From contig NZ_RBZY01000009.1 in NCBI RefSeq assembly GCF_004022425.1, positions 1 to 64,000 of the forward strand: a stretch of 64,000 nt of DNA, given 5' to 3'. Positions 1 to 64,000 of the stretch are shown here, in pieces. Source of the DNA: Microbacterium enclense (GTDB taxonomy: Bacteria > Actinomycetota > Actinomycetes > Actinomycetales > Microbacteriaceae). Every line of letters starts with the position of its first letter. The stretch's first letter is position 1. The position numbers and the translations under genes were made by a program. The notes beneath the pieces are model-generated. The model saw nothing but the letters and a program-made list of their open reading frames with translations, made no database searches and was not told where the DNA came from.

Positions 1-22
1 CCCCCCCCCCCCCCCCCCCCCC
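1..22. repeat. poly-C tract at the window edge
   Basis: The window opens with 22 consecutive C. In a genome assembly this is either a true homopolymer or, more likely, a sequencing or assembly artefact at a contig end. Nothing else in the window has a homopolymer of comparable length; the next longest C run is 8-9 bases, near 14,143. Confidence 0.6.
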
Positions 23-57
23 ACAGCGCGTGCGGGAGGGGCATTCGCGGGTTGGGC

Positions 58-603
58 TCAGGCGGCGGTGCAGCCAGTGAGCGCAGATGTGACGGTGGCA
101 TCGAACTTGGCGCCGGTGCCGGTGTATCCGTCTGGAAGGGTGGTGGTGGCGCGCAGTGTCCACCGCACGGTGGTCGACAGGGTCGTGCGAAACGCGATCG
201 TCGCCCCGGCCGGGAGCTCTGTCGTGAGCGTGAACAGGGTGCTGGTGCTGCTGAGGCGGGTCTGTGTGGCGTAGCCCGAGGGTGTGGCCGAGAACACACC
301 GATATTCGCGACCCCCGTGCCGGAGATGGCGAGGGTGGTGCCGACCGGGAGGGGAGCCTCGGGGCTAGCAGTCAAAGTGAACCCTGGTCCGAGCACGCCT
401 GTCGCGCCGCACGAGCCGTTGAGCATATAGGGACCGGCATCCACTGTGGAGGCGGCTGCGGCCGGTGCGGCGACAGCAAGCGCAATGACAGGCAGTGTCC
501 ATGCCGCCCCTTTGATGAGGGTGCGATGGTCGACGCCGTTGCGCGCGAGATCGACGACAGGTGAGAGCTCAGTCGTGTGATTTTCCCGTGATAGCGGAGA
601 CAT
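58..603 (-). CDS. secreted protein of unknown function
   Basis: This 181-residue protein is probably exported. A charged N-terminal region (to about residue 32) is followed by a hydrophobic segment ending in an Ala-rich AAAAS stretch near residue 52, which looks like a signal peptidase site. The mature part is Thr/Ser/Gly/Ala-rich and has only two Cys, one near its start and one three residues from the end, so a single disulfide closing a beta-rich domain is plausible. ATG at 603 was chosen over TTG at 609; neither has a clear ribosome site. I do not recognise a family. Similar small Ala/Thr-rich exported proteins are common in Microbacteriaceae. Confidence 0.7.
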   Translation of the reverse strand: MSPLSRENHTTELSPVVDLARNGVDHRTLIKGAAWTLPVIALAVAAPAAAASTVDAGPYMLNGSCGATGVLGPGFTLTASPEAPLPVGTTLAISGTGVANIGVFSATPSGYATQTRLSSTSTLFTLTTELPAGATIAFRTTLSTTVRWTLRATTTLPDGYTGTGAKFDATVTSALTGCTAA

Positions 604-850
604 GCCCAACCGGCAGCCGACTGCACCCCCCTGGTGCGTCAGCTACATCGCCACCCCGTGAGGCCGAGTATGCACGAGGAGCGTGCCGGCCGAGTGACGG
701 CTTTCGCATTTTGGCCGAGCGCCTCGGGCAGATGCGAGAGGGCATCGTGCCCGACTCTGCCGCGGGATCCTCCGAGGTCTCTGCGGGCTCGATATCCAGG
801 CCAGAGGGACATTCCGGGATGCGGCGGGGCATGAAGTAGCCCGAACGGGG

Positions 851-880
851 GTTGCAGGTTCACGTCCTGTAGCCGGCACC
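851..880 (+). other. tRNA 3'-end-like fragment
   Basis: GCAGG TTCACGT CCTGT at 854-870 has the exact form of a tRNA T-arm, and is followed by AGCCGGCACC. The T-stem is identical to that of the tRNA-Arg at 30,707. No D-arm, anticodon arm or matching 5' acceptor strand is visible upstream, so this is not a functional tRNA. It could be the remnant of an integration site at a tRNA 3' end, or coincidence. Confidence 0.3.
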
Positions 881-890
881 CGGGCCGTTC

Positions 891-1514
891 CTATTTGCGC
901 ATGAGCCAGATGCGTTTGCTCACGGCTTTGTCCGCGAGGGGCGGGTCCGACACGGTCCCGTCGTAGCGGAAGCGGACGGCTGCGTAAGCCCCTTTCGGCG
1001 GCAGATCGTCGACCGTCACCGGCCACAGCCGTTTCGCGGTGTCTCCGGGCTGGATCTCGACGTAGAGCCGCTCGGACCTACGGGTGTACGGATGCGTGCG
1101 ATCCGGGTCGGGGTCCCAGGTCGGAACGCCGATCGCGGTGGCCCAGGGGCGATCACCGATACCCTCGACGTACGCGCTGCTGCCGGGTGCGTCGAAGGCG
1201 TCGTACCCGAGAGCGGTGAAGTCGCCGCCGAACGTCCAGTAGTGGCACGTGCCGGAGTTCGTGATGCGGGTCGGGATCCGCAGGGTGTCGCCGACGGAGA
1301 CGCGGTAGACCGGCTCGCGTTGGCCGTCCACGGTGCGATAGGCGTCGGGCGTCCGCGTGGGATAGCCGGCGATGGTGACATCGATCGCGGACCCCGCTTT
1401 TCCTGGAACAGCCAGGCAGTCGGGTGCCTCCGCCGCGAACGCCGCTCCCGGGGGGCCGAGAGGAGCGACCGCGAGGACGAGAGCGGCGAGGCCGGCGAGG
1501 AGACGAGGGTGCAT
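891..1514 (-). CDS. secreted hypothetical protein
   Basis: The 207-residue protein starts with a classical signal peptide: MHPR, a Leu/Ala-rich core, and an AFAAEA cleavage region near residue 28. ATG at 1514 has a good AAAGGA ribosome site four bases upstream. The mature region is rich in Tyr, Asp, Pro and Thr and looks like an immunoglobulin-like beta-sandwich, with motifs such as RVSVGDTLRIPTRITNSG resembling DUF11 or cell-wall anchor modules. Two Cys flank the first half. There are no catalytic motifs and no sortase signal. It lies upstream of the exported protein at 58-603 on the same strand, 287 bases away, so the two could form a small cell-surface unit. Confidence 0.7.
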   Translation of the reverse strand: MHPRLLAGLAALVLAVAPLGPPGAAFAAEAPDCLAVPGKAGSAIDVTIAGYPTRTPDAYRTVDGQREPVYRVSVGDTLRIPTRITNSGTCHYWTFGGDFTALGYDAFDAPGSSAYVEGIGDRPWATAIGVPTWDPDPDRTHPYTRRSERLYVEIQPGDTAKRLWPVTVDDLPPKGAYAAVRFRYDGTVSDPPLADKAVSKRIWLMRK

Positions 1515-1623
1515 GGAGTCCTTTCGAAAAAGCTCTCTGCACGCTAAGGCGCCCCGCTGGTCGTGCCCAGCGCTTGCCGGGGGTGGCCCGCTCCGCTACG
1601 AGTCCCCGCCAGGGCGAAGGCGG

Positions 1624-3531
1624 TCAGCGCACCCCCACACGCAGCCACAGCACCCCGTGCGCCGGCACCGTCAGCCCGCCCGCGAGTGCGACGGGCTCGT
1701 CGGCGATGAGGTCGACGGCATCCGGTTCCAGTCCCGACAGGGTCAGCGCGTCGATCTCGATCGCGTGGTCGGCGACGTTGGTAAGCACGAGGACCGCCGC
1801 GCCGGCGTCGCCCGGGCGCAGGAACGCGACCACCGAGTCGATGTGCGCGTCGAACGCGATGAGCTCGTTCCCGGCGAGCTCCGGTGTCGACCGGCGGACG
1901 TCGATGAGCCGCGTCAGCCGCGAGAACACGCGGCCCGCGGGGGTGGTGGCATCCATCCGATCGGCGTAGTTCTGTGCGGGGCGGTGCGGGCGGTGCACCC
2001 ACCGGCTGTCGCCGGCCTCGGCGGGGATGCGGCGAAAGGAGTAGTCGTTGAGCTGCGCCACCTCGTCGCCCAGATAGAGCAGGGGGATGCCGCCCGTGGA
2101 CAGGGCCAGGGCATGCGCGAGGATCACGCGGTCCTCGCCGCCCGCGTCACCGGCCTCGATCCCGGCGAGCGAGGCCGTCGTGCCCGCGATGCGGGCGTCG
2201 CCGGTCCGCTCGTTCTCCTGGAACGGCACGCCGCGCGAGAACGACCCCTCGACGCGTCCGACGTAGAAGTCGTTGAGGAACCGCCGGTGGGGATACCCCT
2301 GGATGCCGAGCTCTTCGGCATCCTCGTCGGCGAACGTCCAGCCGATGTCGTCGTGACTGCGTACATAGTTCACCCATGCGGTCCCCTCGGGCAGGGCGTG
2401 TCGGTGCTCGAGAGCCTGCTGCAGCAGGCGCCCGTCGCGGGTCGCGAGCGCCTCCCAGGTGAGAGCCATCTGCAGCGGGTTGTACGACAGCTGGCACTCC
2501 TCGGGGGAGATGTACGAGATGACCTCGTCGGGGTGCACGATCGCCTCGGACTTGAACAGCAGGCTCGGCGCCGCCATGCGCAGCACCGCGTTGAACGCCT
2601 GCAGGAGGAGGTGCGCCTCCGGCAGGGACTCGCACGACGTACCGAGGCGCTTCCAGATGAAAGCCACGGCATCCATCCGCAGGATCTCGACGCCCTGATT
2701 CGCGAGGAACAGCATCTCGCCCGCCATCGCCTCGAACACCGCGGGGTTGGCATAGTTCAAGTCCCACTGGAAGTGGTAGAACGTCGCCCAGATCCACCGG
2801 CCGTCCGGGAGCTGCACGAACGAGCCGGAGTGGTCGTCGGGGAAGATCTCGCGCGTCGTCCGCTCGTAGGCGTCGGGCATCTCGCGGTCGGGATAGATGA
2901 GGTAGAAGTCCTCGTAGCCCGCGTCGCCCGCCACCGCCTTCTGCGCCCACGCGTGCTCGTTGCTCGTGTGATTGAAGATGAAGTCGACCACGAGCGAGAT
3001 ACCCGCGCGCCGCAGATCCGCGGCGAGGTCGGCGAGCTCCTCCATCGTGCCCACGGCCGCGTTCACGCGCCGGTAGCTCGACACCGCGTAGCCGCCGTCG
3101 CTGTTTCCCTCGGGGCTCTCGAACAGCGGCATGAGGTGGAGGTACGTCAGCCCCAGTTCGCGGAAGTACGGGATGGACTCCCGGATGCCGCGGAGCCCGC
3201 CGGCGTACCGATCGGCGTAGCAGACCCCGCCGAGCATCCGCTCGCTCTCGAACCAGTCCGGAGTGCTCGCGCGCTCGCGATCCACTTCCTTGAGGCCCGC
3301 GGGACGCTCGGCCCACGATCGGCGCGCAAGATCGACGACGGATGCCAGACGCTCGAGGCCGTCGGGTCGGTCGCCGTAGAGCCGGCGGAACAGGTCGTGC
3401 AGCCGGGGGAGGTGCAGCTCGACACCGGCGAGGAACTCGCGGTCGGCTCGCGTGGCGGTGAGCTGGGACAGGATTCCGGAGACGTCATCGGGACCGGCGC
3501 TGAGGTGGGGCACGCGGAAAGCCTCGCGCAT
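1624..3531 (-). CDS. amylosucrase-like GH13 glycosyl hydrolase
   Basis: This is an alpha-amylase superfamily enzyme closest in its motifs to amylosucrase (GH13 subfamily 4), which uses sucrose to build or extend alpha-1,4-glucan and releases fructose. The (beta/alpha)8 barrel signatures are all present: VVDFIFNHTS, RMDAVAF with the nucleophile Asp, LFKSEAIVHPDE with the acid/base Glu, and YVRSHDDIGW with the third Asp. The helical N-terminal part containing LHLPRLHDLFRRLYG is also typical. An ATG at 3618 would overlap the divergent transporter start, so ATG 3531 (635 residues, MREAFRVPH) is preferred. No signal peptide is seen, so it is cytoplasmic. A sucrose hydrolase or other GH13_4 specificity cannot be excluded. 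Confidence 0.85.
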   Translation of the reverse strand: MREAFRVPHLSAGPDDVSGILSQLTATRADREFLAGVELHLPRLHDLFRRLYGDRPDGLERLASVVDLARRSWAERPAGLKEVDRERASTPDWFESERMLGGVCYADRYAGGLRGIRESIPYFRELGLTYLHLMPLFESPEGNSDGGYAVSSYRRVNAAVGTMEELADLAADLRRAGISLVVDFIFNHTSNEHAWAQKAVAGDAGYEDFYLIYPDREMPDAYERTTREIFPDDHSGSFVQLPDGRWIWATFYHFQWDLNYANPAVFEAMAGEMLFLANQGVEILRMDAVAFIWKRLGTSCESLPEAHLLLQAFNAVLRMAAPSLLFKSEAIVHPDEVISYISPEECQLSYNPLQMALTWEALATRDGRLLQQALEHRHALPEGTAWVNYVRSHDDIGWTFADEDAEELGIQGYPHRRFLNDFYVGRVEGSFSRGVPFQENERTGDARIAGTTASLAGIEAGDAGGEDRVILAHALALSTGGIPLLYLGDEVAQLNDYSFRRIPAEAGDSRWVHRPHRPAQNYADRMDATTPAGRVFSRLTRLIDVRRSTPELAGNELIAFDAHIDSVVAFLRPGDAGAAVLVLTNVADHAIEIDALTLSGLEPDAVDLIADEPVALAGGLTVPAHGVLWLRVGVR

Positions 3532-3616
3532 GCGAGCCGTCCGGTCCACACCGGCACGCGGGCACGTACGATCGACGACGGCGCGCGACGCGAGCGGTGC
3601 CCGGAGAAGAGGATCC

Positions 3617-4561
3617 ATGTCTCAGCGACGATTCCCCGGGATCGCCGTTCTCGGGGCCGTGCCGATCGGCGCGCTCACGGCAGTGCAGGCGCGCGTGAAC
3701 GGATCGCTCGGGGCGGAGCTCGGCGACGGCGTGCTCGCGGGCGGCATCTCGTTCGGGTCGGGACTCGTCGTGGTGCTGATCCTCGCGGCCGTTCTCCCGG
3801 CCGGCCGTGCCGGCCTGCGGCGTCTCGTCGCGGCGGTGCGCGAGCGTTCCGTCCCGGGCTGGATGCTGCTCGGTGGTGTCGCCGGGGCGTTCACGGTCGC
3901 CAGCCAGGGGCTCGCCGTCGCCACCATCGGCGTCGCACTGTTCACGGTCGGCTTCGTCGCGGGCCAGACCACCGGCGGGCTGCTCCTCGACCGTTTCGGA
4001 CAGGGTCCTGCCGGAGTCGTCCCGGTGACCGTGCGCCGCGTCATCGGCGCGCTGCTCGCGCTCGCCGGGGTGGCCGTCTCGCTCCTGGGCGACCGGGTGG
4101 GTGGCATCCCGGTGTGGATGCTCGTCGTCCCCGTGATCGCCGGCGCGGGCGTCGCGTGGCAACAGGGCACGAACGGGCGACTGCGTCTGCGGGTGCAGAG
4201 CCCGCTCGCGGCCACCGTGGTCAACTTCGCCGGTGGCACGGCGGTGCTCGTCGTCGCCGCGCTCGTGCACGGCGCCATCGTCGGCGCGCCCCGCGCGCTC
4301 CCCGCCGATCCCTGGCTGTACCTCGGCGGCCCGATCGGCGTCGTCTACATCTTCTTGTCGTCGGTGATCGTGCAGCGCACGGGCGTCCTGGTCCTGGGCC
4401 TCGGCTCGGTCGTGGGACTGCTCACCACCTCGGTGGTGCTCGACGCCCTGTGGCCCGCGCCCGCGGCTCCGCCGACGCCGCTCGCCATCCTCGCCGCGGC
4501 GGTGGCGATCGCCGGGGTCGTCGTCGCGGCGGTGCCCTGGCGCCGCCGGCGATCACGCTGA
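3617..4561 (+). CDS. DMT-family transporter (YdcZ/DUF606)
   Basis: This integral membrane protein has 314 residues and about ten hydrophobic helices arranged as two similar halves, each opening with the family-type pattern of small residues plus Gln and Asn (GALTAVQARVNGSLG in the first half, AWQQGTNGRLRLRVQS in the second). That matches the DUF606/YdcZ branch of the drug/metabolite transporter superfamily. The substrate is unknown. The Arg-rich tail RRRRSR is probably cytoplasmic. ATG 3617 has an AGAGG ribosome site. A -10-like TACGAT at 3567-3572 would give a short leader. It diverges from the amylosucrase-like gene. Confidence 0.85.
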   Translation: MSQRRFPGIAVLGAVPIGALTAVQARVNGSLGAELGDGVLAGGISFGSGLVVVLILAAVLPAGRAGLRRLVAAVRERSVPGWMLLGGVAGAFTVASQGLAVATIGVALFTVGFVAGQTTGGLLLDRFGQGPAGVVPVTVRRVIGALLALAGVAVSLLGDRVGGIPVWMLVVPVIAGAGVAWQQGTNGRLRLRVQSPLAATVVNFAGGTAVLVVAALVHGAIVGAPRALPADPWLYLGGPIGVVYIFLSSVIVQRTGVLVLGLGSVVGLLTTSVVLDALWPAPAAPPTPLAILAAAVAIAGVVVAAVPWRRRRSR

Positions 4562-4583
4562 GGGCACCGCCGCCACGTCCGGG

Positions 4584-5153
4584 TCAGAGTCGCGTCTCGT
4601 CGACCTTCCGCCGCTTCTTGCCGCTCGGCATGCGCGAGAGGTGTTTCGCGGCATCCACGGTCTTGCGCCGGGTCTCGCGTGAGCGGATCGGCTTGCCCCC
4701 GACGTACAGCCACCCGAGGAGCACCTCGCCCTTCGACAGGCCGTGCGCCTTCGCGAGCACCCTGCTGCGGGTGTTGTCATCCGTGCGCCAGAAGACGCCG
4801 AAACCGGCTTCGTCGAGCGCGAGACTGAGCATGTGGGCGACACCGGAGGCGACGGCCTCCTGCTCCCAGGCCGGGATCTTCTTGGAGCGAAGATCTGCCA
4901 CCACCGCGATGATAAGCGGCGCGCGTCGGGGCTTTGACGACAGGCCCTTCTTGCCGTCCGCCTTGTTAAGCGCCCGCGCGAGGACATCGCGGTCGTCGCC
5001 ACGGATCTCGATCAGTCGCCACGGCCGCAGCGACTTGTGATCAGCGACGCGGCCGGCCGCCGCGACGAACGCCTCGAGCTCGGGCCCGGTCGGGGCGAGG
5101 TCGGTGACCTTCGACCACGACCGGCGGTCGCGCATCGCCTCCAGCGCGCTCAT
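4584..5153 (-). CDS. nitroreductase family protein
   Basis: The 189-residue protein belongs to the FMN-dependent nitroreductase fold, YdjA-like branch. The N-terminal MRDRRSWSKV has the Arg-Arg-Ser pattern that binds FMN phosphate, and the middle has the LRPWRLIEIRG segment and the FGVFWRTD region of the dimer-sharing domain. The Lys/Arg-rich tail is unusual for the family and may be disordered. The start ATG overlaps the msrB stop in an ATGA arrangement, so it is probably translated by coupling to msrB. The pairing suggests a role in redox stress, but the substrate cannot be inferred. Confidence 0.85.
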   Translation of the reverse strand: MSALEAMRDRRSWSKVTDLAPTGPELEAFVAAAGRVADHKSLRPWRLIEIRGDDRDVLARALNKADGKKGLSSKPRRAPLIIAVVADLRSKKIPAWEQEAVASGVAHMLSLALDEAGFGVFWRTDDNTRSRVLAKAHGLSKGEVLLGWLYVGGKPIRSRETRRKTVDAAKHLSRMPSGKKRRKVDETRL

Positions 5154-5557
5154 GCCTCGTCGGCGGGGGTGAAGTTCAGCGACAGCGAGTTCATGCAGTA
5201 GCGGTCACCGGTGGGCGTACCGAATCCGTCGGGGAAGACGTGGCCCAGGTGCGAACCGCAGTTGGCGCACCGGACCTCGGTGCGCTTCATGCCGTGGCTG
5301 TCGTCCTCGAGAAGCTCGACCGCCTCGGGTCGCACCGACTCGTAGAAGCTCGGCCATCCGCAGTGCGAGTCGAACTTGGTTCCGCTCTGGAACAGCTCGG
5401 CGCCGCAGGCGGCGCACTCATAGAGGCCGGCGCGGCTCTCGTCGAGCAGCTCGCCGGTCCAGGCTCGTTCGGTGCCGGCCTGGCGCAGGACCGCGTACTG
5501 CTCGGGGCTGAGCTCGGCCCGCCACTGGTCGTCGGACTTCTCGACGGCGTAGGTCAT
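5150..5557 (-). CDS. msrB: peptide-methionine (R)-S-oxide reductase
   Basis: MsrB reduces the R epimer of methionine sulfoxide in oxidised proteins. The 135-residue sequence has both zinc-binding CxxC pairs (CAACG and CANCG), the conserved GWPSF segment, and the C-terminal RYCMNSLSLNF that holds the catalytic Cys. ATG 5557 was chosen because GGAGAC lies five bases upstream; the longer open frame above it overlaps the divergent gene. It is the first gene of a two-gene unit with the nitroreductase. An N-terminal thioredoxin-recycled resolving Cys is not evident. Confidence 0.95.
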   Translation of the reverse strand: MTYAVEKSDDQWRAELSPEQYAVLRQAGTERAWTGELLDESRAGLYECAACGAELFQSGTKFDSHCGWPSFYESVRPEAVELLEDDSHGMKRTEVRCANCGSHLGHVFPDGFGTPTGDRYCMNSLSLNFTPADEA

Positions 5558-5617
5558 GAATCGTCTCCTTCTTCCCCTCCATTGTCTCGCCTCCGGAGAC
5601 AGCGGCGGCCCGGACGG

Positions 5618-5623
5618 CATAAT
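5618..5623 (+). promoter_or_regulatory. -10 box of a leaderless promoter
   Basis: CATAAT ends six bases before the GTG at 5630. This is the same spacing seen at many other genes in the window and predicts a transcript starting at the initiation codon. Confidence 0.5.
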
Positions 5624-5629
5624 CACCGG

Positions 5630-6622
5630 GTGGACCAGGATGCCGTGACCGCCGTCGTCGCCCGCTACGGGCGGTTCGCCCGCGAGGAGGCGCCGGGGCG
5701 TTCTCCTCTTTACGAGGAGTGGGCGCGGCGGGTCGCCGTCGATCCGGACATCGCTGGGGTCCTGGCCCGGATTCCGGACACGCACCGCCAGCCCCCGCTC
5801 GTCTTCGCCGTCCTGCGCCTGCTCGGGGCGCCCCCGGCGACCGGCGATCTCTGGGCCGACTGGGTCGCGTCACACGCGGATGCCATCGTCGCCGAGTGCG
5901 GTCGGCGGACCGTGCAGACCAACGAGCCGTTGCGCTGCGCGGCGCTGCTTCCCGCGCTGTCGCTCGTCGACGGTCCGATCGCGCTGATCGAGATCGGCGC
6001 GAGCGCGGGCCTGTGCCTGTACCCGGACCGCTATTCGTACCGGTTCCGCACGCCGCACGGCGCCGTCACGCGCCTCGACCCGGCGGAGGGGGCGAGCGCC
6101 GTCGTCCTCGAGTCCGAGGTGGAGGGCGAGCCTCCGCTGCGGCTGCCCGAGATCGTGTGGCGGGCGGGCATCGACCTGCATCCGCTCGATGCCCGCGACG
6201 ACCGCGACCGCGCCTGGCTCACCGGCCTGGTGTGGCCGGGGGAGGAGGGGCGGCGCGAGCGGATCTCCGCGTCCCTGGACATCGCCGCGGACGACCCGCC
6301 CCTGCTCGTCGCCGGCGACGGGGCCGCGGCCCTGCCCGACCTCGTCGCCCGCGCGCCGCGCGACGCCACAGTCGTGGTGACGACACCGGGCGTGCTCGCC
6401 CATGTCCCGCGACGGCATCGCGGAGACATCGTCGCCGCGGCCCGCGCCGCCGGGCGGTGGGTGACCCTGGATGCCATCGGCCTCCACGACGCGTGGAACG
6501 CGACGCCGGCGTTGCGCCCGGGCGGCTTCGCCCTCGCGCTCGACGGCGACGTTCTCGCCAGCGTCGATCCGCTCGGTGCGTGGGTGGCGTGGCATCCGGG
6601 ATCCGCGTACCGCGCGCAGTAA
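5630..6622 (+). CDS. DUF2332 family protein
   Basis: The 330-residue protein matches the actinobacterial DUF2332 family. It has an N-terminal helical part, the LLRAPP/LGAPPATGDLW-type region, TNEPLRCAALLPAL, and a glycine-rich IEIGASAGLCLYPDRY segment resembling motif I of class I methyltransferases (E/DxGxxxG). The family has no established function; a SAM-dependent methyltransferase-like fold is my inference. GTG 5630 lacks a ribosome site but sits six bases after a CATAAT -10 box, so a leaderless message is likely. It diverges from msrB with only 72 bases between the starts. Confidence 0.8.
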   Translation: MDQDAVTAVVARYGRFAREEAPGRSPLYEEWARRVAVDPDIAGVLARIPDTHRQPPLVFAVLRLLGAPPATGDLWADWVASHADAIVAECGRRTVQTNEPLRCAALLPALSLVDGPIALIEIGASAGLCLYPDRYSYRFRTPHGAVTRLDPAEGASAVVLESEVEGEPPLRLPEIVWRAGIDLHPLDARDDRDRAWLTGLVWPGEEGRRERISASLDIAADDPPLLVAGDGAAALPDLVARAPRDATVVVTTPGVLAHVPRRHRGDIVAAARAAGRWVTLDAIGLHDAWNATPALRPGGFALALDGDVLASVDPLGAWVAWHPGSAYRAQ

Positions 6623-6625
6623 CGT
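6620..6625 (+). promoter_or_regulatory. -10 box of a leaderless promoter
   Basis: TAACGT overlaps the stop codon of the upstream gene and ends six bases before the GTG at 6632. It fits the leaderless pattern of the window. Confidence 0.45.
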
Positions 6626-6631
6626 TCTCGC

Positions 6632-6886
6632 GTGCCTCTCTCCGACCGCGACCGCGCCTTCCTCGCTTTCGAGGGCGAGTGGCGTCGCCACGGTGGGGCG
6701 AAGGAAGAGGCGATCCGGGCCGAGTTCGATCTCGCGCCAGCCCGCTACTACCAGCTCCTCGGCCGGCTGCTCGACGATCCGGACGCTCTGGCGCACGAAC
6801 CGATGCTCGTGCGGCGCCTGCGACGCCGCCGTGACGACGCGGCCGCCCAGCACCGTGCCCGCCTCGGGCGCGCGGCGTCGCGCTGA
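6632..6886 (+). CDS. DUF3263 domain protein
   Basis: This 84-residue protein matches the whole DUF3263 family: LSDRDRAFLAFEGEWRRHGG, then EEAIRAEFDLAPARYYQLL, and a basic C-terminus. The RYYQLL segment looks like the recognition helix of a small helix-turn-helix protein, so DNA binding is plausible but unproven. The GTG start has no ribosome site; a TAACGT hexamer six bases upstream suggests leaderless translation. It is followed by the LytR_C protein after 35 bases, an arrangement common in Actinobacteria. Confidence 0.85.
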   Translation: MPLSDRDRAFLAFEGEWRRHGGAKEEAIRAEFDLAPARYYQLLGRLLDDPDALAHEPMLVRRLRRRRDDAAAQHRARLGRAASR

Positions 6887-6909
6887 CGGGTCGCTCAGCC
6901 GTCGCCGGA

Positions 6910-6915
6910 TAGCAT
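6910..6915 (+). promoter_or_regulatory. -10 box of a leaderless promoter
   Basis: TAGCAT ends six bases before the ATG at 6922. No ribosome site lies between them. Confidence 0.5.
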
Positions 6916-6921
6916 CGTCCA

Positions 6922-7506
6922 ATGCCCAGAACGACCTTCCCGCGGGATCGCTTCGACGAGATCCCGGCCGGTACGGGCCGCGTCGGCGCCCATCGGGCCG
7001 AGCGGCCGCGATCCCGCAGCTGGCTGGTCTTCCTCTGGGCGGCGCTCGCCACCGTCGTGCTCGTCATCGTCGGCATCTTCGGCGTGCTCCTGGCATCCGG
7101 TCGGATCTCGCCCGCCTCCGACCCCGCGCCGACGCCCACCGTCGCGGAGACGACCCCGGCCGCCATCGACACCTCGTACACGGTCGTCGTCCTGAACGGC
7201 ACCGCCGAGGAGGGGCTCGCGGGCAACCTGCGCGACCGGATCGTCGCTCTCGGGTGGCCGGGCGACAGCGTTCAGACCGGTGACTCCGACACCACCGACT
7301 TCGCCACCACCACGGTGTACTACCGAGCTCCGGAGGACGAGGCGGCCGCACGCGGTCTCGCCGAGGCCATCGGCGGGGCGAGTGTCGCCGAGAGCGACTT
7401 CCTCCAACCCACCGACGACCCGGACACCGCCGACGACGAGGGCGCCGAGAAGCGCCTGATCGTGGTGATCGGGCTCGACCGTGCGGCCGGTCAACCTTCG
7501 TCCTGA
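6922..7506 (+). CDS. LytR C-terminal domain membrane protein
   Basis: The 194-residue protein has a cytoplasmic basic N-terminus, one transmembrane helix at about residues 33-54 (WLVFLWAALATVVLVIVGIF), a Pro/Thr-rich linker, and an extracellular LytR_C domain beginning YTVVVLNGTAEEGLAG. The domain also occurs at the end of LytR-CpsA-Psr ligases that attach polymers to peptidoglycan, but the catalytic LCP part is absent. A role at the cell wall is therefore inferred only from the domain. The tail is rich in Asp and Glu. A leaderless start is likely. Confidence 0.85.
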   Translation: MPRTTFPRDRFDEIPAGTGRVGAHRAERPRSRSWLVFLWAALATVVLVIVGIFGVLLASGRISPASDPAPTPTVAETTPAAIDTSYTVVVLNGTAEEGLAGNLRDRIVALGWPGDSVQTGDSDTTDFATTTVYYRAPEDEAAARGLAEAIGGASVAESDFLQPTDDPDTADDEGAEKRLIVVIGLDRAAGQPSS

Positions 7507-7601
7507 CCCCCGGCGCCCCCCGTGTTTCCGCGGCGTAAAAAGTTGGATGCCGCCGTGTCAACAATGCTTTCCGCGGCCGGAACGGCGGGGGTGCGCGTGC
7601 T

Positions 7602-7607
7602 TACGAT
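7602..7607 (+). promoter_or_regulatory. -10 box upstream of the cold-shock gene
   Basis: TACGAT lies 30 bases before the cold-shock ATG. A transcript from here would have a leader of about 24 bases carrying the AGGAGA ribosome site. No convincing -35 element is visible. Confidence 0.35.
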
Positions 7608-7637
7608 GACCTCGTCGTTCAGCAACAGGAGATTCGC

Positions 7638-7841
7638 ATGACGCAGGGCACCGTCAAATGGTTCAACGCCGAGAAGGGTTACGGCTTCATCACCGTGACG
7701 GACGGGCAGGACGTCTTCGTCCACTACTCGAACATCGAGATGTCGGGTTTCCGCGTCCTCGAAGAGGGGCAGTCCGTCGAGTTCACCGTCGGTTCCGGAC
7801 AGAAAGGTCCGCAGGCCGAATCGGTCCGCCTGATCGCCTGA
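7638..7841 (+). CDS. cspA: cold-shock protein
   Basis: This is a 67-residue single cold-shock domain, the usual length of CspA-type RNA chaperones, which bind single-stranded RNA and melt secondary structure. RNP1 (KGYGFI) and RNP2 (VFVHY) are intact, with the start [17 protein letters not shown] lies 7 bases upstream of the ATG. It is followed by a strong GC-rich hairpin and then the groL control region. Confidence 0.95.
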
Positions 7842-7861
7842 GTCCCGTCGCCTTCACGCGC

Positions 7862-7892
7862 GCCGCGGCCCTCCGTTCTCGGAGGCCGCGGC
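7862..7892 (+). terminator. hairpin after cspA
   Basis: GCCGCGGC and its complement, plus CTCC/GGAG, form a stem of about 12 pairs with a short GTTCT loop. No T tract follows, so termination efficiency is uncertain. Confidence 0.5.
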
Positions 7893-7918
7893 GTCGTCGT
7901 GTCACGCCGTTCGTGTGG

Positions 7919-7945
7919 CTTGCACTCACCAGGGGCGAGTGCCAG
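7919..7945 (+). promoter_or_regulatory. CIRCE-like element 1 (HrcA operator)
   Basis: CTTGCACTC, nine bases, GAGTGCCAG. This is a degenerate copy of the CIRCE inverted repeat TTAGCACTC-N9-GAGTGCTAA bound by HrcA. It covers the core promoter of groL. Confidence 0.8.
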
Positions 7946-7948
7946 AAT
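7920..7948 (+). promoter_or_regulatory. groL promoter
   Basis: TTGCAC (7920-7925), 17 bases, CAGAAT (7943-7948). The -35 lies in the left arm of the first CIRCE copy and the -10 at the end of its right arm. The expected start point, near 7955, falls in the second copy. Confidence 0.7.
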
Positions 7949-7951
7949 GAG

Positions 7952-9635
<1,684 letters not shown>

Positions 9636-9660
9636 TCCACGCCGAGGCAACACGTCAGAA

Positions 9661-9684
9661 CGCCCCCTCCTTCGGGAGGGGGCG
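9661..9684 (+). terminator. groL terminator
   Basis: CGCCCCCTCC and its perfect complement enclose a TTCG tetraloop, with TTCT following. This is a 10-pair intrinsic terminator. Confidence 0.85.
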
Positions 9685-9780
9685 TTCTCGCGTCACCGGG
9701 AGGGGCTGACTTCGGACGAAGGTCCGTGTGGGCGGGGCCGGGGCGGTCAGATGGCTCCGGTCGACGAGCGCGGGCGACGG

Positions 9781-11523
9781 TCAGGACGTTGCGGTGTCGA
9801 CGTCGGCGCGGACTTCGTCGGGAAGCCGCTCGAGCGGCTGCGTCGTGATGAGCGCGTGTTCGCTGGCATCCCGTCGCTCGGCGAGCGGCAAGGACACACG
9901 GAACGTGGCACCACCGCCGGGTGTGTCGAACACCTCGACGGTTCCGTGCAGAAGGTCGACGATGGATGCCACGATCGACAGGCCGAGTCCGGACCCGCCG
10001 GTCTCGCGCGTGCGCGAGGTATCGGCGCGCCAGAAGCGCTGGAAGATCTGCTCGCGGATCTGCTCGGGCACGCCCTCGCCGTGGTCGATGACTTCGATCC
10101 AGCCCATGTCGCTTCCGGCATCCACTCCGACCCGCAGGTCGATCGGGGAGTCGTCCGGAGTGAATCGTCGGGCGTTGCCGAGCAGATTGGCGACCACCTG
10201 CCGGACGCGGTTCTCGTCGCCGAGGACGATCGGAGCGAGGCGGGCGGCCCGGCGGGGGCGCGTCGTGGTCTCAGCGGCGGTTCCGGAGGCATTCCCCACC
10301 TCGCCCGAGGCGGGGTCGGCGGCCGTCTCCCGCCTGCGGCGCAGCCGTGACAGCGTTGCACCGGCGATCGCCATCGCGGAGGTGGTCGGGGCGCTCCGTC
10401 GCCGGCCCGACGAGGACGAGGGGTCCTCGGCAGTGGGCTCCGCGTCGAGCGTCATCACCGGCAGCACGATGGCGGCGCGGCTCGTGGTGTCGTCGACCGT
10501 CACCTCGCGCTGCGGGGACGTGACACGCAGGTCGAGCGCGGCATCCCTCGCGATCGGACGCAGATCGAGGGCGGTGATCGCCACGTCGCGTCGCTCGTCG
10601 AGGCGTGCGAGGGCGAGGAGGTCCTCCACCAGCGCGCCCATCCGGATCGCTTCTTTCTCGATGCGCTCCATCGCCTGGGCGACGTCTTCATCGGAGCGGA
10701 TCGCTCCCATGCGGTAGAGCTCGGCGTACCCGCGCATCGTCACGAGCGGAGTGCGCAGTTCGTGGCTCGCGTCACCGATGAAGCGGCGCATCTGCCGCAC
10801 CGTGGCATCCCGTTGATTGAGGGCGCCGTCGATGCGGGCGAGCATGGCGTTGATGGCCGCCTTGAGCCGGCCCACCTCGGTGTCGGGGACGATATCGGTC
10901 AGGCGCTGACTGAAGTCGCCCGCGGCGATGTCCATCGCCGTCGTCTCGACCTGGCCGAGGCTGCGGAAGGTCAGTGTCACCAGGGCGCGGGTCAGTAGGG
11001 CGCTGGCGATGAGGATCAGCAGCGCGACGAAACCGTAGATGCCGACGTAGGCCGCGACGATCCGGTCGGTCGGGGCGAGAGGTTGCACGACCATCTGCGT
11101 GTAGATGCCGTTGTTCCCCGGCACCTGGAGCAGCCCCACGCGTGCGAGGAAGTGCTGACCCGAGACCGGGTCGTCGAGTTCGATGCGGCGATCGACCTGG
11201 CTGTAGGTCTGCTCGACCGTGAAGGCCTCGGGCAGCTCGGGCACGGTCTTCATGGACGTGCCGTTGTAGAAGGCCACGCGCTGGCCGTCGGGTCCGTACA
11301 CCACCACCATCGACCCGATCTGCGGGGCGTTGTCGACCTGCGTGAAGGTCAGCTGACCGTCGACGTCGTTCGTCACGAAGATGCTGTTGGCGATGTTGCC
11401 CGCCGCCTGCTGGCCGAGCTGCTCATCGAGGTTGTTGATGAGCGTCGTGCGCAGGAACACCAGCGTGCCGATGCCGGCAGCGATGAGTCCGACGGCGAGC
11501 AGCGTCACCGTGACGCCGGTCAC
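9781..11523 (-). CDS. sensor histidine kinase
   Basis: This membrane kinase is paired with the response regulator upstream. In the 580-residue form it has a transmembrane helix at about 5-25, an extracytoplasmic sensor region of about 130 residues, a second helix at 157-179, HAMP at about 180-232, the phospho-acceptor His in GDASHELRTPL (His 254), N-box VANLLGNARRFTP, and G boxes IEVIDHGEGVP and GSGLGLSIV. A low-complexity insert of roughly 85 residues (about 346-432, rich in Ser, Arg and Thr) splits the ATPase domain just before the N-box. GTG 11523 is the first canonical start, but the frame stays open upstream and reads WWRRLSLRTK, typical of this family. A CTG at 11583, preceded by GGGAGAG, may be the true start (600 residues). 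Confidence 0.9.
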   Translation of the reverse strand: MTGVTVTLLAVGLIAAGIGTLVFLRTTLINNLDEQLGQQAAGNIANSIFVTNDVDGQLTFTQVDNAPQIGSMVVVYGPDGQRVAFYNGTSMKTVPELPEAFTVEQTYSQVDRRIELDDPVSGQHFLARVGLLQVPGNNGIYTQMVVQPLAPTDRIVAAYVGIYGFVALLILIASALLTRALVTLTFRSLGQVETTAMDIAAGDFSQRLTDIVPDTEVGRLKAAINAMLARIDGALNQRDATVRQMRRFIGDASHELRTPLVTMRGYAELYRMGAIRSDEDVAQAMERIEKEAIRMGALVEDLLALARLDERRDVAITALDLRPIARDAALDLRVTSPQREVTVDDTTSRAAIVLPVMTLDAEPTAEDPSSSSGRRRSAPTTSAMAIAGATLSRLRRRRETAADPASGEVGNASGTAAETTTRPRRAARLAPIVLGDENRVRQVVANLLGNARRFTPDDSPIDLRVGVDAGSDMGWIEVIDHGEGVPEQIREQIFQRFWRADTSRTRETGGSGLGLSIVASIVDLLHGTVEVFDTPGGGATFRVSLPLAERRDASEHALITTQPLERLPDEVRADVDTATS

Positions 11524-11597
11524 CTTCGTGCGGAGGCTGAGCCGGCGCCACCAGTGCGTCAGGGCATCGTCGGTGTTCTCCAGGATGGCTCTCCCGC

Positions 11598-12290
11598 TCA
11601 GGCGGTCTTGCCGGACTTCAGCATGTAGCCGAAGCCTCGCTTGGTCTGGATCAGGGGCTCGGACGAGTGCGGGTCGATCTTCCGACGCAGGTACGAGATG
11701 TAGCTCTCGACGATGCCGGCATCCCCGTTGAAGTCGTACTCCCAGACGTGATCCAGGATCTGCGCCTTCGACAGCACACGGTTCGGGTTGAGCATCAGGT
11801 AGCGCAGGAGCTTGAACTCGGTGGGGCTGAGGTCGATCGAGACGTCGCCGACGCTGACGTCGTGCGTGTCCTGGTCCATCGTGAGCTCGCCCGTGCGGAT
11901 GACCGACTCCTCGTCGGCCTGCATCGTGCGGCGAAGGATCGCCTGGATGCGCGCGACGATCTCATCGAGGCTGAAAGGCTTCGTGACGTAGTCGTCGCCG
12001 CCGGCGTTCAGGCCGGTGATCTTGTCCTCCGTCTCGTCCTTCGCGGTGAGGAAGAGGATCGGGGCGGTGTACCCCGCCCCGCGCAGACGCTTGGTCACGC
12101 TGAACCCGTTCATGTCGGGCAGCATCACGTCCAGCACGATCAGGTCGGGTTCCTCCTCGAGGACCGCCGAGATGGTCTGGGCGCCATTTGCGACGGCTCG
12201 GACCTGGAATCCGGCGAATCGCAGGCTCGTGATGAGCAGGTCGCGGATGTTGGGTTCGTCGTCCACGACGAGGATGCGCGGTGCTGTCAT
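11598..12290 (-). CDS. OmpR-family response regulator
   Basis: The 230-residue regulator has a receiver domain with the acidic pair in VVDDEPN, the phospho-acceptor Asp in VLDVMLPDMNG, Thr in FLTAKDE and Lys in VTKPFSL. A winged-helix DNA-binding domain follows (LSPTEFKLLRYLMLN, GYMLKSG at the end). It resembles the TcrX/TrcR group of Actinobacteria. The kinase gene lies immediately downstream in the same operon. The ATG is preceded by GATAAT at six bases and no ribosome site, so the operon message is probably leaderless. The signal sensed is unknown. Confidence 0.93.
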   Translation of the reverse strand: MTAPRILVVDDEPNIRDLLITSLRFAGFQVRAVANGAQTISAVLEEEPDLIVLDVMLPDMNGFSVTKRLRGAGYTAPILFLTAKDETEDKITGLNAGGDDYVTKPFSLDEIVARIQAILRRTMQADEESVIRTGELTMDQDTHDVSVGDVSIDLSPTEFKLLRYLMLNPNRVLSKAQILDHVWEYDFNGDAGIVESYISYLRRKIDPHSSEPLIQTKRGFGYMLKSGKTA

Positions 12291-12296
12291 GCGCCC

Positions 12297-12302
12297 ATTA
12301 TC
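12297..12302 (-). promoter_or_regulatory. -10 box of the two-component operon
   Basis: On the minus strand GATAAT ends six bases before the regulator ATG, at the leaderless spacing. Confidence 0.45.
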
Positions 12303-12359
12303 GTGACTCCACTCAAGGAACCGCTGGATATCGCGAGAAACGCCGCGTGCTGATACGAC

Positions 12360-14009
12360 TCAGGCGGCCGCGGCGCCGATCCCCTCGGCATCCAGGATCG
12401 TGTACGCGTAGCCCTGCTCGGCGAGGAAGCGCTGGCGGTTCTGCGCGAAATCCTGGTCGACCGTGTCGCGCGCGATGAGCGTATAGAAGCTCGCGGTGTG
12501 GCCCGACTGCTTCGGCCGCAGCAGACGCCCGAGTCGCTGCGCCTCCTCCTGGCGCGACCCGAACGAACCCGACACCTGGACGGCGACCGAGGCCTCGGGA
12601 AGGTCGACCGAGAAGTTGGCGACCTTGGAGACCACCAGCAGCGTGATCGCGCCCTCGCGGAACGCCTGGAACAATTCCTCGCGCTCGGCGACCGGGGTCG
12701 CTCCGGTGATCTTCGGAGCGTGGAGTGCCTCGGCGAGCTCGTCGATCTGATCGAGGTACTGCCCGATCACCAGGACGCGTTCGCCCGGATGCCGATCGAC
12801 CAGGCGCTTGACGACGTCGATCTTGGCCGGCGCGGTGGCGGCGAGACGATAGCGTTCCTCGTCGGCGGCGGCGGCGTACTCGAGGCGTTCGTCGGCGGGG
12901 AGATCGATGCGCACCTCGTAGCACGCAGCTGGGGAGATGAAGCCCTGGGCCTCGATCTCCTTCCACGGCGCATCGAACCGCTTGGGTCCGATGAGGCTGA
13001 AGACGTCGCCCTCTCGGCCGTCCTCGCGTACGAGGGTCGCGGTGAGCCCGAGGCGGCGACGCGCCTGCAGGTCGGCGGTGAGCTTGAACACCGGCGCGGG
13101 AAGCAGGTGGACCTCGTCATAGAGGACGAGTCCCCAGTCGAGCGCGTCGAGGAGAGCCAGGTGGGCATAGGTGCCGCCGCGCTTGGCGGTCAGGATCTGG
13201 TACGTCGCGATCGTGACCGGCTTGATCTCCTTGGACTGACCGGAGTACTCGCCGATCTCCTCGGGAGTCAGGCTCGTGCGGCGGAGCAGCTCGTCACGCC
13301 ACTGACGAGCGCTGACGGTGTTGGTCACCAGGATGAGGGTCGTCGTGCGCGTCTGGGCCATGGCCCCCGCCCCGACGAGGGTCTTCCCCGCGCCGCACGG
13401 AAGCACCACCACACCCGAGCCGCCCTCGGAGAAGGACTCCACCGCTTGCCGCTGGTACGGACGCAGCTGCCAGTCGTCCTCCGCGAGATCGATGGGGTGG
13501 GGCGTCCCGGGCGTGTAGCCGGCGAGATCCTCGGCCGGCCATCCGATCTTCAGCAGCTCCTGCTTGATGTGCCCGCGCGCCCACGCGTCGACCGTGAAGC
13601 TGTCGGGGGTGGGGTGGCCGATCAGCAGCGGCGAGATGCGCTTGTTGCGCGAGACCTCGCCGAGGACGGCGGGGTCGGTCGAGCGCAGCACGAGCGCACC
13701 CTCGTCGTCGCGCTCGATGACCAGACGACCGTATCGGCCGACCGTCTCGCGGATGTCGGTGCTCACCGACGCCGGGACGGGGAAGCGCGACCAGGTGTCG
13801 AGGGTCTGCAGCATCGCGTCGGCGTCGTGACCGGCGGCGCGGGCGTTCCAGAGCCCGAGCCGCGTGATGCGGTACGTGTGGATGTGCTCCGGCGCGCGTT
13901 CGAGCTCGGCGAAGACCGCGAGCTCGTGCCGCGCCGTCTCCGCATCGGGATGCGCGACTTCGAGGAGCACCGTGCGGTCGCTCTGGACGATGAGGGGGCC
14001 GTCAGCCAT
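12360..14009 (-). CDS. XPB-type DNA repair helicase
   Basis: This 549-residue SF2 helicase is the bacterial homologue of eukaryotic and archaeal XPB/Rad25, a 3'-5' translocase implicated in nucleotide excision repair. Walker A is VLPCGAGKTLVGA, motif II is YDEVHLLPA (DEVH), and motif VI is QEEAQRLGRLLRPKQSG. The N-terminal damage-recognition-like domain precedes the RecA folds, and the order and length match actinobacterial XPB. A TAGAAT lies eight bases before the ATG. It is followed on the same strand by no further gene, while its partner, the helicase-associated protein, lies just upstream. Confidence 0.93.
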   Translation of the reverse strand: MADGPLIVQSDRTVLLEVAHPDAETARHELAVFAELERAPEHIHTYRITRLGLWNARAAGHDADAMLQTLDTWSRFPVPASVSTDIRETVGRYGRLVIERDDEGALVLRSTDPAVLGEVSRNKRISPLLIGHPTPDSFTVDAWARGHIKQELLKIGWPAEDLAGYTPGTPHPIDLAEDDWQLRPYQRQAVESFSEGGSGVVVLPCGAGKTLVGAGAMAQTRTTTLILVTNTVSARQWRDELLRRTSLTPEEIGEYSGQSKEIKPVTIATYQILTAKRGGTYAHLALLDALDWGLVLYDEVHLLPAPVFKLTADLQARRRLGLTATLVREDGREGDVFSLIGPKRFDAPWKEIEAQGFISPAACYEVRIDLPADERLEYAAAADEERYRLAATAPAKIDVVKRLVDRHPGERVLVIGQYLDQIDELAEALHAPKITGATPVAEREELFQAFREGAITLLVVSKVANFSVDLPEASVAVQVSGSFGSRQEEAQRLGRLLRPKQSGHTASFYTLIARDTVDQDFAQNRQRFLAEQGYAYTILDAEGIGAAAA

Positions 14010-14057
14010 AGCGTTCGATTCTACCGGTGCGTCGAGGCGGGCGTCGTCGGTCGGTGC

Positions 14058-15779
14058 TCAGGAAGCAGGGCTGACCGAATCGATGTGCGACAGCGGCAGC
14101 GTCCGCTCGACGTCCGCCGCACGATCGCGCCCGCGTAGGCGTCCCCCCCCGAGACCGGTCGCCTCCAGCCGGAACACGCGGGCCGAGCCGTCCGGAAGGC
14201 GCACGGTCACGTCCACCAGCGCGCGGGCCCGCACCGCCTGGTCGAGCTCGCGTTCGAGCCAGGCGGCATCCGAATCCTCGCCTCCGGCCCGCAGGCGCGC
14301 GATGAGCGGCGCGTAGACGTCGTCGGGAGAGTCGAGGGTCTCGGTCGTAGCCATCCGCGCACGTTCGACCGTGCGCGGGCGTCCGTCCTCGTCGACGGCC
14401 ACCGCCGGGTAGCGGGCGTCGGTCAGCGCCCAGAACACGACATCGGCGGCGACGTGGGTGATCAGTTCGTCCCCGGAGCGGCTGAGTGCGACCGATCGCA
14501 GGGACGTGTCGACTTCCATCGCGCGGCGCAGCGTCTGGTCGTCCGTGCGGACGGTGGTGAGACCGGATGCCGTGTCGGCGGTGACGCGGACGCGCCCGTG
14601 CTCCGCCGAGGTGCGCTCGATGACGTAGGCGAGGGGTTGCGGAAGGCCCGTGAGAGAGATGCCGCTGAGGAACTCCCGCAGGCTGTCGGCGGTCTCGCCG
14701 GCCGTGATGGACGCGCCGATGGTGGCCGCGCTGAAGCGATAGCTCGACGCCTGCGCGCGCGACTCGCGTGCCGCCATGCCGCGGAGGCGCACGTCGAGGT
14801 GCGGCGCCAACGGTCCGGGGGCGATCGCGGTGAGGTCGTTCTGCAGGTACACCTTGTCGACCTCGGGGGGAAGCAGGTCGCGCAGCGCCGAGGTGTCCAC
14901 ATCGCCGCCCTCCGCGAGCCCGCGACCCCAGGCGGGCACCGCACCGTGCGCGTCGAGCAGGCCCCACGCGCGCAGGCGATGCGTCCAGCGGGCGGCACGC
15001 TCGGGCCCGGCGGGATCGAACGGCGTGGCCCCGGCCCAGGTGGGCTGCGGCATCCATCCACCCGCGGGGGTGCGGTAGGCGCGAGGGAGTGCGTCGCGCA
15101 GCGCCCGGGCGGTCGTGGCCCAGCGTTCCAGGGTGGGCAGCCGCAACCACGTGCGTCCGGCGGCGGTCACGAGCCAGGCGCGGCCGGTGGAGCCGAGCAG
15201 ACCGGTCCGGGCACCCAGACCGACCAACAAGTCGGCTTCCTCGGGGGTGGGGGTGGCCCCGGCCTCGACGAGGCGGCGTCGCTCACTCGCTCCGAGCGAC
15301 CCCGAACCGATCCGACCGAGCGGCGAATCCAGGGTCAGAAGAAGGACGTCGGCGAGAGCCGCGGCGCTCGTGAACGCTGATTCGGCCGCCGCCGCGTCAT
15401 CCGATGCCCTCGGCGCGGGCTCCGTCGGCGTCGGTGCGAGACCATCGGGCATCGCGTCGCGGACGACGGCCGCGACGGCCGCGTACGCCCGACCGTCGTC
15501 GCCCACGAGGCCGCGAGTGTGAAGCGCATCGCGGATGCCACCGGTGGCGGGGATGCCGTCGGCCGTGGCCGCGACGAGGGCCTCGGCTTCGGCGCGGTCG
15601 AGGAGCGGCAGCGCGCGGGCGATCGACGCGGGGTCGAGGAGGGCATCGGCGGCGTCGAACATGTCGCGCCAGGTCGCCGAGGCCGACACATGGCGCTCGG
15701 AGAGGAGGCGGGCCAGCGACTCGTCGTCGAACGCGCTCAGCGAGACCGCCAGCGCACGTTGGTCGGAGGTCTCGGGCAC
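14058..15779 (-). CDS. helicase-associated domain protein
   Basis: This 573-residue protein belongs to the actinobacterial family annotated as helicase-associated or helicase C-terminal domain 3, encoded next to XPB in many Actinobacteria. No Walker motifs are present. The N-terminal half consists of winged-helix-like segments, and the C-terminal third (VVFWALTDARYPAVAVDEDGR onward) ends in a short beta-rich module. The GTG start lies one base after the stop of the upstream small membrane gene, and the XPB gene follows 48 bases downstream, so the three genes are probably one operon. A role as an XPB cofactor is inferred from this context. Confidence 0.8.
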   Translation of the reverse strand: MPETSDQRALAVSLSAFDDESLARLLSERHVSASATWRDMFDAADALLDPASIARALPLLDRAEAEALVAATADGIPATGGIRDALHTRGLVGDDGRAYAAVAAVVRDAMPDGLAPTPTEPAPRASDDAAAAESAFTSAAALADVLLLTLDSPLGRIGSGSLGASERRRLVEAGATPTPEEADLLVGLGARTGLLGSTGRAWLVTAAGRTWLRLPTLERWATTARALRDALPRAYRTPAGGWMPQPTWAGATPFDPAGPERAARWTHRLRAWGLLDAHGAVPAWGRGLAEGGDVDTSALRDLLPPEVDKVYLQNDLTAIAPGPLAPHLDVRLRGMAARESRAQASSYRFSAATIGASITAGETADSLREFLSGISLTGLPQPLAYVIERTSAEHGRVRVTADTASGLTTVRTDDQTLRRAMEVDTSLRSVALSRSGDELITHVAADVVFWALTDARYPAVAVDEDGRPRTVERARMATTETLDSPDDVYAPLIARLRAGGEDSDAAWLERELDQAVRARALVDVTVRLPDGSARVFRLEATGLGGGRLRGRDRAADVERTLPLSHIDSVSPAS

Positions 15780-15780
15780 G

Positions 15781-16047
15781 TCAGCGTCCCTTGTTCGCGC
15801 GTGCCCTTCGCACGAAGCTCATGATGAGCACCGCGACGAGGCACGCGAAGGCCACGGGAGGCGCGATGTAGACGAGGACCCCGATCGTCGGCCACACGCC
15901 CGCGCCCATGTCGGCTCCGGCGGTGGACCCGATGATGATCGCGAAGAAGCAGACGACCGACAGGACCAGCAGACCGATCGACATGAAGGCGAGGATCCGG
16001 TCGATGCGACGGATCGGGACGTCGCCGTCGGGGGTGCGCGTGCTCAT
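15781..16047 (-). CDS. small two-helix membrane protein
   Basis: The 88-residue protein has a short charged N-terminus (MSTRTPDGDVPIRRIDR) and two transmembrane helices at about 18-40 and 53-77, ending in a basic RRARANKGR tail. No family function is known to me. ATG 16047 was chosen over upstream starts because a TAGGCT -10 box ends seven bases before it. It is directly upstream of the helicase-associated gene, with one base between, so it leads that operon. Confidence 0.65.
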   Translation of the reverse strand: MSTRTPDGDVPIRRIDRILAFMSIGLLVLSVVCFFAIIIGSTAGADMGAGVWPTIGVLVYIAPPVAFACLVAVLIMSFVRRARANKGR

Positions 16048-16054
16048 CGTCGTC

Positions 16055-16060
16055 AGCCTA
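16055..16060 (-). promoter_or_regulatory. -10 box of the XPB operon
   Basis: TAGGCT on the minus strand ends seven bases before ATG 16047, consistent with a leaderless message. Confidence 0.45.
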
Positions 16061-16153
16061 CTGCCTGCCGGCCGTGGCGTAGGCTGAGGGGCCGGGATCC
16101 GATCGGGTCCCGCGTTCCGCCGCGCAATCGCGCACTCATCCAGCGAGGTGTCC

Positions 16154-16537
16154 ATGCCCACCGGCAAGGTCAGGTTCTACGACGACGAGAAGGGCTTCGG
16201 CTTCATCACGACCGATGACGGCCAGGACGTGTTCCTGCACGCCACAGCCCTGCCCGCCGGGACCCCCGGGCCCAAGGCCGGTACACGTCTGGAGTTCGGT
16301 GTGGCCGATGGCAAGCGCGGTCTGCAGGCTCTCTCGGTGCGCGTCGTCGAGGCCCCCGTAAGCATGGCCAAGCGTTCTCGCAAGCCCGCCGACGACATGG
16401 CCATCATCGTCGAAGACCTCGTCAAGCTCCTCGACGGCATCGGTGGCGACCTGCGCCGCGGCCGCTACCCCAGCGGACCCCACGCGAAGAAGATCGCCGC
16501 GGTCCTGCGCAAGGTCGCCGATGACTTCGAAGCCTGA
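16154..16537 (+). CDS. cold-shock protein with C-terminal extension
   Basis: This 127-residue protein is almost twice the normal CspA length. Residues 1-66 form a cold-shock domain with RNP1 KGFGFI and RNP2 VFLHATAL. Residues 75-127 form a separate helical extension (RKPADDMAIIVEDLVKLLD, then SGPHAKKIAAVLRKVADD). The role of the extension is unknown; dimerisation or protein contact is possible. ATG 16154 has GCGAGG seven bases upstream. Its 3' end overlaps the DUF3027 gene by 17 bases, so the two are translationally coupled. Confidence 0.9.
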   Translation: MPTGKVRFYDDEKGFGFITTDDGQDVFLHATALPAGTPGPKAGTRLEFGVADGKRGLQALSVRVVEAPVSMAKRSRKPADDMAIIVEDLVKLLDGIGGDLRRGRYPSGPHAKKIAAVLRKVADDFEA

Positions 16538-17138
16538 GCCCGTCGCCGACGAGCGCCTGCTCCACGCTCACGACCTCGCGCTGGCGGCGCTGCACGAGAT
16601 CACCCCGGCCGACACGGTCGGCCCCGCGGCCGGTCACGTCGTCGAGGCGGACGACGTGGTCTCGCTGCGGTTCCATACGCGCCTGGCCGGCTACCCCGGG
16701 TGGCACTGGACGGTGACCGTCGCGGTCGTCGCCGACGCCGAGCCGACCGTGCTCGAGACCGAGCTGCTGCCGGGTGACGGCGCGCTGCTGGCACCGGACT
16801 GGGTCCCGTGGGCGAAGCGCCTCGCCGAGTACCAGGCCGGTCAGGCCGCCGCCGCGGCGGGCGATGCGCCGGACGACGAGGACGATCTCGACGATGACGA
16901 CGATCGCGACGACGATCTCGACGAGGACGACGACGCCGAGGACGACCTCGACGACGATGACGACGACGAGCCGAAGGCGCGGCTGCACGCCGGCGACCTC
17001 GACGGCGTCGACATCGACGAGCTGGACGAATCCGCTGAGGATTCCGACGACGACGACGATGACGCGGACGATGACGGAGATGACGCGGACGACGAGGGTG
17101 CCGCGGCCGACGACGACGAGCACGAGCGCAGTTACTGA
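16521..17138 (+). CDS. DUF3027 protein with Asp-rich tail
   Basis: The 205-residue protein begins with the actinobacterial DUF3027 domain (LAGYPGWHWTVTVAVV, then VPWAKRLAEYQ, to about residue 105). The rest is an extremely acidic tail made mostly of Asp with some Glu and Ala, in two blocks split by KARLHAGDLDGVDIDELDE. Such tails can mimic nucleic acid or bind basic proteins; here that is inference. It starts inside the upstream cold-shock gene, suggesting joint function of an RNA or DNA chaperone and an acidic partner. Confidence 0.85.
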   Translation: MTSKPEPVADERLLHAHDLALAALHEITPADTVGPAAGHVVEADDVVSLRFHTRLAGYPGWHWTVTVAVVADAEPTVLETELLPGDGALLAPDWVPWAKRLAEYQAGQAAAAAGDAPDDEDDLDDDDDRDDDLDEDDDAEDDLDDDDDDEPKARLHAGDLDGVDIDELDESAEDSDDDDDDADDDGDDADDEGAAADDDEHERSY

Positions 17139-17184
17139 GCGACCCGGCTCCGGTGCAGGCCTCCTTCGACGCCCCGCGAACGAC

Positions 17185-17217
17185 GGAAGCCGCCCCGCTC
17201 GCGGTGGGACGGCTTCC
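17185..17217. terminator. bidirectional hairpin
   Basis: GGAAGCCG and CGGCTTCC, extended by CCC/GGG after one mismatch, form a hairpin between the convergent DUF3027 and serC genes. Confidence 0.55.
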
Positions 17218-17231
17218 GATCGGCGCGGGAC

Positions 17232-18365
<1,134 letters not shown>

Positions 18366-18410
18366 GGGCGGGGGTCGGATGCGCCCGGCGCGTGTGTCGG
18401 AGGGGGTCGG

Positions 18411-18416
18411 TAGGCT
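18411..18416 (+). promoter_or_regulatory. -10 box of the DtxR-type regulator
   Basis: TAGGCT lies 33 bases before the ATG at 18450 and leaves a short leader. A -35 element is not clear. Confidence 0.4.
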
Positions 18417-18449
18417 GGAAGCACCGCCACAGAGCCCGAGGACTGCTGA

Positions 18450-19148
18450 ATGACCGATCTCATCGACACCACCGAGATGTACCTGCGCACGATCCTCGAG
18501 CTCGAGGAAGAGAACATCGTTCCTCTTCGCGCCCGCATCTCGGAGCGCCTCGGTCACTCCGGCCCGACCGTCTCGCAGACGGTGGGCCGTATGGAGCGAG
18601 ACGGCCTCGTCGTCGTCTCCGAAGACCGCCGCCTCGAGCTCACCGATGACGGCCGGCAGAAGGCCGTCGACGTCATGCGGAAGCATCGTCTCGCGGAACG
18701 CCTGTTGAGCGACGTCATCGGTCTCGACTGGGCGTACGTGCACGACGAGGCCTGCCGCTGGGAGCACGTCATGAGCGAGCAGGTCGAGCGTCGCCTGGTC
18801 GAACTGCTCGGACACCCCACCGAGTCGCCCTACGGCAACCCCATCCCGGGGCTCGATCAGCTCGGCGACGTCGCGAGCGTCACTTTCGAAGAGGGCGTCG
18901 TTGGGCTGGTCCGCAAGCTCACGGATGCCGGGGGTCCGATCTCGGGCACCGTTCGACGTCTCGCCGAACCGGCGCAGGTCGACCCCGAGCTCCTGCAGCA
19001 GCTGAAGGCGGCGGGCGTTCTTCCCGGTGCGCGGGGCAGCTATCGCTTCAACGAGGGCTACGTCCTCGTCGAGATGGACGGGGTCGACGAGGGGCTCGAG
19101 CTGCCCGTCGAGGTCGCCTCGCACATCTTCCTCGTCGCCGAGGCGTGA
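18450..19148 (+). CDS. iron-dependent DtxR/IdeR-type repressor
   Basis: The 232-residue regulator has the DtxR winged helix (LRARISERLGHSGPTVSQ) and a dimerisation/metal domain with HDEACRWEHVMSEQVE. The Cys, Glu and His of CRWEH correspond to the ancillary metal-site residues of DtxR and IdeR (manganese-type MntR has no Cys there), so iron sensing is likely. A C-terminal SH3-like domain is present (about 150-232). In the family, ferrous iron triggers binding to operators of siderophore and iron-storage genes. No such operator is evident here. It diverges from serC. Confidence 0.93.
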   Translation: MTDLIDTTEMYLRTILELEEENIVPLRARISERLGHSGPTVSQTVGRMERDGLVVVSEDRRLELTDDGRQKAVDVMRKHRLAERLLSDVIGLDWAYVHDEACRWEHVMSEQVERRLVELLGHPTESPYGNPIPGLDQLGDVASVTFEEGVVGLVRKLTDAGGPISGTVRRLAEPAQVDPELLQQLKAAGVLPGARGSYRFNEGYVLVEMDGVDEGLELPVEVASHIFLVAEA

Positions 19149-19204
19149 TGCCCGCTCGTGCGTCGTCGTATCCGGGACATCCTCTGTACGGCACGTCTCC
19201 AGGC

Positions 19205-19233
19205 GTGACAGTTTCGTTATCTTCGGGTAGCCT
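19205..19233 (+). promoter_or_regulatory. promoter of the M23 peptidase
   Basis: GTGACA (19205-19210), 17 bases, TAGCCT (19228-19233). The predicted start near 19240 gives a leader of about 145 bases. Confidence 0.65.
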
Positions 19234-19238
19234 CTGAA

Positions 19239-19383
19239 GGTCCACAGGCGAGAAGCCCGCCGTCGGACCCCTCGCGGTTTGCCTCACCGGCTCGTCGTCC
19301 GCAGAGGGTGAAGCCCGCACATCGTGCCCCCAAAATCGAGTGCTGACGAGCCAGCGTGGAAACGCAGAGGCGCCGGAGGAAAC
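19239..19383 (+). ncRNA. structured 5' leader of the M23 peptidase
   Basis: The leader can fold into several perfect helices: GGTCC (19239) with GGACC (19265); GGCTCGTC (19289) with GACGAGCC (19345), enclosing GGG-TGAAG-CCC and GCAC-ATC-GTGC hairpins; and GCGT-GGAA-ACGC (19354-19365) just before the ribosome site GGAGGA. This looks like a cis-regulatory RNA. It lacks the conserved blocks of the c-di-AMP (ydaO) riboswitch that often precedes cell-wall hydrolases in Actinobacteria, so I leave it unnamed. Confidence 0.4.
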
Positions 19384-20301
19384 TTGGCTGAACACACCGA
19401 TCCCGTCGCGGGCCTGCCCGAGGTCCCCGCAACGGGTCAGACTCGAAAGAGCGCGCGCGCCGCGGTCACCCGACCCGCTCGCCGCCCCTCACGCATCCCC
19501 GCCGTCGCATCGTCCGCCGCGGCCCGTCCCGCTCCCCGCGGGTCGTCGTTCCGACGCGGCGCGAAGCCGTTGCGCAGTGCGGTGATCCTGTCGATGGTCG
19601 CGGGCCTCGTCGCGACGGTCGCGATCCCGGCGTACGCGGCGTCTCTGCCGGCGGCCGAGACGATGACGCTGCAGGAGATGTCGGCTCCCGACAACCAGTC
19701 GCTCGTCGTCGCCTCCAACGCGAACGCCGAGACCCTCGACCGCAGCAGCTACTCGGCCACCACCGCCGAGGAGATCCAGAAGAAGAAGGATCAGGAAGCC
19801 GCTGCCGCCGCCGCTGCCGAGCGTGCGCGTCAGCTCGCCGCCAGCGTGAGCGCGAGCGCGAACGTCGCGGTGTCCCCGGTCGACCTCAACATGACCGCGC
19901 CCGGTTCCGGCGAGGTGCGGTGGCCGCTGACCAACTACATCCTCGGTCGCGGCCTGTGGGACTCGGGCTACCACCAGGGCGTCGACCTCCTCGCGCCGCA
20001 GGGGCAGCCGATCTTCGCCGCCGCCGCCGGCGTCGTGAGCGTCTCGTCCGAGAGCTTCGGCGGCTACGGCGTGGGCGTCATGATCGAGCACGTCATCAAC
20101 GGCCAGAAGGTCCGCACCACGTACGGGCACATGACCTATGGCACGCGGCAGGTCCAGGCCGGTCAGACCGTCGCCGCGGGTCAGCTGATCGGGCTCGTCG
20201 GCTCGACCGGCAGCTCGACCGCCAACCACCTGCACTTCGAGGTGCACATCAACAACTCCGTGGTCGACCCCTACGCCTGGCTTCAGCAGAACGCGGGCTG
20301 A
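19384..20301 (+). CDS. M23 family metallopeptidase
   Basis: This cell-wall endopeptidase homologue has 305 residues. TTG 19384 was chosen because GGAGGA ends three bases before it; the ATG/GTG-started longer frame has no ribosome site. A basic cytoplasmic or signal region is followed by a hydrophobic helix (about 65-86, ending AYAAS), a coiled-coil-like Glu/Lys/Ala stretch with EEIQKKKDQE, and the peptidase domain. Zinc and catalytic residues are present: YHQGVDLLAPQG and the HLHFEVH motif. It probably acts at the cell envelope in peptidoglycan remodelling. The long structured leader and its own promoter suggest it is controlled separately. Confidence 0.92.
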   Translation: MAEHTDPVAGLPEVPATGQTRKSARAAVTRPARRPSRIPAVASSAAARPAPRGSSFRRGAKPLRSAVILSMVAGLVATVAIPAYAASLPAAETMTLQEMSAPDNQSLVVASNANAETLDRSSYSATTAEEIQKKKDQEAAAAAAAERARQLAASVSASANVAVSPVDLNMTAPGSGEVRWPLTNYILGRGLWDSGYHQGVDLLAPQGQPIFAAAAGVVSVSSESFGGYGVGVMIEHVINGQKVRTTYGHMTYGTRQVQAGQTVAAGQLIGLVGSTGSSTANHLHFEVHINNSVVDPYAWLQQNAG

Positions 20302-20314
20302 TCGCATCCGCTCG

Positions 20315-20354
20315 GACGGCGTGCCGGTGACGTTCGTTCTCCGACACGCCGTCT
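20315..20354 (+). terminator. hairpin after the M23 gene
   Basis: GACGGCGTG and CACGCCGTC form a nine-pair stem with a long loop. No strong T tract follows. Confidence 0.45.
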
Positions 20355-20397
20355 GTCGTTTCCCTGTGCAGCCGACCCCGGGCGTGTCGTCGTGGGT

Positions 20398-20403
20398 TAG
20401 CCT
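20398..20403 (+). promoter_or_regulatory. -10 box of the leader-ORF transcript
   Basis: TAGCCT, preceded by GT. A transcript starting near 20410 would run about 155 bases to the terminator at 20565. The -35 is weak. Confidence 0.4.
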
Positions 20404-20437
20404 GTTCGCGACGTTCGGAGAACCGAAGGGAACGCTG

Positions 20438-20551
20438 ATGGACACCATGCCTCGCATCCGCACCATGGATGCGCTCGGGCTGCTCGTCCTTCGGCATCGT
20501 GTGAGCGGATGCCGCGGTCTCGCCGCGAATTCTGAGGCGCTGTCTGTATAG
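20438..20551 (+). CDS. 37-residue leader-peptide candidate
   Basis: This short ORF has AAGGG seven bases before its ATG and begins MDTMPRIRTMDALG, then GLLVLRHRVSG. Its TAG stop lies inside the intrinsic terminator at 20535-20565. Within the ORF, GCATCCGC (20454-20461) and GCGGATGC (20505-20512) are perfect complements, so the RNA has alternative folds. This is the layout of a translation-dependent attenuator for the HNH gene 75 bases downstream, or of an independent small mRNA. I do not recognise the peptide, and it has no run of a single amino acid that would name a ligand. Confidence 0.45.
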   Translation: MDTMPRIRTMDALGLLVLRHRVSGCRGLAANSEALSV

Positions 20552-20565
20552 ACGGCGCCTTTTTT
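20535..20565 (+). terminator. intrinsic terminator overlapping the leader-ORF stop
   Basis: AGGCGCTGTCT and AGACGGCGCCT pair fully (one G-U) around a GTAT loop, followed by six T. It is the most canonical terminator in the window. Confidence 0.9.
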
Positions 20566-20640
20566 CATGCCCCTGCGTCTCTTCCCTCGTCACGAGTCGA
20601 ACATCCGAGAAGCCGTCTCGGCCATTCGAGAGGAAACGGA

Positions 20641-21138
20641 ATGCGCACACTGGTGCTGAATGCGGGCTACGAGCCGCTCGCCGTCGTGTCGTTCAAGCGA
20701 GCCCTGGTGCTCGTGATGAACGAGAAGGCCACCGTCGTCGAACACGTGGACGGTGATCCGGTCTGGGCGGCGGCAGGGACGTACGATCGCCCCGCGGTGA
20801 TCATCCTCACCCGGTATGTGCGGGTTCCCGGGGCGCGGCGCGTGCCGGTGACCCGCCGGGGGGTGCTGCGTCGCGACGCGCACCGTTGCGGGTACTGCGG
20901 CAAAGCGGCGTCGACGATCGATCACGTGCTTCCCCGCTCGCGCGGTGGGAAGGACACATGGGAGAACCTCGTCGCGTGCTGCCTGCGTTGCAACAACGTC
21001 AAGGGGGATCGCACGCCCCAGGAGATGATGTGGGAGCTGCGGGTGATCCCGGGCCCGCCGCGCGGATCCTCCTGGACGGTGCGCGGGGTCGACAAGTCCG
21101 ACCCGCGGTGGGAGCCGTACCTGGCGCTGGCGGCGTAG
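20641..21138 (+). CDS. HNH endonuclease family protein
   Basis: The 165-residue protein has the HNH nuclease core: RRDAHRCGYCGKAASTIDHV, then LPRSRGGKDTWENLVACC, then LRCNNVKGDRT. The paired CxxC motifs form the structural zinc site, and the His of IDHV and the Asn of the ENL segment are the expected catalytic positions. The N-terminal MRTLVLNAGYEPLAVVSFKR is typical of the widespread stand-alone actinobacterial HNH family, whose biological role is unsettled. The ribosome site is GAGAGG. It lies downstream of the leader ORF and terminator, so its transcription may depend on read-through. Confidence 0.9.
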   Translation: MRTLVLNAGYEPLAVVSFKRALVLVMNEKATVVEHVDGDPVWAAAGTYDRPAVIILTRYVRVPGARRVPVTRRGVLRRDAHRCGYCGKAASTIDHVLPRSRGGKDTWENLVACCLRCNNVKGDRTPQEMMWELRVIPGPPRGSSWTVRGVDKSDPRWEPYLALAA

Positions 21139-21196
21139 AACCGCACGGTTCGCGGTCGGCGGTGCGTGGCATCCCGGTCGGTGGTGTGATGGAGAC

Positions 21197-21754
21197 ATGA
21201 CTCGTGCTCTCTTGGTGATCGACATGCAGCGTGGTTTCGACGACCTCGATTTCTGGGGTCCGACCGCCAACCCGGAGTGCGAGGCCAACGTCGCCGCGCT
21301 CGTGGGCCGGTGGGTGGCCGACGGGGAGCCGGTCGTCGTCGTCCGCCATGACTCCCGATCGGAGGGGTCGCCGCTGCATCCTTCGTCGCCGGGCAACGCC
21401 CTGGTCGACGTGGTCGCGGCGGTCGAGCCGGCGCTCCTCATCACCAAGGACGTCAACTCGGCGTTCTACGGCACTCCCGACCTGCACGCGTGGCTGGGGG
21501 AGCGTGGCATCCGGGAATTGGCGATCTGCGGCATCCAGACGAACATGTGCGTCGAGACCACGGCGCGAATGGGTGGGAACCTCGGCTACGACGTGACGGT
21601 CGTGTGGGATGCCACCCGCACCTTCGATCTGTCGGCCGAGGTCGCGGGGCTGGGAACCGTGACGCGCTCGGCTGCCGAGCTGATGGCCGATACCGCGCTC
21701 GTGCTGCAACAGGGTGGATTCGCCCGGATCGCGCGGACCGTCGACCTCGTGTGA
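21197..21754 (+). CDS. isochorismatase-family cysteine hydrolase
   Basis: The 185-residue protein matches the nicotinamidase/isochorismatase-like family. The catalytic triad is visible: Asp in LLVIDMQRGF, Lys in LITKDVNSAF, and the nucleophile Cys in GIQTNMCVETTARMG, with the cis-peptide region before it. The fold is a Rossmann-like amidohydrolase; the substrate (an amide or enol ether) cannot be told from sequence. It stands alone between the HNH gene and the SOS operon. The ATG has GGAG very close, so the exact initiation mode is unclear. Confidence 0.9.
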   Translation: MTRALLVIDMQRGFDDLDFWGPTANPECEANVAALVGRWVADGEPVVVVRHDSRSEGSPLHPSSPGNALVDVVAAVEPALLITKDVNSAFYGTPDLHAWLGERGIRELAICGIQTNMCVETTARMGGNLGYDVTVVWDATRTFDLSAEVAGLGTVTRSAAELMADTALVLQQGGFARIARTVDLV

Positions 21755-21804
21755 GGCCCCCGGGGGCGATGTCGGAGGGTGATCGTATCTTCGAACCACA
21801 GGGA

Positions 21805-21833
21805 TTGAGAGTGTAGAACACATGTTCTAACCT
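21805..21833 (+). promoter_or_regulatory. imuA' promoter
   Basis: TTGAGA (21805-21810), 17 bases, TAACCT (21828-21833). The GTG at 21840 follows the -10 by six bases, so transcript and reading frame should start together. Confidence 0.7.
21814..21829 (+). promoter_or_regulatory. LexA (SOS) box
   Basis: TAGAAC ACAT GTTCTA is a perfect palindrome matching the actinobacterial and Bacillus-type LexA site GAAC-N4-GTTC. It fills the promoter spacer and overlaps the first bases of the -10, so bound LexA would occlude RNA polymerase until DNA damage. Confidence 0.9.
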
Positions 21834-21839
21834 GTGGGA

Positions 21840-22568
21840 GTGAGGGCGATCGTGCGAGACCAGGCGGAGGCCGTTCCGGACATCCACGCGCTCCGCGATC
21901 GTCTCGAGCGGATGCAGGGGCGTCGCATGGACGCACCGGTGTTGCCGACGCACCCCGCCTTCACCTCGCTCCTCCCCGGCGGCGGTCTACGGTCGGGATC
22001 GGCGTACGCGATCGCCCGGTCCATGTCGCTGCTGCTGGCTCTCATGGCCCGCCCGTCTCAGGATGGGGCATGGTGCGGGGTCGTCGGCATGCCCGAGCTC
22101 GGCGCCGAAGCCGCCGAGAAGTACGGTCTCGACCTCGACCGGCTGGTCTTCATCCCCGATCCCGGGCCCCGCTGGCTGGCGGTGACGGCGACGATCGCCG
22201 AAGTGCTGCCTGTCGTGGCTGTGCGACCACCGGCGGGAGCGAACACCGCGCGCGGGGGTACCGAAGCGACCCGGCTCGCGGCGCGGCTCCGCGATCGCGG
22301 CTCGGTTCTGCTGGTGCAGGGCCCCTGGCCGCAGGCCGAGGCGGTGATCGACGTCGCCGACCCGCGGTGGGCGGGTCTCGGATACGGTCACGGGTATCTG
22401 GCCGGGCGCGAGCTCACGGTGTCGGTCAGCAGCAAGCGCACCCCCACGGCGCGTCGAGCCCGCATGCTGCTCCCCGCGGCCGACGGGTCGATCGAGTTGC
22501 TCGGTGCGCCCACCGAGAGGCTCGTCCCGCGCGAAGGGACGCCGTACCGGCAGAGGGCGGCCGGATGA
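21840..22568 (+). CDS. imuA': mutasome accessory protein ImuA'
   Basis: This 242-residue protein is the actinobacterial ImuA' type, distantly RecA-like, needed with ImuB and DnaE2 for damage-induced mutagenesis. HPAFTSLLPGGGLRSGSAYAIARS resembles the RecA-fold entry, but there is no Walker A GKT. Its identity rests mainly on position before imuB and dnaE2. The frame is open from GTG 21834, but the promoter places the transcript start at about 21840, so the GTG there is preferred; a GTG at 21852 is also possible. Its stop overlaps the imuB start (ATGATG). Confidence 0.85.
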   Translation: MRAIVRDQAEAVPDIHALRDRLERMQGRRMDAPVLPTHPAFTSLLPGGGLRSGSAYAIARSMSLLLALMARPSQDGAWCGVVGMPELGAEAAEKYGLDLDRLVFIPDPGPRWLAVTATIAEVLPVVAVRPPAGANTARGGTEATRLAARLRDRGSVLLVQGPWPQAEAVIDVADPRWAGLGYGHGYLAGRELTVSVSSKRTPTARRARMLLPAADGSIELLGAPTERLVPREGTPYRQRAAG

Positions 22569-24112
22569 TGGGCGAACCCACGCGCAGCCTCATGCTGTGG
22601 CTTCCCGACTGGCCGGTGCTGGCGTATCGCCGCGAGGCCGCGCGCCCACCGCGGGCCGACGCGCCTGTGGCGGTGTTCGAGAACAACACCGTCGTGGCCT
22701 GCTCTGCCGCGGCACGCGCCCAGGGTGTGCGCAGAGGTCAGCGGCGTCGTGACGCGCAGGCGCTGTGCCCGTCCGTCATCGTCGTCGCTGCCGATCCCGT
22801 GCGCGATGCGCGCGTCTTCGCGCCGGTCGTGGCGGTGGTGGAAGAACGGGCCCCGGGGGTGCAGATCGTCCGCCCCGGACTCTGTGCCCTTCGGGCGCGT
22901 GGGCCCGCGCGGTACTACGGCGGCGAAGAGGACGCGGCGCGCATGCTCGTGCGGCTCCTTGCGGACAAGGGCTTCGCCGACGCCCGCGCGAGCGTCGCCG
23001 ACGGCGTCTTCACCGCCGAGCACGCCGCCCGCGTCACCCGTGCCGACGACCCTGTGCGGGTGGTGCCCGGGGGGCAGTCCGCCGCGTTCCTCGCCCCGCT
23101 TCCGGTCACCACGCTCGACGACTCCGACCTCGCGAGTCTGCTGGCCCGTCTCGGGGTGCACACGCTGGGTGAGTTCGCCGCGATGCCGGTCGAGCGCGTC
23201 CGCGAGCGCTTCGCCGAGCGCGGGGCCCGGCTGCACGCTCTGGCATCCGGTCGCGACTCCCAGCCGGTGCAGCCCCGCACGCCCCCGCCCGAGCTGCGCC
23301 GCGAGGTCGCTTTCGAGCCGCCGCTCGAGCTCGCCGACCAGATCGCCTTCGGCATGCGCATCGCCGCCGAGGAGTTCATCGCGCGCCTGGGAGAGCAGAA
23401 CCTGGTGTGCACCGAGCTGCGCGTGGTGCTCTCGGGCGAACGCGGAGAGCGCAGCGAACGCGTGTGGCTGCACCCCGGGTCGTTCGACGCGGGCGCCGTG
23501 GTCGACCGCGTGCGGTGGCAGCTGGCTGAGGACGGGCGCGGCATCTTCGGCAGCGGGGTCGCCGGGGTGACCATCGAACCCGAGGCGGTCGATGACGCCG
23601 CGCATCACGCCAAGGGGCTCTTCGGTGCCGGCCCCGACGAGAGAGTGCATCACGCGCTCTCTCGTGTGCAGGCCATGCTCGGCCATCGCGCCGTCGTCAC
23701 CCCGGTCGTGGGCGGCGGGCGGTGGCTGGCCGAGCGGCAGGTGCTGGTGCCGTGGGGAGATCGGGCTGTCACGGCGAAAGACCGAGCCCGGCCATGGCCG
23801 GGAAGCCTCCCCGACCCGCTGCCGGCGACGGTGTATCCCGAGCCGCGGCTGGTGGAGGTCACCGACATCGCGGGGGCGTCGGTGACGGTGGGGGAGCGCG
23901 ATGCGCTGAGCGCCCCGCCGGCGATCCTCGAGGCCGGGGGGCGGCGGGTGCGGATCAGCGAATGGGCAGGTCCCTGGCCGATCAGCGAACGGGGGTGGGA
24001 TCCGCTGCGACGGCGCAGCGCCCACCGCTTCCAGGTGGTCGACGCCGACGGCGGTGCGTGGTTGCTCGTCGTCGAAGAGGGGGAGTGGCGAGCGGAGGGG
24101 CGTTATGACTGA
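22565..24112 (+). CDS. imuB: ImuB, Y-family polymerase-like mutasome adaptor
   Basis: The 515-residue protein has the Y-family DNA polymerase fold but lacks the catalytic acidic residues: the first motif reads LMLWLPDWPVLAYRRE in place of the usual Asp-x-Asp, and no SIDE motif follows at the palm. This is the known ImuB state, in which it recruits DnaE2 to the beta clamp rather than polymerising. The little-finger region and a C-terminal extension (from about 400) that binds partners are present. It overlaps imuA' and is followed by dnaE2 after 48 bases, giving one SOS operon. Confidence 0.92.
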   Translation: MMGEPTRSLMLWLPDWPVLAYRREAARPPRADAPVAVFENNTVVACSAAARAQGVRRGQRRRDAQALCPSVIVVAADPVRDARVFAPVVAVVEERAPGVQIVRPGLCALRARGPARYYGGEEDAARMLVRLLADKGFADARASVADGVFTAEHAARVTRADDPVRVVPGGQSAAFLAPLPVTTLDDSDLASLLARLGVHTLGEFAAMPVERVRERFAERGARLHALASGRDSQPVQPRTPPPELRREVAFEPPLELADQIAFGMRIAAEEFIARLGEQNLVCTELRVVLSGERGERSERVWLHPGSFDAGAVVDRVRWQLAEDGRGIFGSGVAGVTIEPEAVDDAAHHAKGLFGAGPDERVHHALSRVQAMLGHRAVVTPVVGGGRWLAERQVLVPWGDRAVTAKDRARPWPGSLPDPLPATVYPEPRLVEVTDIAGASVTVGERDALSAPPAILEAGGRRVRISEWAGPWPISERGWDPLRRRSAHRFQVVDADGGAWLLVVEEGEWRAEGRYD

Positions 24113-24160
24113 CGGGCGCCCGGCCTCGACTCCCGCGACGCGGCGGATGGGGGAGCGCTG

Positions 24161-27100
24161 ATGGGCTTCCACAACCCGCCGGTGAAGTGGTCGGAACTCG
24201 AACGGGCGCTGAGCGATACGCGCAGGCCTGTCTCCGCTCCGGCGAACGGTGACGGCGGCGACAGCCCCGCCTGGTCGCACAAACGCGGACCCTACGTTCC
24301 TCCCACGATCGCGCGTCCCGCCGACGCTGTCCCGTACGCCGAGCTGCACGCCCATTCCTCGTACTCCTTCCTCGACGGGGCCTCCTCGCCCGAAGAGCTC
24401 GTCGAAGAGGCCGAGAAGCTGGGCCTTCACGCGCTCGCCCTCACCGACCACGACGGGTTCTACGGCATCGTCCGGTTCGCTGAGGCGGCCGAGGCCCGCG
24501 CCGTGCGCACCGTCTTCGGCGCCGAACTCTCGCTCGGGCTCCCGGGGCCGCAGAACGGTCAGCCCGATCCCGCCGGCTCCCACCTGCTCGTGCTCGCCCG
24601 CGGCGAAGAGGGGTACCACCGGCTCGCCGCTGCGATCACCCACGCCCAGCTCGCGGGTGGCGAGAAGGGGCGACCGGTCTACGATCTCGCCGACCTGGCC
24701 GAGCGCGCCGGTGGTCGCACCGATCCGCAGTGGGCGGTGCTCACGGGATGCCGGAAGGGGGCGGTGCGTCAGGCTCTGGCATCCGAGGGTCCGGCGGGAG
24801 CCGCTCGCGCGCTCGACCGCCTGGTCGATCTGTTCGGACCCGAGTCCGTGCAGGTGGAGCTCATCGACCACGGGAGTCCGTTGGACTCGGCCCACAACGA
24901 CCTGCTCGCTTCTCTCGCCGCCGAGCGGAGCCTTCCCGTGCTCGCCACGAACAACGTCCACTACGCGGCGCCGAAGAAGGAGTTGCTGGCCGCGGCCGTC
25001 GCCGCGGTCCGCGCGAACCGCAGCCTCGATGAGCTCGACGGCTGGCTCCCCGCGCACGCCGGCGCCCACCTGCGCTCGGGGGCCGAGATGGCAGCGCGGT
25101 TCGCCCGGTATCCGGGCGCGGTCGCGCGGACCGTCTCGCTGGCCGACGAGCTCGCGTTCCCGTTGCGCCGGGCCAAGCCCGCGCTTCCGAAGCAGACCGT
25201 TCCCGAGGGGCATACGCCGATGTCGTGGCTCCGGCACCTGGTGTGGGAGGCCGTGCCGCGGAAGTATCCGAACCTCTCCGACGACGACCGGCGGCGTATC
25301 GAGCGCGAGCTCGAGGTGATCGAGATGAAGGACTTCCCGGGCTACTTCCTCATCGTCTACGGGATCGTCGCCGAGGCGCGGCGGCGCGGCATCCTGTGCC
25401 AGGGGCGCGGCTCGGCCGCGAACAGCGCCGTCTGCTACCTGCTCAACATCACCGCGGTCGACTCGATCTTCTACCGGCTGCCCTTCGAGCGGTTCCTGTC
25501 GAGCCTGCGCGACGAAGAGCCCGACATCGACGTCGACTTCGACTCCGATCGCCGCGAAGAGATCATCCAGTGGGTGTACGAGACCTATGGCCGCGACCGC
25601 GCGGCGCAGGTCGCGAACGTCATCCAGTACCGCCCCAAGAACGCCGTGCGCGACATAGCCCGCGCCCTGGGGCACTCGCCCGGTCAGCAGGACGCGTGGT
25701 CGAAGCAGGTCGAACGGTGGGGCGCGACGCTCGAGACGGGTGCCGACCACGACATCCCCGACGAGGTCATCGAGTTCGCCTCCGAGCTGTTGAAAGCTCC
25801 GCGGCATCTCGGCATCCACTCCGGCGGCATGGTGCTCACCGATCGTCCCGTGGGCGAGGTCGTGCCGATCGAGCACGCACGGATGGACAAGCGCACCGTG
25901 ATCCAGTGGGACAAGGACGACGCCGCCTGGATGGGGCTGGTGAAGTTCGACCTGCTGGGGCTCGGCATGCTCGCGGCGCTGCAGTACTGCTTCGACCTGA
26001 TCCGGGATGCCACGGGCGAGCGGTGGGAGCTGTCCACCCTGCCCAAGGAAGAGAAGGCGGTGTACGACATGCTCTGCCGCGCCGACTCGATCGGCGTGTT
26101 CCAGGTGGAGTCGCGCGCCCAGATGGGACTCCTGCCGCGCCTGCAGCCCCGGCGCTTCTACGACCTCGTGGTGCAGATCGCGTTGATCCGACCGGGGCCG
26201 ATCCAGGGCGGCGCCGTGCACCCTTTCGTGCGGCGGAAGCTCGGGCAGGAGCCCATCACGTACGTGCACGAGCGGCTGCGGCCCGTGCTCGAGCGCACGA
26301 TGGGCGTGCCGGTGTTCCAGGAGCAGCTCATGCAGATGGCCGTCGCGGTGGGCAACTGCACCGCCGAGGACGCCGACCTGCTCCGACGCGCGATGGGATC
26401 GAAGCGCGGGCTCGAGCGCATCGACTCGCTGCGCGAGAAGCTCTACGCCGGCATGGCCGAGAACGGGCTCGTGGGGGCGGTGGCCGACGAGCTGTACGCG
26501 AAGATCCAGGCGTTCGCGAACTTCGGATTCGCCGAGTCGCACTCGCTGTCGTTCGCGCTGCTCGTCTACGCCAGCTCGTGGATCAAGCTCCACTACCCGG
26601 CCGCGTTCCTCGCGGGGTTGCTCCGCGCGCAGCCGATGGGGTTCTACTCGCCCGCAACGCTCACCGCCGATGCTCGTCGACACGGGGTGCGTGTGCGACG
26701 CCCCGACCTCCGGCGCTCGGGCGTCGAGGCCGGGCTCGAGCCGCTCGACGATGAGACCGGGGAGCCGGATGCCGACCGCCGGCGCCCCGCGACCGGGCTC
26801 GACGCGTGCGCGTGCGCCGACCAGCCCCCGACGGGGGACTTCGACCGCTCGGCCCCCGACGAGACCGAGGCCCACCGCCGCGACGGGGCGTTCGCGGTGC
26901 GAATGGGGCTCGCGGGCGTCACCGGCATCGGCGTGAAGGTCGCCGACCGCATCGTCGCGGAGCGCGAGCGCGGGGGCGCCTACCGCGATCTGCGCGACCT
27001 CGTCCGCCGCACCGGTCTCGTGACCGCTCAACTCGAGGCGCTCGCGACGGCCGGGGCGTTCGAGTGCCTCGGGCACTCGCGACGCGAAGCGATCTGGCTG

Positions 27101-27595
27101 TCGGGGTCGGCGGCGCTGGACCGGCCCGAGTTCCTTCCCGACTCCGTGGCGTTCGTGCAGCCGCCGCTGTTCACCGACCCGTCGAGTTACGAGGTACTCG
27201 CCGCCGACCTGTGGGCGACGGGCCTTTCCGCCGACGACCACCCGCTCACCCATTTCCGCTCGGCTCTCGATGCGCGGGGCGTGCTGACCTCGCACGAGCT
27301 GCGCACGGCCGAAAGCGACCGTCGCGTCGAGGTGGCGGGACTCGTCACGCATCGGCAGCGGCCGGCCACGGCATCCGGGATCACGTTCCTCAACCTCGAG
27401 GACGAGCACGGCCTCATGAACATCGTGTGCTCGGTGGGGGTGTGGAACCGGTATCGACGGATCGTGCGGGAGTCGCCCGCGCTCATCGTCCGCGGCATGC
27501 TCGAAAGGTCGGTCGAGGGGGTCACGAACGTCGTCGCGGACGGGTTCACCGATCTGCGCGTGGGGGTGGCGCACGCCTCGCGGGACTTCCGGTGA
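24161..27595 (+). CDS. dnaE2: error-prone DNA polymerase III alpha subunit DnaE2
   Basis: This 1,144-residue C-family polymerase performs translesion synthesis with ImuA' and ImuB. The PHP domain starts YAELHAHSSYSFLDGAS, and the catalytic palm has the three Asp of PDIDVDFDSDRRE. KSGGMVL-type and RPGPIQGGAVHPF segments are typical of DnaE. The C-terminus carries an OB fold (VEVAGLVTHRQRP), while the extended C-terminal tail for tau and beta binding of replicative DnaE1 is missing, as in DnaE2. The ATG has a GGGGGAG ribosome site. SOS control comes from the LexA box before imuA'. Confidence 0.96.
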   Translation: MGFHNPPVKWSELERALSDTRRPVSAPANGDGGDSPAWSHKRGPYVPPTIARPADAVPYAELHAHSSYSFLDGASSPEELVEEAEKLGLHALALTDHDGFYGIVRFAEAAEARAVRTVFGAELSLGLPGPQNGQPDPAGSHLLVLARGEEGYHRLAAAITHAQLAGGEKGRPVYDLADLAERAGGRTDPQWAVLTGCRKGAVRQALASEGPAGAARALDRLVDLFGPESVQVELIDHGSPLDSAHNDLLASLAAERSLPVLATNNVHYAAPKKELLAAAVAAVRANRSLDELDGWLPAHAGAHLRSGAEMAARFARYPGAVARTVSLADELAFPLRRAKPALPKQTVPEGHTPMSWLRHLVWEAVPRKYPNLSDDDRRRIERELEVIEMKDFPGYFLIVYGIVAEARRRGILCQGRGSAANSAVCYLLNITAVDSIFYRLPFERFLSSLRDEEPDIDVDFDSDRREEIIQWVYETYGRDRAAQVANVIQYRPKNAVRDIARALGHSPGQQDAWSKQVERWGATLETGADHDIPDEVIEFASELLKAPRHLGIHSGGMVLTDRPVGEVVPIEHARMDKRTVIQWDKDDAAWMGLVKFDLLGLGMLAALQYCFDLIRDATGERWELSTLPKEEKAVYDMLCRADSIGVFQVESRAQMGLLPRLQPRRFYDLVVQIALIRPGPIQGGAVHPFVRRKLGQEPITYVHERLRPVLERTMGVPVFQEQLMQMAVAVGNCTAEDADLLRRAMGSKRGLERIDSLREKLYAGMAENGLVGAVADELYAKIQAFANFGFAESHSLSFALLVYASSWIKLHYPAAFLAGLLRAQPMGFYSPATLTADARRHGVRVRRPDLRRSGVEAGLEPLDDETGEPDADRRRPATGLDACACADQPPTGDFDRSAPDETEAHRRDGAFAVRMGLAGVTGIGVKVADRIVAERERGGAYRDLRDLVRRTGLVTAQLEALATAGAFECLGHSRREAIWLSGSAALDRPEFLPDSVAFVQPPLFTDPSSYEVLAADLWATGLSADDHPLTHFRSALDARGVLTSHELRTAESDRRVEVAGLVTHRQRPATASGITFLNLEDEHGLMNIVCSVGVWNRYRRIVRESPALIVRGMLERSVEGVTNVVADGFTDLRVGVAHASRDFR

Positions 27596-27659
27596 CGTCG
27601 GTGGCCGTCACTAGACTCGGGGCACACACGTTATGCCGACGCATCACAGGGGGAACGAC

Positions 27660-28565
27660 ATGACCGATACGCCCACGCCGCCCGAGGGCTGGTACCCCGA
27701 CCCCGCCGGAACCGGCGGGCTCCGCCGCTGGAACGGCACCGCGTGGACTGACGAGGTGCGCGCGCGCGTCGACGCTCCCGCCGCTCCCGAGGCCCCTGCC
27801 GTGCCCGAGGCCCCCGCCGCTCCCGCCGTGCCCGAGGCCTCCGCCGCGCCCGAGGCGTCCGCTGCGCCCGCCGCTCCCGACTTGCCCGAGGTGCCCGAGG
27901 CCCCGGCTTCCTTCGGTGCCGAGCCCAGCCTCGGTGCCTCCGCCGCGCCCGCCGCTCCCGCCTCCCCGGGGGCACCCGCCTACCCCGGCACCCCGGCACC
28001 GGCCGCCGCGTACCCCGGCGGAACCGCCTACCCGACGGCCCCTGCCGCGCCGACGGCCGCCCCCGTTCGCCGCGACATCCCGACCGGCACCGTGTGGATC
28101 TGGCTGGTCGTCGCGCTTCCGCTGCTGTCGCTCGCCGTGCTGTTCCTCTTCGACTGGAACACCTACGTCCAGGAGTCGCTCTACGCCTCCGCATTCCCCG
28201 AGGCGGCGCCCTACGCCGCGTCGTCGTCGCTCGCGGTGACGGCCGGTGCTTCCATCGCCAGTTTCGTCCTCGCGGGCCTCATCGTCCTGTTCTCGTATCT
28301 CGACTGGCGTCAGCTGCGGGCCCGTGGCATCCAGAATCCCTTCCACTGGGCGTTCGGCTTCTTCGTGCTGCTGCTCTCCAGCGGCGCGGTCTACATCATC
28401 GGCCGCGCCGTCGTCCTGCGTCGCCAGACCGGAAAGGGCCTCGGCCCGGTGTGGGGATGGATCGCGGTCACGATCATCACGATCGTCGCCGTCTCCATCT
28501 GGGTGGTCATGCTGTTCACCGCGATGATCCCGGTGATCGAGGAACTGCAGTCCTACGGGTACTGA
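27660..28565 (+). CDS. DUF2510 membrane protein with Ala/Pro linker
   Basis: The 301-residue protein begins with a DUF2510 motif (EGWYPDPAGTGGLRRWNGTAW), then a long Ala/Pro/Glu-rich linker (about 40-135) of degenerate PEAPA-type repeats, followed by four hydrophobic helices at about 145-165, 190-215, 225-250 and 260-290. DUF2510 proteins are usually integral membrane proteins of unknown function in Actinobacteria. AGGGGGA stands five bases upstream of the ATG. TAGACT near 27612 could be its -10. The repeat-rich linker is the kind of region prone to length variation. Confidence 0.8.
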   Translation: MTDTPTPPEGWYPDPAGTGGLRRWNGTAWTDEVRARVDAPAAPEAPAVPEAPAAPAVPEASAAPEASAAPAAPDLPEVPEAPASFGAEPSLGASAAPAAPASPGAPAYPGTPAPAAAYPGGTAYPTAPAAPTAAPVRRDIPTGTVWIWLVVALPLLSLAVLFLFDWNTYVQESLYASAFPEAAPYAASSSLAVTAGASIASFVLAGLIVLFSYLDWRQLRARGIQNPFHWAFGFFVLLLSSGAVYIIGRAVVLRRQTGKGLGPVWGWIAVTIITIVAVSIWVVMLFTAMIPVIEELQSYGY

Positions 28566-28580
28566 CCCAGAGGCTCTCGC

Positions 28581-29783
28581 TCAGCGGGAGCGCACCGCGA
28601 GGATCGCGTCCAGCAACGCGTGCGCGGTGTCGTCCTTCGACCCGGATGCCACCGCCACGACGTCTCCGTCACGTCCGACGATCGTGAGGGCGTTGTCGAC
28701 GGTTTCGAACCCTCGCGTCCATCCGACGGCGTTCGCCGCCAGCACGTCGACGCCCTTGCGCGCGGCTTTGGCGCGGGCGCGCTGGAGCAGTTCCTCGTCG
28801 TCGTCGACGGTTTCGGCGGCGAACGCCACGATCGTCTGGCCGACGCGGCGCGCGGCGACGAGCCCCGCGACGATGTCACGGTTCTCGACGAGTTCCAGGG
28901 TCAGGCCACCGGGAGCATCCTGCTTGCGCATCTTGTGCTCCGACACCGCGGCGACGGAGTAGTCCGCCACCGCCGCGGCCATGACGACGACGTCGGCGGC
29001 GGGGGAGGTGGCATCCATCGCCCGTCCGAGGTCGTCGGCCGTCCCGACCGAGATGACCTCGACCCGCGGATCGGGCCGGACATCGGCATCGAGGTGCGCG
29101 GCGACGAGCGTGACGGTCGCACCTCGGTCGGCCGCAGCGCGGGCGATGGCGACGCCCTGCCGCCCGCTCGATCGGTTGCCGAGGAATCGGACCGGGTCGA
29201 TCGGTTCGCGGGTACCGCCCGCACTGACGAGCACCGAGAGGCCCGCGAGGTCGCGCGGGCGTTCGACGAGCGCGAGGGCGGCCGCGACGATCTCGTCGGG
29301 CTCCGACATTCGCCCGGGTCCGCTGTCGCCGCCGGTGAGTGCGCCGTCGGCCGGGCCGACGACGTGGACGCCGCGGGCGCGCAGCACCTCCATGTTGTGG
29401 ACGGTCGCGGGGTGCCGCCACATCTCGGTGTGCATCGCCGGAGCGACGACGACCGGCGCGGTGGTGGCGAGGAGCGTCGTGCCGAGCAGGTCGGAGGCGA
29501 GCCCCGCGGTCATCGCCGCGAGGGTGTTGGCCGTGGCCGGGGCGACGATGACGAGGTCGGCGGACTGGCCGAGCGCCACATGCCGCACGCGGGCGACGTC
29601 GTCGTGCACGGACGTCGTGACCGGGTTGCGGCTGATCGCCTCCCACGTGGGCAGGCCGACGAAGCGCACGGCATCATCGGTGGGGACGACGTGCACGTCG
29701 TGCCCGGCCTTCACGAGCAGCCGGACGAGGCCGACGGTCTTATAGGCGGCGATGCCTCCGGTGACTCCCACGACGACGAACAT
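28581..29783 (-). CDS. coaBC: bifunctional CoaBC (phosphopantothenoylcysteine synthetase/decarboxylase)
   Basis: CoaBC makes phosphopantothenoylcysteine from phosphopantothenate and cysteine, then decarboxylates it, in coenzyme A synthesis. The 400-residue protein has the FMN-dependent CoaC half (VVGVTGGIAAYKTV, the HxxA-type region ADLVIVAPATANTLA, and APAMHTEMW) and the CoaB half (SAGGTREPIDPVRFLGNRSSG, with the Lys-containing MRKQDAPGGL). Both catalytic halves look complete. ATG 29783 follows a GAGACT hexamer by six bases and lacks a ribosome site, so it may be leaderless. It diverges from the NRDE gene. Confidence 0.95.
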   Translation of the reverse strand: MFVVVGVTGGIAAYKTVGLVRLLVKAGHDVHVVPTDDAVRFVGLPTWEAISRNPVTTSVHDDVARVRHVALGQSADLVIVAPATANTLAAMTAGLASDLLGTTLLATTAPVVVAPAMHTEMWRHPATVHNMEVLRARGVHVVGPADGALTGGDSGPGRMSEPDEIVAAALALVERPRDLAGLSVLVSAGGTREPIDPVRFLGNRSSGRQGVAIARAAADRGATVTLVAAHLDADVRPDPRVEVISVGTADDLGRAMDATSPAADVVVMAAAVADYSVAAVSEHKMRKQDAPGGLTLELVENRDIVAGLVAARRVGQTIVAFAAETVDDDEELLQRARAKAARKGVDVLAANAVGWTRGFETVDNALTIVGRDGDVVAVASGSKDDTAHALLDAILAVRSR

Positions 29784-29942
29784 GGCCCCAGTCTCCCAGG
29801 TGGGGGCCGCGCGACGGCGTTGTGAGAACAGGCGCCGCGCCCGAAACAGGGTGATTCGCGACAGATCGGCCTGTCTTCGTGGCATCCCCTGTTCTCGAAA
29901 CGGATGCCGGATGCCGCGCCCCCACCCCGGCTCGAGCGGCGC

Positions 29943-29948
29943 TAGCGT
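29943..29948 (+). promoter_or_regulatory. -10 box of the NRDE gene
   Basis: TAGCGT, seven bases before the ATG at 29956. The initiation codon is probably the first codon of the transcript. Confidence 0.45.
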
Positions 29949-29955
29949 GGGAGAA

Positions 29956-30690
29956 ATGTGCACCGTGGTCATCGACGTCCCGCGTGAGAGCGGCCGACCC
30001 GTCCGGATGCTGGCCGTGCGCGACGAGGATCGGAACCGCCCCTGGCGGGGTCTCGGCGGATGGTGGCCCGATCAGCCCGGCGTCCACGGAGTCCGCGACG
30101 ACCGCGCGGGCGGGGCGTGGCTCGCCGTCGACCCGGCCGCGCGACGACTCGCCGTGCTCCTGAATCGCGAGGACCTCTCAGAGCGCTCCGACGACGAGGT
30201 CGTCAGCCGGGGTGGCATCCCCCTCCAGTCCGTCGCGGGGTCTCTTCCGGAGACACCGACGACCCGCGGATTCAACCTCGTCGAGGTGGATGCCGACGGC
30301 GCCACCGTCGTCGAATGGGACGGTCTCACGGCCCGACGCACCCGGCTCGCCCCGGGCACCCACATGATCGCCCATCACGCGCCCGACGACCTCGGCACTC
30401 CGCGCATCGGCCGCTGGCTCGAGGACTTCCGCCGTGCGGGCATCGCGGAGGACGATGAGTGGTGGGGCCCGTGGCTCGAGGTGGTCGCGGCATCTACGGC
30501 GGATCCGTCCGCTTCGGTGCTCCGGCGCGACGCGCACGGCGGTCTCGTCCTGGAGTCCCTGCTCGTGTGCGCCGCGACCGTCGGTGCCGACGGCGTCGAC
30601 GTGCGCGAGGCCGTGCTGTCCGAGCCGGGGGAGTGGGACCCGGCCCTGGGTGAGCGCTTGCGCGCGAGTGCACCGGTGGTGCCGCAGTAG
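29956..30690 (+). CDS. NRDE/TANGO2-like protein
   Basis: The 244-residue protein matches the NRDE family (TANGO2 in eukaryotes): a Cys at position 2 (MCTVVIDVP), the LLNREDLSER motif that gives the family its name, and ALDAARRGGTW-like elements (here GGWWPDQPGVHGVRDD). The fold belongs to N-terminal nucleophile hydrolases, and Cys 2 could become the nucleophile after Met removal. The biological role in bacteria is unknown. Together with a -10 box at seven bases, the absence of any leader is notable because the Cys must be at position 2. Confidence 0.8.
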   Translation: MCTVVIDVPRESGRPVRMLAVRDEDRNRPWRGLGGWWPDQPGVHGVRDDRAGGAWLAVDPAARRLAVLLNREDLSERSDDEVVSRGGIPLQSVAGSLPETPTTRGFNLVEVDADGATVVEWDGLTARRTRLAPGTHMIAHHAPDDLGTPRIGRWLEDFRRAGIAEDDEWWGPWLEVVAASTADPSASVLRRDAHGGLVLESLLVCAATVGADGVDVREAVLSEPGEWDPALGERLRASAPVVPQ

Positions 30691-30706
30691 GCTGGACGGC
30701 AGCCCC

Positions 30707-30782
30707 GCCTCCGTAGCTCAGGGGATAGAGCGCCGCACTCCTAACGCGGGCGTCGCAGGTTCGAATCCTGTCGGGGGCACCA
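30707..30782 (+). tRNA. tRNA-Arg(CCT)
   Basis: A complete 76-base tRNA with encoded CCA. Acceptor GCCTCCG/CGGGGGC, D-stem GCTC/GAGC, anticodon loop CTCCTAA (anticodon CCT, reads AGG), T-stem GCAGG/CCTGT. The last pair of the anticodon stem (31-39) is an A-C mismatch, although the other four pairs are G-C. Confidence 0.95.
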
Positions 30783-30816
30783 CAGCGTCCCCCGTCGCTC
30801 TGCCACACTGACTCCC

Positions 30817-31683
30817 GTGAGCAGTGGTCCCAGGTCGTCTCGTCGCCGTCCGATCCTGTGGTCCGTCACGAGCATCGTGCTGTTCGCGGCCCTGTATGCC
30901 ACGGTCGTGGGGCTGTACGCCGGCAGCGGCGACGTCGTCGCGAGCACCGGGGGCGAGACGTCGGGGGATACGGTCGCGCTCTCGCTCACTCCCGAGAAGA
31001 TGGATGCCACGACCAATCGCTTCACCGTGTCGATCGTGCCGACGCAGGGCGAGGACGGCACGGTGACGAACGGCCTCGTCGCGCTCCGCCCGTTCGGAGT
31101 GCTCGTGTCGGCCGTCGCCGGATCGACGGCGACCGAGTACGGTGACGGGGATCTCATCTCGCCGATCCAGACGTCGCTCGTGATGGACGGCGAGATCGAG
31201 AACTGGCCGTTCGACCGATATGCGGTGCGGTCGATCATGACGGCGCTCGAAGACGATGCCAACGGTGACTCGATGCCGCTGCCGACGACGGTGCAGCCGG
31301 CGAAGCGCGGCATCCCCGGATGGGATATCGCGGTGACCGAGACGCCCTTGGGGGAGGGGCTCGTCGCGGTGGACATCACCGTCGCGCGCTCGGGCTCGAC
31401 CATCGCTTTCGGCATCGTGCTGCTCACGCTGATGGTGATCATCCCCGCGCTCGTGCTGGTCGTCGCCATCGTCGTGCTCCGGGGGCGCCGCAAGGTCGAG
31501 GTGACGACTCTGGGCTGGATGGGCGCCATGCTGTTCGCGACGATCCCGCTGCGCAACTTCCTGCCCGGGTCGCCCCCGATCGGCTCGTGGATCGACTACC
31601 TCATCGTGCTGTGGGTGCTCGCCGCTCTGGTTGCGGGCCTCGTGATCTTCGTCGTCGCGTGGCTGCGGCGTGGCCCCGTCTGA
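30817..31683 (+). CDS. DUF4436 membrane protein
   Basis: The 288-residue protein has one transmembrane helix near the N-terminus (about 15-35), an extracytoplasmic region of about 160 residues containing the family pattern of FDRYAVRS and the acidic DGEIENWPFD, and three C-terminal helices (about 190-215, 225-240, 252-278). It matches the DUF4436 family of unknown function. The GTG start has no ribosome site; CACACT lies seven bases upstream. It follows tRNA-Arg after 34 bases and could be co-transcribed with it. A terminator-like hairpin follows. Confidence 0.8.
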   Translation: MSSGPRSSRRRPILWSVTSIVLFAALYATVVGLYAGSGDVVASTGGETSGDTVALSLTPEKMDATTNRFTVSIVPTQGEDGTVTNGLVALRPFGVLVSAVAGSTATEYGDGDLISPIQTSLVMDGEIENWPFDRYAVRSIMTALEDDANGDSMPLPTTVQPAKRGIPGWDIAVTETPLGEGLVAVDITVARSGSTIAFGIVLLTLMVIIPALVLVVAIVVLRGRRKVEVTTLGWMGAMLFATIPLRNFLPGSPPIGSWIDYLIVLWVLAALVAGLVIFVVAWLRRGPV

Positions 31684-31703
31684 GTTCCTCGCCCCCGCAC
31701 ACG

Positions 31704-31734
31704 ACGATGCCCCGGCGCGCGGCCGGGGCATCGT
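31704..31734. terminator. bidirectional terminator
   Basis: ACGATGCCCCGGC and GCCGGGGCATCGT pair perfectly over 13 bases with a GCGCG loop, between the convergent DUF4436 and HesB-like genes. Confidence 0.8.
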
Positions 31735-31743
31735 CGGGGAACA

Positions 31744-32025
31744 TCAGGCCTGGGTGACGGCGAACTGCACCGAACCCTGCCCGTCGATCTGGGCGTCCAG
31801 CACGCGGTCGTCGAGCACCTCGGCGGCGTCGGCGTCGAGGAACACGCGCGCGCCGGAGTTCTCCACGACGGCATCCTGCGGCTCCGGGCCGTCCACGACG
31901 GACAGGCGGAACTGCGACTCCGGCGAGCCTGCGCCTTCGATGCGCACACCGCCCTGGGCGGCGTCCGGCAGCTGGGCGGCGATGGTCTTGACGGCGGTGG
32001 TGGCCTCTTCGGTGAGCGTCAGCAT
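31744..32025 (-). CDS. HesB/IscA-like protein lacking cysteines
   Basis: The 93-residue protein has the HesB/A-type iron-sulfur carrier fold pattern (LTLTEEATTAVKTIAAQ, GGVRIEGAG, RLSVVDGPEPQD, VFLDADAAEVLDDRVLD). The family's three cluster-binding Cys are all missing; the protein contains no Cys at all. It therefore cannot bind a cluster in the usual way. AAGGAGA precedes the ATG. It appears to be a stand-alone gene, transcribed toward a shared terminator. Similar cysteine-free members occur in Actinobacteria, to my knowledge, with unknown function. Confidence 0.75.
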   Translation of the reverse strand: MLTLTEEATTAVKTIAAQLPDAAQGGVRIEGAGSPESQFRLSVVDGPEPQDAVVENSGARVFLDADAAEVLDDRVLDAQIDGQGSVQFAVTQA

Positions 32026-32151
32026 GGGTGACTCTCCTTCTGTGTCGACGTCAGGGGCCAGCCACGATTCCGAGAATCCGTCGCGGTCTCAACCTCACGG
32101 CGCCATTGCCAGGGGATTCTCACGGACCGCTCAGGCCGCCCCCTCCGCGGC

Positions 32152-33003
32152 TTACGGCAGCAGACCGACTCGACGGGCCCGCGCCACGGCGGCGTGCCGG
32201 GTCGAGGCATCCAGCTTCGACATCGCCGACGCGAGATACGACTTCACGGTGGTCTCACGAAGGTGCAGGGATGCCGCGATCTCGCCGTTCGTCGCCCCGA
32301 CGGCCGCGCACGCGAGGACGTCGAGTTCGCGACGGGAGAGGTGGATGCCGGCTCCCTGGGGCTCGGTCGCCGTGTCGCCGGAGAGCGCGGCGAGGCGGGA
32401 CTCCAGCTCTTCCAGTCGGCGCCGCACGCTCGCGTCGTCGACGGTCGCGGCGATGCTGCGCAATTGGGCGTAGCTCTGACGGATCTCTTCGCGGGCTCCC
32501 GCGCTCAGGCCGTCGTCGCCGGCGGTGGTGGCGGCCAGGCGACGGTCGACCTCGTCGCGAACGCGTAGCTCCGTTCCGAGCTCGCCGGCGATGTCGAACG
32601 CCGGCCGCGCTTCGCGCTCGCCGAGCGGTGCCTGGGCCCACGAGCCGCAGTACAGCACGCCGCGCGCGCTGCCGCGGACGAGGACGGGCACGGCGAACAG
32701 CGTCGCGATGCCCTCGCCGAGGATGGCGCGGTCGTAATCGTGCGTGATCGTTCGGGCCGTGCGGTAGTCCAGGGCGAGGCGCGGGCGCCCTTCGACGAGG
32801 GCGCGACCGCCGAGTCCGCGCTCGGCGTGGACGACGAGCCCGTCGATGCTGCGCGTGCGGGCGCCGACCACCGTGGACACGTGCACGGCGCCGTCGTGTT
32901 CGAGTCCGCCGAATGCGACGGGGAAGTGCGTACGGCGGGCGAGCTCGGTCACCGCGCGCGACACGAGCGTCGCGTCGTCACGGAGTGCGGACGGTGCTCC
33001 CAC
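32152..33003 (-). CDS. GAF-LuxR transcriptional regulator
   Basis: The 283-residue regulator has an N-terminal GAF-like sensor (about 10-150, with RGLGGRALVEGRPRLALDYR and FAVPVLVRGSARGVLYCG), a helical linker, and a C-terminal LuxR helix-turn-helix (LSRRELDVLACAAVGATNGEIAASLHLRETTVK is the segment, residues 222-255). Such proteins bind small ligands and control catabolic operons. It diverges from the DUF485-actP genes, so control of acetate or short-chain acid uptake is the natural inference. The GTG start has no obvious ribosome site. Confidence 0.88.
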   Translation of the reverse strand: MGAPSALRDDATLVSRAVTELARRTHFPVAFGGLEHDGAVHVSTVVGARTRSIDGLVVHAERGLGGRALVEGRPRLALDYRTARTITHDYDRAILGEGIATLFAVPVLVRGSARGVLYCGSWAQAPLGEREARPAFDIAGELGTELRVRDEVDRRLAATTAGDDGLSAGAREEIRQSYAQLRSIAATVDDASVRRRLEELESRLAALSGDTATEPQGAGIHLSRRELDVLACAAVGATNGEIAASLHLRETTVKSYLASAMSKLDASTRHAAVARARRVGLLP

Positions 33004-33098
33004 GAACTACCTACTTCCGGGGGTGACGGCTGCGTCGCCGCCTTTCGTAGCGTCGACCCTACCATCGGGAAGGTTCTCCGACCCGGCGTTTTTCTCCT

Positions 33099-33118
33099 CC
33101 GGTGCTGCGTGGCACCGG
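33099..33118. promoter_or_regulatory. inverted repeat upstream of DUF485-actP
   Basis: CCGGTGC-N6-GCACCGG, a perfect seven-base dyad 22 bases before the ATG of the DUF485 gene and between divergent genes. Candidate operator for the GAF-LuxR regulator, or a leader hairpin. Confidence 0.4.
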
Positions 33119-33140
33119 TCTCATGAGGCAAGGAGGCCAC

Positions 33141-33491
33141 ATGACGGATAGAAGGATCGACGGTGCCCCGCGGGGCGTCGACTACATCGCGGTCGAGGAG
33201 TCCGCCCCGTTCCGGGAACTGAAGAGGCGCCAGCGCACCTTCGTCTTCCCCATGGCCGTGGCGTTCCTCGTCTGGTACTTCGTGTACGTGCTGCTGTCGT
33301 CGTTCGCGCCGGCCTTCATGGCTCAGCCCGTCTTCGGGGCGGTCACGGTGGGCCTGGTGTTCGGACTCGGGCAGTTCGTGACGACCTTCGCGATCACGAT
33401 GGGCTACGTGGCGTACGCCAACCGCCGGCTCGACCCCGGTGCGGAGCAGTTGCGCGTCGAGCTCGAGCGCGCCGAGGGGGGTGTGTCGTGA
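33141..33491 (+). CDS. DUF485 membrane protein
   Basis: The 116-residue protein has the DUF485 signature: FRELKRRQRTFVFPM, then a first helix (about 36-57) and second helix (about 70-92). DUF485 proteins nearly always precede an ActP-type sodium/solute symporter and are thought to be accessory subunits. AGGAGG lies five bases upstream of the ATG. The stop overlaps the actP start (GTGA), so the two are translated together. Confidence 0.93.
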   Translation: MTDRRIDGAPRGVDYIAVEESAPFRELKRRQRTFVFPMAVAFLVWYFVYVLLSSFAPAFMAQPVFGAVTVGLVFGLGQFVTTFAITMGYVAYANRRLDPGAEQLRVELERAEGGVS

Positions 33492-35104
33492 ACGAGGTCT
33501 TCGGCACCGTGCACGCCGCCGTGCAGACGGTCGAGAACAACCCCGTCCTGAACATCTCCATCTTCGGGGCGTTCGTCGCGGTGACGCTGTTCATCGTCAT
33601 CCGCGCCAGTCGCAACAGCAAGACTGCCGCGGACTACTACGCCGCGGGCCGGTCGTTCACGGGACCCCAGAACGGTTTCGCGATCGCCGGCGACTACCTG
33701 TCGGCGGCGTCGTTCCTCGGGATCGTCGGCGCGATCGCGATCAACGGGTACGACGGGTTCCTGTACTCCATCGGGTTCCTCGTCGCATGGCTGGTGGCGC
33801 TGCTGCTGGTCGCCGAATTGATGCGCAACACGGGGAAGTTCACGATGGCCGACGTGCTGTCGTTCCGGTTGAAGGAGCGGCCGGTGCGCATGGCTGCGGC
33901 GATCACGACCCTCGCCGTCTGCTTCTTCTATCTGCTCGCGCAGATGGCCGGTGCGGGCGGTCTGGTCTCGCTCCTCCTCGGCATCACGGAGCGCCTCGGC
34001 CAATCGATCGTCGTGGCGGTCGTCGGCGTCCTCATGATCGTCTACGTGCTCATAGGCGGGATGAAGGGCACCACCTGGGTGCAGATCGTCAAGGCGTTCC
34101 TGCTCATCGGCGGGGCCGTGGTCATGACGATCTGGGTCCTCGCGATCAATGGCTTCAGCCTCAACACCCTGCTCGAGCAGGCCGTCGCGGCGTCGCCGAA
34201 GGGCGAGGCGATTCTCGCCCCGGGGCTGCAGTACGGCGCCAACCCGTGGGACTTCATCTCGCTGGCGCTCGCGCTGGTGCTGGGCACCGCGGGTCTGCCG
34301 CACGTGCTGATGCGGTTCTACACCGTGCCCACGGCCAAGGAAGCACGCCGGTCGGTGGTGTGGGCCATCTGGCTGATCGGTCTGTTCTACCTCCTCACCC
34401 TCGTGCTCGGCTACGGAGCCGGCGCCCTGGTCGGGTCGGAGGCCATCCTGGCCGCTCCCGGTGGAGTGAACGCGGCGGCGCCGCTGTTGGCCCTCGCCCT
34501 CGGCGGACCGATCCTGCTCGGGTTCATCTCGGCGGTGGCGTTCGCGACGATCCTCGCGGTCGTGGCAGGACTGACGATCACGGCGGCGGCGTCGTTCGCG
34601 CACGACATCTACGCGAACGTCGTGAAGAAGGGCAACGTGCCGCCCGACGGTGAGGTCAAGGTCGCGCGGCGCACGGTCATCGTGATCGGTGTGCTCGCCA
34701 TCCTGGGCGGCATCGGCGTGCAGGGGCAGAACGTGGCGTTCCTCGTGGCGCTCGCCTTCGCGGTCGCCGCGTCCGCGAACCTTCCGACGATCCTGTACTC
34801 GCTCTTCTGGCGACGGTTCACGACCCGCGGTGCCGTGTGGAGCATGTACGGCGGGCTCGGTTCGGCGCTCGTGCTCATCCTCCTCTCCCCGGTGTTCTGG
34901 GGCGGACCCACGAGCGTGTTCGCGAACACCGGCGTGGCGATCTGGCCGCTGAACAACCCCGGCATCGTCTCCATCCCGCTCGGGTTCGTGCTCGGGTGGC
35001 TCGGATCGATCACGTCGCGGCGGAAGGAAGACCCGCGCAAGGCCGCGGAGATGGACGTGCGCTCGCTCACCGGGTTCGGGGCCGAGAAGGCATCCAGTCA
35101 CTGA
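33488..35104 (+). CDS. actP: cation/acetate symporter
   Basis: This sodium:solute symporter family protein (538 residues, about 13 helices) imports acetate and related short-chain acids with a cation. Family motifs are visible: SKTAADYYAAGRSFTGPQNG, SAASFLGIVGAIAINGYDG, and LGTAGLPHVLMRFYTVP. It starts at GTG overlapping the DUF485 stop. Acetate uptake fits the divergent GAF-LuxR regulator. The substrate could also be propionate or pyruvate (MctC-like). Confidence 0.93.
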   Translation: MNEVFGTVHAAVQTVENNPVLNISIFGAFVAVTLFIVIRASRNSKTAADYYAAGRSFTGPQNGFAIAGDYLSAASFLGIVGAIAINGYDGFLYSIGFLVAWLVALLLVAELMRNTGKFTMADVLSFRLKERPVRMAAAITTLAVCFFYLLAQMAGAGGLVSLLLGITERLGQSIVVAVVGVLMIVYVLIGGMKGTTWVQIVKAFLLIGGAVVMTIWVLAINGFSLNTLLEQAVAASPKGEAILAPGLQYGANPWDFISLALALVLGTAGLPHVLMRFYTVPTAKEARRSVVWAIWLIGLFYLLTLVLGYGAGALVGSEAILAAPGGVNAAAPLLALALGGPILLGFISAVAFATILAVVAGLTITAAASFAHDIYANVVKKGNVPPDGEVKVARRTVIVIGVLAILGGIGVQGQNVAFLVALAFAVAASANLPTILYSLFWRRFTTRGAVWSMYGGLGSALVLILLSPVFWGGPTSVFANTGVAIWPLNNPGIVSIPLGFVLGWLGSITSRRKEDPRKAAEMDVRSLTGFGAEKASSH

Positions 35105-35264
35105 CCTGACCCACCGTCGTCGCCCGATCCGGCCCCAGCCGGGTCGGGCGACGTGCGTGAGGTGGCCGTGCGTCGTCGCCGAGCGGGCGAGCCGGCACGC
35201 GCCCCGCCGCGGCCGCCGCGACCCGAACCGCCGCGCCCGTCGCCCCGCCCCGCCGCGGACGCCG

Positions 35265-35792
35265 CTACGCCGGAGTCCGCAACCGGTCGGCCGCCTCGTT
35301 CTCGAGGTCGAGCAGGAAGTGCTTCACCTCGGGATGCCCGCCGTATTCCCCGATCGACCCGTCGGCGCGGACGACGCGATGCACCGGGACGACGATGGAG
35401 AACGGCGTCATCGCGCACGCCGTTCCGACCGCGCGCGCCGCCCCGGGGGACCCCGCCATGATCGCGACCTCGCCGTACGAGGCGACCTCGCCGTAGGGGA
35501 TGCGTCGCACCGCCTCCAGCGCCGATCTCGTGAAGCCGGTGACCAGGCGCCAGTCGAGCGGGATCTCGAACACCCGCCGCCGGCCCGCGAAGAACTCGTC
35601 GAGCTGCACCGTCGCGTCCCTCGCGGGCGCCGGATCGGGGTCGGGAACGACGCCCAGGCGCTGCGCGATCGCTGCGCGAGCAAGATCGATGCCGTCGTGC
35701 GCGACATCGAGATGAACGAGGGCGTCGTCGACGAAGGTCAGCAGGATCGGGGCGAAGGGGCCGTCGTAGACGGTGCTGGTGACTGTGCTCAT
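35265..35792 (-). CDS. alkyltransferase-like protein (MGMT fold, Cys replaced by Val)
   Basis: The 175-residue protein is built like methylated-DNA:cysteine methyltransferase, with RIPYGEVASYGEVA (DNA-intercalating Tyr), RAVGTACAMTPFSI (Arg finger), and the active-site region. The catalytic PCHR reads PVHR; the DNA codon is GTG, so this is not a simple point change from TGC or TGT. The Asn normally eight residues earlier is Thr. DNA-flipping residues are kept but methyl transfer is impossible. This is the profile of alkyltransferase-like (ATL) proteins, which flag O6-alkylguanine for nucleotide excision repair. It diverges from the helicase-like gene. Confidence 0.9.
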   Translation of the reverse strand: MSTVTSTVYDGPFAPILLTFVDDALVHLDVAHDGIDLARAAIAQRLGVVPDPDPAPARDATVQLDEFFAGRRRVFEIPLDWRLVTGFTRSALEAVRRIPYGEVASYGEVAIMAGSPGAARAVGTACAMTPFSIVVPVHRVVRADGSIGEYGGHPEVKHFLLDLENEAADRLRTPA

Positions 35793-35954
35793 TCCTTCAT
35801 CCTCATCACGCGTCGCGCCCGCCGCGGCGGCTTCCGGCCGATCGGTGGACGGTCCCCGCAATCGCGCCTCGGGGGAGGAAGGGCCGATCGTCCGGCGTGT
35901 CGCGCAATCGAGCGAAACTCGGGTCCGCTGCACGCCTTCTGCAGGTGCCCGGCT

Positions 35955-35960
35955 TAGTCT
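35955..35960 (+). promoter_or_regulatory. -10 box of the helicase-like gene
   Basis: TAGTCT, seven bases before the GTG at 35968. Confidence 0.45.
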
Positions 35961-35967
35961 GGCAGGT

Positions 35968-38900
35968 GTGTGGCGAGCTGAGGACGGCGTCGTGACGGGC
36001 GCCGAAGGCGACGTTCCGACGTCGATCGATCCGGGCGAGCTGCGACTGTCGGAGCCCGGCATCGTGGTTCGTCACGTCGCCGACCCCGAACGCGACCGGA
36101 TCCGCGCGGAGGCGGCTGCCCTCGGCGGGCGATCGACGTTGCTGCGATTCGACGACGCGCGTGACGCCGGCATCGACATCACCAAGGCCCACCCCGGTTC
36201 TCTGCCGCAGTTCATCACCGGTCGAGCGACGCTCCTGTCGAATCTGTTCCGCGACGAGGTCGCCCTGCGCACCGCCCGCATCGCCGCGGAGCGCATCACG
36301 GCGAAGAACGTCGAGCTGCGCACGGCCCGTGGCCTCGAGCCCGTCCACCTCGCGGTGGGCCTGGCCGGCTGGAAGATCGGGGGAGTGGAGTGGTCCGCCC
36401 CGGTGCTGCTGAGGCCGCTCGCGATCCGCCGTCACAACGGTGACTTCGAACTCAAGCTCCACGGCGCGTTCGTCATGAACCCCGAGCTGGCCCGCGCCTT
36501 CCGCACCCACCTCGGCATCCCCATCGACAGCACCGCGCTCGCGAGCCTCGCGTACGACCAAGGGGTCTTCAAGCCGCAACCGGTGATCGACCACCTGCGT
36601 CGCCTCACCACGCACGTGCCCACGTTCGTCGTCCACCCCCGTCTGATCATCTCGTCGTTCGCCGACGTCGGATCGGGCATGGCGCGCGACACGCAGCACC
36701 TCGATGTCGCCCTGCTGAACGCGCTCGCCGGCCACCCCGACGATCGCGCGCGCGTCACCGTGCGTCCGTCCGACCCGGTCGTCACGAGCCCCGACGAGCG
36801 CACGCCCGCCGCCGACACCCTTCTCCTGGACGCGGATGCCGAGCAGGAACGGGTCCTCGCCCGGATCGCGGCCGGTCACTCTCTCGCCGTCCACACCCTG
36901 CCCGGCACGGGCGGGACGCAGACGATCATCAACGCGATCGGTCAGTGCGTGCACGCGGGCAAGCGCGTCCTCGTCGTCAGCGCTCGCCGCTCCACGCTGG
37001 ACGGCATCCGCCACCGCCTCGCCGGTGTGGGACTCACCGGACTCGCGGTGTCGCCGACCCACGTGCGCCGCGATCTCATCCGTGCCATCGGTCGCAACGA
37101 GAAGGCCGAGCAGCCCAAGGTCTCCGAGATCGACGACGCTCTCGTCCGCCTGCGGTCGGTGCTGCGCGACTACCGCTCCGCCGTCACCGAGCCGCACCTG
37201 GCGCTGGGCGTTTCGGCGCTCGACGTGCTGCGGGCGCTCACCGCACTGGCATCCATCTCTCCGGCGCCCTCGACGACCGCCCGGTTCGATCTCGCGACGC
37301 TCGAACGCCTCGCCGGACGCCGCGACGCGGCGGCCAAGGCGCTGGCAACGGCGGCGCGCCTGGGGGAGTTCCGTTTCGGCCCCGACGACTCGCCCTGGTA
37401 CGGCGTGAGCTTCACGCGCACCGAAGACGCGCGCGCCGCCCACGACCTCGCGGGCAAGCTGCACGCGCAGGACGTTCCGCGCCTCCTCGAACGCGGATAC
37501 GAGCTCATCGCGCAGACGCGCATGCGGCCCTTCCAGACGGTGTCCGAGCTGGGCGCGTACCTGAAGCTGCTGCAGGGCATCCGCGAGTCGCTGGATCGCT
37601 TCAGCCCGACCGTGTTCGAGCGACCGCTCGGCGAGCTCATCGACGCGCACTCGCCGCGGCGGGACTCGTCCGCGATGAGCGGACCGAACCGTCGGCGTCT
37701 GCGCCGGCTGTCGAAGGAGTACGTGCGGCCCGGCGTCCACGTGCCCGACATGTACGAGGCGCTCGTGCGGATCCAGCAGCAGCGCACCGAGTGGCAACGC
37801 GTCGTGGACGCGGGCGTCACGCCCGAGGTGCCGCTGGGCCTGGCCGACGTCCACGTCGGCTGGCAGCGGGTCGATGCGATGCTCGGCGAACTCGACCAGA
37901 TCCTGGGGCGGCAGGGCTCCGAGCGCCTCGCGACGCTGCCGGTGCAGGTGCTCGTCCGCACGCTCGCGGGGTTGGCGGCGGAGTCGACGTTCTTCGACAA
38001 TCTCGTCGAGCGCGCGCAGCTGCGCGGAGAACTCGCGCGCCTCGGTCTCGAGCAGCTCCTCGTCGAGCTGTCGGTGCGGCACGTCCCGGAAGACCGGGTC
38101 GGCGACGAACTCGAGTTCGCCTGGTGGCAGTCGGCGCTCGAGCACCTGCTGCGCACCGATCGGGCGCTCCTCGGGGCCAACACGAGCGTCGTCGACCGCC
38201 TCGAGCGCGATTTCCGTCTCGTCGACGAGGCGCACGCGGCCGCGGCCGGACCCCTGCTGGCCGCCGAACTCGCGAAGCAGTGGCGCATCGGCATCGTCGA
38301 TCACCCGGACGAGGCGGCGGCGCTGAAGTCCGCGCTCAAGGACGGTCTGCACACCGCGCAGGAGATCGCGGATGCCGCTCCGACCCTGTTGCGCACGCTC
38401 GCACCGGTGTGGCTGGCATCCCCGTACGACGTCCCCGACGTTCCGACCGACCTCGCCTTCGACGCGGTCATCGTCGCCGACGCGGCTGCGCTGTGCCTGA
38501 CCGAGGCCGTTCCGGCGCTGCTGCGCGCCCGGCAGGTCGTGCTGTTCGGCGATCCCGTCGTCCAGAAGCCCACACCGTTCCGTGTGAGCGCCTCGCTCTC
38601 CCCGACGGCCGCCGATGACGCGGACGACGTCCTCTTCGACACCGTGTCCGTCTTCGAGCGGATCGCCGAGCTGTTCCCCGTCGAGACGCTCACGCGCAGC
38701 TATCGCGCGGGCGGCGAAGACCTCGCGCAGCTGGTCAACGACGCGTTCTACGGCGGCGAGATCGTGTCCCTTCCCTGGGCGGGCTCGTACCTCGGACGCG
38801 GCAGCCTCAGCGTCGACTACGTCGAGAACGGCGTCGGCGCGCCCGACCCGGTCAGCGGCGCGGTCGAGAGTCCGGATGCCGAGGTCGCCCGTGTCGTGAC

Positions 38901-39699
38901 CCTGGTCGTCGAGCACGCGGTGAACCGCGCCACCGAGTCGCTGATGATCGTCACCGCCAGTCGCAAGCACGCCGAGCGCGTGCGTGCGGCGGTGGAGGCG
39001 GCGCTCGCGGGACGCTCCGACGTCGCCGCGTTCATCTCGCGGGATGCCGCCGAGCCCTTCGCCGTGCTGACCCTCGAGGAGTCCGTGGCCGAGAGCCGCG
39101 ACCGCGTCGTGTTCTCGCTCGGTTTCGGTCTCACCCGTCACGGCCGTGTGCTCAGCGACTTCGGCGACCTCTCGACCCCCGACGGAGAGCGTCTGCTGAC
39201 GGTCGGCATGACCCGGGCTCGCCGGTCGATGGTCATCGTCTCGTCGATCCGTCCGTCGGCCTTCGACGACGGTCGTCTCGAACACGGCGCCGCGACGCTC
39301 ATGGGCATCCTCGGCAACCTCGCCGGCCGAGGCCGCGAGTCCCGCCTGGAGGACCTCGCCGACCCGCTCACGCGTGCGCTCGCCCGCGAACTCCGCCGTC
39401 TCGGAGTGGAGGTCGACCTCGACTACCGCGGTCTGCTCCCGCTCGTGGCGCGTTACCGCGGCAAGGCGGTCGTGGCCGAGAGCGACCCCGAGACGATCGG
39501 CGAGTCCCTCCGCGAGACCCTGCGGCTGCGTCCGCAGATCCTCCGCCGGCTCGGCTGGCACTACGTGCGGGTGCACGCGTTCGATCTCTACAGCGACCCC
39601 GCGGGCGTGGCATCCAAGATCGCCGAGCTCCTCGGGCGTGCGCCGGACGACGCCGCGGCGCCGGGCACGAGCACCGAGCCCCTCGACCTGCCCGGGTGA
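35968..39699 (+). CDS. SF1 helicase-like protein with degenerate ATPase motifs
   Basis: The 1,243-residue protein has the architecture of Upf1/DUF4011-type SF1 helicases: motif I near residue 315, a long coiled central insert (about 380-820), then motifs II, III and the C-terminal RecA fold. The motifs are altered. Walker A is LPGTGGTQTI (Lys replaced by Gly); motif II is VIVADAAALC instead of DEAS; motif III keeps VVLFGDPVVQKP; the later MTRARRSMVIVSS and LTRSYRAGGEDLAQ are well kept. The C-terminal 150 residues resemble a PD-(D/E)XK-like or MrfA-type end domain (LGWHYVRVHAFDLYSDP), as in many COG1112 proteins. ATP hydrolysis looks unlikely. GTG 35968 fits the leaderless pattern; GTG 35992, with GAGGA seven bases upstream, is the alternative. 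Confidence 0.85.
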   Translation: MWRAEDGVVTGAEGDVPTSIDPGELRLSEPGIVVRHVADPERDRIRAEAAALGGRSTLLRFDDARDAGIDITKAHPGSLPQFITGRATLLSNLFRDEVALRTARIAAERITAKNVELRTARGLEPVHLAVGLAGWKIGGVEWSAPVLLRPLAIRRHNGDFELKLHGAFVMNPELARAFRTHLGIPIDSTALASLAYDQGVFKPQPVIDHLRRLTTHVPTFVVHPRLIISSFADVGSGMARDTQHLDVALLNALAGHPDDRARVTVRPSDPVVTSPDERTPAADTLLLDADAEQERVLARIAAGHSLAVHTLPGTGGTQTIINAIGQCVHAGKRVLVVSARRSTLDGIRHRLAGVGLTGLAVSPTHVRRDLIRAIGRNEKAEQPKVSEIDDALVRLRSVLRDYRSAVTEPHLALGVSALDVLRALTALASISPAPSTTARFDLATLERLAGRRDAAAKALATAARLGEFRFGPDDSPWYGVSFTRTEDARAAHDLAGKLHAQDVPRLLERGYELIAQTRMRPFQTVSELGAYLKLLQGIRESLDRFSPTVFERPLGELIDAHSPRRDSSAMSGPNRRRLRRLSKEYVRPGVHVPDMYEALVRIQQQRTEWQRVVDAGVTPEVPLGLADVHVGWQRVDAMLGELDQILGRQGSERLATLPVQVLVRTLAGLAAESTFFDNLVERAQLRGELARLGLEQLLVELSVRHVPEDRVGDELEFAWWQSALEHLLRTDRALLGANTSVVDRLERDFRLVDEAHAAAAGPLLAAELAKQWRIGIVDHPDEAAALKSALKDGLHTAQEIADAAPTLLRTLAPVWLASPYDVPDVPTDLAFDAVIVADAAALCLTEAVPALLRARQVVLFGDPVVQKPTPFRVSASLSPTAADDADDVLFDTVSVFERIAELFPVETLTRSYRAGGEDLAQLVNDAFYGGEIVSLPWAGSYLGRGSLSVDYVENGVGAPDPVSGAVESPDAEVARVVTLVVEHAVNRATESLMIVTASRKHAERVRAAVEAALAGRSDVAAFISRDAAEPFAVLTLEESVAESRDRVVFSLGFGLTRHGRVLSDFGDLSTPDGERLLTVGMTRARRSMVIVSSIRPSAFDDGRLEHGAATLMGILGNLAGRGRESRLEDLADPLTRALARELRRLGVEVDLDYRGLLPLVARYRGKAVVAESDPETIGESLRETLRLRPQILRRLGWHYVRVHAFDLYSDPAGVASKIAELLGRAPDDAAAPGTSTEPLDLPG

Positions 39700-39941
39700 G
39701 CGCGGTGGCCTCGACTCCGGATGCCACCGGTCCCGACGCCGAAGACCGGGAGGCGCCCGCCGGAGCACGTCAGCCGGTGGTGCGGGTGCGTGGAGCGCGG
39801 CGCGCACGCCTCTTGCCGGCGCCGGGGACCAGCGCGGAGCCCGCACCCGCCGACGACCGTACCCGGGAGCGGCCCGCCGCCCCGGTGGCATCCGGCCCGA
39901 ACGACGCCCAGTTGCTGCGCGACGTCCCGCCGCACTACTGA
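39696..39941 (+). CDS. small conserved protein ending NDAQLLRDVPPHY
   Basis: This 81-residue protein is mostly Ala/Arg/Pro-rich and likely disordered. Its C-terminus, PNDAQLLRDVPPHY, resembles the conserved NDxxLxxDxPPHW-type tail of a small actinobacterial protein family that is usually encoded after this helicase-like gene. The start overlaps the helicase-like stop (GTGA), which implies coupled translation and a shared role. The function is unknown. Confidence 0.7.
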   Translation: MSAVASTPDATGPDAEDREAPAGARQPVVRVRGARRARLLPAPGTSAEPAPADDRTRERPAAPVASGPNDAQLLRDVPPHY

Positions 39942-39950
39942 ACGACACGA

Positions 39951-40005
39951 AACGCCCCCGCTGCGAGAAGCGCCGTATGGTGGCGTGTCTCGAAGCGGGG
40001 GCGTT
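39951..40005. terminator. long bidirectional hairpin
   Basis: AACGCCCCCGCT (39951) pairs with AGCGGGGGCGTT (39994), and inner CGAGA/TCTCG and CGCC/GGCG pairs extend it. It separates the convergent small protein and mscL. Confidence 0.7.
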
Positions 40006-40023
40006 CTTCAGCGCGGCTCGCGA

Positions 40024-40440
40024 TCAGGCGCGCGGCTGACGCTCCAGCAGGTCGCGGATCTGCACGAGAAGCTCCTGCTCGGTGGGGAGCTTCGGCTCGT
40101 CGGTCTGCTCGACGACGCCCGCCCGGGCCGCCGCGCGCGCCTTCCAGCGGTTCATCGGGAAGACGAAGGCGAAGTACACCACGAGGGCGACCGCGAAGAA
40201 GCTGATGACCGCGGTGAGCAGCGAGCCGAGCGGGAACGTCACGGTCTGCCCGTACAGACCCGTGATGCTCGGTCCGAACTCGCCGTTCTCGTCGGCCACG
40301 TAGAAGATCTCGACGATCGGGTTGATGATCGCACTCACGATCGCATTGACCACCGCCGTGAACGCTGCGCCGATGACGACGGCGACCGCGAGGTCGATGA
40401 CGTTTCCGCGGAGGATGAACTCCTTGAATCCCTTGATCAC
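40024..40440 (-). CDS. mscL: large-conductance mechanosensitive channel
   Basis: MscL opens under membrane tension to release solutes during hypo-osmotic shock. The 138-residue protein has [21 protein letters not shown]... at the start: the amphipathic helix and TM1 with the [17 protein letters not shown] signature, a periplasmic loop ([12 protein letters not shown]), TM2 (about 70-95) and a charged C-terminal bundle with [16 protein letters not shown]. The GTG start has AAGGGAG seven bases upstream. It is encoded after the FmdB-like gene on the same strand with a 34-base gap. Confidence 0.95.
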
Positions 40441-40474
40441 GACGTGGCTCCCTTTCCGCCGCGTCGCCGAAGAG

Positions 40475-40753
40475 TCAGGATGCCGGGGCGGACGCGGTCT
40501 TCGTCGATTCCGAACTCGATGATGTCGAAGATCCGCTCGAGTCGCCGGATGCCGCGCCGGAGGCGGCTCCATTCGACCCGCGGGAGTCGGTGCGGTAGAA
40601 GCCCGAGCCGTTGAAGGTCACGCCGATCGACCCGTACTGCTTGCGCAGTTCGCCACCGCATTCGGGGCACTCGGTGAGAGCTGCGTCGGAGAACGCCTGG
40701 ACGGCGTCGAAACGGTGACCGCACTGCTTGCAGGCGTAGGCGTAGGTAGGCAT
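40475..40753 (-). CDS. FmdB-family zinc ribbon protein
   Basis: The 92-residue protein starts [19 protein letters not shown] and has two CxxC pairs (CKQC and CPEC) that form a zinc ribbon, then a [11 protein letters not shown] segment and a Ser/Gly/Ala-rich disordered tail. It matches the FmdB/CxxC_CxxC_SSSS regulatory family, which is widespread beside folate cyclo-ligase and mscL in Actinobacteria; the molecular role is unclear. The gene lies 19 bases after the cyclo-ligase stop and is co-directional with it. Confidence 0.9.
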
Positions 40754-40772
40754 GGGCGTGTCCTTCGGGTGG

Positions 40773-41366
40773 TCAGGCTGCGGAGTCGATCGCGAACGTG
40801 CGTGTCGGCGTCACGACGCCCGTGACGGGCTGGTCGTGCACGTCGCGCGGCACGTCGTCGAGGAACTCGGAATCGAAGATGACGGCGTAGACGGGCGGGC
40901 ACTTCTCCATGGATCCGATGGTCTTGTCGAAGTAGCCGCGGCCCCAGCCGAGACGCATGCCGCGGCGGTCCACCGCGGCGGCCGGGATCACGAGCAGGTC
41001 GACGTCGTTGACCGCGATCGGTCCGAGCACGTCGCCGACCGGTTCGGGCAGTCCGAACAGACCCTCGGCGATCTCGGCATCCGGTGTCGCCACCGTCCAG
41101 TCCAGGAGCCCGTCCTCGCGCGTGATGGGAAGGAGGACCCGGATGCCACGCGCCACGGCACCCGCCACGAAGGCGTGCGTGCCCGGTTCGGTGGTCGTCG
41201 ACAGGAAGCAGGAGATGCTGCGCGCGCCGAGCCGGTCGACGAGTGCATCGAGTTGCTCTTTGATGCCGGCCTCGGCCGCCTCGCGCCCGTGCGCCGACAC
41301 GATCTGGCGTCGTTCACGCAGATCCGCACGCAGAGCACGCTTGGCCTGCTCGATGCTGTCGGGCAT
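40773..41366 (-). CDS. 5-formyltetrahydrofolate cyclo-ligase
   Basis: This enzyme converts 5-formyl-THF to 5,10-methenyl-THF using ATP. The 197-residue protein has ALRADLRERRQ at the N-terminus, the phosphate-binding CFLSTTTEPGT, and the family C-terminal motif VDRRGMRLGWGRGYFDKT. The ATG at 41366 has a TACACT -10 box six bases upstream, so it is probably leaderless. It diverges from galU, which has a similar leaderless promoter 55 bases away. Confidence 0.93.
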   Translation of the reverse strand: MPDSIEQAKRALRADLRERRQIVSAHGREAAEAGIKEQLDALVDRLGARSISCFLSTTTEPGTHAFVAGAVARGIRVLLPITREDGLLDWTVATPDAEIAEGLFGLPEPVGDVLGPIAVNDVDLLVIPAAAVDRRGMRLGWGRGYFDKTIGSMEKCPPVYAVIFDSEFLDDVPRDVHDQPVTGVVTPTRTFAIDSAA

Positions 41367-41372
41367 GCAGTA

Positions 41373-41378
41373 AGTGTA
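41373..41378 (-). promoter_or_regulatory. -10 box of the cyclo-ligase gene
   Basis: TACACT on the minus strand, six bases before the ATG. Confidence 0.55.
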
Positions 41379-41420
41379 TGTGCGTGCGGGATGGGTAACA
41401 GCGCTGTCGCACGACACCAG

Positions 41421-41426
41421 TAGGGT
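41421..41426 (+). promoter_or_regulatory. -10 box of galU
   Basis: TAGGGT, six bases before the ATG at 41433. Confidence 0.55.
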
Positions 41427-41432
41427 ATGCGC

Positions 41433-42323
41433 ATGCCTAACAAGCCCTTCAAGGCCGTGATCCCGGCCGCAGGACTCGGTACTCGCTTCCTCCCGGCCAC
41501 CAAGGCCATGCCGAAAGAGATGCTGCCGGTCGTCGACAAGCCCGCCATTCAGTACGTCGTCGAGGAGGCGACCGGAGCCGGCATCCAGGACGTCCTCATC
41601 ATCATCGGCCGCAACAAGAACAACATCGCCAACCACTTCGACTCGATGCCCGAGCTAGAGACGAAGCTGCGTGAGAAGGGCGACCACGACAAGCTCGCCA
41701 AGGTCGAGCACTCGTCCGACCTCGCCGACGTGCACATGGTGCGTCAGGGCGAACCCAAGGGCCTCGGTCACGCGGTGCTCCGCGCCCGCAGCCACGTCGG
41801 CGACCACCCGTTCGCGGTGCTGCTCGGCGACGATCTCATCGACGAGCGCGACCCGCTGTTGACGAAGATGATGGACGAGTACACCAAGCGCAACGCAACG
41901 GTGATCGCCCTCATGGAGGTCGACCCCGAGCACATCCACCTCTACGGTGTCGCCGCGGTGGAGCCCACCGACGACGACGGCGTCGTGAAGGTGACGCAGC
42001 TCGTCGAGAAGCCCAAGGCCGAGGATGCTCCCTCGAACCTCGCCATCATCGGCCGGTACGTGCTCGGCCCCGACGTGTTCGAGATCCTGGAGCACACCGA
42101 GCCCGGCAAGGGCGGCGAGATCCAGCTGACCGATGCGCTCGAAGAGCTCGCCACCGGCGGCGGCGATGGTGGCGGCGTCTACGGCGTCGTCTTCCGCGGT
42201 CGTCGGTACGACACCGGTGACCGTGTCGACTACATCAAGGCGATCGTGCAGCTCGCGTCCGACCGGGAAGACCTGGGTCCGGCCCTTCGCCCGTGGTTCA
42301 AGGAGTTCGCGGCGGGTCTCTGA
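41433..42323 (+). CDS. galU: UTP-glucose-1-phosphate uridylyltransferase
   Basis: GalU makes UDP-glucose for glycans and trehalose. The 296-residue protein has the nucleotidyltransferase signature AAGLGTRFLPATKAMPKEML, the VDKPAIQYVVEEA substrate loop, and VLLGDDLIDERDPLL with the catalytic Asp. ATG 41433 was chosen over ATG 41427 because TAGGGT ends exactly six bases before it, implying a leaderless message. The GNAT gene follows after 14 bases. Confidence 0.96.
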   Translation: MPNKPFKAVIPAAGLGTRFLPATKAMPKEMLPVVDKPAIQYVVEEATGAGIQDVLIIIGRNKNNIANHFDSMPELETKLREKGDHDKLAKVEHSSDLADVHMVRQGEPKGLGHAVLRARSHVGDHPFAVLLGDDLIDERDPLLTKMMDEYTKRNATVIALMEVDPEHIHLYGVAAVEPTDDDGVVKVTQLVEKPKAEDAPSNLAIIGRYVLGPDVFEILEHTEPGKGGEIQLTDALEELATGGGDGGGVYGVVFRGRRYDTGDRVDYIKAIVQLASDREDLGPALRPWFKEFAAGL

Positions 42324-42337
42324 CCCGACGGGATGCC

Positions 42338-42961
42338 ATGGATCTTTCCGTCCCACGACGGCGCGGCGAGGTGTCGATCCGTCTCATCCGCAATCGTGAC
42401 GCGCGTGTCCTCCAGCAGCAGCTGATCGACAACCGCTCGTGGTTGCGGCCGTGGGAGGCGACGAGCCCCGACGGGCCCGTCTCGTTCGACATGCGCCTGG
42501 GTATCCGGCGTCTCCTTCAGCAGTATCGCGACGGCCTCGGCGTTCCCTTCGTCATGGAGTGGGACGACGAGGTCGCCGGTCAGCTGAACGTATGGGGAGT
42601 GTCGCGCGGCTCGTTGGCTTCGGCGACGATCGGGTACTGGGTGGCGGAGGAGTACGCGGGTCGCAACATCACGACGATCGGCGTCGCTCTCGCCACCGAC
42701 GTGTGCTTCACCGAACTGAATCTGCACCGCGTCGAGATCTGCATCCGTCCCGAGAACCACGCGAGTCTGCGCGTGGTCGAGAAGCTCGGGTTCCGCTACG
42801 AGGGACTGCGCCGGCGCTACATCCACATCGACGGTGACTGGCGCGACCATTACGCCTTCGCCCTCGTCCGCGAAGAGGTGCCGCACGGCGTCCTCGACCG
42901 CTGGGAGCGCGGCCAGGTGCCGCCCGACGCCGCGCGCATCCCTCCGGCGGATCGGCTCTAG
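42338..42961 (+). CDS. RimJ/RimL-type GNAT acetyltransferase
   Basis: The 207-residue protein is a GNAT N-acetyltransferase similar to RimJ/RimL, which acetylate the N-termini of ribosomal proteins, or related small-molecule acetyltransferases. Visible elements are the beta-strand IRLIRNRDARVLQQ, the core GYWVAEEYAGRNITT with the acetyl-CoA pyrophosphate loop, and EICIRPENHASLRVVEKLGF. The target is unknown. It follows galU closely and is probably co-transcribed. Confidence 0.9.
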   Translation: MDLSVPRRRGEVSIRLIRNRDARVLQQQLIDNRSWLRPWEATSPDGPVSFDMRLGIRRLLQQYRDGLGVPFVMEWDDEVAGQLNVWGVSRGSLASATIGYWVAEEYAGRNITTIGVALATDVCFTELNLHRVEICIRPENHASLRVVEKLGFRYEGLRRRYIHIDGDWRDHYAFALVREEVPHGVLDRWERGQVPPDAARIPPADRL

Positions 42962-43115
42962 TCCGCGCCACCGAGCTCGAGACTGCTCCGACGCCGAGAG
43001 TGCATCCGGCGGGCGAGATGCCCGCGGACTGCGGCGGTTTCGCCGATCAGGTGCAGTCTCGCGATCCACGCGCACGACACGCGGGGGGATGCCGAGGTGT
43101 GACCCCGCCGTGACC

Positions 43116-43121
43116 TACCGT
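43116..43121 (+). promoter_or_regulatory. -10 box of the coiled-coil membrane gene
   Basis: TACCGT, six bases before the ATG at 43128. Confidence 0.45.
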
Positions 43122-43127
43122 GGTGCC

Positions 43128-44174
43128 ATGGGTGGACAGGTTCTCGGCGGCGGGGTGATCGTCTTCGTCGCGGTCGCGCTGTGGTTGGTGTACCTGTTGC
43201 CGTCGTGGCAGAGCCGGCATCGCTACACGTCGGCGGAGCGCAACGCCGTGCGCCTGAACCAGGCGCTGCGTGTGCTCGCCGAGACGGCGGAGACTCCGCG
43301 CGAGGTGCACCTCGAGCTCACGGCTCGCACCGCCCACCAGCAGCAGAAGCTCGCCCGCCAGGTGCAGGCGCATAAGGCGCAGACCGACCTGGCCGAGGCG
43401 AAGGCCCGGCTCGAGGTTGCTCGTCTGGAGGCCGCCCGTGACCGCGACCTCGTGAATGAGCAGCGCGCCGCCGCCCTCGAACTCGCCCGCGCCGAACGCG
43501 CGGCTGCCATCGAGGTGGCCAAGGCCGAGCGCGCCGCGGCGCTGGAGAAGACGCGCGCCGAGCAGGCCGCGGCCGTGGAAAGGGCTCACGCCGAACGCGC
43601 GGCCGCCGTCGCCCGCCCTGAACTCCGACGGGCGCGTGCGCGTCGCCGGTTCCGTCTCGCGACGACCATCTTCGCGGGCCTGGGGCTCGCGGCCGCGGTG
43701 GCCGGTGGCATCCAGGTGTTCCTCGGTGCGGCACCCGTTCTGCTGGTGGCGGGGGGAGTGGCCGTCGTTCTCGCGCTCGTCGTGCTGCAGCGTCTGGCGC
43801 GTGTTGCGGCTCGGGCGACCGCCCGGCCGGTGGCCGTCGCGGTCGAACGCGCCCCGGTCGTGGTGCAGGACTTCGGTGCCGCCGCCCCGGCTCCGCGCCC
43901 GACGTGGACTCCCCGGGAGCTGCCGCGGCCCCTCGTGGCGTCGGCGGGCTCACGTGCCGCGGCCGTCGTCGACGAGCAGCTCGCCCGCGAGGCGCTGCGC
44001 GCAGCCGCTCGCGAGCAGGTCGCGCGCGAGATCGCCGAGTCGCAGGCTCCCACGCCGATCGAGGTCGCCCGTCCCGCGGCCGTCTCGCCGTACACCGCGA
44101 TGGGGTACGTCGACGACGCCGAGATCGAAGACCACGTGCGCCAGCTCCTCGAGCGTCGCGCGTCGGGTCAGTAA
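43128..44174 (+). CDS. coiled-coil membrane protein
   Basis: The 348-residue protein has an N-terminal transmembrane helix (about 7-27, GGGVIVFVAVALWLVYLLPSW starts it), a cytoplasmic coiled-coil of about 120 residues built from repeated AERAAA/LEKTRAEQAAA heptads (70-165), two further hydrophobic helices (about 175-200 and 205-228), and a long Pro/Ala/Arg-rich tail. Related Microbacteriaceae proteins carry vague names such as large exoprotein; no function is known. The -10 box lies six bases before the ATG. Confidence 0.7.
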   Translation: MGGQVLGGGVIVFVAVALWLVYLLPSWQSRHRYTSAERNAVRLNQALRVLAETAETPREVHLELTARTAHQQQKLARQVQAHKAQTDLAEAKARLEVARLEAARDRDLVNEQRAAALELARAERAAAIEVAKAERAAALEKTRAEQAAAVERAHAERAAAVARPELRRARARRRFRLATTIFAGLGLAAAVAGGIQVFLGAAPVLLVAGGVAVVLALVVLQRLARVAARATARPVAVAVERAPVVVQDFGAAAPAPRPTWTPRELPRPLVASAGSRAAAVVDEQLAREALRAAAREQVAREIAESQAPTPIEVARPAAVSPYTAMGYVDDAEIEDHVRQLLERRASGQ

Positions 44175-44252
44175 GCACCGGTTGCGGCACGCCCGGGAGG
44201 TGGCACGCGTCGGTGTGTGCGAGGGCTGCGTGATAGTGTTGTCGAGTTGTCC

Positions 44253-44328
44253 GGGCCTGTGGCGCAGTTGGTAGCGCGCCTCGTTCGCATCGAGGAGGTC
44301 AGGGGTTCGAATCCCCTCAGGTCCACCA
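44253..44328 (+). tRNA. tRNA-Ala(CGC)
   Basis: A complete 76-base tRNA with encoded CCA. Acceptor GGGCCTG/CAGGTCC, D-stem GCGC/GCGC, anticodon stem CCTCG/CGAGG with loop TTCGCAT (anticodon CGC), T-stem AGGGG/CCCCT. A TAGTGT at 44234 may be its -10. Confidence 0.97.
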
Positions 44329-44335
44329 CATCGGA

Positions 44336-44365
44336 ACGGCGCTTCTCCCTCGGGAGAGGCGCCGT
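44336..44365 (+). terminator. terminator after tRNA-Ala
   Basis: ACGGCGC and TCTCCC pair with GGGAGA and GCGCCGT (one T-G in between), closing a very short loop. It lies eight bases after the tRNA. Confidence 0.75.
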
Positions 44366-44397
44366 CGTCGTTTCCGCTCGGCCCCGGGACGGTTCGG

Positions 44398-44748
44398 TCA
44401 GGGGCGCGAGGCGCCGGCGGGAGCCAGGTTCTCCCGCGCCCAGGCGCCCAGCTGATCCAGCACGGGGAGCACGCGGCGGCCGGCGTCGGTCAGTTCGTAC
44501 GACACCGAGATCGGCGGGCCCGCGTCGACGGTGCGGACGGCGAGACCGGTCGCCGCGAGTTCCGCGAGACGATCGGAGAGCACCGCGTCGCTGATCCCCG
44601 ACACCGCCCGACGCAGGCCCACGAACGTCGTGGCGCCCGATCCCAGCGACGACAGGATCATGCCGTTCCAGCGCTTACCGAGCACCGAGAAGGCGAGCGT
44701 CACCGCGGCATCGCAGTGGTGCACCTCGTCATCCGTGCTCTCGGGCAT
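44398..44748 (-). CDS. HxlR-family transcriptional regulator
   Basis: This 116-residue winged-helix protein of the HxlR/MarR-like group carries the motif CDAAVTLAFSVLGKRWNGMI with a single Cys, then VLSDRLAELAATGLA and the wing VSYELTDAGRRVLPVL. HxlR regulators often sense electrophiles or oxidants through that Cys. It diverges from the azoreductase gene, 78 bases away, which is the probable target. The ATG has a TACGAT -10 six bases upstream. Confidence 0.9.
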   Translation of the reverse strand: MPESTDDEVHHCDAAVTLAFSVLGKRWNGMILSSLGSGATTFVGLRRAVSGISDAVLSDRLAELAATGLAVRTVDAGPPISVSYELTDAGRRVLPVLDQLGAWARENLAPAGASRP

Positions 44749-44754
44749 GCCCCT

Positions 44755-44760
44755 ATCGTA
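44755..44760 (-). promoter_or_regulatory. -10 box of the HxlR gene
   Basis: TACGAT on the minus strand, six bases before the ATG at 44748. Confidence 0.5.
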
Positions 44761-44826
44761 CGCGTGCTACAGTCTGGCTAGCCGCTCTGTTTTTACGAGT
44801 GACTCTCACTTTCTGATTGGAGTCTC

Positions 44827-45471
44827 ATGTCGCTGTTCCGCTTGGATGCCAGCATCCTCCCCGCCTCGAGCGCGAGCCGTTCTCTCGCCGACCTCGTCGA
44901 GCAGGAGTGGGTCGCGGCGCACCCCGACGCGGGTGTCACGCGTCGCGATCTCGCGACCGACCCGGTCCCCGCCACCGCCTGGGCTGACGCCGTCACGGGA
45001 AAGTTCGTCGCTGAAGAGGATCGCTCCGAGGGGCAGCGTGCCGCGCAGGCCCTGGCGACGACCTTCGCCGACGAGCTCATCGGTGCCGAGGCGCTGCTGT
45101 TCGCCGTCCCGCTGTACAACTACGGCGTCTCGCAGCACTTCAAGACCTGGTTCGACCTCGCCTACACCGACCCGCGCATCGACCCGCAGGGTACGGCCCT
45201 TCGCGGCAAGCCCGCGACGCTCGTGACCGTGCTCGGCGGCAACTACGCGCCGGGGACGCCCAAGGAAGGCTGGGACCACTCGACCGGCTGGCTGCGCCGC
45301 GTGCTCGAGGACGTCTGGGGTCTCGACCTGCGCGTCGTCGAGCGGCCGTTCACGCTCGTCGGGGTCAACCCGGCGCTGGATGCCTTCACCGACACGGCCC
45401 TCGCGCTCAAGCTGAAGGCAGAGAGCGACGCCGTGACGTACGGTCGCGAGCTCGCGAAGTCCCGCCCCTGA
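44827..45471 (+). CDS. FMN-dependent NADH azoreductase
   Basis: The 214-residue flavoprotein reduces azo bonds and quinones with NADH; AzoR-type. The flavodoxin-like fold is visible: phosphate loop SILPASSASRSLADL, the FMN-contacting ALLFAVPLYNYGVSQHFKTW, and LVTVLGGNYAPGTPKEGWDH. In the family it serves detoxification of quinones. It is probably repressed by the adjacent HxlR regulator. The ribosome site is GGAGTC, five bases upstream. Confidence 0.92.
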   Translation: MSLFRLDASILPASSASRSLADLVEQEWVAAHPDAGVTRRDLATDPVPATAWADAVTGKFVAEEDRSEGQRAAQALATTFADELIGAEALLFAVPLYNYGVSQHFKTWFDLAYTDPRIDPQGTALRGKPATLVTVLGGNYAPGTPKEGWDHSTGWLRRVLEDVWGLDLRVVERPFTLVGVNPALDAFTDTALALKLKAESDAVTYGRELAKSRP

Positions 45472-45473
45472 AC

Positions 45474-45536
45474 GCGTGAGGGGTCGAAATGTGTCGCCTC
45501 GAGCCACCAGAAGCGACGATTGTTGACCCCTCACGC
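45474..45536. terminator. long intergenic hairpin
   Basis: GCGTGAGGGGTC (45474) pairs perfectly with GACCCCTCACGC (45525), and inner GTCGC/GCGAC pairs extend it. It lies between the convergent azoreductase and exporter permease genes. Confidence 0.65.
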
Positions 45537-45549
45537 CTCACGCGACCGG

Positions 45550-46836
45550 TCAGTACCGGATCGCGTCGATCACCTTCACCCGGACCGCGACGAGAGCCGG
45601 CAGCAGGCCCGCGAGCGCACCGACCGCGGTGGCCGCGACGAGCCCGGTGATCGCGGCATCCACGGGGAAGGGTGGGAAGTCGCTCACCATCCCCTGACCG
45701 ATCTGGTCGCGCAGCCACGGCGACTGGACGATGAGGATGGATGCCATCACCCCGACGGCTCCCGCGACCACCGTGGCCACGACGCTCTCCATCATGACGG
45801 CGAAGAACACCCGGCTCGCGGTCGCGCCGAAGCTCCGGCGAATGCCGATCTCGCGCACGCGCTGTTTCACGGTCACGAGCGCGATGTTGACCAATCCCAG
45901 CGCGCCCAGGAGCAGTACGAGCACCGCGATGCCGATGACGACCATCTTGGTGACCAGGAACGGATCCTCGCCGTACGTCGCCCAGTCCTGGCGGCTGATG
46001 TTCACCTCCGTGCCCTCGCCCAGGGCGGCGGCGAGGTCACGGGTCACGAGCGTCGTCAGCTGATCGGCGAGCTCGGGCGGCACCCACATCTCGTACTGCG
46101 ACTGCGGGGCACCCCCGTACGGCGCGCCCGCGGCGGTGTCCGCGCCGCCGCGACCGATCGCGGCGTCCTGCACGGCCTGCGCCTGGGAGGCGAGCATGAA
46201 CATCGAGGGCTCGGTCTCCCACGTCAGCGACGGTGTGACGCCCACGACGACCGCGGTCGTTCCCCCCGGGGCGATCCCGGAAGCCGCGCCGGGCACCGCC
46301 TGTCCGCCCAGTGCCACGACCGGGTGCGTGGACAGGTCGGGGCGACCCATCCGGTCCCAGAAGATCTCGTTGACGATGAGCCGCGGCGCCAGCTGTTCGG
46401 CATCCATCGGCGTGAACCATTCGCCCTCGAGCATCCGGACGCGGTGCATCTCGCCGTAGGGCTGATCGACCGCCTGGGTCGCGACCTGGGCGACGCCGCC
46501 GACGAACGGCACCATCTGCGACGTCTGCTGCGCGCGCGTCGCGTAGGCGATGTCGTAGCGCTGCACGACGTCGTTCCAGGCGGCATCCATCCGCTGCGGG
46601 TCGATCTCGCCGTCCAGACGGAAGGCCGACACGTTCAGGCTCGCGGGACGGCCGCTCTGCCGCTCGCTCATCTCCTGGTTCGCCTGCTGCACGATCGCGC
46701 CGAGGGCGACCACGGTCGTCAGCGAGCACACCGCGACGGCGACCCCGATGAGCGACAGCAGCACGCGCGTGCGATGGACCCGCACCTCCTGCCATGCCTC
46801 GAGCAGGGCGCCGACGAGGCTCGCCAGCGCGCGCAT
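45550..46836 (-). CDS. MacB-like ABC transporter permease
   Basis: The 428-residue permease has four transmembrane helices: one near the N-terminus (about 25-48), then a large extracytoplasmic domain of about 240 residues, and three at the C-terminus (about 305-330, 350-378, 390-415), with the FtsX-type motif VKQRVREIGIRRSFGATASRV. This MacB/LolE topology exports peptides, antibiotics or lipoproteins together with an adaptor protein. The start overlaps the ATPase stop by one base. Confidence 0.92.
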   Translation of the reverse strand: MRALASLVGALLEAWQEVRVHRTRVLLSLIGVAVAVCSLTTVVALGAIVQQANQEMSERQSGRPASLNVSAFRLDGEIDPQRMDAAWNDVVQRYDIAYATRAQQTSQMVPFVGGVAQVATQAVDQPYGEMHRVRMLEGEWFTPMDAEQLAPRLIVNEIFWDRMGRPDLSTHPVVALGGQAVPGAASGIAPGGTTAVVVGVTPSLTWETEPSMFMLASQAQAVQDAAIGRGGADTAAGAPYGGAPQSQYEMWVPPELADQLTTLVTRDLAAALGEGTEVNISRQDWATYGEDPFLVTKMVVIGIAVLVLLLGALGLVNIALVTVKQRVREIGIRRSFGATASRVFFAVMMESVVATVVAGAVGVMASILIVQSPWLRDQIGQGMVSDFPPFPVDAAITGLVAATAVGALAGLLPALVAVRVKVIDAIRY

Positions 46837-47606
46837 CAGCGGGCCTCCTCGACGTCGGCATCCGCGTCCTCGGTCGGCGCCATCTCCCGCACCTCGCGCC
46901 GCGTGCGCGGTTCGAGCGTCGGGTCGTCGACGGGGGTCAGGATGCCGCGATCGAGGCGGAAGTGCCGCCGGGCGCGCCGGGCGATCATGGGGTCGTGCGT
47001 GATGATCACCTGGGCCGCATCGGTGCGCTCGGCGACCTCGTCGATGAGTTCCATGACGCTCTGCCCCGTGTCGAGGTCGAGCGCGCCGGTCGGTTCGTCG
47101 GCGAGGATCAGGCGGGGCCCGCGCACCAGGGAACGAGCGATCGCGACGCGTTGCTGTTCGCCGCCGGACAGGCGGTCCGGCAGGCTGTGCAGGCGGTGCC
47201 CGAGACCGACGAGGTCGAGCATCTCGGCGGCGATCCTGGTGCGTCGCCAGAACGTGCGTCCGCTGGAGTAGAGCAGCGGCATCGTGACGTTCTCGAGGGC
47301 TGTGCGCCCCTGCAACAGGTTGAACTGCTGGAAGACGAATCCGATCGCCGCGCCTCGGAGGCGGTCGCGGCGCGCGGTCGACAGCCGGCGCACCGGGTCA
47401 CCGTCGAACGTGATCTCGCCGCTCGTGGGCAGATCGAGCAGGCCAAGGAGGTTCAGCAGTGTCGACTTGCCCGAACCGGACCGGCCGACGATCGACACGT
47501 GGTCGCGCGGCTCGATCGTGAGGTCCACTCCCGAGAGGATCGTCAGCGCGGGCTGATCCGGCGGGAGGACCGTGCGAGTGACCTCGCGCAGCTCCAGCAG
47601 GCTCAC
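46836..47606 (-). CDS. ABC transporter ATP-binding protein
   Basis: The 256-residue ATPase has Walker A GRSGSGKSTLLNLLG, Q-loop VFQQFNLLQGRT, the signature LSGGEQQRVAIA, Walker B LILADEPTGALD and H-loop IITHDP, typical of the MacB/LolD family. GTG 47606 was chosen because it overlaps the adaptor stop as GTGA; the longer frame runs into the adaptor gene. An acidic C-terminal extension follows the core domain. Confidence 0.95.
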   Translation of the reverse strand: MSLLELREVTRTVLPPDQPALTILSGVDLTIEPRDHVSIVGRSGSGKSTLLNLLGLLDLPTSGEITFDGDPVRRLSTARRDRLRGAAIGFVFQQFNLLQGRTALENVTMPLLYSSGRTFWRRTRIAAEMLDLVGLGHRLHSLPDRLSGGEQQRVAIARSLVRGPRLILADEPTGALDLDTGQSVMELIDEVAERTDAAQVIITHDPMIARRARRHFRLDRGILTPVDDPTLEPRTRREVREMAPTEDADADVEEAR

Positions 47607-48646
47607 GGCAGCGGGACCGATTCGCAGTACATGGAGCCGTCGGGGTAGGTGGTGCACCCGTCCGTCGCGCCGGCCATGGCGCCCGGTGCGAACTCGAGGA
47701 TCTGCTCACCTTCGGTGAGCCCCTCGGTGATCTGGACCTGGCTGCCGTCCGTGAGCCCGAGAGCCACGGCGCGCTCTTCGGCCGCGCCGTCCGGGGTCGA
47801 GACCCACACCGTGCCGCTCTGCGCGGCGCCGCGGACGGCGGTCGTCGGGACGACGAGCACGTTCTCGGCGATGCCTCCCGAGATCGTCATCTCGGCGGCG
47901 AGCCTGGCGAAGACGGTGACGTCGCCGGGCACCGCGCACGTCGCGGTCGTGCCGGAACCGGCCGCGCCGCCCGCGGAGCCGGTGTCGCCGGACGTCGGGG
48001 CCGTGTCGGCCTGTTCCCCCGCCAGCGGGGTCGTGATGCGCAGGTTCGTGCACGTGAAGGCGGCGGGCCCTCCGGTGATCGTGACGGATGCCTCGCCGGG
48101 GCGGTTCAGCAGACGGTACTGCTGCGCGGGCTCGAGGCTTCCCGAGACCGAGAACGACGGCGGAGCGACGTTACCGGCCGCGGCCCCGACCGCGAGCTCC
48201 TGCCCCTCGATGACCGACAGCGAACTGAGCGTTCCCGCGATGGGCGCCTCGACGTCCTCGTAGCGGAAGATCGCCGGCTTCGGCTTGCCCTCGGCATCCA
48301 CGCTGTCGGCCGGGTCGCGCTCGATCGGCACCTTGACGTCGAAGATCACGTCGCCCTGGGCGACGGTCGCGCCCTGGGCGATGAAGATCCTGTTCACCGT
48401 GCCGGCCGCGGTCGATTTCAGCGGCACCGCCGGATCGGCCGACACCGCGGCTGTGATCACCACATCGTTCGTGATCGTGCCGGTCATCACCGCGACCGTC
48501 GGCTCGACGATGGTCCCGGTCGGCTGCGCCGGATCGGCCTCGGCGGGCCGATCGGGAAAGAACGCCAGCTTGATCAGTGCGGCGGCGATGATCGCCACCA
48601 GCAGCATGCGCAGGATCGGAAAGATCCACGTGCGTGCGATCCCCAT
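47603..48646 (-). CDS. HlyD/RND-type membrane-fusion adaptor
   Basis: The 347-residue protein has an N-terminal transmembrane anchor (about 9-29), a barrel-sandwich domain (LKSTAAGTVNRIFIAQGATVAQGDVI) with a repeated lipoyl-like half (VEAPIAGTLSSLSVIEGQELAVGAAAG), and the family C-terminal domain (VLVVPTTAVRGAAQSGTVWV). Adaptors of this type link MacB-like permeases to the exterior. The three genes form a co-translated exporter operon in the order adaptor, ATPase, permease. The substrate is unknown. Confidence 0.9.
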   Translation of the reverse strand: MGIARTWIFPILRMLLVAIIAAALIKLAFFPDRPAEADPAQPTGTIVEPTVAVMTGTITNDVVITAAVSADPAVPLKSTAAGTVNRIFIAQGATVAQGDVIFDVKVPIERDPADSVDAEGKPKPAIFRYEDVEAPIAGTLSSLSVIEGQELAVGAAAGNVAPPSFSVSGSLEPAQQYRLLNRPGEASVTITGGPAAFTCTNLRITTPLAGEQADTAPTSGDTGSAGGAAGSGTTATCAVPGDVTVFARLAAEMTISGGIAENVLVVPTTAVRGAAQSGTVWVSTPDGAAEERAVALGLTDGSQVQITEGLTEGEQILEFAPGAMAGATDGCTTYPDGSMYCESVPLP

Positions 48647-48749
48647 GAAGCCCCCCGGAACGGTGATCGTCGTCTCCCTTCACCCTAGGGGATGGGCCCG
48701 ACGCTCCCCGCCCGGGGGACGCTGCGGGGTCAGTGGGGGTCGGCGGCGT

Positions 48750-49487
48750 TCACCGCGCGGACCGTCTCGGCGTAGACGCCGCGCGCCTCCGCGTGCGAAG
48801 GAACCCGACCCGCTCGACCTGGATCTCCGTGGCATCCGGCTGTTCCCGCAGGATCGTCATGACCTCGTCGGCGAAGTCATCCAGCGGCATCGCGAACGCG
48901 CTCTCGCGCTGGCCCGGGAGCAGGTCGGTGGCGACCGAGGGCGGTTCGAGCTCGAGCACGGATACCGACGTGCCCTCCAACTGCAGGCGCAGCGACTCGC
49001 TGAACATGTGGATCGCCGCCTTCGTGGCGTTGTAGGTCGGGGTGGCACGCAGCGGCACGAAAGCGAGGCCGGACGACACGGTCATGATCGTGGCATCCGG
49101 CTGCTCCTGGAGATGGGGAAGCAGGGCAGCGATGAGACGCAGCGGTCCGAGGACGTTGGTCGTCACCGTCTCCTCGGCCGTAGCCAGGACATCGGGGCCG
49201 ACGGTCCAGTCCTCCACCCGCATGACCCCCGCCATCGTGACGAGCACGTTCAGCCGAGGGTGTCGCGAGACCACCTCGCGCGTCACCTCCGCGATGGATG
49301 CAGCGTCGGCGGTGTCGATGCGGACGGTGTCGATACCTGGGTGCGTGCCGGCGATCTCGTCGAGGAGTTCCTGACGGCGGCCGCCGACGATGACGGTATT
49401 GCCGGCTGCGACCAGACGCTCGGCGAGAGCGAGGCCGATCCCACTCGTGGCGCCGGGGATGAAGATGGTGTTTCCGGTGATGTTCAT
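48750..49487 (-). CDS. SDR family oxidoreductase with frameshifted 3' end
   Basis: This DltE-like short-chain dehydrogenase keeps the cofactor loop FIPGATSGIGLALAERL, a Met-Ala-Gly of VTMAGVM in place of NNAG, the catalytic Ser in TVSSGLAF and Tyr/Lys in YNATKAAIHM. In the open frame it ends VERVGFLRTRRRAAS..., but shifting one base after FLR gives HAEARGVYAETVRAVNAADPH and a stop at 48730, the expected end of this family. One base therefore appears missing near 48792-48800, by mutation or sequencing error. The catalytic core is intact, so activity may survive. It diverges from the MmyB-type regulator. Confidence 0.8.
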   Translation of the reverse strand: MNITGNTIFIPGATSGIGLALAERLVAAGNTVIVGGRRQELLDEIAGTHPGIDTVRIDTADAASIAEVTREVVSRHPRLNVLVTMAGVMRVEDWTVGPDVLATAEETVTTNVLGPLRLIAALLPHLQEQPDATIMTVSSGLAFVPLRATPTYNATKAAIHMFSESLRLQLEGTSVSVLELEPPSVATDLLPGQRESAFAMPLDDFADEVMTILREQPDATEIQVERVGFLRTRRRAASTPRRSAR

Positions 49488-49589
49488 GGGGCCAGTCTTC
49501 GAGGTGCGGAAGGTGGCATCCAGGTCCGGTCCGTCCGGGGGACTGGCGATCCCTGGATGCCGCCCACCCCGCGCCCGCAGGATGGAGGC

Positions 49590-50435
49590 ATGGACCGAAG
49601 CGGAATGGCGGATTTCCTGCGCGCACGCCGGGAGGCGCTGCGGCCCGGCGACGTCGGATTGACGGAGGGGCCGCGGCGGCGGACGACGGGCCTGCGGCGC
49701 GAGGAGGTGGCGGCCGCGGCGGCGATGTCGGTCGACTACTACACGCGCCTGGAACAGCAACGGGGTCCGCAGCCCAGCACCACCGTGCTCGCCGCTCTCG
49801 CCCGAGCCCTGCGGCTGACCAGCGACGAACGCGACTACCTCTTCCGCCTCGCCGGCCACGCCGTGCCGGATCGGCTCGGTCGCGCCGACCACGTGTCGCC
49901 GGCGTTGCAGCGCGTGTTCGCGCGCCTGGGGGACACGCCGGCGCTGATCATCTCGCACGTCGGCGAGACGCTGGCGCAGAACGCCCTCGGCATCGCCCTG
50001 CTCGGCGACCACGTCGGAGCTCGCGGCTGGGCGCGGTTCGAGGCGTGGCGGTGGTTCGTGACGCCGCACGTCGATCGCGAGATCTACCCGGCGGACGATC
50101 GCGAACGTCAGAGCCGCGCGATCGTCGCGGGACTCCGCGCCGCGTACGGCGTCCTCGGCGCGTCGTCCACGGCGGGCGAGCTCGTCTCCGAGTTGCTCCC
50201 GCGCAGCGAGGAGTTCCGCACCCTGTGGGAGCGGCAGGAGGTCGCGCAACGCTTCGCCGACCACAAGGTCCTCGTGCACCGTGAACTCGGCGCCATCGAG
50301 GTCGACTGCCAGGTGCTCTTCACCGAAGACCGCAGCCAGGCGCTTCTGGTGCTGACTCCTGAACCGCGGAGCGAGGCGGAGGAGAAGATCCGTTTGCTCG
50401 GCGTCCTGGGCGTCCAGCGCTTCTCGCCGGAGTGA
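49590..50435 (+). CDS. MmyB-type helix-turn-helix regulator
   Basis: The 281-residue regulator has an XRE helix-turn-helix at the N-terminus (residues 5-80, with VGLTEGPRRRTTGLRREEVA and YYTRLEQQRG, the MmyB-family signature) and a ligand-binding MmyB domain (PALIISHVGETLAQN onward, PAS-like). In family members of Actinobacteria, it controls adjacent oxidoreductase genes. Here it diverges from the SDR gene with 102 bases between the starts, so the SDR is a probable target. GGAGG lies close upstream of the ATG. Confidence 0.9.
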   Translation: MDRSGMADFLRARREALRPGDVGLTEGPRRRTTGLRREEVAAAAAMSVDYYTRLEQQRGPQPSTTVLAALARALRLTSDERDYLFRLAGHAVPDRLGRADHVSPALQRVFARLGDTPALIISHVGETLAQNALGIALLGDHVGARGWARFEAWRWFVTPHVDREIYPADDRERQSRAIVAGLRAAYGVLGASSTAGELVSELLPRSEEFRTLWERQEVAQRFADHKVLVHRELGAIEVDCQVLFTEDRSQALLVLTPEPRSEAEEKIRLLGVLGVQRFSPE

Positions 50436-50621
50436 AACCGCGGGATGCCACGCGCAATGCGGGAGAGATTCACGCGACAGCTCTCCCGGAGGGGCCGCAC
50501 GAGGCGAAGGCGTCCCGGGGATTGCTGCTTCTGACGGGCGTGTATAGGCGGGTATTGCCAGCCCCTTGTGAGGCTGCGATATCACAGCTCTCACGACCGC
50601 GGAGCGAATACGTCCGAGGTG

Positions 50622-50627
50622 TAGAGT
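50622..50627 (+). promoter_or_regulatory. -10 box of the first lsr2
   Basis: TAGAGT, nine bases before the ATG at 50637, leaves a very short leader. The 200-base region upstream contains no gene and is less GC-rich than the rest; I see no further element there. Confidence 0.4.
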
Positions 50628-50636
50628 TCTGTCACC

Positions 50637-50984
50637 ATGGCAATTAAGCACATCACGCATCTGGTAGACGATCTCGACGGAAACGTCCTCGAAGAGGGCG
50701 ACGGAAAGCAGATCACTTTTTCGGTCGAAGGCCGCTCGTACGAAATCGACCTCTCCGATCGGAACGCCGACAAGTTCTACGCGGCCGTCGCCCCGTTCGT
50801 GGACGCCGCCCGCGCTGTCAATCGGTCGGGTTCCGCGCCTCGGCGTGGCCGTTCCCCGCGGCGGTCGAGCGACATCGACCTGGCCGCCGTCCGTGAATGG
50901 GCACGCGCGAACGGGCACACCGTGAGCGACCGCGGTCGTATCCCCGCGTCGGTTCTCGAGGCCTATGGGGCCGCCAATTCCTGA
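50637..50984 (+). CDS. lsr2: Lsr2-family nucleoid protein (copy 1)
   Basis: Lsr2 is the actinobacterial H-NS analogue that coats AT-rich DNA and silences acquired genes. The 115-residue protein has the dimerisation domain ([31 protein letters not shown]) and the C-terminal DNA-binding domain ending [26 protein letters not shown], which includes the RGR AT-hook-like motif. The basic linker is [14 protein letters not shown]. Its 3' end overlaps the acetolactate decarboxylase gene by 20 bases. Confidence 0.95.
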
Positions 50985-51744
50985 CGGTGCGGTCCTGCCG
51001 TCGAGTGATGGCAGGGCTCCCGTACTCCCCGGCGCCGTCCGGCAATTCGCGGTGCTGGATGCCTTGATGGGCGGCGTCTACAGCTCGGGTATTCCTGTTT
51101 CCGAGCTCGATTCCTGGGGAGACACCGGAATCGGCTGCTGCGAGGGCCTCGGTGGAGAGGTGATCCTCATCGACGGGGAAGCCTTCGAGTGCACCGTGGA
51201 TGCCGAGCCCCGGCGCATGCGTCACGACGAGACGCTGCCGTTCGTCGAGGTCTGTCCGATGGGGGACGTTCCGGGCGAGCCGATGGCGGGTCTCGGTCTG
51301 GACGGCCTCACGGCGGCGGTGGAGCAACGGTTGGCGAGCCGGAACCTCTTCCACGCGGTGCGGATCGACGGAGTTCTGACACGGGTCCGCACGCGCGTGA
51401 CCGCGAAGCAGCACGGGCCCGGGCGTCCCCTCGCGGAGGTCGCGGCGGAGCAGATCGAGACCGAGACGCGTTCTTGTTCGGGAACACTGATCGGATTCTG
51501 GATGCCGCGGATCTATCAGGGCATCTCTGTGGCCGGCCTGCACCTGCACTTTCTCAGCGACGATCGTCGAGTGGGCGGACACGTTCTCGACCTCGACATC
51601 GGCGCGGCCGTTCTGCGCGTGTGCGGATATTCGCAGTTCTCGCTTCGACTTCCGCTGGATGAGCATTTCCTGTCGACCGAACTCACTCACGGCGAGGATC
51701 ACCGCATCGTCGCGGTCGAAGGTGGCGCGGAGCGATCTTCGTAG
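50965..51744 (+). CDS. budA: acetolactate decarboxylase
   Basis: This enzyme decarboxylates acetolactate to acetoin. The 259-residue protein shows the family pattern [42 protein letters not shown], the [19 protein letters not shown] segment, and the metal site [18 protein letters not shown] with the three His in HxH and GGH. In the family a zinc ion and a conserved Glu and Arg complete the site. It starts inside the first lsr2 gene and lies between two lsr2 genes. No acetolactate synthase or other acetoin gene is nearby. Confidence 0.9.
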
Positions 51745-51780
51745 AATGACTGACGATGCGAGCGGGGTTATTTCTCGGGT

Positions 51781-51795
51781 GAAGTCGTCGACTTC
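51781..51795. promoter_or_regulatory. GAAGTCG-T-CGACTTC dyad
   Basis: A perfect seven-base inverted repeat with one-base spacer, 27 bases before the -10 of the second lsr2. Candidate operator. Confidence 0.4.
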
Positions 51796-51822
51796 CTAGG
51801 TAATCTTTTCGTTCGAACGTTC

Positions 51823-51828
51823 TACAAT
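51823..51828 (+). promoter_or_regulatory. -10 box of the second lsr2
   Basis: TACAAT, six bases before the ATG at 51835. Confidence 0.6.
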
Positions 51829-51834
51829 CACACC

Positions 51835-52173
51835 ATGGCGAAAAAGCAGATCACGCAACTCATCGACGACCTCGACGGGTCCGTCATCGACGACGGCACT
51901 ACGATCCATTTCTCGGTCGAGGGGCGCGCCTATGAGATCGATCTCTCATCCGACAATGCGAAGAAGCTCCGCGAGGCGTTCGAGCCTTTCGTGTCGGCCG
52001 GTCGTCCTCTCGGTTCCGTTCCGTCGGGAGCTCGTCGCCCGACCAAGCCGCGTTCGGATTCGGGCCGCGATCTCGGTGACGTGCGTACGTGGGCCGAAGA
52101 GAACGGCTATTCCATCAACTCTCGCGGCCGTATCTCCGCCACGGTCCTCGAAGCGTACGACGCCGCGCACTGA
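51835..52173 (+). CDS. lsr2: Lsr2-family nucleoid protein (copy 2)
   Basis: The 112-residue paralogue is divergent from copy 1 but keeps both domains: TQLIDDLDGSVIDDGT with IHFSVEGRAYEIDLS, and VRTWAEENGYSINSRGRISATVLEAYDAAH. The linker is less basic (SGARRPTKPRSDSGRD). Paralogues of this kind can form heterodimers and have different targets. It has its own leaderless promoter and a strong terminator. Confidence 0.95.
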   Translation: MAKKQITQLIDDLDGSVIDDGTTIHFSVEGRAYEIDLSSDNAKKLREAFEPFVSAGRPLGSVPSGARRPTKPRSDSGRDLGDVRTWAEENGYSINSRGRISATVLEAYDAAH

Positions 52174-52183
52174 GCCGAAGAAG

Positions 52184-52210
52184 AACCCCGGATGCGTGGC
52201 ATCCGGGGTT
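52184..52210 (+). terminator. lsr2 copy 2 terminator
   Basis: AACCCCGGATG and CATCCGGGGTT pair perfectly with a CGTGG loop; TCTTC follows. It also serves the convergent dehydrogenase gene. Confidence 0.85.
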
Positions 52211-52230
52211 TCTTCATGTCCGAACGACGA

Positions 52231-53304
52231 TTAGACGAGGGCGGTCGATGAGGCCCCGACGCGCAGGCGGTCGGCCGCGAGACCCTCGGCGGCGGCCAGC
52301 GGCGTGACACCGCGCGTCTCGGCCTCGGTGAAGACCTGGCGCAGCGTGTCGCCGATTCCGGCGACGCGGTCCATGATCGCCTCGCGCGAGCCGAGCTGCT
52401 TGGCCACGAAGTCCAGGTAGATCACACCCCCCGCATTGACCACGAAGTCCGGGGCGTACAGCACGCCCCGGGCGGCGAGGCGCTCGGCACCCGCGCGCTC
52501 GGCGAGGGGGTTGTTCGCGGGTCCGCAGACGGCACGAGCGTCGAGCGCGTCGATGACGTCGTCCGTGAGGACGCCGCCGATGCCGGCCGGGACGAACACG
52601 TCGGCGGGCACGAGATGCACCTCGCTCGGCTCGACCCAGGCGGCGCCCAGTCGAGCGGCGAGCGTCCGCTTGGCCGGGTTCACATCGGTGACCGTGAGCA
52701 CCGCGCCCTCGGAGGCGAGGCGTTCCGCCAAACGGCCGCCGACCTGGCCGAGCCCGGCCACGGTGATCCGGCGGTCGCGCACCTCGCCGGAACCGACGAC
52801 CCGCTCCAGCGTCGCCACGAGCGACGCGTACACGCCGAGGCTGGTGGGGCCTGCAGGCTCGCCCGAACCGCCGACGGCATCGGGAAGGCCCACCACGTGC
52901 GCCGTGCGCTCGCTGACCACGAGCATGTCCTCGGTGGTGGAACCCACGTCCTCCGCTGTCCGATAGAGCCCGCCCAGGCTCTCGACGGCGTCGCCGAGAT
53001 CGAGGAAGGCGGCGCGGCGCCGGTCGGCGTCGAGCACCGTTTCGGGCGGAAGGCCGATGACGGACTTGCCGCCCCCGGCGTCGAGGCCTGCCGCCGCGTT
53101 CTTCAGCGTCATCGCGGCCGACAGGCGCAGGGCGTCGCCGAGAGCGTCGCTCCAGTGCGGGTAGGTCCACAGGCGCGCGCCGCCGAGAGCGGAGCCGAGC
53201 ACGGAGGAGTGCAGGGCGACGGAGATGAACAGGCCGCTGCGGCGTCCCGTCACCACCTCCACGCGCTCGTGGACGAAATCGGGCAGGGGGAGGGCGTTGG
53301 TCAT
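52231..53304 (-). CDS. Glu/Leu/Phe/Val dehydrogenase
   Basis: This enzyme deaminates a branched-chain or related amino acid with NAD. The 357-residue protein has the catalytic Lys in LDAGGGKSVIGLP, LRLSAAMTLKNAAAG with a second conserved Lys, the Rossmann loop VAGLGQVGGRLAERL, and the C-terminal ANNPLAERAGAERLAARG. Length and motifs fit leucine/valine dehydrogenase rather than glutamate dehydrogenase. ATG 53304 starts the conserved region. Confidence 0.9.
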   Translation of the reverse strand: MTNALPLPDFVHERVEVVTGRRSGLFISVALHSSVLGSALGGARLWTYPHWSDALGDALRLSAAMTLKNAAAGLDAGGGKSVIGLPPETVLDADRRRAAFLDLGDAVESLGGLYRTAEDVGSTTEDMLVVSERTAHVVGLPDAVGGSGEPAGPTSLGVYASLVATLERVVGSGEVRDRRITVAGLGQVGGRLAERLASEGAVLTVTDVNPAKRTLAARLGAAWVEPSEVHLVPADVFVPAGIGGVLTDDVIDALDARAVCGPANNPLAERAGAERLAARGVLYAPDFVVNAGGVIYLDFVAKQLGSREAIMDRVAGIGDTLRQVFTEAETRGVTPLAAAEGLAADRLRVGASSTALV

Positions 53305-53410
53305 CGCGTTCCTTTGGTCGGTCGCCTTGTGGGCGGCTCTGTCGTGGGTGCCGCGGCGTTGCGGCATCCACTCCCATTGTGACCCGGCGGTGCGGTGCGG
53401 GCGAGCGCTC

Positions 53411-53416
53411 TATGCT
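53411..53416 (+). promoter_or_regulatory. -10 box of the YbaK-like gene
   Basis: TATGCT, six bases before the ATG at 53423. Confidence 0.55.
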
Positions 53417-53422
53417 GGCGCG

Positions 53423-53899
53423 ATGAGCGTGTCTCTTCCCGCCCGTAGCCGTCTCGTGGCCGCCGCGCTGGAGCGCGCGGGGATCGCGGGCGAGATCGTC
53501 GTCCTCCCGGATGCCGCGCACACCGCGGCGTTGGCCGCGGAGGCGCTGGGTATCGAGGTCGGGGCCATCGCGAACAGCCTCGTGTTCTGGAGCGACGACG
53601 AACCGCTGCTCGTGATGACCAGCGGCGCGCACCGCGTCGACACGGCGGCTCTGGCCGCGCGCCTCGGGCGCGGTGGCATCCGTCGCGCGAGTCCGGAACA
53701 GGTTCTCGCGGCGACGGGGCAGCCCATCGGCGGTGTGGCGCCGACCGGGCACCCCGCACCGCTGACCACCGTCGTCGACGAGGACCTCGCGGCGTTCCCG
53801 CAGATCTGGGCCGCCGGCGGCACGCCCCACACCGTGTTCCCACTCACCTTCGACGAGCTCGTTCGCCTCACCGACGGCACGGTCGCGACGGTCGCCTGA
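53423..53899 (+). CDS. YbaK/ProX-like aminoacyl-tRNA deacylase domain protein
   Basis: The 158-residue protein matches the YbaK/EbsC/ProX editing-domain family, which hydrolyses mischarged Cys- or Ala-tRNA. The IANSLVFWSDDEPLLVMTSGAHRVD segment aligns with IAKTLVF of YbaK, but its catalytic Lys is Asn. GQPIGGVAPTGHPAP is the second conserved loop (usually GxPxGxVSP). Loss of the Lys argues for a different substrate or a binding role. The -10 box at six bases suggests a leaderless message. Confidence 0.8.
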   Translation: MSVSLPARSRLVAAALERAGIAGEIVVLPDAAHTAALAAEALGIEVGAIANSLVFWSDDEPLLVMTSGAHRVDTAALAARLGRGGIRRASPEQVLAATGQPIGGVAPTGHPAPLTTVVDEDLAAFPQIWAAGGTPHTVFPLTFDELVRLTDGTVATVA

Positions 53900-53928
53900 G
53901 GCCTCGTGGACGCCGGCGTGTGATGGCT

Positions 53929-53983
53929 CGGTGTCCAAGACACGCGGACGCGCCGCTGTGGCATCCGCGTGTCCTGGACACCG
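53929..53983. repeat. intergenic palindrome, copy 1
   Basis: CGGTGTCCAAGACACGCGGA (53929-53948) pairs with the reverse complement at 53964-53983 over 19 of 20 positions, with a 15-base loop. The 15-base GTGTCCAAGACACGC is repeated at 60445. It lies between convergent genes and has no T tract. Confidence 0.8.
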
Positions 53984-53992
53984 AAGGGGCGG

Positions 53993-55954
53993 TCAGTCCT
54001 GGCCCGACAGCACCGTAAGGCACACGACCGCGGCTGCGGCCGACCAGGCCTGCGGGCGGCACGCGGCGGGGTAGGGCGTCGGGACCGAGGATTCCGCCCG
54101 CGGGTCGCCGGAGTGCAGCTCGGGCACGCGGTAGGCGAAGCCCTCGGCCGCATCCAGGAGTTCGCCGACGACCGCGCGAGCGGCCTCGTCGAGTCCGGCG
54201 CGACGCATCCCGTGCACCGCGATCGCGGTGTCGTGCACCCACACGCTGCCCCCGTGGTACGACAGCGGCCAGTAGCCGGCCGCACCCGTGGACATCGTCC
54301 GGATGCCGTAGCCGCTGGACATCGACTCGTGGCGCAGCAGTTCCGCGATGCGGGCCTCGTCGTCGGCATCCAGGATTCCGGTGCCGATCAGGTGACCGAT
54401 GTTGCTCGTGAGGGTGTCGACCGGCCGCTTCTCGCGGTCGAGGGCGACGGCCGGGTAACGGCCCTCGGGGGTCTCGATCCAGTAGGCGGCGGCGAAGCGC
54501 TCCTTGAGGTCGGCAGCCCAGGCGCGCCAGAACATGACGTCGTCGGCATCCGTCTCGTCACCGAGATCCTCGAGCAGCTGCGCGCCGACCAGAGCCGCCT
54601 CGTACGCGTACCCCTGCACCTCGCACAGCGCGATCGGACCGTCCGCGAGCGACCCGTCGCGCCACTGGATCGAATCGCCGGAGTCTTTCCAGCCCTGGTT
54701 CGCCAGGCCCGTGCCGAGGCGGTCGATGTAATCGAGGAAACCGTCGCCGTCGCTGTCGCCGCTGTCGCGGATCCAGCCGAGCGCCGCGCGCAACGCCGGG
54801 AGGAGCGCGCGCACCTCGCCGGCCGGCATCCCCGCGCGGCGCGCGTCGGCGAGCAGGCAGATCCACAGGGGAGTGGAGTCGACGCTGCCGTAGTACCGCG
54901 GCGGCAGCGAGATGCCCTCGCTCGGGATCTCGAGCGACGACGAGCGCAGCTCGTGCAGGATCTTGCCCGGCTCCTGCGCCGTCTGCGCGTCGTCGAGCGT
55001 TCCCTGCAGGCGCGCGAGCACACGGAGGGTGGATGCCGCGATGTCGCGGTCGAGCGGAAGGGCGAGCCGCGCGGCCCAGATCGAGTCACGACCGAACAGC
55101 GTGAAGAACCACGGCGCGCCGGCGGCGAAGAACTCGTCGTCGGGATCGTCGGGGAGCATGAGACGCAGCGCGTCGAGGTCGCCGAGAGCCGTGGTGAGCC
55201 ATCGGGCGAGGCGCGGGTCGGAGGCCCGGGCCGCGACGGCCGCGGCATCCCACCGGGGAGGCGCGGTGGCGCCCCCGACGACGAGCGTGTCGTCGTGCAG
55301 CACGAGCTCCCAGGTCACCGTCGCCTCACCGAAGGCGGGGACCTCGACCTCCCAGCTCGCCTCGATACCCCCCGGGACGGATGCCACGTCGGCCCCGGCC
55401 GCGATGAGTTCGAGGCGCTGCGGACCGGCGGACACGCGCGCCGACCCCGCGCCGATCTCGACCTCGGTCTGCTGCGGCCGGGCGTGCCCGGACTTCACCT
55501 CGTGGAGCAGGGCGAACTCGGGGTGGAGCCCGAGCCGCAGCGTCGTGCGGATCGGTGCGTCCATGCGCGAGCGCAGCGCCCAGGTCTCGGTGACCCGGCC
55601 GTCCGCGACCGTGCGCTCGCGCAGCAGGCGGACCTTCGGGTCGGGCGTGGTGTCGTCGACGCCGCGCAGCACACCGCCGAACACGATCCGGGAGGGACCG
55701 TCGGGCGCCGTGGAGATCCATTCGATGGCGGAGTCGTCGCACGAGACGGTCAACGACCGGACGTGACGGACGTCGCCGTGGTAGACCCCGTGCACGGCGG
55801 CCGTGCCCATGGCGCCGTCGCGGTCGGACCACACCTGCGTCGGGGCACGCAGAACGATCACGGCGTCACTCAGCAGGGGCTGCAGCGGCGCGGCGTCGTT
55901 CGAGGGTGCGGCGGCGAGAGGGACCGCGGGCGAGGCGGCGGGGGCGGTGGTCAT
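53993..55954 (-). CDS. glycogen debranching-type glucosidase
   Basis: The 653-residue protein is a GH63/GH133-like enzyme: a beta-rich N-terminal domain typical of the glycogen debranching enzyme N-terminal family, then an (alpha/alpha)6 barrel. FTLFGRDSIWAARLAL, CEVQGYAYEAALVGA and GSVWVHDTAIAVHGMRRAG are the conserved active-site segments. It probably removes alpha-1,6 or other glucosyl links from oligosaccharides brought in by the adjacent importer. Its start overlaps the permease stop (ATGA), placing it as last gene of the LacI-controlled operon. No signal peptide is seen, so it acts in the cytoplasm. Confidence 0.88.
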   Translation of the reverse strand: MTTAPAASPAVPLAAAPSNDAAPLQPLLSDAVIVLRAPTQVWSDRDGAMGTAAVHGVYHGDVRHVRSLTVSCDDSAIEWISTAPDGPSRIVFGGVLRGVDDTTPDPKVRLLRERTVADGRVTETWALRSRMDAPIRTTLRLGLHPEFALLHEVKSGHARPQQTEVEIGAGSARVSAGPQRLELIAAGADVASVPGGIEASWEVEVPAFGEATVTWELVLHDDTLVVGGATAPPRWDAAAVAARASDPRLARWLTTALGDLDALRLMLPDDPDDEFFAAGAPWFFTLFGRDSIWAARLALPLDRDIAASTLRVLARLQGTLDDAQTAQEPGKILHELRSSSLEIPSEGISLPPRYYGSVDSTPLWICLLADARRAGMPAGEVRALLPALRAALGWIRDSGDSDGDGFLDYIDRLGTGLANQGWKDSGDSIQWRDGSLADGPIALCEVQGYAYEAALVGAQLLEDLGDETDADDVMFWRAWAADLKERFAAAYWIETPEGRYPAVALDREKRPVDTLTSNIGHLIGTGILDADDEARIAELLRHESMSSGYGIRTMSTGAAGYWPLSYHGGSVWVHDTAIAVHGMRRAGLDEAARAVVGELLDAAEGFAYRVPELHSGDPRAESSVPTPYPAACRPQAWSAAAAVVCLTVLSGQD

Positions 55955-56868
55955 TCTTTGACGGCTCCTTCACTGGCGTTCATGATGCGGCGCTGGAACA
56001 CGAAGAACACCACGGCGACCGGAATCGTCATGATGGCCGCGGCCGCGAGTTTGAGCGGGAATTGGCTCCCCTGACTGAGCTGCCCGCTCGCGAGCGAGGC
56101 GACGCCCTTGGTCAGGGTGGTGAGCTCGGGGGACTGGGTGGAGATGACGAAGTGGCTCAACTCGTTCCACGATCCCTGGAACGACAGGATCACGATCGTG
56201 ATGAGCGCCGGACGAGCCATGGGCAGCACGACCGACCAGAAGATGCGGAACGTGCTCGCTCCGTCGATTCGGGCCTGCTCCTCGACCGACGGCGGGATCG
56301 ACTCGAAGAAGTTCTTCATGATGAACACGCCCGCGGCATCCACCAGGAGAGGGAGGATCATGCCCGCGTACGAGTCGTACATGCCGAGCTGGTTGATGAC
56401 AAGGAACTTCGGGATGAGCAGCACCACGGCCGGGACCGCCATGACCGCCACCAGCGCGGCGAACACGATTCCGCGACCGCGGAACTGCAGACGGGCCAGT
56501 GCGTACCCGGCGAGGGAGTTGAAGAACACCCGGCCGAGGGTCACGAACACCGTGACGACCGCGGAGTTGGCGAACCACACCGGGAAGTCCGAGCGCAGGA
56601 ACAGTCGCTCGTACGCGGCCCACGTGAAGGGCTGGGGCACGAGGGAGATCGGATCGGCGGCGGCCACGGCATCCGTCTTGAACGACGTCGCGACCTGTAC
56701 GAGGAACGGGTAGATGTAGATCAGCGCCAGCACGCACAGCAGCGCATACAGCGCGATCTGCCAGCGCAGCGTCTTACCGGACATGCGGTGCTTCGCGGGC
56801 TTCCGGCGGGGGCCACCCACGACCTGCCCGGCCAGGACGGTCGTTTCGGGGGATGCCGTGGCGGTCAT
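55951..56868 (-). CDS. carbohydrate ABC transporter permease (MalG-like)
   Basis: The 305-residue permease has six transmembrane helices and the EAA loop in FESIPPSVEEQARIDGAS...RIFWSVVLP for contact with the ATPase. The start at ATG 56868 overlaps the preceding permease stop. It is the second membrane subunit of the importer. Confidence 0.93.
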   Translation of the reverse strand: MTATASPETTVLAGQVVGGPRRKPAKHRMSGKTLRWQIALYALLCVLALIYIYPFLVQVATSFKTDAVAAADPISLVPQPFTWAAYERLFLRSDFPVWFANSAVVTVFVTLGRVFFNSLAGYALARLQFRGRGIVFAALVAVMAVPAVVLLIPKFLVINQLGMYDSYAGMILPLLVDAAGVFIMKNFFESIPPSVEEQARIDGASTFRIFWSVVLPMARPALITIVILSFQGSWNELSHFVISTQSPELTTLTKGVASLASGQLSQGSQFPLKLAAAAIMTIPVAVVFFVFQRRIMNASEGAVKE

Positions 56869-57974
56869 CGCGTTCCTCCCTTCGGTGCGCGCACTTCGTA
56901 CTGCCGTGCGCGGCGGCGCGAGACGGGACGCTCGCGCAGGACCCATCGCTGCAGGATCGTGAGGACGACGATGATGACGAACAGGACGAACGCGATCGCC
57001 GCACCCTGACCCCACTCCTGCGACAGGAAAGCCGAGGAGTAGCTGAGGTACGCGGGGGTCAGCGTGGTCTTACCGGGACCGCCCTGGGTGCCCGTGTAGA
57101 TCTGGTCGAACACCTGCCAGGTGCCGATGAGGCCGAGGGTCAGCACGGTGAAGAGGACCGGTCGCAGCTGCGGGAGCGTGACGCGCCAGAAGCGCTGCCA
57201 GCCGTTCGCGCCGTCCATCATGGCGGCCTCCTGCACGTCGCCGCCGATGTTCTGCAGGCCCGCGATGAACAGGAGCATGAAGGTTCCCGAGGTCGTGAAG
57301 ACGGCCATGAGGATGAACGCCGACATCGCCACCGACGGACCGGCCAGCCAGTCCCACCACGAGACGCCGAGGAAGGTGCTGCCGGTGAGCGCGGCGGGCC
57401 CGCTGGTGACACCGATCGCGGCGAGGGCGTTGTGCACGATGCCGGACGGGTCGCTGAACCAGTTGGGTCCGTTGATCCCGAGCCACGACAGCACCTCGTT
57501 GATCGCGCCCGACGTCGAGAACAGGAACAGCCACAGCACGGTGATCGCGACGGAACTCGTGACGGAGGGGAAGTAGAACGCCGTGCGGAAGAATCCGCGA
57601 CCGCGCAGCACCGCGCGGTTCACCAGGACGGCGAGGAAGAGCGAGAGCGCGGTCTGCAGCGGGACGACCAGGAGCACGTACCAGCCGTTGTTGCGCAGGG
57701 CCGTCCCGAAATCGCGCTCGGCGAGGCCGCCGCCGGTGGTGACGGCGGCGTAGTTGTCGAGACCGACGAAGTTCACGTTCGACGAGAAGGGGCTGCCCCG
57801 CCCGGTCCAGTCCGAGAAGCTCACCCACAGCGCCATGAGCACCGGGACGAGGAGGAACACGCCGAGGATGATCAGCACCGGGGCGGTGAAGAGCCAGCCG
57901 GCGGCGGCCTCGCCGCGCCGGATCCCCGAGGAGGAGGACCCGGCGCGGCGAGGCGCGGTGGTGAGTGCGGTCAT
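56865..57974 (-). CDS. carbohydrate ABC transporter permease (MalF-like)
   Basis: The 369-residue permease has an extended N-terminus, six to seven transmembrane helices, and the EAA loop in GGDVQEAAMMDGANGWQRFWRVTLP. It pairs with the MalG-like subunit. No ATPase gene is present in the operon, which is common in Actinobacteria where a shared MsiK-type ATPase serves several importers. Confidence 0.93.
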   Translation of the reverse strand: MTALTTAPRRAGSSSSGIRRGEAAAGWLFTAPVLIILGVFLLVPVLMALWVSFSDWTGRGSPFSSNVNFVGLDNYAAVTTGGGLAERDFGTALRNNGWYVLLVVPLQTALSLFLAVLVNRAVLRGRGFFRTAFYFPSVTSSVAITVLWLFLFSTSGAINEVLSWLGINGPNWFSDPSGIVHNALAAIGVTSGPAALTGSTFLGVSWWDWLAGPSVAMSAFILMAVFTTSGTFMLLFIAGLQNIGGDVQEAAMMDGANGWQRFWRVTLPQLRPVLFTVLTLGLIGTWQVFDQIYTGTQGGPGKTTLTPAYLSYSSAFLSQEWGQGAAIAFVLFVIIVVLTILQRWVLRERPVSRRRARQYEVRAPKGGTR

Positions 57975-57986
57975 GGACGGTCGCGC

Positions 57987-59222
57987 CTACTCGGCGATCG
58001 CCTCGAGGTTGCCCTGCACGGTGGCGAGGATCGACTGCGGGTCACCGGTCTTCAGCGACTCCAGCTGCGCGTTGAAGTCGGTGATGACGTCGGCGGCACC
58101 GGCGATGTTCGGCGGGAACTGGGCGTACTCGGCTCCGGCGAGGAACGCGGCGAGGTCGGGGTTCGCGCTCGACCAGGCGTCGGCGGCGGACTCGATCGAC
58201 GGCATGGGCCCGAACGCCTCCGAGAACGCCAGCTGCTGGTCGGTACCCGTGAGGTACTCCACGAGGGAGCGGGCGTTCTCCTGGTTCGCGCTGTCGGCGG
58301 CCATGCCCCAGCAGTTGGTGAACTGCAGCGTGCCCTTGCCGCCGGGACCCGCGGGGAGCTCGGCAACGGTGTACTGCACGTCCGGGTAGTCGGCGGTGAG
58401 AGCGCCCGTGATCCAGTTGCCCTCGATCGTCATCGCGGCGCTCTGGGTGCCGAAGGCCTCTCCGCCCCAGCCCGCGCCCACGTCGGAGGCGAAGGCGAAG
58501 GTGCCGTCCGCGAGATGCGTCTTGACGTACTGCAGGGCCTCGACGTTCGCGGCGCTGTCGGCGGTGGCCGCGCCGTCGGTGAGGAGCCCGCCCCCGGCCT
58601 GCGCCATGAAGGCGCCGACGCGCTGGTACTCGGCACCGAACGCGAGACCGACACGGCCGTCGACGGTGAGCTTCTGAGCGACGGATGCCAGTTCGTCCCA
58701 CGTCGTGGGGATGTCGGCATCCGTCAGCCCCGCCGCCGACCACAGGTCGGTGTTGATGATGAGGGCGAGCGTGGAGAAGTCCTTCGGTGCGCAGTAGAAC
58801 TGGTCGTCGACCGTGAAGTTCTCGACGAGCGAGGGGTAGAAGTCGTCCTTGTTCGCGAGCTCGTCGCCGTAGGCGGCGATCGACCCGTTCGCGGCGTAGC
58901 CGGCGAGGGCTTCGGGCGCGAGGTAGAACACGTCCGGCGGCGACCCCGCCGCAAAGCCCTGGGAGAGCTGCTGGGGGAGGTCGTTGGCGACCTGCACCTG
59001 CGCCTCGACGCCCGACTGCTCCGACCAGGCGGCGACCGCGTCTTCGACGGCCTGCGTCTCGGCGTCGCCCGACGAGCCGATGAGGACCGACAGCGAGCCG
59101 CCGGAGGACTCCTCGGCGCTGCCGGAATCGGAGAATCCCGAACCGCAGGCGGTGAGGGTCAGGGCTCCGGTGGCCAGGAGCGCTCCGGCTCCGAGCCAGG
59201 TGCGCGCGATGTGCCGTGTCAT
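57987..59222 (-). CDS. sugar ABC transporter substrate-binding lipoprotein
   Basis: The 411-residue protein has a lipoprotein signal peptide (LATGALTLTACGSG, lipobox LTAC with Cys about 26), then a family 1 solute-binding fold with GSPPDVFYLAPEALAGYA and GTLQFTNCWGMAADS. It captures an oligosaccharide outside the membrane; from context an alpha-glucoside or maltodextrin is plausible. AAGGAGAG lies 5 bases upstream of the ATG. It is the first gene of the operon. Confidence 0.93.
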   Translation of the reverse strand: MTRHIARTWLGAGALLATGALTLTACGSGFSDSGSAEESSGGSLSVLIGSSGDAETQAVEDAVAAWSEQSGVEAQVQVANDLPQQLSQGFAAGSPPDVFYLAPEALAGYAANGSIAAYGDELANKDDFYPSLVENFTVDDQFYCAPKDFSTLALIINTDLWSAAGLTDADIPTTWDELASVAQKLTVDGRVGLAFGAEYQRVGAFMAQAGGGLLTDGAATADSAANVEALQYVKTHLADGTFAFASDVGAGWGGEAFGTQSAAMTIEGNWITGALTADYPDVQYTVAELPAGPGGKGTLQFTNCWGMAADSANQENARSLVEYLTGTDQQLAFSEAFGPMPSIESAADAWSSANPDLAAFLAGAEYAQFPPNIAGAADVITDFNAQLESLKTGDPQSILATVQGNLEAIAE

Positions 59223-59280
59223 GTGTCTCTCTCCTTCGATGAGGCATGCGACCCCTCCGCATGTGACCGGAGGGCCGGTA

Positions 59281-59296
59281 GTTTGAACGTTCAAAC
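59281..59296. promoter_or_regulatory. LacI-family operator
   Basis: GTTTGAACGTTCAAAC, a perfect 16-base palindrome with central CG, typical of LacI-family operators. It lies 58 bases upstream of the binding-protein ATG, just after its -10, so a bound repressor blocks transcription. Confidence 0.85.
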
Positions 59297-59308
59297 TCCG
59301 GTGCGACT

Positions 59309-59338
59309 AAAGTACGGAGCGGCGGGCCTCGCTGTCAA
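59309..59338 (-). promoter_or_regulatory. promoter of the sugar importer operon
   Basis: On the minus strand TTGACA (59338-59333), 18 bases, TACTTT (59314-59309). It shares its -35 with the divergent lacI promoter. Confidence 0.75.
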
Positions 59339-59360
59339 GCCGTCACGTCCGACCTACGAT
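59332..59360 (+). promoter_or_regulatory. promoter of the LacI-family gene
   Basis: CTGTCA (59332-59337), 17 bases, TACGAT (59355-59360). The -35 overlaps that of the divergent importer promoter on the other strand. Confidence 0.55.
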
Positions 59361-59387
59361 GACCGTCGAGATACCGGGAGGGATCGG

Positions 59388-60392
59388 ATGGCGAAAGCCC
59401 CCACCGTCGAAGACGTCGCACGCGTGGCCGGCGTCTCGCGGCAGACCGTCTCGAATGTCGTGAACACGCCGGCGATCGTGCGCGAGACCACGCGCCTGCG
59501 CGTCGAGGCGGCCATCGCCGAACTCGGGTACCGCCCCCACGCCGCCGCGCGACGCCTGCGCACGCGCCGCAGCTCCACCATCGGCATCCACCTCGATCCG
59601 TATGCCGGCGGAATCGCGGGCGTCGTCCTCGACCGCTTCGTGCACGCCCTCACCGAACGCGCCAGCGAACGCGACATGCGCGTGCTCCTCTACGCCGCCC
59701 GCACCGCCGAGGAGGAGATCGACCGCCTCGGCGACCTGCTCGAAGGGGGAGAAGTGGATGCCGTCGTCGTCACCGGCACCTTCCACGGCGATCCGCGCAC
59801 CGGCTGGCTCAACGAACGCGGCCTGCCGTTCGTGTCGTTCGGGCGCCCGTGGGGCGAGGACGACGTCGCCGCCCCCGCGCACCTGTGGGTCGACGTCGAC
59901 GGTGCCGCCGGCACCCGCGCCGCCACCGAGCACCTGCTCGCGGGGAGGACCGGCCGCGTGGCGTTCCTCGGCTGGCCCTCCGGGTCGGGGACCGGCGATG
60001 AGCGCGAGCGCGGGTGGCGCGAGAGCGTCGGTGTGGCAGCGGGACCCCGCTGGGTCGTGGAGGACAGCGTGGCCCTCGCGCGCGACGTCGTCACCGCCGG
60101 GATCGCGCGCGATCCGGACGTGTGCGGCATCGTCTGCGCGAGCGACTCCCTCGCCATCGGCGCGCACCTGGCCACGACCGTCGCCGGACGGGCGGACATC
60201 GCCGTGATCGGCTTCGACAACACCCCCGCCGCCGAAGCGCTCGGTCTTTCGAGCGTCGAGCAGTTGCCCGAGCGCGTGGCATCCGGTGCTCTCGACCTGC
60301 TCATGGGGGAGGGCGGCACGGTGGTTGCGCCGCGCCCGGCGACCTCCGGCGCGGCTCACGTCCTTGTGGAGCCGCGCCTCGTCGTGCGCTGA
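59388..60392 (+). CDS. LacI-family transcriptional regulator
   Basis: The 334-residue repressor has the LacI helix-turn-helix TVEDVARVAGVSRQTVSNVVN and hinge region HAAARRLRTRRSSTIG, then a periplasmic-binding-protein-like sugar domain (about 60-334). It is divergent from the importer operon and probably binds the 59281 palindrome. The ligand should be the imported sugar or a derivative. The ribosome site is GGGAGG, six bases upstream. Confidence 0.93.
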   Translation: MAKAPTVEDVARVAGVSRQTVSNVVNTPAIVRETTRLRVEAAIAELGYRPHAAARRLRTRRSSTIGIHLDPYAGGIAGVVLDRFVHALTERASERDMRVLLYAARTAEEEIDRLGDLLEGGEVDAVVVTGTFHGDPRTGWLNERGLPFVSFGRPWGEDDVAAPAHLWVDVDGAAGTRAATEHLLAGRTGRVAFLGWPSGSGTGDERERGWRESVGVAAGPRWVVEDSVALARDVVTAGIARDPDVCGIVCASDSLAIGAHLATTVAGRADIAVIGFDNTPAAEALGLSSVEQLPERVASGALDLLMGEGGTVVAPRPATSGAAHVLVEPRLVVR

Positions 60393-60443
60393 CGTTCGGG
60401 GCGGTCGCGCTGACGCCCGTGTCGTGCGGTGACGCGCGTGTTC

Positions 60444-60496
60444 AGTGTCCAAGACACGCCGATGGGGCTGGCGCTCACCGGCGTGTCTTGGACACT
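60444..60496. repeat. intergenic palindrome, copy 2
   Basis: AGTGTCCAAGACACGCCG (60444-60461) and its perfect complement at 60479-60496, 17-base loop. It shares GTGTCCAAGACACGC with the copy at 53929. It lies between the convergent LacI-family and SixA-like genes; the remaining 200 bases of this gap hold nothing I can identify. Confidence 0.85.
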
Positions 60497-60604
60497 CGGC
60501 CTCCTCGAGGCGCCGATGTCAGACGGCGGACCAGCCACGTTTCGAGGACGTGCTCGCCCGCGCGTTCGCGGTCGGAACGCTGGTGTGAGGAGGCCCCGGG
60601 GTGG

Positions 60605-61069
60605 TCAGGGCGTGAGTAGCTCGACCTCGTCGGGCGGGGTCGACCCGACGTCGGTCCACTCGCCCTCGTGCCACGTGAAGATCGCGACGGCCGACGTGAC
60701 CATGCGGACCTCACGCGCAGCCAGGCGCGAGACCAGTTCGCTCATGCCCGGATCATGTGCGACGACCATGACCTCGCGGGCACCGCTCGAGCGCGCCGCG
60801 TCGAGCAACCCGTCGGGCTCGGCGAGGTAGAGCGCGGCATCCTCGGTCACGTCGACCTCGAACTCTTCGGCGAACGCGTCGGCGGTCGTTCGAGCGCGCA
60901 CCGCGGTGCTCGAGAGGAGAACCTCGGGACGCACACCACGCCGGAGCACCGCCCGCGCCATCGCGGGGGCATCGCGGCGACCGCGGTCGTTCAGGGGCCG
61001 GTCGTGGTCGTCGAGTCCTTCGTCGGCCCAGTCCGATTTGGCGTGCCGGGCCAGGATCAGTTGGATCAT
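60605..61069 (-). CDS. SixA-like histidine phosphatase
   Basis: This 154-residue phosphoglycerate-mutase-fold protein has the catalytic LARHAKSDWAD (RHAK in place of RHG) and the second His in VMVVAHDPGMSEL. It matches the SixA branch, which dephosphorylates His-containing phosphotransfer proteins, though actinobacterial members may act on other phosphates. The gene is separate from its neighbours. Confidence 0.9.
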   Translation of the reverse strand: MIQLILARHAKSDWADEGLDDHDRPLNDRGRRDAPAMARAVLRRGVRPEVLLSSTAVRARTTADAFAEEFEVDVTEDAALYLAEPDGLLDAARSSGAREVMVVAHDPGMSELVSRLAAREVRMVTSAVAIFTWHEGEWTDVGSTPPDEVELLTP

Positions 61070-61214
61070 CGTCTCTCCGCTTCGCTGCCATCGAGGAGTC
61101 GGACGCGGAGCGCGCGGGGCGCGAGGAACGAGCCGGCATCCGAGAAGAGGATATCGACGTGCGCTCGGTGGACGCAGGGCTGGCGCCGACGGCGTGTTGC
61201 GTCGAGGTGTGCCG

Positions 61215-61565
61215 TCAGTGGCCGACGTACACCCAGGCTCGGAGGCCGCTGGACAACTCGACCGCGACGCGTCGGTACACGGACACCTCGTACTCGTCCG
61301 CCGCGTCGAGTTCTTCCGGCGTGAGGGCCAGGACGCGGCCGAATACCCGGTCGCGCGGATCGTCCGTCCGGCGCAGGATCGGGTGCGCGTCCATGCCCGA
61401 CACCCGGGTGACGCGGTCGTCGTCGATCTCGACCCATTCGCGCCGATAGCCCGGAAGCGAATCGTCCTCGCCGTCGAGCACGCGGCCGAACGTATCGAGC
61501 TGCACCTGGGGTAGCTGCAGCGTCCCGTACGCGAAGAGGTGTTCCACTCCCGGACCGAAGTTCAC
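61215..61565 (-). CDS. AIG2/gamma-glutamylcyclotransferase-like protein
   Basis: The 116-residue protein opens LFAYGTLQLPQVQLDTFG, the YGTL substrate-binding signature of the AIG2/GGCT fold, and has EELDAADEYEVSVYRRV with the conserved acidic residue of the catalytic site. In the family, gamma-glutamyl amines or peptides are cyclised to 5-oxoproline. ATG 61565 fits the family N-terminus. Confidence 0.88.
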   Translation of the reverse strand: MNFGPGVEHLFAYGTLQLPQVQLDTFGRVLDGEDDSLPGYRREWVEIDDDRVTRVSGMDAHPILRRTDDPRDRVFGRVLALTPEELDAADEYEVSVYRRVAVELSSGLRAWVYVGH

Positions 61566-61625
61566 GCGCTCAGGGTACCCAGCGCGATGCGCCGCGGACA
61601 GGGCGTTGCGCCGTGTGTCCCGGCG

Positions 61626-62900
61626 TCAGGAGCCCCACACGAGGTGAGCGACCGTGAAGATGGTGAGCCCGGCGAGGGCACCCACGATCGTCCCGTTCAG
61701 GCGGATGTACTGCAGATCGCGCCCGACCATGAGCTCGATCTTCTCGGTGGTCTCGGCGGCATCCCACCGTTCGACCGTGTCGGTGATGATCGAGGCGATG
61801 TCGTGGCGATAGCGGCCGACGAGGAAGACGGCGGCGTCGGTGACCCACCCGTCGACGCGGCGCTGCAGGGACTCTTCGTCCTGCAACCGCTGACCGACGT
61901 CGGCGAGCGCGGCCGACGCGCGTCGGCGCAGGGCGCTCTCGGGATCGGCGAGGGAGCGGAGCAATCCGGCCTTCGCCGTGTTCCAGGCGTCGGCCGCGAG
62001 ACCGCGTACCCGCGGGCTGTCGAAGATCGACGCTTTCGCCTCTTCGAGCCGCAGCATGGTCGCGGGGTCGTGCTGCAGGTTGTCGGCGAGCCGCGTGAGG
62101 TACTGGTCGATCGCCTCACGGGCCTGATGGTGCCGATCGGCGCGCACCGCATCGACGAAACCGACCGCCTCGCGGTACACGGTGTCATCGACCAGCCGCT
62201 GCGCGAGGCTCGGCACCCACGAGGGGAGCCGGCGCGACACCAGGCCGTGGAACATGTCGCGGTTGTTCCCCAGCCACACCCCGATGTTGTCGAGCGCGAG
62301 GTCGACAGCGCCGTGGTGCGCGCCGGCGTCGACGACGCGCTCGAGCCAGCCGCCCACCGAGGGGCCCCAGTCGGGTTCGAGCAGGTGCTCACGGGCCAGG
62401 TCTTCGATCAGGCCCTGGACGTCGTCGTCGCTGAGAGCGCGCAACACGCTGGAGGCGAGAGCGGCACCCTCGGCGGCGAGTCTCTCGGCGTGCGCGGGAT
62501 CGGCCAGCCAGGATCCGGCGCGCGCCGCCAGGGGTGTTGCCTCGAGCTTCGTGCGGACGACGTCGCCCTCGAGGAAGTTCGTCTCGACGAACTCCCCGAG
62601 TTGCTGCCCGATCTCGTCCTTGCGGCGAGGAATGATCGCGGTGTGCGGGATCGGCAGACCGAGCGGCCGTCGGAACAGCGCGGTCACGGCGAACCAGTCC
62701 GCGAGAGCGCCGACCATGCCACCCTCGGCGGCGGCGCGGACGTACTGCAGCCATTCGACCTCGCGCTGCAGCGAGAACGCCACCGCGAACACGATCGCCA
62801 TCCCGACGAGCGCTCCGAGCGCGACGCCCTTCATGCGGCGGAGCGCCTGCCGGCGCTCCTGATCGGCCGGGGTCAGCAGGGACGTGGGTGTGCGCGCCAT
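61626..62900 (-). CDS. DUF445 membrane protein
   Basis: The 424-residue protein has transmembrane helices at about 20-45 and the very C-terminus (LNGTIVGALAGLTIFTVAHLV), with WFAVTALFRRPLGLPIPHTAIIP, the conserved DUF445 motif, and a long helical cytoplasmic or extracellular middle. The function is unknown. ATG 62900 overlaps the upstream acyl-CoA dehydrogenase stop by one base, so the two are probably in one operon. Confidence 0.88.
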   Translation of the reverse strand: MARTPTSLLTPADQERRQALRRMKGVALGALVGMAIVFAVAFSLQREVEWLQYVRAAAEGGMVGALADWFAVTALFRRPLGLPIPHTAIIPRRKDEIGQQLGEFVETNFLEGDVVRTKLEATPLAARAGSWLADPAHAERLAAEGAALASSVLRALSDDDVQGLIEDLAREHLLEPDWGPSVGGWLERVVDAGAHHGAVDLALDNIGVWLGNNRDMFHGLVSRRLPSWVPSLAQRLVDDTVYREAVGFVDAVRADRHHQAREAIDQYLTRLADNLQHDPATMLRLEEAKASIFDSPRVRGLAADAWNTAKAGLLRSLADPESALRRRASAALADVGQRLQDEESLQRRVDGWVTDAAVFLVGRYRHDIASIITDTVERWDAAETTEKIELMVGRDLQYIRLNGTIVGALAGLTIFTVAHLVWGS

Positions 62901-64000
62901 CAGGCGTCGACCGGTCCGAGCCACGCCGTTGCCAGCGCCGAGTGGGCGAACTCGGGGTCGGACGGGTGGAACTGCCCCGCCAGGACATCGCGGTAAAGCC
63001 GACTCAGCTCGGTGTGGGCGAAGTACGACGACCCGCCACCGACGAGCATCGCCTCGTCGACGACGGTCTTGGCCGCTGTGACCGCGCGGTGCTTGAGTCC
63101 GGCGAGCATCGAGAACCAGCGCGCGCCGTGGTCGACTTGGCCGTCGACGTCATCGCTGAGCACGGCGATCTGCGGGGGGAGCGCGTCGTACGCGAGCGCC
63201 ATGTCCGCGATGCGCCAACGGATGTCGGGGTCGGCCGCGTACGTCGCCCCCGTCTTCTTCGATCGACGGGCCCGGGCCGTCTCGACCGCGACGTCGAGCG
63301 CGCGTCGAGCGATCCCGGTGTAGACCGAGGCGATGAGGATCTCGAACACCGCGAAGATGCCGAAGAGCAGCGGATCGGGCTGAGGTCCGGGATCGAGACG
63401 GCGCACGACGCGATCCGCGGGGGCGTGCGCCCCGTGCAGTTCGGTGGTGCGGCTCTGGGTGCCGCGCATGCCCATGGTGTTCCAGTCGTCGCGCGACACG
63501 ACGCTGTCGTCGCGATCGAGGAACCCGAACACGATCTTCGGCGCGTCGGGGGATGTCGTGTCGAGACCGTGCACGCCCAGGTGGTCCCACACCGGGGAGA
63601 GCGAGGTGAAGATCTTGGTGCCGGTGAAGCGGTAGCCTCCATCGCAGTCGGGGGCGGCCTCGGTGTCGCTGCCGAACAGCACGAGGTCGTTGCCGGCTTC
63701 GCTGACGCCGAACGCGAAGACCTCGCCTGCCACCGCTCCGCGCAGCACGAAGTCGAGGTCGTCGAGCCCGCGGTCGCGCAGGACTTTCGCCACGCCGGTC
63801 CACACGAGGTGCATGTTCACCGCGAGCGCCGTTGCGGGAGCAGCGCCGGCGAGACGCTGCTGCAGCGCGGCGGCCTGGGCGAGCGAGAGTCCGACCCCGC
63901 CGAGTTCTGTGGGGGCGAGGATGCCGAGATACCCCGCCGCGCGCAGATCCTCGAGGTCGTCGTGCGGGAACGTGTTCTCGCGGTCGTGCACCGGCGCGCG
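62900..64000 (-). CDS. acyl-CoA dehydrogenase family protein (5' end cut)
   Basis: The open frame reaches the window edge, so the N-terminus is missing; GTG 63991 is unlikely to be the true start because the upstream residues still fit the family. At least 366 residues are visible: LRAAGYLGILAPTELGG, FGVSEAGNDLVLFGSDTE, the FAD-contacting KIFTSLSPVWD, and a C-terminal helical domain. The usual catalytic Glu region cannot be placed with confidence, so the specific substrate is unknown. It forms an operon with the DUF445 gene. Confidence 0.88.
   Translation of the reverse strand, partial: RAPVHDRENTFPHDDLEDLRAAGYLGILAPTELGGVGLSLAQAAALQQRLAGAAPATALAVNMHLVWTGVAKVLRDRGLDDLDFVLRGAVAGEVFAFGVSEAGNDLVLFGSDTEAAPDCDGGYRFTGTKIFTSLSPVWDHLGVHGLDTTSPDAPKIVFGFLDRDDSVVSRDDWNTMGMRGTQSRTTELHGAHAPADRVVRRLDPGPQPDPLLFGIFAVFEILIASVYTGIARRALDVAVETARARRSKKTGATYAADPDIRWRIADMALAYDALPPQIAVLSDDVDGQVDHGARWFSMLAGLKHRAVTAAKTVVDEAMLVGGGSSYFAHTELSRLYRDVLAGQFHPSDPEFAHSALATAWLGPVDA

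Follow-up and report, generated by a model that had tools for sequence, protein, structure and literature searches.

A two-domain alkyltransferase-like protein of Microbacterium that lacks the methyl-accepting cysteine and probably acts as a DNA damage sensor

The locus, its active-site residues and the predicted fold

The window, by which we mean the whole stretch of 64,000 nucleotides that was analysed, contains a minus-strand gene for a protein of 175 amino acids, here called P0001. Its open reading frame begins with an ATG whose first base is 35792 and ends with a stop codon at 35265–35267. An intergenic region separates it from a divergently oriented helicase-like gene. The features of the locus are given below, each with its evidence in brackets; "genus" refers to Microbacterium.

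35265..35792, minus strand: Cys-less two-domain alkyltransferase-like gene, P0001, 175 aa (ORF, Pfam, AlphaFold2 model, PDB match)
35553..35792, minus strand: N-terminal ribonuclease-like domain, residues 1–80 (PF02870 at residues 7–80; full-length structural match)
35298..35534, minus strand: C-terminal DNA-binding/active-site domain, residues 87–165 (PF01035)
35475..35477, minus strand: Tyr106, the base-flipping Tyr, kept (135/135 genus sequences compared; E. coli alignment)
35433..35435, minus strand: Arg120, the Arg finger, kept (134/135 genus sequences, one gap; E. coli alignment)
35415..35417, minus strand: Cys126, conserved and ancestral (Cys in 62/70 family-set and 10/31 phylum-set homologues)
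35406..35408, minus strand: Thr129, replacing the Asn hinge (genus T 106, S 27, C 1, A 1, n = 135; other genera N in 49/49)
35397..35399, minus strand: Ser132, replacing the Pro of the alkyl pocket (genus S 123, T 10, A 2, n = 135; other genera P in 49/49)
35382..35384, minus strand: Val137 (GTG, 35384–35382), replacing the methyl-accepting Cys (genus V 107, A 31, n = 138 readable)
35379..35381, minus strand: His138, kept (134/135 genus sequences, one gap)
35334..35342, minus strand: active-site loop with Gly151 and His153 (alignment of the genus against relatives)
35301..35303, minus strand: Glu164 of the His–Glu relay, kept (134/135 genus sequences, one gap)
35793..35955, no strand: intergenic region before the divergent neighbour (a block is conserved among 17 close copies when these are aligned)
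35956..39699, plus strand: divergent helicase-like gene, start approximate (Walker A without its Lys; weak REase_MTES_1575 match below the Pfam cut-off)

The active-site stretch of P0001 reads ACAMTPFSIVVPVHRVV, in which PVHR replaces the canonical PCHR. Alignment with E. coli Ogt, the C-terminal part of Ada and the E. coli ATL places Tyr106, Arg120, His138 and Glu164 at their expected positions, and both Ogt and Ada have Asn where P0001 has Thr129. The first-pass annotation had described this same combination, namely a GTG-encoded Val in place of the acceptor Cys, Thr in place of the Asn eight residues upstream, and an intact DNA-flipping Tyr and Arg finger, and the minus-strand reading frame and the alignment bear it out in full. 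Within the active-site loop, position 151 is Gly in P0001 and mostly I, L, A or V in relatives, and position 153 is His; most genus sequences have H or R there, where relatives have Gly. The human equivalents are Tyr114 (Tyr106), Arg128 (Arg120), Asn137 (Thr129), Pro140 (Ser132), Cys145 (Val137) and Glu172 (Glu164), with numbers taken in part from PMC6150290 and PMC10779285.

The C-terminal domain is matched strongly (PF01035, E 1.9e-28) and the N-terminal domain narrowly above its cut-off (PF02870, 23.5 bits against 21). The methyltransferase model TIGR00589 gives 87.6 bits, where 46.4 would suffice. This wide margin makes automatic naming as an active methyltransferase likely, as the first-pass annotation had anticipated; the model passes a protein without an acceptor Cys, and the same is likely for the homologues in the genus. 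An AlphaFold2 model built from 41 related rows (mean pLDDT 93.7) confidently predicts a two-domain O6-alkylguanine alkyltransferase fold, whose best PDB match is M. tuberculosis OGT (4wxc, Z 22.6 over 162 residues, 36% identity). The S. pombe and Vibrio ATLs align with the model over only 80–83 C-terminal residues (Z 6.9–7.7). Just 8 residues of P0001 follow the segment aligned with Atl1, a count that comes from structural alignment only and bears on the C-terminal extension loop of ATLs.

Spread within Microbacterium and origin of the Cys-less lineage

A profile built from 21 proteins of the genus (match threshold E < 0.001) matched all 295 sampled Microbacterium genomes, 286 of them at E ≤ 3.6e-55. 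Five of the nine weaker genomes are incomplete assemblies (44–87% complete) with a weak match only, and the copy in G262 contains unread letters. In the near-complete genomes G001, G402 and G474 (loci L238, L237 and L236), the gene is split by frameshifts, with pieces that still read PVHR, and in G309 and G473 (L228 and L225), which belong to the 286, the N-terminal part sits in another frame. These frameshifted copies may reflect sequencing error or real loss.

The residue at the Cys position was read in the fetched loci only, a part of the 295 genomes, which yielded 171 genus rows above 100 bits and 140 distinct sequences; two of these are fragments with a gap at this position. All 138 readable distinct sequences carry Val or Ala and none carries Cys, so that the Cys loss, whose conservation the first-pass annotation had proposed to survey, extends across the genus. 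The codons are GTG (92), GTC (10), GTT (5), GCG (19), GCC (10), GCT (1) and GCA (1), compared with TGC (57) and TGT (13) in the family set. A Cys would be expected first in the 20 genomes whose strong match is weaker than 1e-65; these were read, and all have Val or Ala. The 80 named loci, the best 80 of at least 445, are titled Microbacterium (74), Frigoribacterium (1), Microbacteriaceae (1) and taxa given only as Actinomycetota or Actinomycetes (4). A base-calling or assembly error, or chance, is ruled out by the absence of Cys from every readable sequence; an error is also contradicted by the paralogue, a second copy that reads PCHR with Asn in 21/21 Microbacterium genomes read.

The frameshifts in G001, G402 and G474 and the shifted N-terminal frames in G309 and G473, if they are not sequencing errors, would fit a decaying, functionless remnant. 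The strong match in 286 of the 295 genomes argues against such decay, as do the many invariant positions among genus proteins that are only 49–90% identical to P0001. Similarly, dN/dS is low in near pairs: 0.08–0.16 for P0001 against five near copies, and, among the 12 genus pairs of lowest dS, 0.04–0.22 in all but one, which gives 0.43. The median of 0.49 over all 7896 genus pairs was set aside because dS is saturated there in this GC-rich DNA. We therefore regard a remnant as very improbable.

Relatives were searched in 199 family genomes, three of them from Microbacterium, and in 296 phylum genomes, and their sequences were read in the loci returned or fetched. Among the matches listed, all distinct homologues above 100 bits have both Cys and Asn (70/70 in the family set, 31/31 in the phylum set); both sets include second-type paralogues, and the family-set row L182 comes from a Microbacterium genome. 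Two loci, L173 (G157) and L263 (G707), read GGCHR and AACHR instead of PCHR, with Cys kept. In an alignment of 135 genus and 49 other-genus sequences, positions 129, 132 and 137 have no residue common to the two groups, positions 91, 95, 119, 151 and 153 have hardly any, and Tyr106, Arg120, Pro136, His138, Arg139, Lys157 and Glu164 vary very little in either. The Asn hinge, the Pro and the loop residues changed together with the Cys loss in the genus.

Alkyl transfer might persist through Cys126, which lies near the base pocket; of the 140 distinct genus sequences, 137 have a residue at this place, and it is Cys in every one. This residue is ancestral: it is shared by family- and phylum-set homologues in the numbers given above, all of which also have the active-site Cys, and E. 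coli Ada has Cys at the same place. We consider Cys126 an unlikely acceptor on these grounds, and continued transfer through it very improbable.

Two trees place the loss. The first comprised 169 rows (90 of 129 genus, 57 of 65 family and 22 of 31 phylum full-length rows, thinned by identity), from which the three trait columns (Cys, hinge and Pro) had been taken out. In it a single branch (SH-aLRT 92) separates the genus proteins from the others; the Cys loss counts as one change, and changes among Cys, Val and Ala together as nine. The nearest row from outside the genus to this clade is L151, which has kept its Cys (group support 87). The second tree was thinned to 34 genus, 26 family and 16 phylum rows, with the three trait columns left in and rows on long branches of the first tree removed by name (up to eight family loci, L151 included, and one phylum row); here the Cys-less clade has support of 100/97 and a long stem of 0.42 changes per column. 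Judged from these trees, a single ancient Cys loss on the branch that leads to the Microbacterium clade explains the distribution. The first-pass annotation had held that Cys-bearing homologues in sister species would point to a recent loss; no sequence read within the genus clade has Cys, which rules out such a recent event, and since the sister genera have Cys and the genus clade lacks it, the loss is old and lies on the clade stem. A simple ortholog swap is too simple an account, since at least G380 and G010, both Microbacterium, have a further copy, with PCHR, whose place in the tree is among those of other genera (eight extra places were fetched). The Cys-less lineage may represent either a paralogue of long standing or an orthologue that has been displaced.

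Genome context and the divergent helicase-like neighbour

The genome that encodes P0001 also contains a UvrA gene and, on contig C88, a gene of the Ada type, with Ada metal-binding, AraC HTH and AlkA_N, directly upstream of a PCHR Ogt, so that direct reversal is covered elsewhere. The neighbourhoods examined revealed no gene link to nucleotide excision repair (NER), and a scan for a LexA-like box, which would point to SOS control, gave no hit in the stretch upstream of 17 close copies.

In 65 fetched loci of other genera, to which some genomes contribute more than one locus and some of which hold second copies, an ECF sigma gene adjoins the relative in 50 and tag (3-methyladenine glycosylase) in 23. 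The corresponding counts for the Cys-less gene in 59 short Microbacterium loci are 0 for ECF sigma and 6 for tag (G220 counted twice); among the 80 named loci (the best 80 of at least 445), four have tag at a distance of up to 8 kb. The ECF sigma gene found beside the PCHR relative in L115, L124, L130, L149 and other sister-genus loci, sometimes with a second ogt, suggests a possible sigma-controlled alkylation response in those genera. One Microbacterium group (L220, L222, L226, L227, L229–L231, L234, L235 and L116) has, in place of the divergent helicase-like gene, CofC-like and luciferase-like neighbours, joined in all but L116 by a class-III aminotransferase gene.

These observations bear on the reading that the Cys-less protein is a non-catalytic DNA-binding protein that recognizes another base, a modification or DNA shape, or that it is a regulator. 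Its pocket residues changed together, and its context is unlike that of active relatives (ECF sigma at 50/65 loci of other genera versus 0/59 short genus loci). It keeps, on the other side, the Tyr, Arg finger and pocket scaffold that are typical of O6-alkylguanine binders, and tag adjoins the gene in some lineages of the genus. We consider another target or a regulatory role unlikely, but the most serious competitor of a lesion sensor.

The divergent helicase-like gene neighbours the Cys-less gene in 78 of the 80 named loci (again the best 80 of at least 445). Its Walker A motif reads GTGGTQT, with Gly in place of Lys, in 77/77 aligned genus-locus rows, window copy included, and GTGG or GTGA in all 29 rows read out of the 31 of a family alignment in which the window sequence occurs twice; motif II is AD in 65 and VD in 12 of the 77 rows. 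A homologue is present in 99 of 100 family genomes. The protein is a conserved helicase-like core protein, probably with a dead ATPase. It would be one candidate partner if Microbacterium had a separate class of two-domain Cys-less sensors that relies on a lineage-specific partner instead of UvrABC; its gene is divergent from the Cys-less gene in most genus loci examined. We consider such a class improbable. As a general partner the protein is unsupported: it is near-universal in the family, and 12 low-scoring Microbacterium loci (L116, L220, L222, L226, L227 and L229–L235) did not show it within their short flanks.

Proposed function and comparison with known systems

Taken together, these results are best explained by a full-length alkyltransferase of the Ogt type, in which the Cys was lost once and which was kept as an O6-alkylguanine sensor that is not consumed, with hand-over most likely to UvrA, a reading that we hold to be fairly likely. 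The Cys-less Microbacterium protein is thus probably a damage sensor. In the proposed mechanism, the HTH of P0001 would scan DNA, and Tyr106 and Arg120 would flip O6-alkylguanine, or a similar base, into the remodelled pocket. As alkyl uptake would be impossible without an acceptor Cys, the protein would stay bound and, as for ATLs, could mark the damage for repair by another route, of which UvrA-led NER is the most likely. We infer lesion binding, absent transfer and hand-over to UvrA from the combined analysis, and we regard the hand-over as the weakest link of the model.

Published work on active enzymes bears on this model in both directions. A two-domain archaeal AGT with Cys replaced by Ala (C119A) has been crystallised on O6-methylguanine DNA, according to an excerpt of PMC4605297, so that loss of the Cys need not abolish lesion binding. 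The same excerpt reports that bulky variants, with Leu or Phe at the Cys, melted at about 45 °C instead of 80 °C, and this destabilisation by bulky replacements counts against the sensor reading of P0001, although the variants it describes do not include Val. In E. coli OGT, docking suggests a pocket made narrower by the Ser that stands in place of Pro140, and S134P widened the range of the enzyme (PMC6150290, in part); the P0001 pocket would therefore not be clearly enlarged as in ATLs. Further points against a sensor are the presence of the N-terminal domain, the absence of an NER gene neighbour and the frameshifted copies.

A catalytic alternative is that the His–Glu pair activates water and turns the protein into a multi-turnover dealkylase. 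His138 and Glu164 are kept in 134/135 genus sequences (one gap), and hydroxyl residues arose at positions 129 and 132. We know of no precedent for such an enzyme, which counts against it. The E. coli ATL also keeps the His, yet is reported to be without activity (PMC10779285, in part). Of all readings weighed here, we give a dealkylase the least credence.

A Cys-less alkyltransferase fold that serves as a damage sensor is a kind of protein already known. According to excerpts of PMC10779285, ATLs have no N-terminal domain, mostly carry Trp at the Cys position, lack the Asn hinge, bind O6-alkylguanines tightly and bind UvrA, and in the ATL model the flagged lesion feeds NER. The open-access literature searched describes neither a Val/Ala type nor a genus-wide two-domain version. 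The Cys-less clade offers a natural experiment in how a suicide repair enzyme becomes a reusable sensor within one family, and the relatives with Cys, at 43–47% identity, make the changes at positions 129, 132, 137, 151 and 153 individually testable.

The ATLs of E. coli (YbaZ), S. pombe (Atl1) and V. parahaemolyticus likewise have no acceptor Cys and no Asn hinge, and they share the base-flipping Tyr, the Arg finger, the HTH and the C-terminal fold with P0001. The ATL pattern seen in the first-pass annotation thus stands for the lost Cys and Asn and the kept Tyr and Arg, but membership in the ATLs is not supported. ATLs, as far as the same excerpts describe them, have one domain and mostly Trp, whereas the P0001 clade has two domains and Val or Ala; in a tree with the E. 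coli ATL, a single ATL on a very long branch, the proteins of Microbacterium cluster with enzymes of the Ogt type. The N-terminal domain and this grouping point to an independent route, and the Microbacterium protein looks like a convergent ATL-like state rather than a classical ATL. T. thermophilus TTHA1564 has Ala at the Cys position. It is the only AGT homologue of its genome and is annotated as an ATL (PMC7216122, in part).

The closest clade in the trees is formed by the Ogt-type enzymes of Microbacteriaceae and Actinomycetota, which have two domains too (three examples, L120, L130 and L244, are 43–47% identical to P0001). Compared with them, the P0001 clade has Val or Ala for Cys, Thr or Ser for Asn, Ser or Thr for Pro, and a changed loop. 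Active Ogt/AGT enzymes in general share the two-domain fold with P0001, which lacks their PCHR acceptor Cys. M. tuberculosis OGT (4bhb, 4wx9, 4wxc and others) matches the model at Z of about 22 over 153–162 residues with 36–39% identity, and has the Cys of PCHR where P0001 has Val.
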